From positions 1 to 25,569 of the IMG/VR virus record IMGVR_UViG_3300010389_000118: 25,569 nt of DNA. One strand, 5' to 3'. The translations under genes and the position numbers were made by a program. The notes beneath the pieces were generated by a model. It saw only the letters and a list, made by a program, of their open reading frames with translations, searched no databases and was not told where the DNA came from. This DNA is from a virus. The number at the start of each line of letters is the position of its first letter. Positions within the stretch are counted from its first letter, which is position 1. Shown piece by piece: positions 1 through 25,569 of this stretch.

Positions 1-31
1 TGGTTGGGTAGTAGGAAAAAGATGGTCTTAA
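1..31 (+). CDS. 3' end of an upstream gene, possibly another homing endonuclease (partial)
   Basis: Frame 2 reads GWVVGKRWS and stops at 29-31. This resembles the C-terminal end of NUMOD-type homing endonucleases; the next gene ends in a related GDGWILGG segment. A competing reading is frame 1, which is open from base 1 to a stop at 73-75 and gives a 24-residue tail. Too little sequence is present to choose firmly. I favour frame 2 because a late-promoter motif and a hairpin follow its stop directly, which is where an intergenic region would be expected. Confidence 0.3.
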   Translation, partial: GWVVGKRWS

Positions 32-36
32 ACTAC

Positions 37-63
37 GGTGGAGGTAATATAAATAACTCCACC
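37..63 (+). promoter_or_regulatory. Late-promoter octamer inside a perfect hairpin
   Basis: The octamer TATAAATA (48-55) matches the T4-type late promoter consensus. It sits in the loop of a perfect 7-bp inverted repeat, GGTGGAG (37-43) and CTCCACC (57-63). Transcription from it would begin at about 61-62, just before the homing endonuclease start. The inverted repeat has no T tract, so a simple terminator is unlikely. Promoter role is inferred from the motif and its position. Confidence 0.6.
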
Positions 64-64
64 G

Positions 65-799
65 ATGTTCAATAAAACTATGGAAAATCATTATGTTTAT
101 TATTCTTATGAAGAGTTTGGAAGAGGTTACATAGGTTGTAGAACTTGTGAGTCATCTCCAGAAAAAGATAATTATATGGGTTCATTTCACGATGAATCTT
201 TTAATCCTTCTCATAAGATAATTCTTGAAACTTTCTCTACAAGGGAAGAAGCTCTTGAAGCAGAAGTTAATCTCCATGAGTTTTATCAGGTAGATAAAAA
301 TCCACATTTTGCAAACAAATCAAAGCAAAAAACGACAGGATTTTATTATTCATCTAAAGGAGTAGTTCGCACTGAAGAATATAAAAAGAAAATGAGTGAA
401 CGACTAAAAGGTAGAGAGATAAAACCCGAGTGGATAGAAAAGATGAAAGCAAACTTAAAACCTGCTTTTGGTGAAGACAATCCCTTTTATGGTAAAACTC
501 ATAATGAAAAATCTAGAAATGAAATTTCAGAGTCATTAAAACAATATTATGCAGAAAATCCTCATCCATGGATTGGTAGAAAGCATAGTGAAGAATCAAA
601 AGCAAAATTTAGAAAAAATAATGCTGGCGAAAATAATCCAAACTATGGTAAAATAACACCACCAGAAGTTCGTAATAAAATAGGACAATCAAAAGTTGGT
701 AGAAAACTTTGGAACAATGGCGAACAACAAAAATTCTCAAAGGAATGTCCAGGTGATGGATGGATTTTGGGAGGACTAAAAACCACAAAGGAGAAGTAA
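65..799 (+). CDS. GIY-YIG homing endonuclease with NUMOD3-type repeats
   Basis: This 244-aa protein looks like a free-standing homing endonuclease, which nicks or cuts a cognate allele lacking the gene and so spreads itself. The N-terminal GIY-YIG nuclease core is a variant: the first motif is degenerate (YVYYSY, about residues 10-15), while GYIGCR (21-26) keeps the YIG and the expected catalytic Arg26. A YMGS motif follows at 37-40, and EEALEAE (61-67) can supply the metal-binding Glu. Residues about 134-213 hold three NUMOD3-like DNA-binding units with the pattern GE(D/N)NP-YGK. The start at 65 and an alternative ATG at 80 both lack a clear ribosome binding site. If the late promoter at 48-55 is used, the start at 80 leaves a more normal leader. 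It lies directly upstream of the oxygenase genes, an ordinary site for a mobile intergenic endonuclease. Confidence 0.85.
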   Translation: MFNKTMENHYVYYSYEEFGRGYIGCRTCESSPEKDNYMGSFHDESFNPSHKIILETFSTREEALEAEVNLHEFYQVDKNPHFANKSKQKTTGFYYSSKGVVRTEEYKKKMSERLKGREIKPEWIEKMKANLKPAFGEDNPFYGKTHNEKSRNEISESLKQYYAENPHPWIGRKHSEESKAKFRKNNAGENNPNYGKITPPEVRNKIGQSKVGRKLWNNGEQQKFSKECPGDGWILGGLKTTKEK

Positions 800-802
800 A
801 AC

Positions 803-1519
803 ATGGCAGAACAAATGAACGAACTGCAACTGATGATGCAGGAGAGGAGGAATACAGGAACTGCCTGGACTCGTAATGAACAATTTGATAAGGATGGATA
901 CCTGGCAGTCAAGGACCTGTGGGATCCTGAAGAACTGTATCATCCTCTCCCAGAAATGAGAGGACAGTTGAACTATTGGGACAAGAATCCTGAACACTTC
1001 AGTCACACTGAGGTTGAACAGCAGGTAGAGGGTTCACTGGCACGTTACTGGCACCCACAGTATCGTACTATTCACACTGGAATTAGACTCAAATTAGAAG
1101 AGATTATTGGTCGTAAGTTGTATAATACCTATTATTATGACAGGTATTACTTCCCAGGTCAGGAACTCACCAAACATGCTGATCGTGATGCATGTGAGAT
1201 CTCTGTGTCAGTACACATCAGTACCAATTTAGAAGGTAAGGATGCAAAGTGGCCATTCAAGATTAAAACTCCTGATACTTACACCGATAAGAAAAAGACA
1301 CAAGTTCTTGTTCCTGGTGAAGAAAGAACTCTGTCACTAGAACCTGGTGATGGTCTACTTTATAAGGGTTGTGAACGTCCACATTGGAGAGACCCAATGC
1401 CTGGTAAGACTAAGAAGGTATTTGGTAAGAAAGTAGAACTCTACTATCATCAAATCTTCTTCCATTATGTACTTCAGGATGGACAAAGAGCACACTGTGC
1501 ATGGGATAGAGCACGATGA
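803..1519 (+). CDS. 2-oxoglutarate/Fe(II)-dependent oxygenase-like protein (prolyl 4-hydroxylase type)
   Basis: A 238-aa protein with the layout of a double-stranded beta-helix oxygenase. The iron-binding HxD is seen as H125-A-D127 (TKHADRDACEISVSVHI), and the distal histidine is probably H194 in GCERPHWRDP. Such enzymes hydroxylate a protein or small-molecule substrate using O2 and 2-oxoglutarate; the substrate here is unknown. An AAGGAG ribosome binding site lies at 788-793, about 9 nt before the ATG. Its stop overlaps the start of the next oxygenase gene by 4 nt (ATGA at 1516-1519), so the two are almost certainly translated together. Cyanophages often carry this family next to structural genes. 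A role in modifying fibres is only a guess. Confidence 0.8.
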   Translation: MAEQMNELQLMMQERRNTGTAWTRNEQFDKDGYLAVKDLWDPEELYHPLPEMRGQLNYWDKNPEHFSHTEVEQQVEGSLARYWHPQYRTIHTGIRLKLEEIIGRKLYNTYYYDRYYFPGQELTKHADRDACEISVSVHISTNLEGKDAKWPFKIKTPDTYTDKKKTQVLVPGEERTLSLEPGDGLLYKGCERPHWRDPMPGKTKKVFGKKVELYYHQIFFHYVLQDGQRAHCAWDRAR

Positions 1520-2067
1520 AGGCACCACTTTTTGAATACCCTACCTATCAGTATCAGATTAAAGACTGGGAGTTCAAGAAGAAAGGTTTACTCAAGAGAT
1601 TGAAAGAGGAGAAGTTTGTGAGAACTTCTCTTCAAACCTTTGAGACTGATAGACAGACAAATAAGAAAACATATCTACATTACTTCCAAGATCTCATCAA
1701 ACCAGAACTATTTGAGTTCTGTCAGGAAGCACAAGTCACTTGTAGTATGACTGATGTATGGACAGTTCGTTACCAAAAAGGAGATCATCAGACAATTCAC
1801 AATCATAAGAGTTGGGGATTTACTGGTATTCTTTATGTTGACTTTGACCCTAAAGTTCATACTCCTACCTGTTTTGTAGCACCGTGGCAAGATCCAAGAA
1901 GTGATACTACATCTCTTGCATATCCACAAAATGTAAAAGAAGGAACTATCTTTATTTCTCCATCATATACATTACACTTTGTACATCCCAATCAGGTAAG
2001 AAAGCACAGAACGATTATATCTTTTGATTTACTACCAAAACTTCCAGACCACCAAGCAGTAGACTAG
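1516..2067 (+). CDS. Putative 2OG-Fe(II) oxygenase of the HxH type
   Basis: A 183-aa protein. Its core matches the small 'putative 2OG-Fe(II) oxygenase' family: IHNHKSWGFTGILYVD (residues 94-109) gives H95 and H97, followed by EGTIFISPS and LHFVHPN with the distal His at 154 or 157. Arg165 (RKHRTIISFDL) is placed to bind the 2-oxoglutarate carboxylate. The usual Asp of HxD is His here, as in part of this family, so activity cannot be assumed. It is coupled to the previous oxygenase through an ATGA overlap and is followed at once by a strong terminator. Two different oxygenases in one transcriptional unit suggest successive or alternative modification of a shared target, but no target is visible. 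Confidence 0.7.
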   Translation: MKAPLFEYPTYQYQIKDWEFKKKGLLKRLKEEKFVRTSLQTFETDRQTNKKTYLHYFQDLIKPELFEFCQEAQVTCSMTDVWTVRYQKGDHQTIHNHKSWGFTGILYVDFDPKVHTPTCFVAPWQDPRSDTTSLAYPQNVKEGTIFISPSYTLHFVHPNQVRKHRTIISFDLLPKLPDHQAVD

Positions 2068-2080
2068 GTGGTCTTTTTTT
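2046..2080 (+). terminator. Rho-independent terminator
   Basis: An 8-bp stem AGACCACC (2046-2053) / GGTGGTCT (2067-2074) is followed by an unbroken T run to 2080. The left arm lies in the last codons of the second oxygenase gene. The terminator separates region 1 from the adhesin array, and a late-promoter motif follows 3 nt after the T run. Confidence 0.9.
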
Positions 2081-2083
2081 GTC

Positions 2084-2090
2084 ATAAATA
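2084..2090 (+). promoter_or_regulatory. Late promoter of cassette A
   Basis: ATAAATA directly after a terminator and 19 nt before the ATG at 2110. The downstream sequence AACTAAAAA is shared with the element before the cassette C gene at 11288. Motif recognition only. Confidence 0.65.
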
Positions 2091-2109
2091 ACTAAAAAAT
2101 TACTATAAA

Positions 2110-2772
2110 ATGTCCAGAATTAGAGCAGATAGATTTGTAAATAATGCTGCGACTGGAGCACCTGAGTTAACTTATGGTGCTGAAGTTCCTGTTGGGTATG
2201 GAATTACTGGTGCTGGTGGTATCAATATTACTGGTGTTGTAACTGCAACTTCATTTTCTGGTGATGGTTCTGGTTTAACTAACATTACTGCTGATAGTGC
2301 AACTACTGCAACTAATGCTCAAGGGTTAACTGGAACACCAGACATCACTGTTAGAAACATTACTGGTGTTGCTGCTACATTTTCAGGAACTTTAACATAC
2401 GAAGATGTAACGAATATTGATTCTGTTGGTTTAGTCACAGCACGAAGTGGACTTCACTTGACTGGGGTCTATAAAGAAAACATCACTGCAGTACCAGCAC
2501 TAGAAATTGACTGTTCATCAGGAAATTACTTCACAAAGACAATCAGTGGCATTAGTACATTTACTTTTGCTAATGTTCCTTCGAGTGGTGCATATTCATT
2601 CACATTGGAACTGACACATACAAGTGGGACTGTATCTTGGCCAACATCAGTTAAGTGGCCATCAGATACCGCTCCGACCCTTTCAACTGGCAAAACGCAC
2701 CTCTTTATGTTCCTTACAGACGACGGTGGCACTAGGTTTAGAGGTTCATCACTAGTAGATTACGTTAATTGA
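2110..2772 (+). CDS. Short repeat-rich tail-fibre protein, cassette A first gene
   Basis: This 220-aa protein is rich in Gly, Thr, Asn and Ser and belongs to a cyanophage fibre-like family. Three modules are visible. The N-terminal module (about 1-45) runs from MSRIRADRFVNNAATGAP to GYGITGAGGINITGV. A middle beta-repeat module contains TATSFSGDGSGLTNI (about 46-60) and PDITVRNITGVAATF with YEDVTNIDSVG (about 78-112). The C-terminal module (about 138-220) contains GNYFTKTI and STGKTHLFMFLTDDGG. The same C-module ends the 298-aa protein at 13827, and the other two modules recur in the genes at 4840 and 11288. The next gene starts 1 nt after its stop, so the pair is a unit. A connector between virion and distal adhesin is the likely role, inferred from size, modularity and position. 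Confidence 0.75.
   Translation: MSRIRADRFVNNAATGAPELTYGAEVPVGYGITGAGGINITGVVTATSFSGDGSGLTNITADSATTATNAQGLTGTPDITVRNITGVAATFSGTLTYEDVTNIDSVGLVTARSGLHLTGVYKENITAVPALEIDCSSGNYFTKTISGISTFTFANVPSSGAYSFTLELTHTSGTVSWPTSVKWPSDTAPTLSTGKTHLFMFLTDDGGTRFRGSSLVDYVN
2332..2451 (+). repeat. Shared middle fibre module, copy 1 of 4
   Basis: This 120-bp stretch starting GGAACACCAGACATCACTGT recurs at about 4993-5110 (diverged), 11969-12087 (nearly identical) and 14275-14392 (moderately diverged). The copies at 2332 and 11969 share long identical runs, including the block coding for EDVTNIDSVGLVTA, which suggests recent duplication or gene conversion. Confidence 0.8.
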
Positions 2773-2773
2773 T

Positions 2774-4714
2774 ATGAGTAACTTAACAAGATCGATGATG
2801 ATGGGTGCTGCTGGAGCAGCAGGTGGTGAAGGGTTGTACGCCGATGACGTGTTTAGCACTTATTTGTATGAAGGAAACGGCAGCACGCAGACAATCACGA
2901 ATGGCATTGATCTGGCGGGTGAAGGGGGATTGGTTTGGATTAAAGGTAGAAACGATATTTTTGACCATTATTTAGTTGACACGGAAAGAGGTGTAACTAA
3001 ATATCTGAAGACTCATACTACAGCGGCAGAGGGCACGTCTTCACCAACCTCAAATGTTACATCTTTTAATTCAGATGGATTTAGTCTTGCAGGGTCAAGC
3101 AACGACACAAACAACCCAAATTCCAAAACCTACGCCTCCTGGACATTCCGCAAAGCGCCTGGGTTCTTTGATGTGGTGACTTATATGGGCGATGGCACAT
3201 CTGGACAAACTGTCAACCACGCCTTAGATAGCATTCCTGGATGCATAATTATAAAAAGAACTGATGGCGCAGGCCTGTGGTTTGTTTACCATAGATCTGC
3301 AGACCCAAATAAATACTTGAGACTTGATTCGACAGATGCAGAAACTAACAATGGAGGACCCGCTTTTTCAGCAATAACATCTTCTTCCTTTACTTTTGAT
3401 AGAACTTATTATAGCGACCTCAATCAGTCAGGTCTAACCTACGTCGCCTACCTATTTGCCCACGACGATCAATCGTTTGGGACAGGTGGTAACGAAAGTA
3501 TTATTAAATGCGACCAATATGTAGGTGCAGGCTCGGGCACTGTAAAGGAAATTGATTTAGGTTTCGAGCCTCAGTGGCTAATGGTCAAAAAATCAGACGG
3601 GGTAGAAAATTGGATGATATTAGACAACATGAGAGGTGTCTCTACTGATGGCAATGATGCTTATCTTGTGCCTAACGAGGTTGACGCCGAGGTTTCTAAC
3701 GCCGATCGTATTCGTTTTACGCCTACAGGATTTCAAGCGTATGTCGGCAACATGACCAATCAGCTGAATGCAAACTATATTTATGTAGCAATCCGCCGTC
3801 CGAACAAGCCGCCCGAGGCTGCAACGGATGTGTTTGCAGTTACTAAAGACAATAACGGCAGTCCTTATACTGTTGGGTTTCCTACGGATGCTTTCCTGTT
3901 CAACATTCTTGGTGGTAACGCATTAAACACTACATTTATGAGCCGCCTAACAGGTGGCGGTAAGTATCTTGTATCTTCCAGTGGGGATGCAGAAGGTTCA
4001 TCAGGATTCGCAGCTTTTGATTTACAGAATGACTTTGATCAAAATATCAGCGCATCAAGCAACATAGGGTATAACCTCCGCCGCGCCCCCGGGTTCTTCG
4101 ACGTGGTGGCTTATACGGGCGATGGAACGTTTGATGGCAGCTATAACGTCAACCACAATCTTGAAGTCACACCAGAGTTTATAATAGCTAAAAGCAGAGA
4201 TTCGATAAACAATTGGAATTGTTATCACAAAGACTTGACTTCCGATACTTATCTTATTTCCCTAAACCTTTCATCGGGTGAAACAAATACTGGTCAGTCC
4301 TGGGGGCCTGCTACCACTACATTTAAGCCCCAATATGCTGGCAATTCGGCCTTTAGTTCAAACCACAGTGGAGTAAACTACATCGCCTACCTGTTCGCAA
4401 CCCTACCCGGCACCAGTAAAGTCGGCAGCTATGCCGGCACAGGTTCTGACATTAATGTTGACTGCGGCTTTACAGCAGGTGCTCGTTTTGTCCTAATTAA
4501 ACGCACCGACTCCACTGGTGATTGGTACGTTTGGGACACTGCTCGCGGCATTGTTAGTGGCAATGATCCCTATTTCTTGCTGAATAGCACTGCCGCCGAG
4601 GTCACAAGTACTGACTACATTGACCCGTTAAATGCTGGATTTACAGTTACATCATCTGCGCCTGCTGCCCTTAATGCGTCAGGTGGCACCTACATCTTCC
4701 TCGCTATCGCTTGA
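2774..4714 (+). CDS. Distal tail-fibre/adhesin protein with six beta-type repeats (DUF7483-like), cassette A
   Basis: This 646-aa protein is built from about six degenerate repeats. Each has a strand such as VVTYTGDG, a short turn, a hydrophobic strand such as PEFIIAKSR or GLVWIKGR, and then an aromatic stretch such as NWYVWDTARG. I think the repeats belong to the cyanophage domain catalogued as DUF7483, but could not search. The N-terminus (about 10-45) contains GAAGAAGGE and LYADDVFSTYLYEGNGS and is shared almost unchanged with the 876-aa protein at 14731; the last 80 or so residues are also nearly identical. Two APGFFDVV motifs (residues 128 and 438 onwards) are encoded with quite different codon choices, the second much richer in G and C. 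No catalytic motif is seen, so receptor or glycan binding is the probable job. Confidence 0.7.
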   Translation: MSNLTRSMMMGAAGAAGGEGLYADDVFSTYLYEGNGSTQTITNGIDLAGEGGLVWIKGRNDIFDHYLVDTERGVTKYLKTHTTAAEGTSSPTSNVTSFNSDGFSLAGSSNDTNNPNSKTYASWTFRKAPGFFDVVTYMGDGTSGQTVNHALDSIPGCIIIKRTDGAGLWFVYHRSADPNKYLRLDSTDAETNNGGPAFSAITSSSFTFDRTYYSDLNQSGLTYVAYLFAHDDQSFGTGGNESIIKCDQYVGAGSGTVKEIDLGFEPQWLMVKKSDGVENWMILDNMRGVSTDGNDAYLVPNEVDAEVSNADRIRFTPTGFQAYVGNMTNQLNANYIYVAIRRPNKPPEAATDVFAVTKDNNGSPYTVGFPTDAFLFNILGGNALNTTFMSRLTGGGKYLVSSSGDAEGSSGFAAFDLQNDFDQNISASSNIGYNLRRAPGFFDVVAYTGDGTFDGSYNVNHNLEVTPEFIIAKSRDSINNWNCYHKDLTSDTYLISLNLSSGETNTGQSWGPATTTFKPQYAGNSAFSSNHSGVNYIAYLFATLPGTSKVGSYAGTGSDINVDCGFTAGARFVLIKRTDSTGDWYVWDTARGIVSGNDPYFLLNSTAAEVTSTDYIDPLNAGFTVTSSAPAALNASGGTYIFLAIA

Positions 4715-4799
4715 TCGGCAAACTATCAGGAACTGGATCCATTACATTCAGTTAATCCCGACGCAGTTTGACACACACTTGATACTTGATTATTGCACT

Positions 4800-4807
4800 T
4801 ATAAATA
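4800..4807 (+). promoter_or_regulatory. Late promoter of cassette B
   Basis: A full TATAAATA octamer lies 32 nt before the ATG at 4840, in a 125-nt intergenic stretch that otherwise holds no gene. The GGGGAAGAG at about 4823-4831 is a plausible ribosome binding site. Confidence 0.7.
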
Positions 4808-4839
4808 ATAAAAAAACTTTCGGGGAAGAGTGAACCCAA

Positions 4840-5640
4840 ATGTCAAAGGTAAGAGCCGATAACATATCTAACAGAGCAGATGATGGGGCCCCCGCACTAA
4901 CTTATGGTGTAGAAATTCCTGTTGGGTATGGAATTACTGGTGCTGGTGGTATTAACATTACAGGTGTTGTAACAGCATCAAATGTAAATCTCAGTGGTGA
5001 TGTTACTGTTAGAAATATCACTGGTGTTGCTGCTACATTCACTGGTGTTCTTTCTTATGAAGATGTTGTTAATGTAGATTCAATTGGAGTTATTACTGCA
5101 CGATCTGGAATTAGAGTTGGTGCAGGACAAAGTATCGGTTCTGATGGTGCTGCAGTTGTATATTATGGTGATGGAAGTAATTTAGACGGTGTTGTATCTG
5201 GTATTGAATTAGAACAAGCAGGAAGTTCTGTTGGTACAAGTGTTACTGCAATTAATTTTGCATCTGGAGCAACACTAACTTCAGTTTCTTCTGGTATTTC
5301 AACAGTCACTATTGCTGCTGGTCTCAACACTACAGCAGCAACAGTTTCTGGTATTGTTACTTTCTTATCATTAGATAATGCACAGGATCATAAACTAACA
5401 ATATCAGGTATCAGTACTATTTCTTGTACTGGTGGTAGTGAAGGAGATTCTCATACAGTTAGAATTATAAACTCTGGTATTACTACTGTTGGATTCAGTA
5501 CATTCTTCTTATTCCCATCAGGTTCAACACCATCATTACCAACAGCAGATGGTGCAATTAGTTTGATTTCATTCACGGTACATAGAGTTGGAGCAGGAGG
5601 AACGCAATTACTTGCTGGTGCTTCTGTAAATTATAGCTGA
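4840..5640 (+). CDS. Short repeat-rich tail-fibre protein, cassette B first gene
   Basis: A 266-aa protein of the same family as the gene at 2110. The N-terminal module begins MSKVRADNISNRADDGAP and contains GYGITGAGGINITGV. It passes straight to the middle module (VRNITGVAATF, YEDVVNVDSIG). From about residue 100 it departs: GDGSNLDGV is followed by serine/threonine-rich strands (TSVTAINFASGATLTSVSSG) and a different C-terminal module ending LLAGASVNYS, replacing the STGKTHLF module of cassettes A and D. The next gene starts 13 nt downstream behind a GGAG ribosome binding site. The swapped C-module suggests that this end contacts the partner adhesin, since the partner also differs. Confidence 0.75.
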   Translation: MSKVRADNISNRADDGAPALTYGVEIPVGYGITGAGGINITGVVTASNVNLSGDVTVRNITGVAATFTGVLSYEDVVNVDSIGVITARSGIRVGAGQSIGSDGAAVVYYGDGSNLDGVVSGIELEQAGSSVGTSVTAINFASGATLTSVSSGISTVTIAAGLNTTAATVSGIVTFLSLDNAQDHKLTISGISTISCTGGSEGDSHTVRIINSGITTVGFSTFFLFPSGSTPSLPTADGAISLISFTVHRVGAGGTQLLAGASVNYS

Positions 5641-5653
5641 GGAGATTAGGTAA

Positions 5654-8600
5654 ATGGGAGTTATAATTCCTCAGGTAATCACATCTGATAGAGCAACTGG
5701 TGCTCAGGTTATTGATGGTAGTTTGAAGTTTGATAGTGGTAAAACTCAATATCTTAGTTATAGTCCATCATCCGGCAATCGTAGAACATGGACTTGGAGT
5801 GGATGGGCAAAGAAAGATGTGACTGGGAGTGTTGTTACTCTTATTGGCACTGGAAGTAGTTTAGATTTAGATGTAATTGATTTCCAAGATGAATGTTTGA
5901 GATACACTCGCTCAACAAGCGGATCTTTCAAAACACTAAAAACTAATGCTGTGTTTAGAGATCCATCTGCATGGTATCATATTGTTGTTGCTGTAGATAC
6001 AACTCAAGGAACTGATGCAGATAGAGTCAAGTTATATGTTAATGGTGTACAACAAACCTCTTTTTCTTCTGCCACATATCCTTCCCTAAATGAAGATACT
6101 TACTTTAACAATACCAGCACTTTCACACTTGGTAGGAGGAATGCAAGTCAAGCAGATTATTGGGATGGATATCAATCAAACGTAACCTTTATAGACGGCC
6201 AAGCACTTGGCCCTGAGTATTTTGGATTTACTGACCCACTCACAAACACTTGGAGACCTAAAAAGTTTAAACCACAAGCAACTCCAAATGATGGAACTAT
6301 TTGGAGTTCTAATAGCACAGGAGTTGCTAATGATGGAACAAGTGCTCCTGCAAATGCTTTTGACGGCAATTTAAGTACACAAGTATATACTTCTGGTGGA
6401 GCAAATTCCGAATTATATTACGATATACCTAATTTAACGGTCAACAGTACAGTTAGAGTTTTTATTGAACAACATTCTGAAACTAATGTATCGTTCTATG
6501 TTATAGATACTAATGATGTTAAATATGAATACTTAACTGCTGCTCCATATGCCAGAAAGTGGGTAGATATTGTAGGTGTTGCAGGTAAAACAATAAAAAG
6601 AATTGGTGCTCAAAGAAATTCTAATGGGCACGGAACTGCTCATTTTGCTTGGGAAATTGATGGTGTTATCCTACTTGATGATGATATCACAAATATGGGC
6701 AAAAATGCCTTCTACCTCCCGATGGATGGAAACTCACCAATCGGTCAAGATAAATCTGGTAGAGGAAACGATTGGACACCAGTAAACTTTGGTGGTTCAG
6801 TATCACTTGATAATCCTATTGTATCTGGTGCAAGACCTATTCTGAATACAATTCAAGGTGGAACTCAGGCAGGAGTTGGTGTATTTGGAAGTAAAGTAAG
6901 TAAGTATTATACGCTCACAGGAAGTAGCAATAGCAGCACTGGTTATGTCTTTGAGAATGAAGGGACAAAACCAACTTTAAGTATGATTAGAGGTGCAACA
7001 CATACTTTTGATTATACATCTGCAACATCACATCCACTCTACCTTTCATCATTAAGTGATGGTAAGCATAATGCAAAGGCTTATAGTGTCTCTTTTGATG
7101 GAACTGGTGATTATTTGAGTATTGGTGCGAGTGCTGATTTTAATTTTGGAACAGGAGATTTCACTATTGAAACTTTTGCATATATCAACAATGTACCAAA
7201 TGGTCCAATAGTTAATAATATTGATAATGGAGGTTTCACAACAGGTGGATTTTCAATCAATGAAGATGGAAATATTTTCGTAGCAAATTCTAGTGGAACA
7301 TTCGCATTATGGGGGAATGTTACCTATCCATCAGGTGAATGGTTCCATATAGCAATGACTAGAAGTGGGACAACAGGTAGAGTTTTTATTAATGGAGTTC
7401 TAAAACTTTCAGTAACAAACAGTACGGATATTGGAACAAGTGGTACAAATGATTTAAACATAGGTGCAAGAAGAGGTGGAAGTAGTGGGGTTGGTAGTCT
7501 CGCATATTATCTTAATGGTTATATCTCCAATCTCCGCATCATCAAAGGAACCGCACTCTACACATCAAACTTCACACTACCAACAACCCTGGAGAATGTA
7601 ACAAATACAAAACTTCTGTGCTGTCAGGATAGTGATGCAACAACAGCAGTTGTTTCTCCTGGTGCAATAACTGCAAATGGTGATGCAGCAGCAACTAATA
7701 CATACAACCCATTCCTTTATGATACTGATGGATACTTTGGTGTAGATACTTCCACATCAAATGTCACCAAGATGACAGTTCCACATTATGCTCCTGATAC
7801 ACTTTACTATTACTGTAATGTTCACTCTGGAATGGGTAATAGTATCAGTATAACAACTGACGAAACCAAAGCAGATCCTTATGCCTGGAAGAATGTTCTT
7901 GGGTTGCCTTTGGTTGGTAGTAGTGCTGATGTAAGTAATCAGATTAATAGTGGAAGCACTACAAAGGCAGTCACAGCAAATGGCAATGCTGCTGCTTCAA
8001 GTGACAAAAGTAACTTCTATGATGGAAGTTTTGAATTTGATGGAACTGATGACAGACTTACATTAGATATTGGTGCAGGTGGTTTGGGTTCTGGTGATTT
8101 TACTATTGAGTTTTGGTCTAATTCTGATACAACATCAGGCCAAAGAGGACAGTTTCAACTTTCTCCTACTTCAGGTGGGTTGCTATCAAGTGCTACTAAT
8201 GCTTTGGGTGTTTATCAGAATGGAACAGGTTTTTATAGAATGTATGTTAATGATAGTGGTAGTGCTGATAGCACAGCACCAAATGATTCAAATAAATGGA
8301 ATCATTTTGCTGTGGTAAGATCTGGTAGCACTCAAAAGATGTATGTAAATGGAATTGAATCTTTAAGTGCTTCTAGCAGTATTGATTATACAACCGCAAG
8401 ATATTTGTGTATTGGAGGATATTTCAGCACAACATATCTTTGGGATGGATACATTCAAGATTTCCGTATTTATAAAGGAGTAGCAAAATACACCAGTAAC
8501 TTCATACCAGCATCAACAAACCCAGATATTCTCCCAGACACTCCATCAGGTGTGAGTGGTAGTTCTAAACTCACCAAGATTACTGATGGTGCTGTGAGTT

Positions 8601-11263
8601 TTGATGGCAGTGGTGATTATTTGACATTAGCAAGTAGTAGTGATTTTACATTTGGAACAAATAATTACACCATAGAATGTTTTGTGTATTATAATGCAAC
8701 TTCTAGTGGTTATGTTTATGATTTTAGAAGTGGTGATGGACAGGCACCTGCACTAGCTATTTCAAATGGTACTCTTTTTGCAGGAGGTGCTGGAAATAAT
8801 ATGACTGTATCTAATGTAATTACAACAGGAAAATGGTATCATATTGCTCTTGTACGAAATAGTAATACAGAAACAATTTATATTGATGGTGTCTCTTATA
8901 ATACGCAGTCAAATGCCAATAATTTAGCACAAACAGGTCTTAGCATAGGAAATAGATTTGCAGCAACTTTTTATTATCATAATGGATTTGTTAGCAATCT
9001 ACGTGTTATAAATGGAACCGCACTCTACACATCAAACTTCACACCATCATCAGCACCACTCACAAATGTAACCAACACAAAACTTCTGTGTTGTCAGTCA
9101 AATACTTCTGCTGGTGCAGCAGCAGTTGTTGGCTTGAATGATGGAAGAATTTGGAGTGATGCCTCTCAAACTAATTTTCTTCCAGGAACTTTTTCTAATG
9201 CATTTGATGATAATGCCAGTTCTTATGCAGAAACTACTGCTACCGATGCCATTGGATCTATTACTTTTGATCCAGTAATACCAATCAGTTCTATTACAAC
9301 CTTTAAAGTAAGTTCTGCCGCAAATGGAAATAATAGTCAGAATTGGGGATTTAATGGTGGTTCTATGACTGCCCGAGTATGTAATGGTGTTACAGATTTG
9401 TCGGATCTTTTACCAGGTAGTGGCAATCTCACTTCATTTGAGGTTCAAAAAACTGGTTCTGGTGTTGCTGCTGTTAATGAGATAGAAATTAATGGTGTTA
9501 GGTTGATTAATGGAGGTGGTTCACTTACAGTAAACGGAAACGCAACAGCAACCAACTTCAACCCATTCAACACTGATATCAACACAGTTCGTGGACAAGA
9601 AACTGGTTATGCTACTTTGAATCCTCTTGATAGTGCCACCACTCTTTCAGATGGCAATCTAACTATCACAGGTAGTGGTACTGCTTTTAAAGGTGTAAGG
9701 AGCACTATTGGATTTTCTAGTGGAAAGTGGTATATGGAATGTATATTAAGAGACTATTCAAGTCCGACATCATCTGCTCCAGGTATCTGGAATGATTCAA
9801 GTAGTAACTTAAACACGGGTGCTGGTTCTTATGCTAATGCTTACTTATTTGTTACCGACTATTCTAGTAATTATAGAATTTATACTAATGCAGGTTCATC
9901 AAACCCGTATTCAGAAACAGGATCTCTTTCTGATGGAGATCTAATTGGTATTGCCCTTGACCTTGATAATGGTAAATGCTATGTACATATTAACGGAATT
10001 TATTTGAATGGGGGGGCATCTGTATACGACACATGGCCTGCTGACACTTATTTCTTTGGAGGTTATGAGTATACATCAGGTAATATACTTGACTTTAACT
10101 TTGGTCAAAAACCCTTCAAGTTCCCACCACCAGAAGGTTTCCAACCACTGAATACTGCTAATGTTCGTCCAGAGACTGTGATTGCTCGTCCTGATCAGTA
10201 TGTTGGTATTGTGACTTATACGGGTAACGGTGCAGCAAGAAGTATTACTACCGGGTTCAAACCTGACTTGGTGTGGGTCAAAAAGAGAGGTTCAACATCA
10301 GATAGAAATGTTATTACTGATAGTGTTAGAGGTGCTAATCTTACTTTAAATAGTGATGATGCAAGAAGTGAGGCATCAGCAACAGAAGCGGGACAAATAA
10401 CTGCTTTTAATGGAAATGGATTTTCTCTTGGTACTAACTCTAATGTAACTGGAAATGGAGATACATTTGTTGCCTGGGCTTGGAAAGCAGGTGGAAACTC
10501 AAACACCTTTAATGTTGATGATGTAGGTTATGCAAGTGCTTCTGCTGCTGGATTAGATAGTGGAAGTATTACTCCTACTGGTGCTTCTGTGAGCACTAAG
10601 AGTGGGTTCTCGATTGTTACTTATACGGCACCTTCGTCTGGCGCTTGGACTGTTGGGCATGGGTTAAACGCTGCTCCTGAATTTATTATCACAAAGAGCA
10701 GGAGCAATACTTACAACTGGGGTACGTATCATGTTGACGTAGGCAACACTGGCAGACTTGATCTTAACAGTACTGGCGCTGTTACTACTACTCAAAATTC
10801 GGCTTGGAATAATACAAGCCCGACATCAACTGTATTTAGTATGGGCAGCGATTGGGCTGGGTCCAGTATCACTTACGTCGCCTACTGCTGGCACGATGTC
10901 CCTGGCCTACAGAAATTTGGCAGTTATTCTGGAAATGGCAGTGCCACAGACGGAACGTTCGTGGAATTAGGATTTAAACCAGCTGTTGTCATAATTAAGA
11001 ACTATATTGGATACACTGAAAATTGGTTGATTTTTGATAATCAAAGAAATAAATTTAATATTGTTGACAATTATCTTCATCCAAATACTTCTGGTACTGA
11101 AGACAATCAATTTTATGACATGGACTTTTTATCTAATGGATTTAAACTCTACAATAATGCAGCAGCAGCAAACTCAAGTGGTAACTCTGCCAAGTACATC
11201 TACGCAGCCTGGGCAGAAGCACCTAGCATCAACTTGTTTGGTGGGGGTGCCAACGCAAGATAA
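5654..11263 (+). CDS. Giant multidomain adhesin: four LamG-like domains, split cupredoxin-like domain, discoidin-like and SPRY-like segments, DUF7483-like repeats
   Basis: An 1869-aa open frame without interruption. Domains by eye: LamG-like 1 (about 22-200); discoidin-like segment (about 215-345, with ANAFDG); a linker with SGRGNDWTPVNF; first half of a cupredoxin-like fold (about 416-475, RGATHTFDY and HPLYLS with H460); LamG-like 2 (479-658, ending KLLCCQ); second half of the cupredoxin (about 685-735, VPHYAPDTLYYYC with C721, H724, M727); LamG-like 3 (792-955); LamG-like 4 (980-1148, again KLLCCQ); a second discoidin-like segment (about 1160-1290); a SPRY-like domain (about 1316-1497, GKWYMECIL, FNFGQKPFKF); and three DUF7483-like repeats (from 1516, 1652 and 1756 to the end). 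LamG, discoidin and SPRY folds commonly bind carbohydrate or protein surfaces, so host attachment is the best guess. No signal peptide is present, as expected for a virion protein. GGAG at 5641 decides the start. Confidence 0.75.
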   Translation: MGVIIPQVITSDRATGAQVIDGSLKFDSGKTQYLSYSPSSGNRRTWTWSGWAKKDVTGSVVTLIGTGSSLDLDVIDFQDECLRYTRSTSGSFKTLKTNAVFRDPSAWYHIVVAVDTTQGTDADRVKLYVNGVQQTSFSSATYPSLNEDTYFNNTSTFTLGRRNASQADYWDGYQSNVTFIDGQALGPEYFGFTDPLTNTWRPKKFKPQATPNDGTIWSSNSTGVANDGTSAPANAFDGNLSTQVYTSGGANSELYYDIPNLTVNSTVRVFIEQHSETNVSFYVIDTNDVKYEYLTAAPYARKWVDIVGVAGKTIKRIGAQRNSNGHGTAHFAWEIDGVILLDDDITNMGKNAFYLPMDGNSPIGQDKSGRGNDWTPVNFGGSVSLDNPIVSGARPILNTIQGGTQAGVGVFGSKVSKYYTLTGSSNSSTGYVFENEGTKPTLSMIRGATHTFDYTSATSHPLYLSSLSDGKHNAKAYSVSFDGTGDYLSIGASADFNFGTGDFTIETFAYINNVPNGPIVNNIDNGGFTTGGFSINEDGNIFVANSSGTFALWGNVTYPSGEWFHIAMTRSGTTGRVFINGVLKLSVTNSTDIGTSGTNDLNIGARRGGSSGVGSLAYYLNGYISNLRIIKGTALYTSNFTLPTTLENVTNTKLLCCQDSDATTAVVSPGAITANGDAAATNTYNPFLYDTDGYFGVDTSTSNVTKMTVPHYAPDTLYYYCNVHSGMGNSISITTDETKADPYAWKNVLGLPLVGSSADVSNQINSGSTTKAVTANGNAAASSDKSNFYDGSFEFDGTDDRLTLDIGAGGLGSGDFTIEFWSNSDTTSGQRGQFQLSPTSGGLLSSATNALGVYQNGTGFYRMYVNDSGSADSTAPNDSNKWNHFAVVRSGSTQKMYVNGIESLSASSSIDYTTARYLCIGGYFSTTYLWDGYIQDFRIYKGVAKYTSNFIPASTNPDILPDTPSGVSGSSKLTKITDGAVSFDGSGDYLTLASSSDFTFGTNNYTIECFVYYNATSSGYVYDFRSGDGQAPALAISNGTLFAGGAGNNMTVSNVITTGKWYHIALVRNSNTETIYIDGVSYNTQSNANNLAQTGLSIGNRFAATFYYHNGFVSNLRVINGTALYTSNFTPSSAPLTNVTNTKLLCCQSNTSAGAAAVVGLNDGRIWSDASQTNFLPGTFSNAFDDNASSYAETTATDAIGSITFDPVIPISSITTFKVSSAANGNNSQNWGFNGGSMTARVCNGVTDLSDLLPGSGNLTSFEVQKTGSGVAAVNEIEINGVRLINGGGSLTVNGNATATNFNPFNTDINTVRGQETGYATLNPLDSATTLSDGNLTITGSGTAFKGVRSTIGFSSGKWYMECILRDYSSPTSSAPGIWNDSSSNLNTGAGSYANAYLFVTDYSSNYRIYTNAGSSNPYSETGSLSDGDLIGIALDLDNGKCYVHINGIYLNGGASVYDTWPADTYFFGGYEYTSGNILDFNFGQKPFKFPPPEGFQPLNTANVRPETVIARPDQYVGIVTYTGNGAARSITTGFKPDLVWVKKRGSTSDRNVITDSVRGANLTLNSDDARSEASATEAGQITAFNGNGFSLGTNSNVTGNGDTFVAWAWKAGGNSNTFNVDDVGYASASAAGLDSGSITPTGASVSTKSGFSIVTYTAPSSGAWTVGHGLNAAPEFIITKSRSNTYNWGTYHVDVGNTGRLDLNSTGAVTTTQNSAWNNTSPTSTVFSMGSDWAGSSITYVAYCWHDVPGLQKFGSYSGNGSATDGTFVELGFKPAVVIIKNYIGYTENWLIFDNQRNKFNIVDNYLHPNTSGTEDNQFYDMDFLSNGFKLYNNAAAANSSGNSAKYIYAAWAEAPSINLFGGGANAR

Positions 11264-11264
11264 C

Positions 11265-11271
11265 CTAAATA
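11265..11271 (+). promoter_or_regulatory. Variant late promoter of cassette C
   Basis: CTAAATA overlaps the stop region of the 1869-aa gene and lies 16 nt before the ATG at 11288. It differs from ATAAATA at one base but continues with AACTAAAAA, exactly as the element at 2084-2099 does. That shared flank is the main support. Confidence 0.4.
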
Positions 11272-11287
11272 ACTAAAAAGTCATAAG

Positions 11288-12541
11288 ATGACAAGAGCAC
11301 GCGACTTATCAAGATTATCAAGCCCAACTAACTTTACTGTAGATGCTTCTACTAATAGAGTTGGTCTTGGATCAACTGATCCTACAGCAAAATTAAATGT
11401 AACTGGTATCGTCAGTGCTACTGCATTTTATGGTGATGGTTCAAACCTTGAAGGTGTTGCTAGTGCAGGATTAGGAACTGCAGTTGAAGAAGATTCTATC
11501 TATGGTGGTCAGCAGATTTACTTCACTGACACTGTATTAGGTATTGCAGGCACAGTAACTGTAAATCCACCTGATTCATCAAATATTGCTTATACACAAT
11601 ATCAAGAGATTTCAGTAGAAGAAGGTGCTGACTTTATTGTTGGTGATGGTGATGACTTTATTCCTGATATTCTTGGTATCAGTTCTGATGTTCAACAACC
11701 TGGATTACTTTCAGGTGGTGGTGGAAGAATAAGAGCTGATAACTTCTCAAATAAAGCAGGAAATGGTGCTCCAGCACTTACATTTGGTGCTGAAGTTCCT
11801 GTAGGATATGGTATTACTGGTGCTGGTGGAATTAACATCACTGGTGTTGCTACTGCTACTGGTGGATTCAGTGGTAATTTAACTGGTAATTTAACTGGTA
11901 ATGTAACTGGTAATGTAACTGGTAATGCTGATACTGCGACTACTGCGACTAATGCTCAAGGATTAACTGGAACACCAGACATCACTGTTAGAAACATTAC
12001 TGGTGTTGCTGCTACATTTAGTGGCACATTAACTTATGAAGATGTAACGAATATTGATTCTGTTGGTTTAGTCACTGCACAATCAGGTTTAAGAGTTACT
12101 GGTGGCGGCACAACTGTCACTGGAATGGGAACATTCTTTAGTGGTGTAGATTTTAATGGGATTCTTATTGAGAGTGCAAATATTGTAGCAAATAAACTTA
12201 GTGCTGCTCCAAATGTAAATCTTGATAATGGAATGGTGCATTACTACACCACAAACGAAACCACTACTGGGACACCAAATATATTTAGTAGTGTAGGGAT
12301 AAACACTGAGTTAGCAATAGGAGAGACTATTTCAGTTACTATTTTGAGTAAACCAAACAGTGCTGGTTACTATGCAAGAGTATCAATTGATGATAATTTA
12401 ACTGGAATTACAACATATTGGAGTGGTGGTTCTGCACCAAGCTCTGCGGAAGCCTCTGGTATTGATGTAAATACATATCAAGTTATTAAAACTGCCGATG
12501 CAACCTTTGATGTTCTGGCAAACACATCCAACTTTGCGTGA
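11288..12541 (+). CDS. Chimeric repeat-rich tail-fibre protein, cassette C first gene
   Basis: This 417-aa protein starts with a different N-terminal module, MTRARDLSRLSSPTNFTVD, followed by a VGLGSTDPTAKLNVTG segment typical of fibre stalks. At about residue 145 it contains the other N-terminal module seen at the very start of the 2110 and 4840 proteins (GRIRADNFSNKAGNGAP to GYGITGAGGINITGV). So it carries both module types in series, as if two first genes had been fused. A (GN)LTGN/VTGN tandem of five short units lies at about 198-217, then the PDITVRNITGVAATF and YEDVTNIDSVG middle module. The C-terminal 150 residues are unlike those of the other cassettes. It is followed by the glycine-rich gene 12 nt downstream. 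Confidence 0.75.
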   Translation: MTRARDLSRLSSPTNFTVDASTNRVGLGSTDPTAKLNVTGIVSATAFYGDGSNLEGVASAGLGTAVEEDSIYGGQQIYFTDTVLGIAGTVTVNPPDSSNIAYTQYQEISVEEGADFIVGDGDDFIPDILGISSDVQQPGLLSGGGGRIRADNFSNKAGNGAPALTFGAEVPVGYGITGAGGINITGVATATGGFSGNLTGNLTGNVTGNVTGNADTATTATNAQGLTGTPDITVRNITGVAATFSGTLTYEDVTNIDSVGLVTAQSGLRVTGGGTTVTGMGTFFSGVDFNGILIESANIVANKLSAAPNVNLDNGMVHYYTTNETTTGTPNIFSSVGINTELAIGETISVTILSKPNSAGYYARVSIDDNLTGITTYWSGGSAPSSAEASGIDVNTYQVIKTADATFDVLANTSNFA

Positions 12542-12553
12542 TAGGAGGTAGAT

Positions 12554-13627
12554 ATGTTTAATGAAAAATATAAAAAAGAATCACCCATTCTTGGAATGAT
12601 GGGAATGGGTGGTGGTGTTGGTAGTAATTTAATTGGTGGTGTTTCAAAAGTTGTAGCAACTGGTGGAACAAAAACTGAACTTGGTGATGGATATACTTAT
12701 CATATTTTTACATCGCCAGGCACTCTTGTAGTAGAAAATGCTGGTCCTGGTGACAGAGAATTCACTTATCTTGTCGTCGCCGGTGGTGGAGGCGGCGGTG
12801 GTGATGGTAATTCTGGTGGAGGCGGTGCCGGTGGTGTCCGAACAAACCTATCTGGACACCCACTTTCTACAAATAATCCATCAATAACGGTGACTGCAGC
12901 AACATATACTGTTACTGTTGGATCAGGTGGTCTTGGGTCAAATGGTACTGTTCGGTGTCCTCCAAGAGATCAAGATGCTGGATGTGATGGGAATCCCTCA
13001 TATTTTGGCCCACCTAACCCAAGTAATGGTATCACAGCACTAGGTGGTGGAGGAGGAGCAAGATATAACGGTCCTGGATTTGCTGGTGGATCTGGTGGTG
13101 GATCCGGAGTTAACGGAGAACCTGCACCACAAGCAAAAAGTGGTGGATCTGGTTCCTTTAGTGGATCACCATCAAATCCTCAACCATATAGACAAGGATA
13201 CCCTGGTGGAAGTAGTGTAGGTAATGCTAGTTTTAGAACTGGTGGAGGTGGTGGTGGTGCTGGTCAAGCAGGTTACAGTGGTGATCACCCATCACTTGCG
13301 GGAAATGGTGGACATGGTGTACAGGTTCTTATCCAAGGTCCTGGACCACAACCAAGGGGAACCTCTGGTCCAAGTCCTCTAGGTGGATATTATGGAGGAG
13401 GAGGTTCTGCAGGTGCTGGATTCTCAGGTCAAGATAGAGACACACAAGGTGGATATGGTGGAGGTGGTAGCTCCATATACCCTTCCGGTGCGGGGCCAAA
13501 CAACAATCATGGCCAACCAGGAACTAGTGGCACTGGTGGTGGAGGTGCTGCTGGTGGAGATGGTGGAACAACCCGACACGGTGGATCTGGTGGGCCAGGT
13601 ATTGTTATCATTGCTTATTATCAATAA
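12554..13627 (+). CDS. Glycine-rich distal tail-fibre/adhesin protein, cassette C
   Basis: A 357-aa protein. After a short N-terminus containing GMMGMGGGVGSN, it has the pattern GYTYHIFTSPGTLVV followed by YLVVAGGGGGGG (about residues 46-83). This is characteristic of Gly-rich domains widespread in phage and marine bacterial surface proteins. About 200 residues of GG-rich loops follow, and the chain ends GGPGIVIIAYYQ. By analogy with the polyglycine-sandwich adhesins of T4-like phages (gp38 type), the glycine runs may form a receptor-binding tip; this is analogy only. AGGAGG (12543-12548), 5 nt before the ATG, fixes the start. The gene is strongly biased to GGTGGN codons, which also produce long false ORFs in other frames. 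Confidence 0.7.
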   Translation: MFNEKYKKESPILGMMGMGGGVGSNLIGGVSKVVATGGTKTELGDGYTYHIFTSPGTLVVENAGPGDREFTYLVVAGGGGGGGDGNSGGGGAGGVRTNLSGHPLSTNNPSITVTAATYTVTVGSGGLGSNGTVRCPPRDQDAGCDGNPSYFGPPNPSNGITALGGGGGARYNGPGFAGGSGGGSGVNGEPAPQAKSGGSGSFSGSPSNPQPYRQGYPGGSSVGNASFRTGGGGGGAGQAGYSGDHPSLAGNGGHGVQVLIQGPGPQPRGTSGPSPLGGYYGGGGSAGAGFSGQDRDTQGGYGGGGSSIYPSGAGPNNNHGQPGTSGTGGGGAAGGDGGTTRHGGSGGPGIVIIAYYQ

Positions 13628-13646
13628 CTAGAAAGATAATAGAAGG

Positions 13647-13742
13647 ATGTCAAGAGTTAGATCTGACAAAATTGTTAATAGGGCAGGCACAGGTGCCGTT
13701 GAGTTAACTCAAGGCGCGACTCTTCCTATTATTGAGGCATAA
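13647..13742 (+). CDS. 31-codon stub carrying only the fibre N-terminal module
   Basis: An intact small ORF with an AGAAGG ribosome binding site (13641-13646). It encodes MSRVRSDKIVNRAGTGAVEL and continues TQGATLPIIEA. It aligns with the first 28 or so residues of the 220- and 266-aa fibre proteins (MSRIRADRFVNNAATGAP, then LTYGAEVPV) and stops where they continue into GYGITGAGG. A terminator follows within 25 nt. It is either the remnant of a deleted cassette first gene or a small peptide that still docks where full fibres dock. The preserved ribosome binding site and clean frame are noteworthy, but there is no evidence of expression. Confidence 0.55.
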   Translation: MSRVRSDKIVNRAGTGAVELTQGATLPIIEA

Positions 13743-13766
13743 TTAGACACTCCACAAACCGTCCAC

Positions 13767-13800
13767 AGACCCTCTAAGAGAAACCTTAGAGGGTCTTTTT
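13767..13800 (+). terminator. Rho-independent terminator merging into a late promoter
   Basis: A perfect 12-bp stem, AGACCCTCTAAG (13767-13778) / CTTAGAGGGTCT (13785-13796), with a 6-nt loop and a run of five T (13796-13800). The last T is also the first base of the late promoter of the next cassette. Confidence 0.92.
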
Positions 13801-13807
13801 ATAAATA
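13800..13807 (+). promoter_or_regulatory. Late promoter of cassette D
   Basis: A full TATAAATA octamer, 19 nt before the ATG at 13827, joined directly to the T tract of the preceding terminator. The 19-nt spacing is the same as in cassette A. Confidence 0.75.
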
Positions 13808-13826
13808 GAAAAAAAGTCTTGGTATA

Positions 13827-14723
13827 ATGACCAGAGCAGTAACTATTGCCGAATTAGGCGATCAGAATACATTTGTAGTTGATGGTAATAATCAAAGAGT
13901 TGGTATTGCAAGTGCTAATCCAACAACAACATTAGATGTTGGTGGCACTGTAACAGCAACATCATTTGTCGGTGATGGAACAGGATTAACTGGTGTTGCG
14001 GCCACCGATAATATTATTACAGGAACTGCTGCTACATTCACTGGTGGGGTTACGATTAGTGGTGCTAGTAATGTTAATGTAACTGGTGTTATCACTGCAA
14101 CATCATTTTCCGGTGATGCAACAGGATTAACTGGTATTGCGGCCACCGATAACATTATTACTGGAACTGCTGCTACTTTTACTGGTGGAGTTAATATTAG
14201 TGGTGCCAGTAATATTAATGTAAGTGGTGTTATCACTGCAACATCATTTGTCGGTGATGCAACAGGACTAAGTGGGACACCTGATATCACTGTTAGAAAT
14301 GTCACTGGTGTTGCTGCAACCTTTGCTGGTGTATTGACATACGAAGATGTAACTAATGTAGATTCTATTGGTATTATCACTGCACGATCTGGTATTAACC
14401 TAACAGGTGGTCGTTATACTAATGGTGTAAATGCCATGGGAGCACTGGATGTTAACATGAGTTTAGGTAATTACTTTACAAAGACTATTACCACAGGTAT
14501 CAATACATTTACCTTTAGTAATCCTCCCTCCAGTGGAACTGTTGGTTCATTCACATTAGAATTAACACAAACTGGTGGCACTGCAGATTGGCCAACTGAA
14601 GTTAAATGGCCTGAAGATACTGCACCGACTCTTTCAACGGGCAAAACGCACCTCTTCGTCTTCATTACAGACGATGGTGGATCACGTTATCGTGGTGCTG
14701 CACTTGCTAACTATGTAAACTGA
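13827..14723 (+). CDS. Short repeat-rich tail-fibre protein, cassette D first gene
   Basis: A 298-aa protein with an N-terminal module of the third type (MTRAVTIAELGDQNTFVVDG, then VGIASANPTTTLDVGG). Next comes a stalk made of a 47-residue unit present twice in tandem (about residues 56-149), each holding AATDNIITGTAATFTGG and GVITATSF. The middle module PDITVRNVTGVAATF and YEDVTNVDSIG follows. The C-terminal module contains GNYFTKTI and STGKTHLFVFITDDGG and is nearly the same as in the 220-aa protein of cassette A. Its partner gene, 7 nt downstream, is a paralogue of the cassette A distal protein. So the C-module and the partner type go together. Confidence 0.75.
   Translation: MTRAVTIAELGDQNTFVVDGNNQRVGIASANPTTTLDVGGTVTATSFVGDGTGLTGVAATDNIITGTAATFTGGVTISGASNVNVTGVITATSFSGDATGLTGIAATDNIITGTAATFTGGVNISGASNINVSGVITATSFVGDATGLSGTPDITVRNVTGVAATFAGVLTYEDVTNVDSIGIITARSGINLTGGRYTNGVNAMGALDVNMSLGNYFTKTITTGINTFTFSNPPSSGTVGSFTLELTQTGGTADWPTEVKWPEDTAPTLSTGKTHLFVFITDDGGSRYRGAALANYVN
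13992..14273 (+). repeat. In-frame tandem duplication of 141 bp
   Basis: Two adjacent copies (13992-14132 and 14133-14273) of a 47-codon unit beginning GGTRTTGCGGCCACCGATAA. They differ at scattered, mainly third-codon positions. A partial copy of the unit's last part precedes them (about 13941-13991). The repeat changes fibre length without breaking the frame. Confidence 0.85.
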
Positions 14724-14730
14724 GGTTAAT

Positions 14731-17361
14731 ATGGATCCGATTACTTTTGGAATAACACTAGGTGCGGCTGGAGCAGCAGGTGGTGAAAAGTTGTACGCCG
14801 ATGACGTGTTTAGCACTTATTTGTATGAAGGTAATGGTAGCACACAAACGATCAGGAATGGGATAGGACTGGTGGATGGCGTGAACATTCTCCCTGGCAC
14901 TGCATTAGGGGGAGGCTATTTCGCTGGATTTATTAGCCAAACGGCTGATGGTAATGCAACACATGCGCTAATTGTTGCACCTGCGGCTTCTGGTTACAAC
15001 GGCAAGACAACGTTGCAATGGAAAACATCACAAACCAGCACTTCCGGCACTACCAGCGAATATGATGGTGCTGCCAATACTGCTAACATGGCTGATGCCA
15101 ATCATCCCGCCGCTAATTACTGTGCGGGTTTGACGATTGGTGGCTATAGCGATTGGTATTTGCCTGCACGATATGAGCTTGAGATTGCGTATTACAATTT
15201 GAAACCAACCACTACAAGCAACAACACTGGTTTCGGTACGAATAGCTATGCCGTACCGCAGCGTGGGTCGAATTATACGGCAGGAAATCCAGCGCAGACA
15301 AGCGTTGCTGCCTTTCAGAGTGGTGGTGCAGAAGACTTTATTGCGACCAACCACTGGTCGTCCACGGAGGGCAGCTCCACGGCCGCATGGAAGCTGGTCT
15401 TCAGTACTGGCAACCAGGTCGCCGACGGCAAGACGAGCGCCCTCTACGTTCGTGCCTTCCGCAAAATTGCGATCAACGATTCCCTCCTTGATCCTTATCG
15501 CGTAACAGGTGAAGGTGGATTGGTTTGGATTAAAAATAGAGAAAATGCGTTTCAAGATAACGCACTTTTCGATACTGAAAGAGGTGCTGGTTATGTTTTA
15601 TCTTCAAACACGACGGGTGCTCAATTCCTTAGCACTAGTAGATTAAGTGCGTTAAATTCCAATGGATTTACGGTTGGAGGTGATACTGCAACTAATGAAT
15701 CTGGTAAGGCTATTGTCTCCTGGACCTTCCGCAAAGCGCCTGGGTTCTTTGATGTAGTTACTTATACGGGTACAGGTAGTGCCAGAACTGTTGCACATAA
15801 CTTAGGTAGTGTGCCGGGGATGATAATGATCAAAAATCTTGACAATTCAGGTCCTTGGTGGGCTGTTTATCACCATAGCCTTGGAAATCAAGTTTTATAT
15901 TTAAATGAAACCACTGCAGTACAGCCAGCAGGTGCAATGTGGGATAACACCACTCCAACTTCTTCAGTATTTACAGTTGGTACTCCATCTAATGTTAACA
16001 CGTCTGGAGAAAATTACGTCGCCTACTTGTTCGCCCACGACGATCAATCGTTTGGCACGAATGGTAACGAAAGTATTATTAAGTGTGGTGAATGGACGGG
16101 CAATGGCACAGTAAATAATGCGACAACCGAACAGCCTGGGCCGGAGATTAACTTGGGCTGGGAGCCTCAGTTTGTGTTAATCAAGAATGCTTCCGCTACC
16201 GGCGATTGGTGGATATTCGACACCATGCGCGGCTTTGTAGTAGATGGAAATGGTGTTCAGTCCTACCTATATACGAACACCAGCGCAGCCGAGGGCACAA
16301 TCGGAGGTAGCTTCCAATACCTTAAGCTAACTTCAACCGGATTTAAGATCACAGCGGGTACAGGTGCTTATTTTAATGAATCAGGCAATAAGTACGTCTA
16401 CATGGCAATCCGCCGTCCGCATAAGCCGCTTGAGGCTGGTACGGATGTGTTTGCTATAGATACATACGGTGGCACTGCTCCTACGCCACCCACATGGAAT
16501 TCTGGGTTCCCTGTTGATTGGGGTTGGTATAAATACTCTAATCAAGCAAATGAGTGGGCAACCGGCACTCGTTTATTGCAGGGAAAAAAGATTGTACTGA
16601 ATACGACTGCTGCAGAAACTAGCGACGGCGCCCATGTGTTCGATTACCAGAATGGATGGCTAAATAATACCGGCACTTTATCTACGCTTTATAGTTGGAT
16701 GTTCCGCCGCGCCCCCGGCTTCTTCGACGTGGTGGCTTGGATTGGTGACAGTCAAGCTACGGGTGCAGACGGTAAAAAAATTCAACCTCACGGGCTTGGT
16801 GTAGCGCCAGAACTCATACTTATGAAAAATAGGACCAACACATGGGATTGGTGGAGCTGGCACAAAGACCTTACCTCTTCCGCTACTAGGCAAGAATACG
16901 CCATTCGATTAAATTTAAGCGATGCAGAGATTGAGCTTCATAGCGCTGGCACTGGTCCTTTGCTTCCTGATGCGGATAATTTTTATTTAGCATCTGGAAC
17001 TCAATTAAATCAAGCTGGTTATCCTTATATTGGCTACCTCTTCGCAACTCTTCCTGGCATCAGCAAAGTCGGCAGCTATACCGGCACAGGTTCTGACATT
17101 AATGTTGACTGCGGATTTACTGCAGGTGCTCGATTTGTTTTAATTAAACGAATGGATGCCAGTGGTGATTGGTACGTCTGGGACACTGCTCGCGGCATTA
17201 TTAGTGGCAATGATCCGTACCTTCTGATTAACTCCACCGCTGCCGAAGTCACAAGTACTGATTACATTGACCCGTTAAATGCTGGATTTACAGTGACATC
17301 ATCTGCTCCTGCTGCCCTCAACGATAGTGGCGGCACCTACATATTTTTAGCAATTGCATAA
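14731..17361 (+). CDS. Distal tail-fibre/adhesin with DUF7483-like repeats and an inserted DUF1566/Lcl-type domain, cassette D
   Basis: An 876-aa paralogue of the 646-aa protein at 2774. It shares the N-terminal LYADDVFSTYLYEGNGS block (21-37), the later repeats (SFGTNGNESIIKC, RRPHKPLEAGTDVFA) and a nearly identical C-terminal 80 residues (GSDINVDCGFTAGARFVLIK). The main difference is about 210 residues (48-258) inserted inside the first repeat, between NGIGL and GEGGLVWIK, which are adjacent in the 646-aa protein. The insert contains GGYSDWYLPARYELEI (137-152), HWSSTEG (208-214) and YVRAFRKI (239-246). This is the signature of DUF1566/Lcl-type domains, which have a C-type-lectin-like fold. 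The part near 15350-15470 uses markedly more G and C than its surroundings. The protein is probably a receptor-binding protein with an added lectin-like head. Confidence 0.75.
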   Translation: MDPITFGITLGAAGAAGGEKLYADDVFSTYLYEGNGSTQTIRNGIGLVDGVNILPGTALGGGYFAGFISQTADGNATHALIVAPAASGYNGKTTLQWKTSQTSTSGTTSEYDGAANTANMADANHPAANYCAGLTIGGYSDWYLPARYELEIAYYNLKPTTTSNNTGFGTNSYAVPQRGSNYTAGNPAQTSVAAFQSGGAEDFIATNHWSSTEGSSTAAWKLVFSTGNQVADGKTSALYVRAFRKIAINDSLLDPYRVTGEGGLVWIKNRENAFQDNALFDTERGAGYVLSSNTTGAQFLSTSRLSALNSNGFTVGGDTATNESGKAIVSWTFRKAPGFFDVVTYTGTGSARTVAHNLGSVPGMIMIKNLDNSGPWWAVYHHSLGNQVLYLNETTAVQPAGAMWDNTTPTSSVFTVGTPSNVNTSGENYVAYLFAHDDQSFGTNGNESIIKCGEWTGNGTVNNATTEQPGPEINLGWEPQFVLIKNASATGDWWIFDTMRGFVVDGNGVQSYLYTNTSAAEGTIGGSFQYLKLTSTGFKITAGTGAYFNESGNKYVYMAIRRPHKPLEAGTDVFAIDTYGGTAPTPPTWNSGFPVDWGWYKYSNQANEWATGTRLLQGKKIVLNTTAAETSDGAHVFDYQNGWLNNTGTLSTLYSWMFRRAPGFFDVVAWIGDSQATGADGKKIQPHGLGVAPELILMKNRTNTWDWWSWHKDLTSSATRQEYAIRLNLSDAEIELHSAGTGPLLPDADNFYLASGTQLNQAGYPYIGYLFATLPGISKVGSYTGTGSDINVDCGFTAGARFVLIKRMDASGDWYVWDTARGIISGNDPYLLINSTAAEVTSTDYIDPLNAGFTVTSSAPAALNDSGGTYIFLAIA

Positions 17362-17364
17362 TCT

Positions 17365-17847
17365 ATGGAAATTCGTGATCGTGAAACAGGTAATGTCATT
17401 ACAACTGATCAACTGAGAAAGAAATATTGGAATGTAAGTTTTCCTGAGAGAATCACAAGTGATATTTTGAATGATTATGGTTATGATCCAATTCTAAATG
17501 GACCTCAGGCATCAGTCTCAGGTCCTTATGAAACAAGTGTTCGTAAGGGTATAGAAGAAATTAATGGTCAATGGTTCACTAAGTTCGTTGTAGGACCAAT
17601 TTTTAATACTCCAGAGGAGGAGATTGAATATAAGAATAGGATTGATAATTCCGCAACTGAATCTATAAGATCAACTCGTAATAACTTATTGAAACAGAGT
17701 GATTGGACACAGATACCTGACTGTACTGTGGACAAAACTGTCTGGGCAGAGTATAGACAACAACTTCGTGACATATCCAATCAAGAGGGATTTCCTCATG
17801 ATGTTGTCTGGCCTGAAGAACCACAAATAACTAGAAAAGTGGGTTGA
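17365..17847 (+). CDS. Tail-assembly-chaperone-like protein (Phage_tail_APC type C-terminus)
   Basis: A 160-aa protein starting 4 nt after the last adhesin gene. The C-terminal part (about 100-152) has the pattern RNNLLKQSDWTQIPD, then WAEYRQQLRDI and FPHDVVWPEEP. This pattern is typical of the phage tail assembly chaperone family found after tail-fibre genes in many phages. The N-terminal part (1-95) includes TDILND-like and EINGQWFTKFVVGP segments that I cannot place. As the only gene of this type after four cassettes, it may help fold or attach all the fibres, or only those of cassette D. Non-virion status is inferred from the family. Confidence 0.7.
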   Translation: MEIRDRETGNVITTDQLRKKYWNVSFPERITSDILNDYGYDPILNGPQASVSGPYETSVRKGIEEINGQWFTKFVVGPIFNTPEEEIEYKNRIDNSATESIRSTRNNLLKQSDWTQIPDCTVDKTVWAEYRQQLRDISNQEGFPHDVVWPEEPQITRKVG

Positions 17848-17848
17848 G

Positions 17849-17902
17849 ATGTCAAGATCCAGAGATTTATCAAAACTAATCAATCCTTTGACACCTGTGT
17901 AA
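17849..17902 (+). CDS. 17-codon stub resembling the cassette C N-terminal module
   Basis: A tiny ORF starting 1 nt after the chaperone stop: MSRSRDLSKLINPLTPV. It matches the start of the 417-aa protein (MTRARDLSRLSSPTNF) in spacing and in the RDLS(R/K)L core. It ends at TAA without any stalk. This is probably the remnant of a fifth cassette's first gene, or the 5' end left by a deletion. Its downstream sequence is not related to any fibre gene. No separate ribosome binding site is seen, though translational coupling is possible. Confidence 0.4.
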   Translation: MSRSRDLSKLINPLTPV

Positions 17903-17912
17903 GTGTCCCCTG

Positions 17913-18065
17913 ATGCCCTGTAAGGTGCCTGGAGGGTCTTATAGTAGGTGCATACAACACACAGGGGGTATGACTGCCACTCACAAGTTAATCTTCGTTG
18001 CATCGTTCATATGGATGATGCAGTGGGGAACCCGTGTCACTGCACTACTACTTGACAAGTTCTAA
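17913..18065 (+). CDS. Possible small hydrophobic protein in the late/early junction
   Basis: An open frame of 50 codons fills most of the otherwise gene-free stretch between the 17-codon stub and the promoter at 18052. From an internal ATG at 17970 it reads MTATHKLIFVASFIWMMQWG, then TRVTALLLDKF, a hydrophobic segment with charged ends that could cross a membrane once. The ATG at 17913 has no ribosome binding site. The one at 17970 has AGGGGG only 1 nt away, which is too close. The end overlaps the -35 box of the next promoter. A chance ORF is a real possibility. Confidence 0.3.
   Translation: MPCKVPGGSYSRCIQHTGGMTATHKLIFVASFIWMMQWGTRVTALLLDKF
18020..18043 (+). other. Small inverted repeat before the early promoter
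   Basis: GCAGTG (18020-18025) and CACTGC (18038-18043) can form a 6-bp stem with a 12-nt loop, just upstream of the -35 box at 18052. There is no T tract. It could be an operator-like site or a chance repeat. Confidence 0.25.
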
Positions 18066-18080
18066 AATTCTCTGTAAAAT
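18052..18080 (+). promoter_or_regulatory. Sigma70-like (early) promoter
   Basis: TTGACA (18052-18057), a 17-nt spacer and TAAAAT (18075-18080). This is the best consensus-like promoter in the window. It opens the small-gene block and is of a quite different type from the ATAAATA late promoters upstream. Transcription would start near 18087. Confidence 0.8.
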
Positions 18081-18104
18081 AACTCTGTGGAGGTTAATCA
18101 AGGT

Positions 18105-18317
18105 ATGAGCGCTATTAAAACTCAAAAGACTGAATTTCTTTGTGTCCGTCCAAAAACATCTAAGGCAAAGAATCGTTTTGCTAATCAGATGGATCTCTTA
18201 CACTCTTGCCGTGTAGAGAAACGAGATGGTAATCGAGTTTTCCTTGCTTCTATCTCTGGTAAATACTTCTTTTGGATGAACGAATCATCCGATGACCACT
18301 GGGAGATTGTAAAATGA
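18105..18317 (+). CDS. Small protein of unknown function, first gene of the early block
   Basis: A 70-aa basic protein starting MSAIKTQKTEFLCVRP and containing KAKNRFANQMDLLHSCRVEK and ISGKYFFWMNESSDDHW. A GTG at 18087 lies in frame, but it coincides with the expected transcription start. The ATG at 18105, with GGAGG at 18089-18093, is therefore preferred, even though its 11-nt spacing is slightly long. The frame ends ATGA, overlapping the next gene. I do not recognise a domain. Confidence 0.65.
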   Translation: MSAIKTQKTEFLCVRPKTSKAKNRFANQMDLLHSCRVEKRDGNRVFLASISGKYFFWMNESSDDHWEIVK

Positions 18318-18511
18318 AAGATCAGTATTCTATTGACGATGGTGAATCTAAGCAAGAGAAATGGAATCGTGGACTTGACATCTTTATTGAGTCTGTAATT
18401 AAACCAGATCCTGCACTTCGTCAGTGTGCTCACAATCAAAAGTGCTATCATGAACTGATGGATGTTCGTGAAGATGTTCTTGCTTATCTGAAGTCCAAGA
18501 GATGGTATTGA
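18314..18511 (+). CDS. Small protein of unknown function
   Basis: A 65-aa protein overlapping the previous gene by 4 nt. It is charged and probably helical (KQEKWNRGLDIFIESVIKPD, then ELMDVREDVLAYLKSKRW). It has two cysteines in QCAHNQKCYHE, but they are too few for a clear metal site. Tight overlaps on both sides suggest that it is a real, co-translated gene. Confidence 0.6.
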   Translation: MKDQYSIDDGESKQEKWNRGLDIFIESVIKPDPALRQCAHNQKCYHELMDVREDVLAYLKSKRWY

Positions 18512-18648
18512 CGATTGATGATGATGGGGTGCTTACATTTCCTGATGAGTTGATAGAACAACTTGGATGGAAAGAAGGTGATATATTACAGTGGATTGAC
18601 AACAAAGATGGTTCTTTTTCTCTGGTGAAATCTGATGATTCGGTCTAG
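18502..18648 (+). CDS. AbrB/SpoVT-like small DNA-binding-fold protein
   Basis: A 48-aa ORF: MVLTIDDDGVLTFPDELIEQ, then LGWKEGDILQW and GSFSLVK. The order 'G-x-(L/V)-x-(F/L)-P-x-E-L', 'LGWKEGD' and a final beta strand is that of the AbrB/MazE swapped-hairpin fold used by transition-state regulators and antitoxins. The length is right for this domain alone. It overlaps the preceding gene by 10 nt. No toxin partner is evident, so regulation of phage or host genes is more likely than a toxin-antitoxin role. Confidence 0.65.
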   Translation: MVLTIDDDGVLTFPDELIEQLGWKEGDILQWIDNKDGSFSLVKSDDSV

Positions 18649-19021
18649 TATTCTTGAACCTGAATTCAACACGAACTTTCCATATCAAACATTTCCGTGG
18701 AGACTGGAGGTTAATAAAGATCATCATAATGTAAAGGGTATTGCCTTGACAGTGTGCCACTTTGAGTGTGAGGAACACTTGCAAAAGTACCTGGATAGAT
18801 ATAAACTGAAACCTAAAGATTACAAGGTATCAAATCGTGACGGTAAATCCCTTAAGTCCAGTAAAAAACACAAGACAAACATACCGAAAAGATCTGGAAA
18901 CGGTGATAACCGAAGTACAAGTTCAGTTCGCAAAAGAAAATCCAGCGTGGATTCCGTTGGAGACACTGTTAGCGATGCAAAAGGTACAAAGTGTCTAAGA
19001 AAATCCAAGACCAAAAACTGA
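18635..19021 (+). CDS. Protein of unknown function with a basic low-complexity tail
   Basis: A 128-aa protein overlapping the AbrB-like gene by 14 nt. The first 80 residues look folded (NFPYQTFPWRLEVNKDHHNV, then IALTVCHFECEEHLQKYLDR). The last 50 are rich in Lys, Ser and Arg (SLKSSKKHKTNIPKRSGNG, RKRKSSVDSV) and are probably disordered. Such a tail could bind nucleic acid. The 3' part overlaps the next gene by 31 nt in another frame. Confidence 0.6.
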   Translation: MIRSSILEPEFNTNFPYQTFPWRLEVNKDHHNVKGIALTVCHFECEEHLQKYLDRYKLKPKDYKVSNRDGKSLKSSKKHKTNIPKRSGNGDNRSTSSVRKRKSSVDSVGDTVSDAKGTKCLRKSKTKN

Positions 19022-19179
19022 TACTTATACTTGCACATCAACAGGTAGATAATCTTGTCTCCTTACTTGAAGACAATCCATATAAACCATATTTGTATCA
19101 ACACTTGAATCCAATCAAGTATGAACTTTTACGCCAACTTTCTAATCTAAATGTCACAGACACCAACAAACAGACCTAA
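18991..19179 (+). CDS. Small helical protein of unknown function
   Basis: A 62-aa protein from a GTG start. AAAAGG at about 18979-18984 is a reasonable ribosome binding site. It contains KLILILAHQQVDNLVSLLED and KYELLRQLSNLN, which suggest two helices. It overlaps the genes on either side. No domain is recognised. Confidence 0.55.
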   Translation: MSKKIQDQKLILILAHQQVDNLVSLLEDNPYKPYLYQHLNPIKYELLRQLSNLNVTDTNKQT

Positions 19180-19444
19180 ACTATCCACATCTTTCGGTGG
19201 TACAGTAGAGAAAGACATCCCTGATGATGTTGTATGGATTGATGATGTTTTTTATATTAAGAAAACAAGATTCGGTCTTTACACATCTATTCTAAAAGAA
19301 CCATTGGGTCAACACTTTATTACTGGTGCTACTGAGGATGGTGTTATTCAAGTATCAAGATGGCATCTTAAATGTTTACAAGATGGATCTTTACAAGATT
19401 ATAGTCGTGTGATAAACTCTGGTATAGTTGCTGGAAAATTGTGA
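19151..19444 (+). CDS. Protein of unknown function
   Basis: A 97-aa protein beginning MSQTPTNRPKLSTSFGG, with PDDVVWIDDVFYIKKTRFGL, then YTSILKEP and a C-terminal RWHLKCLQDGSLQDYSRVIN. The alternating strands suggest a small beta-rich fold. It overlaps the gene before by 29 nt and the gene after by 4 nt. Not recognised further. Confidence 0.6.
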   Translation: MSQTPTNRPKLSTSFGGTVEKDIPDDVVWIDDVFYIKKTRFGLYTSILKEPLGQHFITGATEDGVIQVSRWHLKCLQDGSLQDYSRVINSGIVAGKL

Positions 19445-19596
19445 CCAAAAAAGAGTTTAAGAAAACTGACAGTAAAGGTCGTGAAGAAACTTGGGAATGG
19501 GAAGAGACACCTGATACAAAAGAAGCACTCAGAAAACTTCACAAAAATATTGCTGAGTTAGAACTCAAAGCACCTGATTATGGAGTCGGTAAATGA
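19441..19596 (+). CDS. Small charged protein of unknown function
   Basis: A 51-codon ORF with a GTG start overlapping the preceding stop (GTGA). It contains KEFKKTDSKGREETWEWEET, then KEALRKLHKNIAELELK, so a charged strand-turn region followed by a helix. It ends in ATGA shared with the next gene. It is supported by the tight coupling on both sides and a protein-like composition. Confidence 0.5.
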   Translation: MTKKEFKKTDSKGREETWEWEETPDTKEALRKLHKNIAELELKAPDYGVGK

Positions 19597-19829
19597 AACC
19601 AGTTACACTTCAAGAGTATATTGATGCTGGGGAAGAGTTTTTCCCAAAGTATTATTATGTAATGCGTGAAATGGGTGAAGATGCTAAACCAGAAGATGTT
19701 CTTAAAGTAATGGAATCTCTTGCTGGTGTTGCTATGAAGAACCGTGATAAAAATAGTGCTGGACCGTGGGGATTTTTGAAAGAAAACCTTGACGAAAGTG
19801 TAGAAAAATCCGAAAAATCTGATACATAA
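19593..19829 (+). CDS. Small acidic protein of unknown function
   Basis: A 78-aa protein, MKPVTLQEYIDAGEEFFPKY, then EDAKPEDVLKVMESLAGVAM and a charged tail ESVEKSEKSDT. It is probably helical. It starts in the stop codon of the previous gene. No domain is recognised. Confidence 0.6.
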   Translation: MKPVTLQEYIDAGEEFFPKYYYVMREMGEDAKPEDVLKVMESLAGVAMKNRDKNSAGPWGFLKENLDESVEKSEKSDT

Positions 19830-19847
19830 ATCAGACGCCTTACAATC

Positions 19848-20075
19848 GTGATTAACTTAATTAAAAAGTTTTTTTCTCCCACCATTAAAGAATCAGAATC
19901 TGCTTTCTATCTTGCTGATAAAATCATAGAACTGCAAGAGAGAGTTGCTGAATTAGAGAGAGAAAATCGTGAATTAAACGATCTTATTCTTGAAATAGAA
20001 ACATCACTCAAATCACAGATTGACAAAATTCATCCTGTGATATATAATATCCAAGAAAACAACAAAGGTACATGA
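19848..20075 (+). CDS. Coiled-coil protein of unknown function
   Basis: A 75-aa protein from a GTG start. After a short N-terminus ([20 protein letters not shown]) there is a clear heptad region, [20 protein letters not shown], continuing [13 protein letters not shown], about 40 residues long. It probably forms a dimeric coiled coil. It overlaps the ferredoxin gene by 4 nt, so the two are co-translated. No good ribosome binding site is visible at the GTG. Confidence 0.55.
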
Positions 20076-20362
20076 CTTATTCTATTACACTAAAAACTTC
20101 TGAAGGTGAACAAACTATTGAGTGTCAAGATGACCAGTACATTCTTGATGCTGCTGAAGAGGCAGGTGTAGATCTTCCTTATTCTTGTCGTGCTGGTGCT
20201 TGTTCCTCCTGTGCTGGTAAAATTGAGTCTGGTACGGTGGATCAAAGTGATCAATCTTTCCTGGATGATGACCAAATGGAAGCAGGATTTGTCCTTACCT
20301 GTGTTGCTTATCCTACAAGTGACTGTGTGATTGTCACTGAACAAGAAGAAAATCTGTACTGA
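20072..20362 (+). CDS. petF: Plant-type [2Fe-2S] ferredoxin
   Basis: A 96-aa protein, the normal length for photosynthetic ferredoxins. The cluster ligands are C39, C44, C47 (CRAGACSSC) and C77 ([11 protein letters not shown]). The [20 protein letters not shown] block is typical of cyanobacterial proteins. It carries electrons at low potential from photosystem I to acceptors such as NADP reductase or bilin reductases. Phage copies are thought to keep such pathways running during infection. It is an auxiliary metabolic gene known from several cyanophages. AAAGGT precedes the ATG, which overlaps the upstream stop. A late-promoter motif follows directly after the gene, so ferredoxin itself probably belongs to the early/middle transcript. 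Confidence 0.95.
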
Positions 20363-20364
20363 AA

Positions 20365-20397
20365 ATAAATAGTTGCATACTGTAAACATATGCAACT
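20365..20397 (+). promoter_or_regulatory. Late-type promoter motif joined to a perfect hairpin
   Basis: ATAAATA (20365-20371) overlaps the first base of a 9-bp perfect inverted repeat, AGTTGCATA (20371-20379) / TATGCAACT (20389-20397). The ATG of the next gene follows at once. The hairpin would lie at the 5' end of the transcript and could hide the start or protect the RNA. A similar motif-in-hairpin arrangement occurs at 37-63. Confidence 0.5.
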
Positions 20398-20538
20398 ATG
20401 GAGGATAAGAAAGTTTGCAAAAAAATCATCAAACGAGCAAAGAAACACCCTAACTGGTATACTCCAGAAGAAGTCTCTTATGCCAAGTTGATGAAAAAAG
20501 CAATCAAAAAAAGAAAAGAGGAAAAGCAAGATGTCTAA
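20398..20538 (+). CDS. Small very basic protein of unknown function
   Basis: A 46-aa ORF, MEDKKVCKKIIKRAKKHPNW, then YTPEEVSYAKLMKKAIKKRK. About a third of the residues are Lys or Arg, so nucleic-acid binding is plausible. The start follows the hairpin directly. The 3' end overlaps the next ORF by 8 nt. Confidence 0.55.
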   Translation: MEDKKVCKKIIKRAKKHPNWYTPEEVSYAKLMKKAIKKRKEEKQDV

Positions 20539-20692
20539 CATTAGTGAGGCAACTGAAAAAGATTGGGAAGATTTTTGGTATGCTCCTGAAAAGTTTGGTT
20601 CTTGGCATATCAGTGACTTTGAGAAAGTGTGGCAAGAAATGGATCAAATTGAACCATTAACTCCTATTACGCAATCCCAAAGAAAAGATTAA
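20531..20692 (+). CDS. Small acidic, Trp-rich protein of unknown function
   Basis: A 53-aa ORF, MSNISEATEKDWEDFWYAPE, then FGSWHISDFEKVWQEMDQIE. It is acidic with four tryptophans. It lies next to the strongly basic protein above and overlaps it by 8 nt; interaction of the two would be a natural but untested idea. AAAAGAGGAAAAG upstream can act as its ribosome binding site. Confidence 0.5.
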   Translation: MSNISEATEKDWEDFWYAPEKFGSWHISDFEKVWQEMDQIEPLTPITQSQRKD

Positions 20693-20717
20693 ATTCCTAA
20701 CTATTTGTGAAATGACA

Positions 20718-20726
20718 TGTTATGAT
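20718..20726 (+). promoter_or_regulatory. Extended -10 promoter candidate
   Basis: TGTTATGAT: a TG at 20718-20719, one base, then TATGAT (20721-20726). It lies 25 nt before the ATG at 20751, in the gap after the previous gene. No clear -35 box is present, as is usual for extended -10 promoters. Confidence 0.45.
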
Positions 20727-20750
20727 GTCACCACATTCAGGAGATTGCCA

Positions 20751-20900
20751 ATGACTCTACCCAAAGATAAACAACTTAAGGATGAACATATTGAGTCCAT
20801 GAAAATTGCGGTAGAACATTCTGGTATTAGGGCAATTCATCCAGATAAAATGGAAGAATTTGCTGAATATCTAGTGAGGCAAGCGAGACAATCTGAATAG
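20751..20900 (+). CDS. Small helical protein of unknown function
   Basis: A 49-aa ORF beginning MTLPKDKQLKDEHIESMKIA. An in-frame ATG at 20712 would add 13 residues, but it lies before the promoter candidate. The ATG at 20751 has AGGAG (20739-20743) 7 nt upstream, so it is the better start. DKMEEFAEYLVRQARQSE forms a C-terminal helix. A strong terminator follows. Confidence 0.6.
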   Translation: MTLPKDKQLKDEHIESMKIAVEHSGIRAIHPDKMEEFAEYLVRQARQSE

Positions 20901-20906
20901 TGGCAC

Positions 20907-20933
20907 AAGAAGGGTTGCGACCCTTCTTTTTTT
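20907..20933 (+). terminator. Rho-independent terminator
   Basis: A stem AAGAAGGGT (20907-20915) / ACCCTTCTT (20920-20928) with a TGCG tetraloop and a T run to 20933. Confidence 0.92.
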
Positions 20934-20966
20934 GTGTCATATTGTATTCAAGTTAAACAACCACAC

Positions 20967-21281
20967 ATGTCAAAACGTTGGACTGCAAATGTTTTTGTAA
21001 ACTCTGAAGTTGGTGAAATTCCTGTTGAAGTGTATGCTTCTACTTGGCATGGAGCAAAACAACAAATTCATGCAAAGCACGGTGATGTTCAGCAAATTTG
21101 CAATTTGCGTGAATCACCTGAAGGATCTAGCGATGGTGGATCTATTGGTGACATGGGTGCTTATCTTTTACTTGGTGCAATCTTATTTGGTCTGTGGTTG
21201 ATTATTGAGTTTTGGTGGATTATCATTCCGATTTCTGTTATTGGAGCAATTCTTTATTATTACGGTTCAAAAGAGGACTGA
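20967..21281 (+). CDS. Membrane protein with an N-terminal soluble domain, function unknown
   Basis: A 104-aa protein. An upstream in-frame GTG at 20934 abuts the terminator, so the ATG at 20967 is preferred. Residues 1-50 look like a small soluble alpha/beta domain (MSKRWTANVFVNSEVGEIPV, then YASTWHGAKQQIHAKHG). After a Gly/Ser linker come two close hydrophobic segments, AYLLLGAILFGLWLIIEFWW and IIPISVIGAILYYYG, probably a two-helix hairpin in the membrane. It ends with GSKED. Confidence 0.7.
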   Translation: MSKRWTANVFVNSEVGEIPVEVYASTWHGAKQQIHAKHGDVQQICNLRESPEGSSDGGSIGDMGAYLLLGAILFGLWLIIEFWWIIIPISVIGAILYYYGSKED

Positions 21282-21306
21282 TACATACTAACGATTGGAG
21301 ACTATT

Positions 21307-21738
21307 ATGAAAAAACTTGCACTGCTATTACTGCCCTTTTTTGTTGCTAGTCCTGCATTTGCTGGTGGTCCTGTCATCAGGGGACAGAGAAATGTTCATT
21401 ATGAAGAAAAGTGCTATAAGAATGTAGAAAGATATATTCCTGGTTATTATGATGACTTTGGGAACTGGAGAAATGGTAGGGTAAAGAATACTAAGAAGAG
21501 AGTTCCTTGTAGTAGATTGTACGAACGACCCAGAAAACCATACATTCATGAACATCATCACCATCCTGATGTTGGTGGTCATGTAGATGATAACTCCTGT
21601 TTAGAAGGGTCTATTTTAGGTGGGATTGCTGGTGCGGGTGCAGGTGCTGCTCTGTCCCGTGGTGATGGTCGTTGGTGGGCAATTCCCCTGGGCATCGTTG
21701 GCGGTAGCATGGTAGGGTGCCAAGTGGACGGTGGTTGA
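21307..21738 (+). CDS. Exported glycine-zipper protein
   Basis: A 143-aa protein. The ATG at 21307 has GGAG at 21297-21300; the upstream in-frame ATG at 21295 precedes that site and is less likely. The N-terminus MKKLALLLLPFFVASPAFA is a classical signal peptide with an AFA cleavage site before GG. A charged middle part has HHHHP and four Cys in the mature chain. The C-terminus has the glycine-zipper pattern GSILGGIAGAGAGAAL, then PLGIVGGSMVGCQ, as in small outer-membrane-associated proteins. It probably acts in the periplasm or outer membrane of the infected cell, and might alter permeability or block superinfection. That role is inference. Confidence 0.75.
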   Translation: MKKLALLLLPFFVASPAFAGGPVIRGQRNVHYEEKCYKNVERYIPGYYDDFGNWRNGRVKNTKKRVPCSRLYERPRKPYIHEHHHHPDVGGHVDDNSCLEGSILGGIAGAGAGAALSRGDGRWWAIPLGIVGGSMVGCQVDGG

Positions 21739-21740
21739 AG

Positions 21741-21793
21741 TGTCCACATTTGACACCATCCACTCCGATCTCCTGTATATTAAAAGAGTCAAA
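21741..21793 (+). promoter_or_regulatory. Bipartite promoter-like element, copy 1
   Basis: TGTCCAC (21741-21747), 26 nt, then TGTATATTAAAAGAGTCAAA (21774-21793). TATATT (21776-21781) would be the -10 box. The same two blocks with the same spacing occur at 23895-23947. A TTGACA (21750-21755) lies between them, but its 20-nt distance to TATATT is too long for a standard -35. It drives the gene at 21806. Confidence 0.6.
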
Positions 21794-21805
21794 GGAAAAC
21801 CACTC

Positions 21806-22216
21806 ATGGCAACCCGTTCACGCATCGGTATTGAACTCTCTGACGGTTCTGTTCTTTCTGCTTATCACCACTGGGATGGTTATCCTGAGTGGTTGGGTCG
21901 TATTCTCACCACACATTACAATTCCCGCGAACAAGCAGCAGATTTGATTGATGGTGGTGACATGTCATCCTGCTGGAATGATACTGTCTGGGGTAAAGGA
22001 CGCACCGATGGTCAGAAGTATGGTCCTGAGTATTATTCGCAACGAGGTGAAAATTGCCCTCCTCGTTATGATGAAACCAAGGAAGAGTTTCTGTCTAGTG
22101 GTGAGGAGTTTTCTTATATCTTCACCAGTGCTGGTTGGGTATGCTACAATATGAATGAGTTTAATGACAACGATCCTGAAATCGTTGAAATCCCCTCTGG
22201 AGCACTTGCAGCATGA
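21806..22216 (+). CDS. Conserved protein of unknown function (MATRSRIG / YHHWDGYPEWLG type)
   Basis: A 136-aa protein beginning MATRSRIGIELSDGSVLSAY, followed by HHWDGYPEWLGRIL. Proteins with this 'RS-x-I-G ... HWDGYP-x-x-LG' start occur in many phages and bacteria without a known function. An upstream in-frame GTG at 21731 would place the promoter element inside the gene, so the ATG at 21806 with AAAGGA at 21791-21796 is preferred. The middle region has GGDMSSCW and a charged CPPRYDETKEEF stretch. Confidence 0.7.
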   Translation: MATRSRIGIELSDGSVLSAYHHWDGYPEWLGRILTTHYNSREQAADLIDGGDMSSCWNDTVWGKGRTDGQKYGPEYYSQRGENCPPRYDETKEEFLSSGEEFSYIFTSAGWVCYNMNEFNDNDPEIVEIPSGALAA

Positions 22217-22332
22217 AAAACGAACTTGAAGCACAACAAATTGCCGAAGAGTTTTGGGCGATGGTTGAACGAGAAGCAGCAGAGAATGAAGTCACTGTTG
22301 ACTACTACCTTGAAGAATTTTTCTGTTCATGA
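22213..22332 (+). CDS. Small acidic protein of unknown function
   Basis: A 39-aa ORF, MKNELEAQQIAEEFWAMVER, then EAAENEVTVDYYLEEFF. It is acidic and helical. It overlaps the previous gene by 4 nt (ATGA) and ends in ATGA itself. The 3' end contains the promoter candidate for the next gene. Confidence 0.45.
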   Translation: MKNELEAQQIAEEFWAMVEREAAENEVTVDYYLEEFFCS

Positions 22333-22338
22333 TACAAT
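22310..22338 (+). promoter_or_regulatory. Sigma70-like promoter candidate inside the end of a small ORF
   Basis: TTGAAG (22310-22315), a 17-nt spacer and TACAAT (22333-22338). The following CTAAGAGT resembles the AAAAGAGT found after the -10 of the element at 21774. It would serve the gene at 22362. Confidence 0.5.
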
Positions 22339-22361
22339 CTAAGAGTAATTCATCGGAGTCA

Positions 22362-22598
22362 ATGACCAAGTTTTTTTACCTTGTTGAACATTTCGTTCCA
22401 TTCCCTCAATCCGAATATGGTGGAATTTGGAATGTAATCGCCGAAGATGAGAACGAATGTTTCGATCTTATTGTTCAGAAAGATCAAGAATATAATGTGC
22501 AACATTACCCACAACTTCGTCACAACATTCAAAATGCCCGCACTTATGCGTTGGCAGAAGATCTTGAGTCTACTATTGTTGAGGAGTTTACAACATGA
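22362..22598 (+). CDS. Small protein of unknown function
   Basis: A 78-aa protein, MTKFFYLVEHFVPFPQSEYG, then IWNVIAEDENECFDLI and a charged C-terminal helix. An ATG at 22329 in the same frame is possible and overlaps the previous stop. The promoter at 22310-22338 and the GGAG at 22355-22358 favour 22362, although the 3-nt spacing is short. The fold looks alpha/beta. Confidence 0.6.
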   Translation: MTKFFYLVEHFVPFPQSEYGGIWNVIAEDENECFDLIVQKDQEYNVQHYPQLRHNIQNARTYALAEDLESTIVEEFTT

Positions 22599-22876
22599 GT
22601 GAAGAATCTATGATCTATCCTGGTAAGATGCTAGGGCAACTTGCTATTGCTTTAGAAACACTTGGATGGGAATATGGTGATGAGGTAGATGTAGAGATTG
22701 CTGGCACATCTGTCTCAGGTATTGATGTGGGTGAAGAATACAACAAAAAGTGGCAATCACCCATCGGCACCCGAAAGTACAATAAAGATGCGTTTATTGT
22801 TATCAAGAATCAGTCCCGTAGAGACTTGACTAAATCACAACCAAACCCAGATTTGAAGGCACATCATGCAACCTGA
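22595..22876 (+). CDS. Protein of unknown function
   Basis: A 93-aa protein starting in the stop of the previous gene. It has MLGQLAIALETLGWEYGDEV, then DVEIAGTSVSGIDVGEEY. The LGWEYGDEV segment recalls the LGWKEGD of AbrB-like proteins, but the rest does not fit that fold. The C-terminus is polar and overlaps the next gene by 11 nt. Confidence 0.6.
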   Translation: MSEESMIYPGKMLGQLAIALETLGWEYGDEVDVEIAGTSVSGIDVGEEYNKKWQSPIGTRKYNKDAFIVIKNQSRRDLTKSQPNPDLKAHHAT

Positions 22877-23120
22877 TATGGTAATCTCTTGGGAGCATCA
22901 TCTCAAGAACAGAAATGTATGGGCAGTTGAAGTAGAACTTGCCATGCAAGATGGTGACAGTGATGAACAACATGTTTACACTGTTGAGGTTTATGTAGTG
23001 GCACCTACTCAAGCACTTGCTCAATACATCGTTGCTACGATGTATCCAGATTATTCTTATATTGCTGTTGCAGATGAACCCTGTGAACCTTCTGAAACTC
23101 CCCCCTTCATTTCCTCATGA
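22866..23120 (+). CDS. Protein of unknown function
   Basis: An 84-aa protein with a likely two-strand and helix core, NVWAVEVELAMQDGDSDEQH, then YTVEVYVVAPTQALAQYIVA. It ends EPSETPPFISS. The final 47 nt overlap the ATG-started frame of the next gene. No domain is recognised. Confidence 0.55.
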   Translation: MQPDMVISWEHHLKNRNVWAVEVELAMQDGDSDEQHVYTVEVYVVAPTQALAQYIVATMYPDYSYIAVADEPCEPSETPPFISS

Positions 23121-23379
23121 ACCACCAAAAGGATACCACTACGAAGTTGAGCAATTTCGACGTAATGTTTATCGCATTCTCATTGTCAATGATGGTACTT
23201 TCTCCTATACTGATGTACCACCTAAGTCCGTCTGGGGATTCTATAATACAAAATCGAGAACTTATTCGGCGCCTATCAACTTCTCCAAGCAAGGTGATAC
23301 AGTAGACATCAATAAGACCCGTCCTTATACTGCAATGCAGTTAAATCTTAATCCATTGGAGGCAGCACTTTATGGATGA
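23074..23379 (+). CDS. Protein of unknown function
   Basis: About 101 aa. The frame is open back to a TTG at 23017, but the first convincing ATG is at 23074; a GTG at 23083 is another option. The conserved-looking part is YHYEVEQFRRNVYRILIVND, then VWGFYNTKSRTYSAPINFSK and AMQLNLNPLEAALYG, which reads as a genuine small beta-rich protein. The start is uncertain because the 5' part overlaps the previous gene. The stop overlaps the next ATG. Confidence 0.6.
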   Translation: MNPVNLLKLPPSFPHEPPKGYHYEVEQFRRNVYRILIVNDGTFSYTDVPPKSVWGFYNTKSRTYSAPINFSKQGDTVDINKTRPYTAMQLNLNPLEAALYG

Positions 23380-23641
23380 TCCGCAGGTTGATGATTATGT
23401 TCGTTGGGGTGATTTGCAGGGATGGGTATATTTCAAAGACCCAAAACATTATATTACAATAGAGATTGGAGTAAGACCTAAACCAAACTGCGAATATACT
23501 TCTATTGAAAGACACAAATATATTCACACTCTTGTTTGTTGTTATCCTTGGGATTGGAAAGAACTAGAATATATTCATAGCAGAAAGAACAAATATGGAC
23601 AAACTTTGGAGGACATGGAAATATACACTAGGGAGTTTTAG
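23372..23641 (+). CDS. Small protein of unknown function, SH3-like in outline
   Basis: An 89-aa protein beginning MDDPQVDDYVRWGDLQGWVY. Short strands continue with FKDPKHYITIEIGV and HTLVCCYPWDWKELEYI. The order suggests a small beta barrel of the SH3 sort. It overlaps both neighbours. The function is unknown. Confidence 0.6.
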   Translation: MDDPQVDDYVRWGDLQGWVYFKDPKHYITIEIGVRPKPNCEYTSIERHKYIHTLVCCYPWDWKELEYIHSRKNKYGQTLEDMEIYTREF

Positions 23642-23825
23642 TGATGACAAAACACAACCTTATGATGATAAGGTTGCTATCATACGCACCTGTATTCTTG
23701 TTAGTTACATGGTCACTAACATTTTTATCGTATCTGGAGTATTGAGGCACTGGAATGATTTACCGAGTGAATTATCTGAAACCCAAAAAGAAAGGTTATG
23801 CGAAACACACAGCAAGTTTCCTTGA
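23595..23825 (+). CDS. Small membrane protein of unknown function
   Basis: A 76-aa protein, MDKLWRTWKYTLGSFSDDKT, then IIRTCILVSYMVTNIFIVSG and VLRHWNDL. It has one clear transmembrane segment near residues 30-48. The N-terminal WRTWKYTLGSFSD and the RHWN after the membrane segment look conserved in style with small cyanophage membrane proteins. It overlaps the previous gene by 47 nt and the next by 71 nt, so either end may be trimmed in reality. Confidence 0.55.
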   Translation: MDKLWRTWKYTLGSFSDDKTQPYDDKVAIIRTCILVSYMVTNIFIVSGVLRHWNDLPSELSETQKERLCETHSKFP

Positions 23826-23904
23826 CATCGAAGGTGCTGTTATGTGGGAAGAATATGTAAAGAAGAATCTGAACGCAGTGGACGCTCACATAACTGTCCA
23901 CTAA
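23755..23904 (+). CDS. Small basic protein of unknown function
   Basis: A 49-aa ORF, MIYRVNYLKPKKKGYAKHTA, then SFLDIEGAVMWEEYVKKN. The strand, basic loop, strand and helix order looks like a small folded protein. Its start lies inside the membrane-protein gene. Its last codons contain the TGTCCAC block of the next regulatory element. Confidence 0.5.
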   Translation: MIYRVNYLKPKKKGYAKHTASFLDIEGAVMWEEYVKKNLNAVDAHITVH

Positions 23905-23947
23905 TCCCCCACAGGCAACCAATCCCGTGTATATTAACAGAGTCAAA
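23895..23947 (+). promoter_or_regulatory. Bipartite promoter-like element, copy 2
   Basis: TGTCCAC (23895-23901), 26 nt, then TGTATATTAACAGAGTCAAA (23928-23947). The second block matches that of copy 1 at 19 of 20 bases, while the 26 bases between the blocks are unrelated in the two copies. It precedes the gene at 23960. Confidence 0.6.
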
Positions 23948-23959
23948 CAAATGTAACAC

Positions 23960-24088
23960 ATGGACGACATCTGGAGTGAAATTCAGGACATGCCTGGTGA
24001 AATCTTCGACATCACAGAACTTGAAGAGAATGACTCTAAAATGAACATTCAACTTGACGAATTTACCAACAACGATTATACTGTCTGA
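23960..24088 (+). CDS. Small acidic protein of unknown function
   Basis: A 42-aa ORF, MDDIWSEIQDMPGEIFDITE, then LEENDSKMNIQLDEF. It is strongly acidic. The ATG lies 25 nt after the -10 of copy 2 of the bipartite element, with no visible ribosome binding site. The stop is 1 nt before the next ATG. Confidence 0.5.
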   Translation: MDDIWSEIQDMPGEIFDITELEENDSKMNIQLDEFTNNDYTV

Positions 24089-24089
24089 T

Positions 24090-24317
24090 ATGAATTTCCC
24101 CACTTCCACTGTCAACGTCCTGCCACATCTTGAAGATCTTCGCAAAACTTGGAGGCAGCAAGATTTCAGATTCACTAAAGATCAACAAGAGCAATATGAC
24201 ATGTTGCTGCAAGCACGTCGTGAAAGAGTTGCTTTCTTTTATGAATCAAACCGAGTGCAAGTTGGTCCTAAAGTAGTTAAAAAAGCAGAACCAGTACAAG
24301 AAGACCAAGACGATTAA
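24090..24317 (+). CDS. Protein of unknown function next to the helicase gene
   Basis: A 75-aa protein, MNFPTSTVNVLPHLEDLRKT, then WRQQDFRFTKDQQEQYDMLL and QARRERVAFFYESNRV, mostly helical with an acidic tail. A TTG at 24054 is in frame, but the ATG at 24090 fits the neighbouring stop better. It is followed by a hairpin and then the helicase gene. A similar arrangement occurs in other cyanophages as far as I recall, so a link to DNA metabolism is possible. Confidence 0.65.
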   Translation: MNFPTSTVNVLPHLEDLRKTWRQQDFRFTKDQQEQYDMLLQARRERVAFFYESNRVQVGPKVVKKAEPVQEDQDD

Positions 24318-24324
24318 ACAAGTG

Positions 24325-24364
24325 GCACAGAGGGTCTCCTAGGGGTCTCTCTGTGCTTTATATT
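24325..24364 (+). terminator. Hairpin with attached -10 box before the helicase gene
   Basis: An 8-bp stem, GCACAGAG (24325-24332) / CTCTGTGC (24349-24356), with a 16-nt loop, then TTTATATT. The T tract is short, so termination may be partial. TATATT (24359-24364) could serve as the -10 box for the helicase, with no evident -35. Confidence 0.5.
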
Positions 24365-24385
24365 ATCTACATCAACGAAACACGG

Positions 24386-25569
24386 ATGACAATCACCCTT
24401 CGTCCACATCAGGAACGCATCCTTGACCGTCTGCAAAACTACAACAAAGGTCAAGTGATTGTTCCCACTGGTGGTGGTAAAACACTGACGATGATCATGG
24501 ATGCTAAATCTTCCATGGATCGTTGCAATAGTGGTGTGACGACTGTTGTTGTTGCTCCGCGTATTCTGCTGGCAGAGCAACTGTGTTCTGAGTTTATGGA
24601 GGTTATTGATCCTAACAACAGTGACCCATATCTGCATGTGATGCATGTTCATAGTGGAGAAACACACTTCACTAGCACTACCAAAGCAGAAAAGATTCAC
24701 CTTTATGCTAGTTGTGCGCGTAGTGTGGGTGAGAATGTTATCATCTTCACTACCTACAATTCTCTTCATCGTGTGATGGAAGCAGATATTGAGGTCAACA
24801 ACATTTACTTTGACGAAGCACATAACAGTGTGAAGAAGAACTTCTTCCCTGCTACTGAGTTCTTCGCAGAGAACGCAGATCGTTGTTACTTTTACACTGC
24901 AACTCCCAAGCACAGTTTGACATTCAAGAAACCAGGAATGAACTGGGGTCATGTATATGGACAAACTCTGGTAAATGTTCCTGCACCTGAACTTGTTGAT
25001 GGTGGTTATATTCTTCCCCCAAAGGTTGTTGTTAAGCAACTGCCTTTGGTGAAAGGTCGTAAGGTGATGTATGCAGAGGATGCAGATAATCTTATCGAAA
25101 CGATTGACGATAACAACATCGATAAAACTTTGATTTGTGCTCGCACAACCAAGCAGATCATCGGTCTGCTGTCAGAATCCAACTTTTGTGCTGAATTATA
25201 TCAACGTGGTTATTCTTGGATGACAATCACATCTAAGACAGGTGCAATTATTGATGGCAAGAAAGTCAACCGTGAAGAATTCTTCAACACACTAAACACT
25301 TGGGGCAAAGATCCTGAGAAGAAGTTTGTTGTCATCCACCACTCTATTCTGTCTGAAGGTATCAACGTCAGTGGTTTGGAAGCAGTCATCTTCATGCGAA
25401 ACATGGACTATATTGGTATCAGTCAGTCTATCGGTCGTGTGATTCGTTTGGGTAGCACTGAGAAGACTTTTGGTTTAGTTTGCGTCCCAACTTATGATTC
25501 TGTTGGTATCAGCACTGCTCGCAAAGTTCAGGCAGTTGTTGATGTCGTGTTCAATCAAGGTCAACCTGC
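24386..25569 (+). CDS. Superfamily 2 DEAH-box helicase (partial, 3' end outside window)
   Basis: 394 complete codons are present. Motifs in order: a Q-motif-like LRPHQERIL (5-13); Walker A PTGGGKT (27-33); motif Ia VAPRILLAEQ; Walker B DEAH (143-146); motif III TATP (171-174); and in the second RecA-like domain SEGINVSGL and motif VI QSIGRVIR (347-354). It should use ATP to move on or unwind nucleic acid. T4 UvsW is the obvious relative, but UvsW carries a separate domain of about 100 residues before Walker A. Here Walker A is at residue 27, so it is a shorter SF2 helicase, and I withhold the uvsW symbol. It starts behind CACGG without a good ribosome binding site. Confidence 0.88.
   Translation, partial: MTITLRPHQERILDRLQNYNKGQVIVPTGGGKTLTMIMDAKSSMDRCNSGVTTVVVAPRILLAEQLCSEFMEVIDPNNSDPYLHVMHVHSGETHFTSTTKAEKIHLYASCARSVGENVIIFTTYNSLHRVMEADIEVNNIYFDEAHNSVKKNFFPATEFFAENADRCYFYTATPKHSLTFKKPGMNWGHVYGQTLVNVPAPELVDGGYILPPKVVVKQLPLVKGRKVMYAEDADNLIETIDDNNIDKTLICARTTKQIIGLLSESNFCAELYQRGYSWMTITSKTGAIIDGKKVNREEFFNTLNTWGKDPEKKFVVIHHSILSEGINVSGLEAVIFMRNMDYIGISQSIGRVIRLGSTEKTFGLVCVPTYDSVGISTARKVQAVVDVVFNQGQP

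Follow-up and report, generated by a model that had tools for sequence, protein, structure and literature searches.

A cupredoxin-like domain with a putative type 1 copper site, split by a nested LamG domain in a phage tail/adhesin-like protein

The locus and its carrier protein

The window analyzed here, a 25,569-nucleotide stretch covering positions 1 to 25,569 of the IMG/VR record IMGVR_UViG_3300010389_000118, is regarded as a fragment of a cyanophage-like myovirus because its flank genes match the Synechococcus phages Bellamy and S-SM2. A long open frame on its plus strand encodes a protein of 1869 amino acids that groups with virion structural and tail proteins by PHROG matches. The frame and the domains in its downstream part are as follows.

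5654..11263, plus strand: tail/adhesin-like virion protein, 1869 amino acids, carrying the nested domain (open frame; PHROG virion structural and tail fiber matches)
8027..8569, plus strand: a second LamG, covering residues 792-972 and not nested (Laminin_G_3 stretches; profile rows)
8591..9178, plus strand: a third LamG, covering residues 980-1175, likewise not nested and sharing 42% identity with the nested LamG (profile rows)
10190..11224, plus strand: C-terminal DUF7483 domain, residues 1513-1857 (Pfam PF24299, E 6.3e-92)

DUF7483 (PF24299) occurs in three neighboring proteins of the window (2774-4714, 10190-11224, and 14731-17361), ending the 1869-residue adhesin and being repeated in the other two. 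Elsewhere in the window, an open frame at 20072-20362 resembles a plant-type 2Fe-2S ferredoxin by its motif, as read by eye.

Two halves of one domain around a LamG module

The first-pass annotation of this DNA had proposed that the adhesin contains the two halves of a single cupredoxin-like domain with a complete LamG-like domain lying between them, and had named four residues as potential copper ligands. These residues (H460, C721, H724, and M727) and the accompanying motifs lie exactly where they had been placed, with RGATHTFDY starting at residue 446, HPLYLS at 460, and APDTLYYYC at 713 in the translation. The borders of the halves and of the insert were refined by aligning the window protein with intact relatives and with the LamG domain of phage Syn1, which gave the following features.

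6899..7072, plus strand: N-terminal half of the cupredoxin-like domain with strands 1-4, residues ~416-473 (profile iE 7.2e-13; pLDDT ~77-94 in the second structural model; 72% identity to contig L004, whose domain is intact)
7031..7033, plus strand: H460, first putative copper ligand, in an HP motif (column His in 421/426)
7073..7729, plus strand: nested LamG/concanavalin-A-like module within the strand 4-6 loop, residues ~474-692 (Laminin_G_3 3.6e-18; fold Z 15.7; 48% identical to the Syn1 LamG)
7730..7870, plus strand: C-terminal half of the cupredoxin-like domain with strands 6-8, residues ~693-739 (profile iE 3.8e-17; pLDDT mostly 84-94; ~81% identical to L010)
7814..7816, plus strand: C721, putative copper ligand (column Cys in 420/426)
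7823..7825, plus strand: H724, putative copper ligand (column His in 420/425)
7832..7834, plus strand: M727, putative axial copper ligand (column Met in 418/425)

Both flanks were recovered by a profile built from 11 uninterrupted domains of other phages, with the window excluded. It matches residues 416-490 and then, in the correct order, residues 696-741; a second profile of 88 rows picks out both of these segments in the window record. An IMG/VR search with the region retrieved near relatives with an uninterrupted domain (L004, L009, L010, and L011), in which a representative stretch reads RGVTYTFDYSAASSHPFRFATAADAAGSTEYTTGTSISGNVISFTVPYNAPDTLYYYCTNHSGMGNSIS. Residues ~405-475 and ~696-760 of the window protein align with the single domain of these relatives at 46-81% identity, the C-terminal half alone at 69-81%. 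The spacing from the first His to the Cys is 261 residues in the window protein, against 40-75 (median 47) in intact domains. With the threshold at E 1, Pfam reports no cupredoxin for the window protein. Of 88 intact relatives, 16 are matched by its Copper-bind model at E ≤ 0.1, the best of them at 7.6e-5; the copper-type domain is largely missed by Pfam.

The insert itself is recognized by Pfam, scoring 66.6 bits against Laminin_G_3, above the curated cutoff of 27.6, and aligning over residues 479-681 with the free-standing LamG domain of Syn1. In a first AlphaFold model, computed from a LamG-rich alignment, the LamG core is confident, and residues ~482-667 (model positions 103-288) adopt a concanavalin-A-like jelly-roll with Z up to 15.7; fold searches with this model listed mainly LamG-like folds. 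The annotation of the insert as a complete LamG-like domain is thereby borne out.

Predicted structure of the split domain

A second AlphaFold model was computed from an alignment of 118 intact relatives, and in it the two halves reach pLDDT values of mostly 84-94. Since these relatives supply no rows for the LamG domain, that domain is unstructured in the model, and the short YTTG strand of the relatives was misplaced into the LamG region; high confidence for both domains together is found in neither model. All of the 50 best VIA-align matches of the second model are cupredoxin domains (Z 7.7-9.2, rmsd ~3 Å, ~97 aligned residues), each spanning model positions ~34-360 and thus drawing on both halves. 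Among them are the N-terminal domain of the Hyphomicrobium denitrificans nitrite reductase (Z 9.2), rusticyanin (Z 8.5), small laccases (Z ~8.4), and a multicopper oxidase. A Z of 8-9 for the split model is moderate, and Foldseek alone gave weak matches at E 0.1-0.6. Because intact relatives were already aligned to the two halves together in the input, the model does not count as evidence separate from the homology described above. With that qualification, the halves are modeled as one Greek-key barrel of 7-8 strands, and as regards the joining of the halves, the structure prediction that the first-pass annotation had put forward as a check returned one cupredoxin fold instead of two separate pieces.

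In this model, H460 lies just before strand 4, C721 at the end of strand 7, and H724 and M727 in the loop between strands 7 and 8, which are the ligand positions of type 1 copper proteins. The C-x2-H-x2-M spacing is that of amicyanin. By known cupredoxin topology, the connection between strands 4 and 6, which holds the LamG domain, would be the variable one at the pole far from copper, where azurin carries its flap.

Conservation of the putative ligands

Among 426 distinct intact domains, the columns of H460, C721, H724, and M727 are the four most conserved, at 98-99%, ahead of the aromatic and glycine positions of the core. C, H, and M were required in some of the domain searches, and HP in one; of the domains recovered solely through the HP requirement, 98 of 98 have C, H, and M. 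The complete HCHM pattern occurs in 418 of the 426 intact relatives, and in the 88-row alignment A4 these four columns, and no others, show no variation. In all five domains without the first His (the paralogous domains of L149, L146, L089, L086, and L069), the remaining three putative ligands are gone too, a joint loss that is expected of a shared metal site. One further domain has lost the Cys, and its aligned end is missing, while the Met alone is changed in L439 (to Gln) and L366 (to Lys). Gln serves as the axial ligand in stellacyanins.

The window protein displays the type 1 ligand set, a His on strand 4 followed by Cys-x2-His-x2-Met around the 7-8 loop, and the reading of H plus CxxHxxM as such a set gains from both its frequency among relatives and its fit to the predicted strands. 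Single members of the family match the NCBIfam models for plastocyanin, halocyanin, and amicyanin (best 4e-4 to 3e-3). Profile matches to PDB entries, which keep the ligands in register, reach only marginal values (E 0.015 for plastocyanin and E 0.033 for pseudoazurin), and a sequence search of the PDB found no solved structure of this domain family.

Insertions in the strand 4-6 loop

Among the matches listed, with near-identical contigs counted once, at least 7 domains are split and at least 426 are intact. Six of the seven inserts begin after the same SDGxHN-like turn, which marks this loop as a recurrent insertion site. The LamG insertion is confined to the window among the seven split domains, and no close relative with the same insertion was found among the matches listed. 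L008 and L243 carry mutually related inserts (~160 and ~310 residues, respectively) in the loop occupied by the window LamG, and L277, L193, and L179 have shorter beta-rich inserts there. In L012 (~5464-6138), a discoidin-like insert of ~110 amino acids (F5_F8_type_C, a weak match at E 0.007) occupies the next loop. Judged by eye from the sequences, the loop inserts probably fall into four kinds. LamG and discoidin-like modules are also ordinary neighbors in the same proteins. From these alignments, the strand 4-6 loop looks like a recurrent docking site, and the nested arrangement of the window protein is one case of recurrent loop insertion.

Several details accompany this picture. A second His, H472 (window 7067-7069), sits in the SDGxH turn ahead of the insertion and is kept in ~84% of the relatives that bear the turn. 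The inserts of L008 and L243 are framed by NC...NCGVEYT and belong to no Pfam family; the NC pair suggests a disulfide closing the base of the insert. Syn33 and S-RIM12, whose matches cover the query broadly, were rejected as further nested cases, the stretch read in Syn33 holding a LamG without CxxHxxM after it. L115, in which a LamG tail runs into a YYYCSSHSGMG end, was left out of the nested count because its contig starts there.

Proposed arrangement and alternatives

We propose, with a probability of about 0.78, that residues ~416-739 form one cupredoxin domain that carries a LamG domain in its strand 4-6 connection, retains an amicyanin-like putative copper site, and most likely acts as a probably copper-loaded scaffold for lectin display. 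What is observed is the homology of the split domain, the predicted fold of both parts, ligands that are conserved and are lost jointly, and a loop that has been reused; the domain probably carries copper. The LamG insertion begins directly behind the SDGxHN turn, probably at the end of the barrel that faces away from the metal site, a placement at opposite ends that follows known cupredoxin topology. The fold could therefore still close, with H460, C721, H724, and M727 kept as the predicted site. The barrel would then be a rigid, probably copper-loaded structural module of the tail adhesin, with the LamG displayed sideways, where it would most likely bind sugars of the host surface. PHROG tail annotations and the LamG family point to a role in adhesion; a redox role is no more than a possibility.

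Other explanations differ in how much of this arrangement they dispute. At one extreme, the flanks could be two unrelated short stretches around a LamG, resembling a cupredoxin by chance, as the lack of a Pfam cupredoxin hit at E 1 would allow; the two independent, correctly ordered profile matches and the uninterrupted relatives, up to 81% identical and aligning to both flanks, refute this, and we give it almost no weight. The nesting could also be an assembly or recombination artifact of one contig, given that among the matches listed LamG is seen in this loop only in this 25.6 kb metagenome fragment. Both joins, however, are in frame within the 1869-residue frame and sited in a loop, and on different contigs six further domains are split at this loop or at the one next to it, which makes an artifact highly improbable.

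The likeliest alternative accepts the fold and disputes the metal: the cupredoxin barrel may have been kept as a structural module only, its conserved residues forming no copper site in the virion and instead holding zinc or serving as structural Cys and His. The domain is found in many virion proteins without an obvious redox partner, and copper is scarce in marine waters, so this explanation retains some weight. Structural use alone nevertheless predicts neither ligand columns conserved above the core positions nor their joint loss, and members of the family match plastocyanin, halocyanin, and amicyanin models; we therefore consider it unlikely and prefer a probably copper-loaded cupredoxin.

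Relation to known proteins

By model comparison, the domain shares its fold with cupredoxins of the amicyanin, plastocyanin, and rusticyanin type (PF00127, TIGR02656, TIGR02657, and TIGR03102), as well as the order of a His followed by Cys-x2-His-x2-Met on strand 4, strand 7, and the 7-8 loop. Unlike these proteins, it resides in a phage tail protein, continues from the first ligand as HP where they have HN, holds a domain of ~219 residues in the strand 4-6 connection, and, in the window protein, falls below Pfam recognition in sequence. The nitrite reductase and small laccase domains that are its best structural matches (Z 9.2 and 8.4 over ~97 residues) belong to redox enzymes without a lectin insert. 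The window insert is a plain member of the LamG/concanavalin-A-like lectins (Laminin_G_3), with two more downstream in the same protein, and differs from ordinary LamG domains in lying inside another domain. In PHROG 677 and 30742 (baseplate wedge tail fiber connector and tail fiber protein), the domain is uninterrupted and no copper function is annotated.

Metal in phage tails has a precedent in the HxH motifs that hold iron in tail fibers such as T4 gp37, the subject of the 'Ferrojan/Trojan Horse' idea (PMC11705849). The likeness is that of a metal, here putatively copper, in a marine phage tail protein, whereas the metal site and the fold differ: residues 405-760 contain no HxH motif, with His only at 450, 460, 472, 565, 711, and 724. 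A copper site that functions in the virion would be the copper counterpart of the iron idea.

Occurrence of the domain

Pattern scans found the copper-type domain to be widespread in IMG/VR, with at least 426 intact domains, and it is present in isolate phages of Synechococcus, Prochlorococcus, Pelagibacter, and Methylophilales, in proteins whose annotations read tail fiber, virion structural protein, or baseplate wedge-tail fiber connector; the isolated cyanophages S-TIM5 and P-SSM2 are among the carriers of the intact domain. All 11 intact relatives compared match the PHROG 677 and 30742 phage families, and proximal tail fibers are among the BFVD matches, none of which is strong. The first-pass annotation had called a copper-binding site with a lectin domain on one of its loops unusual for a phage adhesin, a judgment that stands for the nested domain, which is rare, and falls for the cupredoxin-like domain as such, which is common in the tail proteins of marine phages. 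A partial literature search found no cupredoxins or blue copper proteins in phage tail fibers; for cupredoxins in cyanophages it gave a single paper, on Borgs, which is unrelated.

If the domain binds copper, type 1 sites would be present in the tails of abundant ocean viruses, including cyanophages, pelagiphages, and methylophages, with a bearing on how stable virions are, on how they attach, and on the trace-metal chemistry of the ocean. A broader proposal is tentative, and we lean against it in its full form: the domains in marine phage tails would make up a large unrecognized family with true type 1 copper sites that function in the virion, in stability or in redox- or copper-dependent attachment, and adhesin domains in general would dock at their strand 4-6 loop. 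Regardless of copper, a barrel loop that takes LamG and other modules illustrates a simple way for phages to exchange receptor-binding parts while leaving the carrier unbroken.

The domain also occurs in marine bacterial genome assemblies, and some of these matches may be phage contigs. One of the bacterial proteins, L536 from Marinifilum, is a protein of 156 residues that looks like a small lipoprotein made up of the copper-type domain alone, encoded on a 623-kb contig, and would be a convenient cellular member for biochemistry.

Follow-up and report, generated by a model that had tools for sequence, protein, structure and literature searches.

A cyanophage tail fibre whose internal socket holds a C-type-lectin-like Lcl_C domain with the imprint of a diversity-generating retroelement

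Introduction

DUF1566, as the Lcl_C family (PF07603) was formerly called, is the commonest Pfam domain among the targets of diversity-generating retroelements (DGRs), according to a section of PMC6642488. The variable segments (VRs) of DGR targets lie near-universally at the C-termini of proteins, probably because cis elements are then intergenic, as is stated in part of a survey of these elements (PMC8144416), and the same part of that work notes that remote DGR targets would escape its approach. A departure from C-terminal placement is provided by the tentaclins, in which, as an excerpt of PMC10743442 describes, a VR near the 5' end of the gene is diversified by an active DGR.

Here, we describe a Lcl_C domain that lies inside a phage tail fibre belonging to another family, DUF7483 (PF24299), in a record that contains no recognizable DGR cassette. 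No report of a Lcl_C or DGR domain inside a DUF7483 fibre was found in searches of the open PMC literature, and the term DUF7483 returned 0 papers there.

The Fibre Gene and Its Insert

The DNA analysed, hereafter the window, is the whole 25,569-base virus contig IMGVR_UViG_3300010389_000118. Its nearest named relatives are T4-like cyanophages, with Synechococcus phage Bellamy (Kyanoviridae) foremost (79.8% identity over 17% of the query), and the record is probably a fragment of a genome of about 200 kb. Because it is only a 25.6-kb fragment, the absence of a gene from it is uninformative on the remaining genome. The features of the locus are collected in Table 1; an Rfam search of the window gave no match above the cut-off.

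Table 1. Features of the fibre locus, with positions in the window
Feature	Position	Strand	Basis
646-aa paralogue without insert (empty socket)	2774..4714	+	ORF, Pfam, alignment
Upstream fibre gene	13827..14723	+	ORF; its type of C-terminus also precedes stand-alone Lcl_C genes in L014 and L015
876-aa tail fibre, DUF7483 with Lcl_C in first repeat	14731..17361	+	ORF, PF24299 E 6.8e-92, PF07603 E 3e-10
N-terminal part of DUF7483 domain (LYADDVFSTYLYEGNGSTQTIRNGIGL), 5' edge of socket	14791..14871	+	
Insert, 212 codons: Lcl_C/DUF1566 domain plus linker of about 10 residues	14872..15507	+	Alignment, motif count, Pfam
VR-type imprint, last beta strands of lectin domain	15337..15465	+	Adenine mismatch, codon tests, GC
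Insert tail IAINDSLLDPYRVT, leading back into DUF7483; relatives are without it	15466..15507	+	Relatives stop about here
Rest of first and second DUF7483 repeat, 3' side of socket	15508..17358	+	Pfam; AlphaFold2
Tail-fibre assembly chaperone-like gene, 3' of fibre	17365..17847	+	PHROG tail fibre assembly matches

Both the 646-aa and the 876-aa ORFs encode two-repeat DUF7483 proteins, and alignment bears out the proposal of the initial annotation that they are collinear except for about 210 residues placed between NGI-L and GEGGLVWIK, the single long gap in the alignment. The insert stands between NGIGL and GEGGLVWIK and takes the place of a single residue of the paralogue, and the interval first proposed for it, 14872-15504, was right to one codon, as the motif count gives 14872-15507. 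It falls within the first DUF7483 repeat, PF24299 picks up again at aa 263, and about 617 residues of the fibre follow the Lcl_C domain. The PF24299 score of the 876-aa protein is 308.5 bits against a cut-off of 27, and its PHROG matches are to tail fibre and structural families. The DUF1566/Lcl-type identity that had been suggested from the letters holds in a profile search, in which Lcl_C scores 40.8 bits in the whole protein and 44.1 bits in the insert alone, above the Pfam cut-off of 34.9, and the motifs YSDWYLP, HWSSTEG and VRAFR are all present in the insert. The insert has 51.6% GC, the remaining ORF 45.6% and the window 40.6%. A part of it richer in G and C, also remarked on at the outset, was located at 15337-15465, where GC reaches 61.2%, a level attained by just 0.2% of the 129-bp segments of the record.

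The Insertion Point Across DUF7483 Fibres

IMG/VR was queried with fibre, insert and junction sequences, and 173 DUF7483-like ORFs were inspected in the retrieved loci, which are numbered here with the prefix L. These reduce to 101 unique ORFs with both flanking motifs; 59 have no usable motif pair (among them those of L192, L327 and L295), and the rest are duplicates, including L001, the window's own copy. Exactly one residue occupies the insertion point in 96 of the 101 ORFs, and inserts of 212-237 aa at precisely the same point are found in the other five, namely those of the window (Lcl_C), L230, L281, L284 and L301. Pfam recognizes Laminin_G_3 in the inserts of L230, L281 and L301, and none in that of L284. 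Since such varied inserts occur at exactly one point, the loop is a plug-in socket, and since the point recurs in other phages, the insertion is not a matter of chance.

In addition, the fibre's best matches in the phage collection, its Roseobacter phage relatives, are alignable with it only from about aa 258 onward. The insert-free state is thus common, these relatives included, and a gain of the insert is the simplest interpretation. The 96 insert-free ORFs uphold the idea that the insert-free paralogue represents the original state and the insert a derived one.

Some further ORFs can be mentioned here. By eye, L192 and L327 (L192 with a laminin-G domain by Pfam) and L295, with a longer insert that has no domain assignment, fit the same arrangement, with a flanking motif missing. 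The general socket, laminin-G-like occupants included, had been overlooked in the initial annotation. A mixed alignment of DUF7483 and Lcl_C rows proved to be misaligned and was discarded.

Structural Models

Modelled alone (14860-15504) with 46 relatives in the alignment, the insert gave an AlphaFold2 prediction with a pLDDT of 90.6. Its sole sequence match in the PDB is the C-terminal domain of Legionella Lcl (8q4e, E 4.4e-8), which is also the best structural match (Foldseek E 9.8e-5; VIA Z 12.8, rmsd 3.3, 124 aligned); next are a fimbrial protein of Bacteroides (4eps, Z 11.5) and, at Z 6-8, many C-type lectins. The lectin-like fold that had been proposed for the insert is accordingly predicted to be C-type-lectin-like, given the confident model and the match to 8q4e.

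A second model, of aa 1-567, shows confident DUF7483 structure mainly at aa 21-47, and at 261-560, and places the insertion in a predicted loop between strands 39-42 and 263-269. Within this second model the insert (aa 48-260) stays below pLDDT 50, because the alignment contained no insert relatives. For DUF7483, comparison with known folds gave a best VIA Z of 5.3, and no Foldseek match at E <=0.001.

Related Contigs and Lcl_C Relatives

Among the 245 Lcl_C ORFs examined, that of the window is the only complete one embedded in DUF7483, and at least two other phage contigs share the 5' Lcl_C junction. One of them, L057, is 4,298 bp long and its contig end lies inside the variable segment. The other, IMGVR_UViG_3300010389_000012 (66,495 bp), has the 5' part of such a gene at one extremity and, at the opposite one, the corresponding 3' part of DUF7483 and then the same chaperone-like gene; these pieces probably represent a single gene split by the limits of the contig. 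The DNA at the end of this contig is 91.2% identical to the window junction (14792-14939) over 148 bp, and the contig is 91.3% identical to the 3' end of the 646-aa gene over 635 bp. A 20-kb piece of it has a single match in the phage collection, 566 bp in the siphovirus S-CBS4. Fibre modules have thus probably been exchanged between different kinds of cyanophage. The sharing of the junction with other phage contigs had been missed in the initial annotation.

The insert is most closely related to Lcl_C proteins of other phages, in which the domain is C-terminal or stands alone, with identities of up to 76%. In the 80 closest viral loci (L014-L093), every contig that extends far enough has the Lcl_C domain as the end of its ORF, at or close to query residue 201. 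A DGR-type reverse transcriptase (RT) gene lies just downstream in six of these loci (L016, L032, L037, L040, L041 and L063, which include two near-identical pairs), and the other 74 have no RT within the available stretch. Four template and VR pairs were aligned, and their substitutions fall at template adenines in 22/22, 25/25, 23/23 and 20/21 cases, or 90/91 in total. L016 is a complete DGR with a variable protein, bAvd (PF22296), a template and an RT. In L014 and L015 the stand-alone Lcl_C gene is flanked by a fibre gene and a chaperone gene and no RT intervenes, and in L016 the Avd, template and RT are found between the Lcl_C gene and the chaperone; loss, or gain, of the RT around this domain has probably happened repeatedly. 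Among Pseudomonas phages that match the insert, an RT was detected in three of the six tested, and Haboob and phPA-G have one as well. PMBT3, which has the highest identity in the phage collection (40%), has neither an RT nor a repeat.

The Imprint in the GC-Rich Segment

All templates compared with the window VR belong to other viruses. Against the L016 template, window positions 15336-15465 differ at 24 of 47 adenines and at 10 of 83 other bases (Fisher p=2.0e-6), and against the L037 template at 23 of 44 adenines and 13 of 85 other positions (p=1.5e-5). The more distant templates of L032 and L040 show a weak adenine bias (p=0.02 and 0.06). When the comparison of the window VR and the L016 template is reversed, no adenine bias appears, nor is there any bias between the window and L016 in the part of the domain upstream of the VR (0.30 vs 0.30).

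Codons tell the same story from another side. Where an amino acid has changed relative to the L016 template, 14 of 16 codons in the VR retain their third base, against 9 of 38 upstream (p=1.9e-5), and the adenine bias is therefore not merely a change of surface residues. Relatives with the signature behave likewise (L017 15/16, L028 18/20, L037 17/20), whereas those without it keep few third bases (L033 5/20, L021 3/24, L071 7/27, L076 5/22, L079 4/20), apart from L025, which has no signature and is intermediate (11/24); L014 (13/19), L019 (11/19) and L046 (13/20) form an in-between group. At the 14 variable template codons, C is the last base in 12 cases in the window, compared with a C share of 22% elsewhere in the insert (p=8e-7). 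The codon-end and similarity comparisons covered the sequences with a full VR end, and among these the window is second only to L016's own VR in similarity to the L016 template at bases other than adenine. There, identity is 84-88% for the window VR and 73% for the L014 VR, and outside the VR the domain is 70% identical to L016. Composition agrees as well: the patch has 61.2% GC and 20.2% A, close to the L016 VR (60.6% and 18.9%), against 48.1% and 36.4% in the L016 template.

The concentration of mismatches at adenines and the kept third bases together lead to the conclusion that 15337-15465 was written by a DGR. The earlier suggestion that the GC-rich segment was copied from a template is borne out in that its differences concentrate at the adenines of the template of a related, complete DGR. 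Moreover, at bases other than adenine the window VR fits the L016 template better than the rest of the domain fits L016, and better than the L014 VR does; the writing would therefore be fairly recent, which suggests something other than an old freezing.

Search for a Cassette

No RT gene and no near-repeat of the VR or template repeat was found in the 25.6-kb record, a fragment of a larger genome, so the initial proposal of a DGR at the locus is not supported there, and on this sequence the feature does not qualify as a DGR. No Avd was noticed among the window ORFs, as judged from the ORF list; this accessory protein is not present in all DGRs. An RT profile gave no match in seven Kyanoviridae (Bellamy, S-SM2, S-BM3, SynMITS9220M01, S-CAM3, S-RIM50 and Syn10) or in S-CBS4 and S-EIV1, while both positive controls were detected, and the Lcl_C domain itself is absent from the same nine genomes. 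In the 66.5-kb contig IMGVR_UViG_3300010389_000012, no RT was found, with L016 detected as the control, and no template-like pattern occurred at <=3 mismatches. In a search of IMG/VR for a template of the window's own lineage, exact patterns retrieved only L016/L014 and L016/L037/L041, and a scan of 176 loci ranked the L016 and L037 templates best.

The VR occupies aa 203-245 of 876, that is, far from the 3' end of the gene. The motif TAATYCTTTAATYCTTT, seen by eye after the VR in all six RT-bearing loci, is by eye absent from the window, which has coding sequence where the DGR loci have this 3' motif. A CGCA-AAAT-TGCG hairpin after the VR is weak (z -1.31). The linker NDSLLDPYRV was considered as a read-through of a former non-coding 3' DGR motif; single comparisons of its DNA with the 3' motif gave 0.009 for L016, 0.024 for L030, 0.026 for L022 and 0.077 for L037, and the proposal was rejected, as most of 20 comparisons were not significant. 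Contig breaks were likewise rejected as a sign of hypervariability, with three of 80 downstream ends in the last ~130 bp of the domain, much as in neighbouring bins. As for bacterial donors, ten loci on genome contigs contained neither Lcl_C nor RT and are therefore chance matches, and a search of plasmids gave no match.

Discussion

That a DGR-variable lectin domain, apart from its cassette, sits in an internal socket of a cyanophage fibre is well supported. On balance, it is probable that this is a captured Lcl_C head whose last ~130 bp are DGR-written, held in a DUF7483 fibre and most likely fixed. Originally it would have been a variable domain at the C-terminal end of the product of a DGR target gene of another phage, and a T4-like cyanophage fibre would have captured it whole and in frame in its socket loop; parsimony gives this direction of transfer. 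Its last ~130 bp would have been written by mutagenic retrohoming from an adenine-rich template with close kinship to those of the L016 and L037 contigs, and the patch would be GC-rich because of this mode of writing. The DUF7483 fibre would take independently folding lectin-like domains in one loop, and the insert most likely acts as a new, exchangeable receptor-binding head, as laminin-G-like domains may in related fibres. Because no template, RT or Avd was noticed beside it and coding DNA stands at the place of the 3' motif, the head is most likely fixed and the VR most likely no longer rewritten at present.

A different fate for the VR, possible if unlikely, is continued rewriting in trans, with the RT and template encoded at another place in the ~200-kb genome or provided by a DGR phage that infects the same cell. 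The better fit of the non-adenine bases to the L016 template, relative to the rest of the domain and to the L014 VR, is in keeping with this, as are L017 and L028, which also bear the imprint with no RT in their records. Remote DGR targets are moreover known in cyanobacteria and are invisible to contig surveys, as parts of PMC7517822 and PMC8144416 indicate, and tentaclins pair 5'-placed VRs with active DGRs, according to the excerpt of PMC10743442, so that an internal position of the VR is no proof of inactivity. However, relatives of the DGR RT are missing from all seven cultured Kyanoviridae, neither an RT nor a template-like match within three mismatches was found in the 66.5-kb contig that shares the junction, and by eye the motif after the VR is absent from the window. 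Within the relevant part of PMC7517822, furthermore, cyanobacterial remote targets are described only near gene 3' ends, and DGRs are reported as absent from Synechococcus and Prochlorococcus genomes. That cyanophages of different families share the socket with an internal DGR VR still rewritten in trans is doubtful in our view.

It is very improbable that an ordinary Lcl_C domain simply had its GC-rich end recombined from a GC-rich donor: 74 of the 80 relatives have no RT in the stretch examined, and PMBT3, the highest-identity match in the phage collection (40%), has neither RT nor repeat, but such a donor predicts neither the excess of mismatches at template adenines nor the kept third bases at changed codons, and segments as GC-rich as this are all but lacking in the record while the L016 VR matches in both GC and A. 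An assembly chimera of a fibre gene and an unrelated Lcl_C gene might be entertained for a metagenome contig whose complete Lcl_C-in-DUF7483 ORF occurs once among the ORFs examined. It is scarcely credible, however, with a reading frame open across both joins, a 5' junction that recurs in two other contigs (one 91.2% identical over 148 bp), and four other inserts at the same point. We give equally little credence to an ancestral insert lost from the 646-aa paralogue. Gain and loss may alternate, since the site also accommodates other domains, but 96 of 101 ORFs with both motifs are insert-free and the Roseobacter phage relatives align only from about aa 258. The captured, DGR-written and most likely fixed head is thus the reading that we prefer.

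On this preferred reading of a captured head, binding domains made by DGRs can escape from the cassette and find new use as exchangeable heads on the fibres of other phages, and the socket supplies a definite rule as to the point at which probable receptor-binding domains are swapped by marine phages. If the VR were still rewritten, internal VRs lacking a local cassette would have escaped surveys that require VR, template and RT to lie next to one another; the approach of PMC8144416 is stated there to be blind to remote targets. Rewriting in trans, if true, would mean that T4-like cyanophages possess a receptor head that diversifies as an exception to the 3'-end rule and within a site of domain swapping.

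Comparison With Known Systems

The DUF1566/Lcl_C targets of DGRs, as in the Pseudomonas phages LPPA56, SC_8_H2H8_2017 and Cruim01 and in L016, L032, L037 and L040, have the same domain, with the variable segment at the same place and adenine-restricted differences from the template, as in the window; unlike in these, the window domain is internal and has no adjacent template, Avd or RT. Tentaclins resemble it in being phage proteins with a non-C-terminal, DGR-type variable lectin domain, but they combine lectin and Ig-like domains in a complete DGR cassette, whereas the Lcl_C domain of the window stands in a DUF7483 fibre without a cassette. The cyanobacterial remote DGR proteins, as portrayed in part of PMC7517822, likewise have a variable lectin gene away from any RT; their variable segments are placed at the 3' ends of genes, and their genomes have a DGR of their own, whereas none is known in the genome of the window.

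The C-terminal domain of Legionella Lcl (8q4e) shares its fold and a sequence match with the insert, but it belongs to a bacterial adhesin (NCBIfam: collagen-like adhesin Lcl) and the insert to a phage fibre. Finally, the DUF7483 fibres of marine phages, including L230, L281, L301 and L192, have the same scaffold and the same insertion point as the window, and where these other fibres have either no insert or a concanavalin-A-like one, that of the window has a C-type lectin.

Fibre modules and related genes

The 3' end of the gene for the insert-free 646-aa DUF7483 tail-fibre paralogue aligns over 635 bp, at 91.3% identity, with contig IMGVR_UViG_3300010389_000012, whose 20-kb end piece has the siphovirus S-CBS4 as its sole match in the phage collection, and this similarity suggests that fibre modules are exchanged between cyanophage families. 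Another DUF7483 fibre (L295, an IMG/VR locus) has a large insert that apparently begins at the socket, a loop in the first DUF7483 repeat, where the window's 876-aa fibre holds its Lcl_C insert.

Features discussed, with coordinates in the window unless a locus is named
Position	Feature	Observation
65-799	NUMOD3 homing-endonuclease-like gene	Adjoins fibre array
803-1519	238-aa ORF	Placed by PHROGs with families named ferrochelatase (auxiliary-gene category); no Pfam match at E 0.001
4082-4716	3' end of 646-aa gene	
5654-11263	1869-aa ORF	Four laminin-G-like stretches, then DUF7483 domain
L295:3959-7171	DUF7483 fibre, 1071 aa	Insert of ~450 aa
L017:7953-8621	Stand-alone Lcl_C gene	Third base kept, 15/16
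L028:5714-6328	Stand-alone Lcl_C gene	Third base kept, 18/20

Both stand-alone Lcl_C genes carry a strong imprint of a diversity-generating retroelement (DGR), with the third base kept at most codons whose amino acid changed. Reverse transcriptase is absent from their own records, and both genes are candidates for frozen or remote DGR targets.

The 1869-aa ORF also combines laminin-G-like and DUF7483 modules, in an arrangement different from that of the laminin-G-like inserts in DUF7483 fibres.
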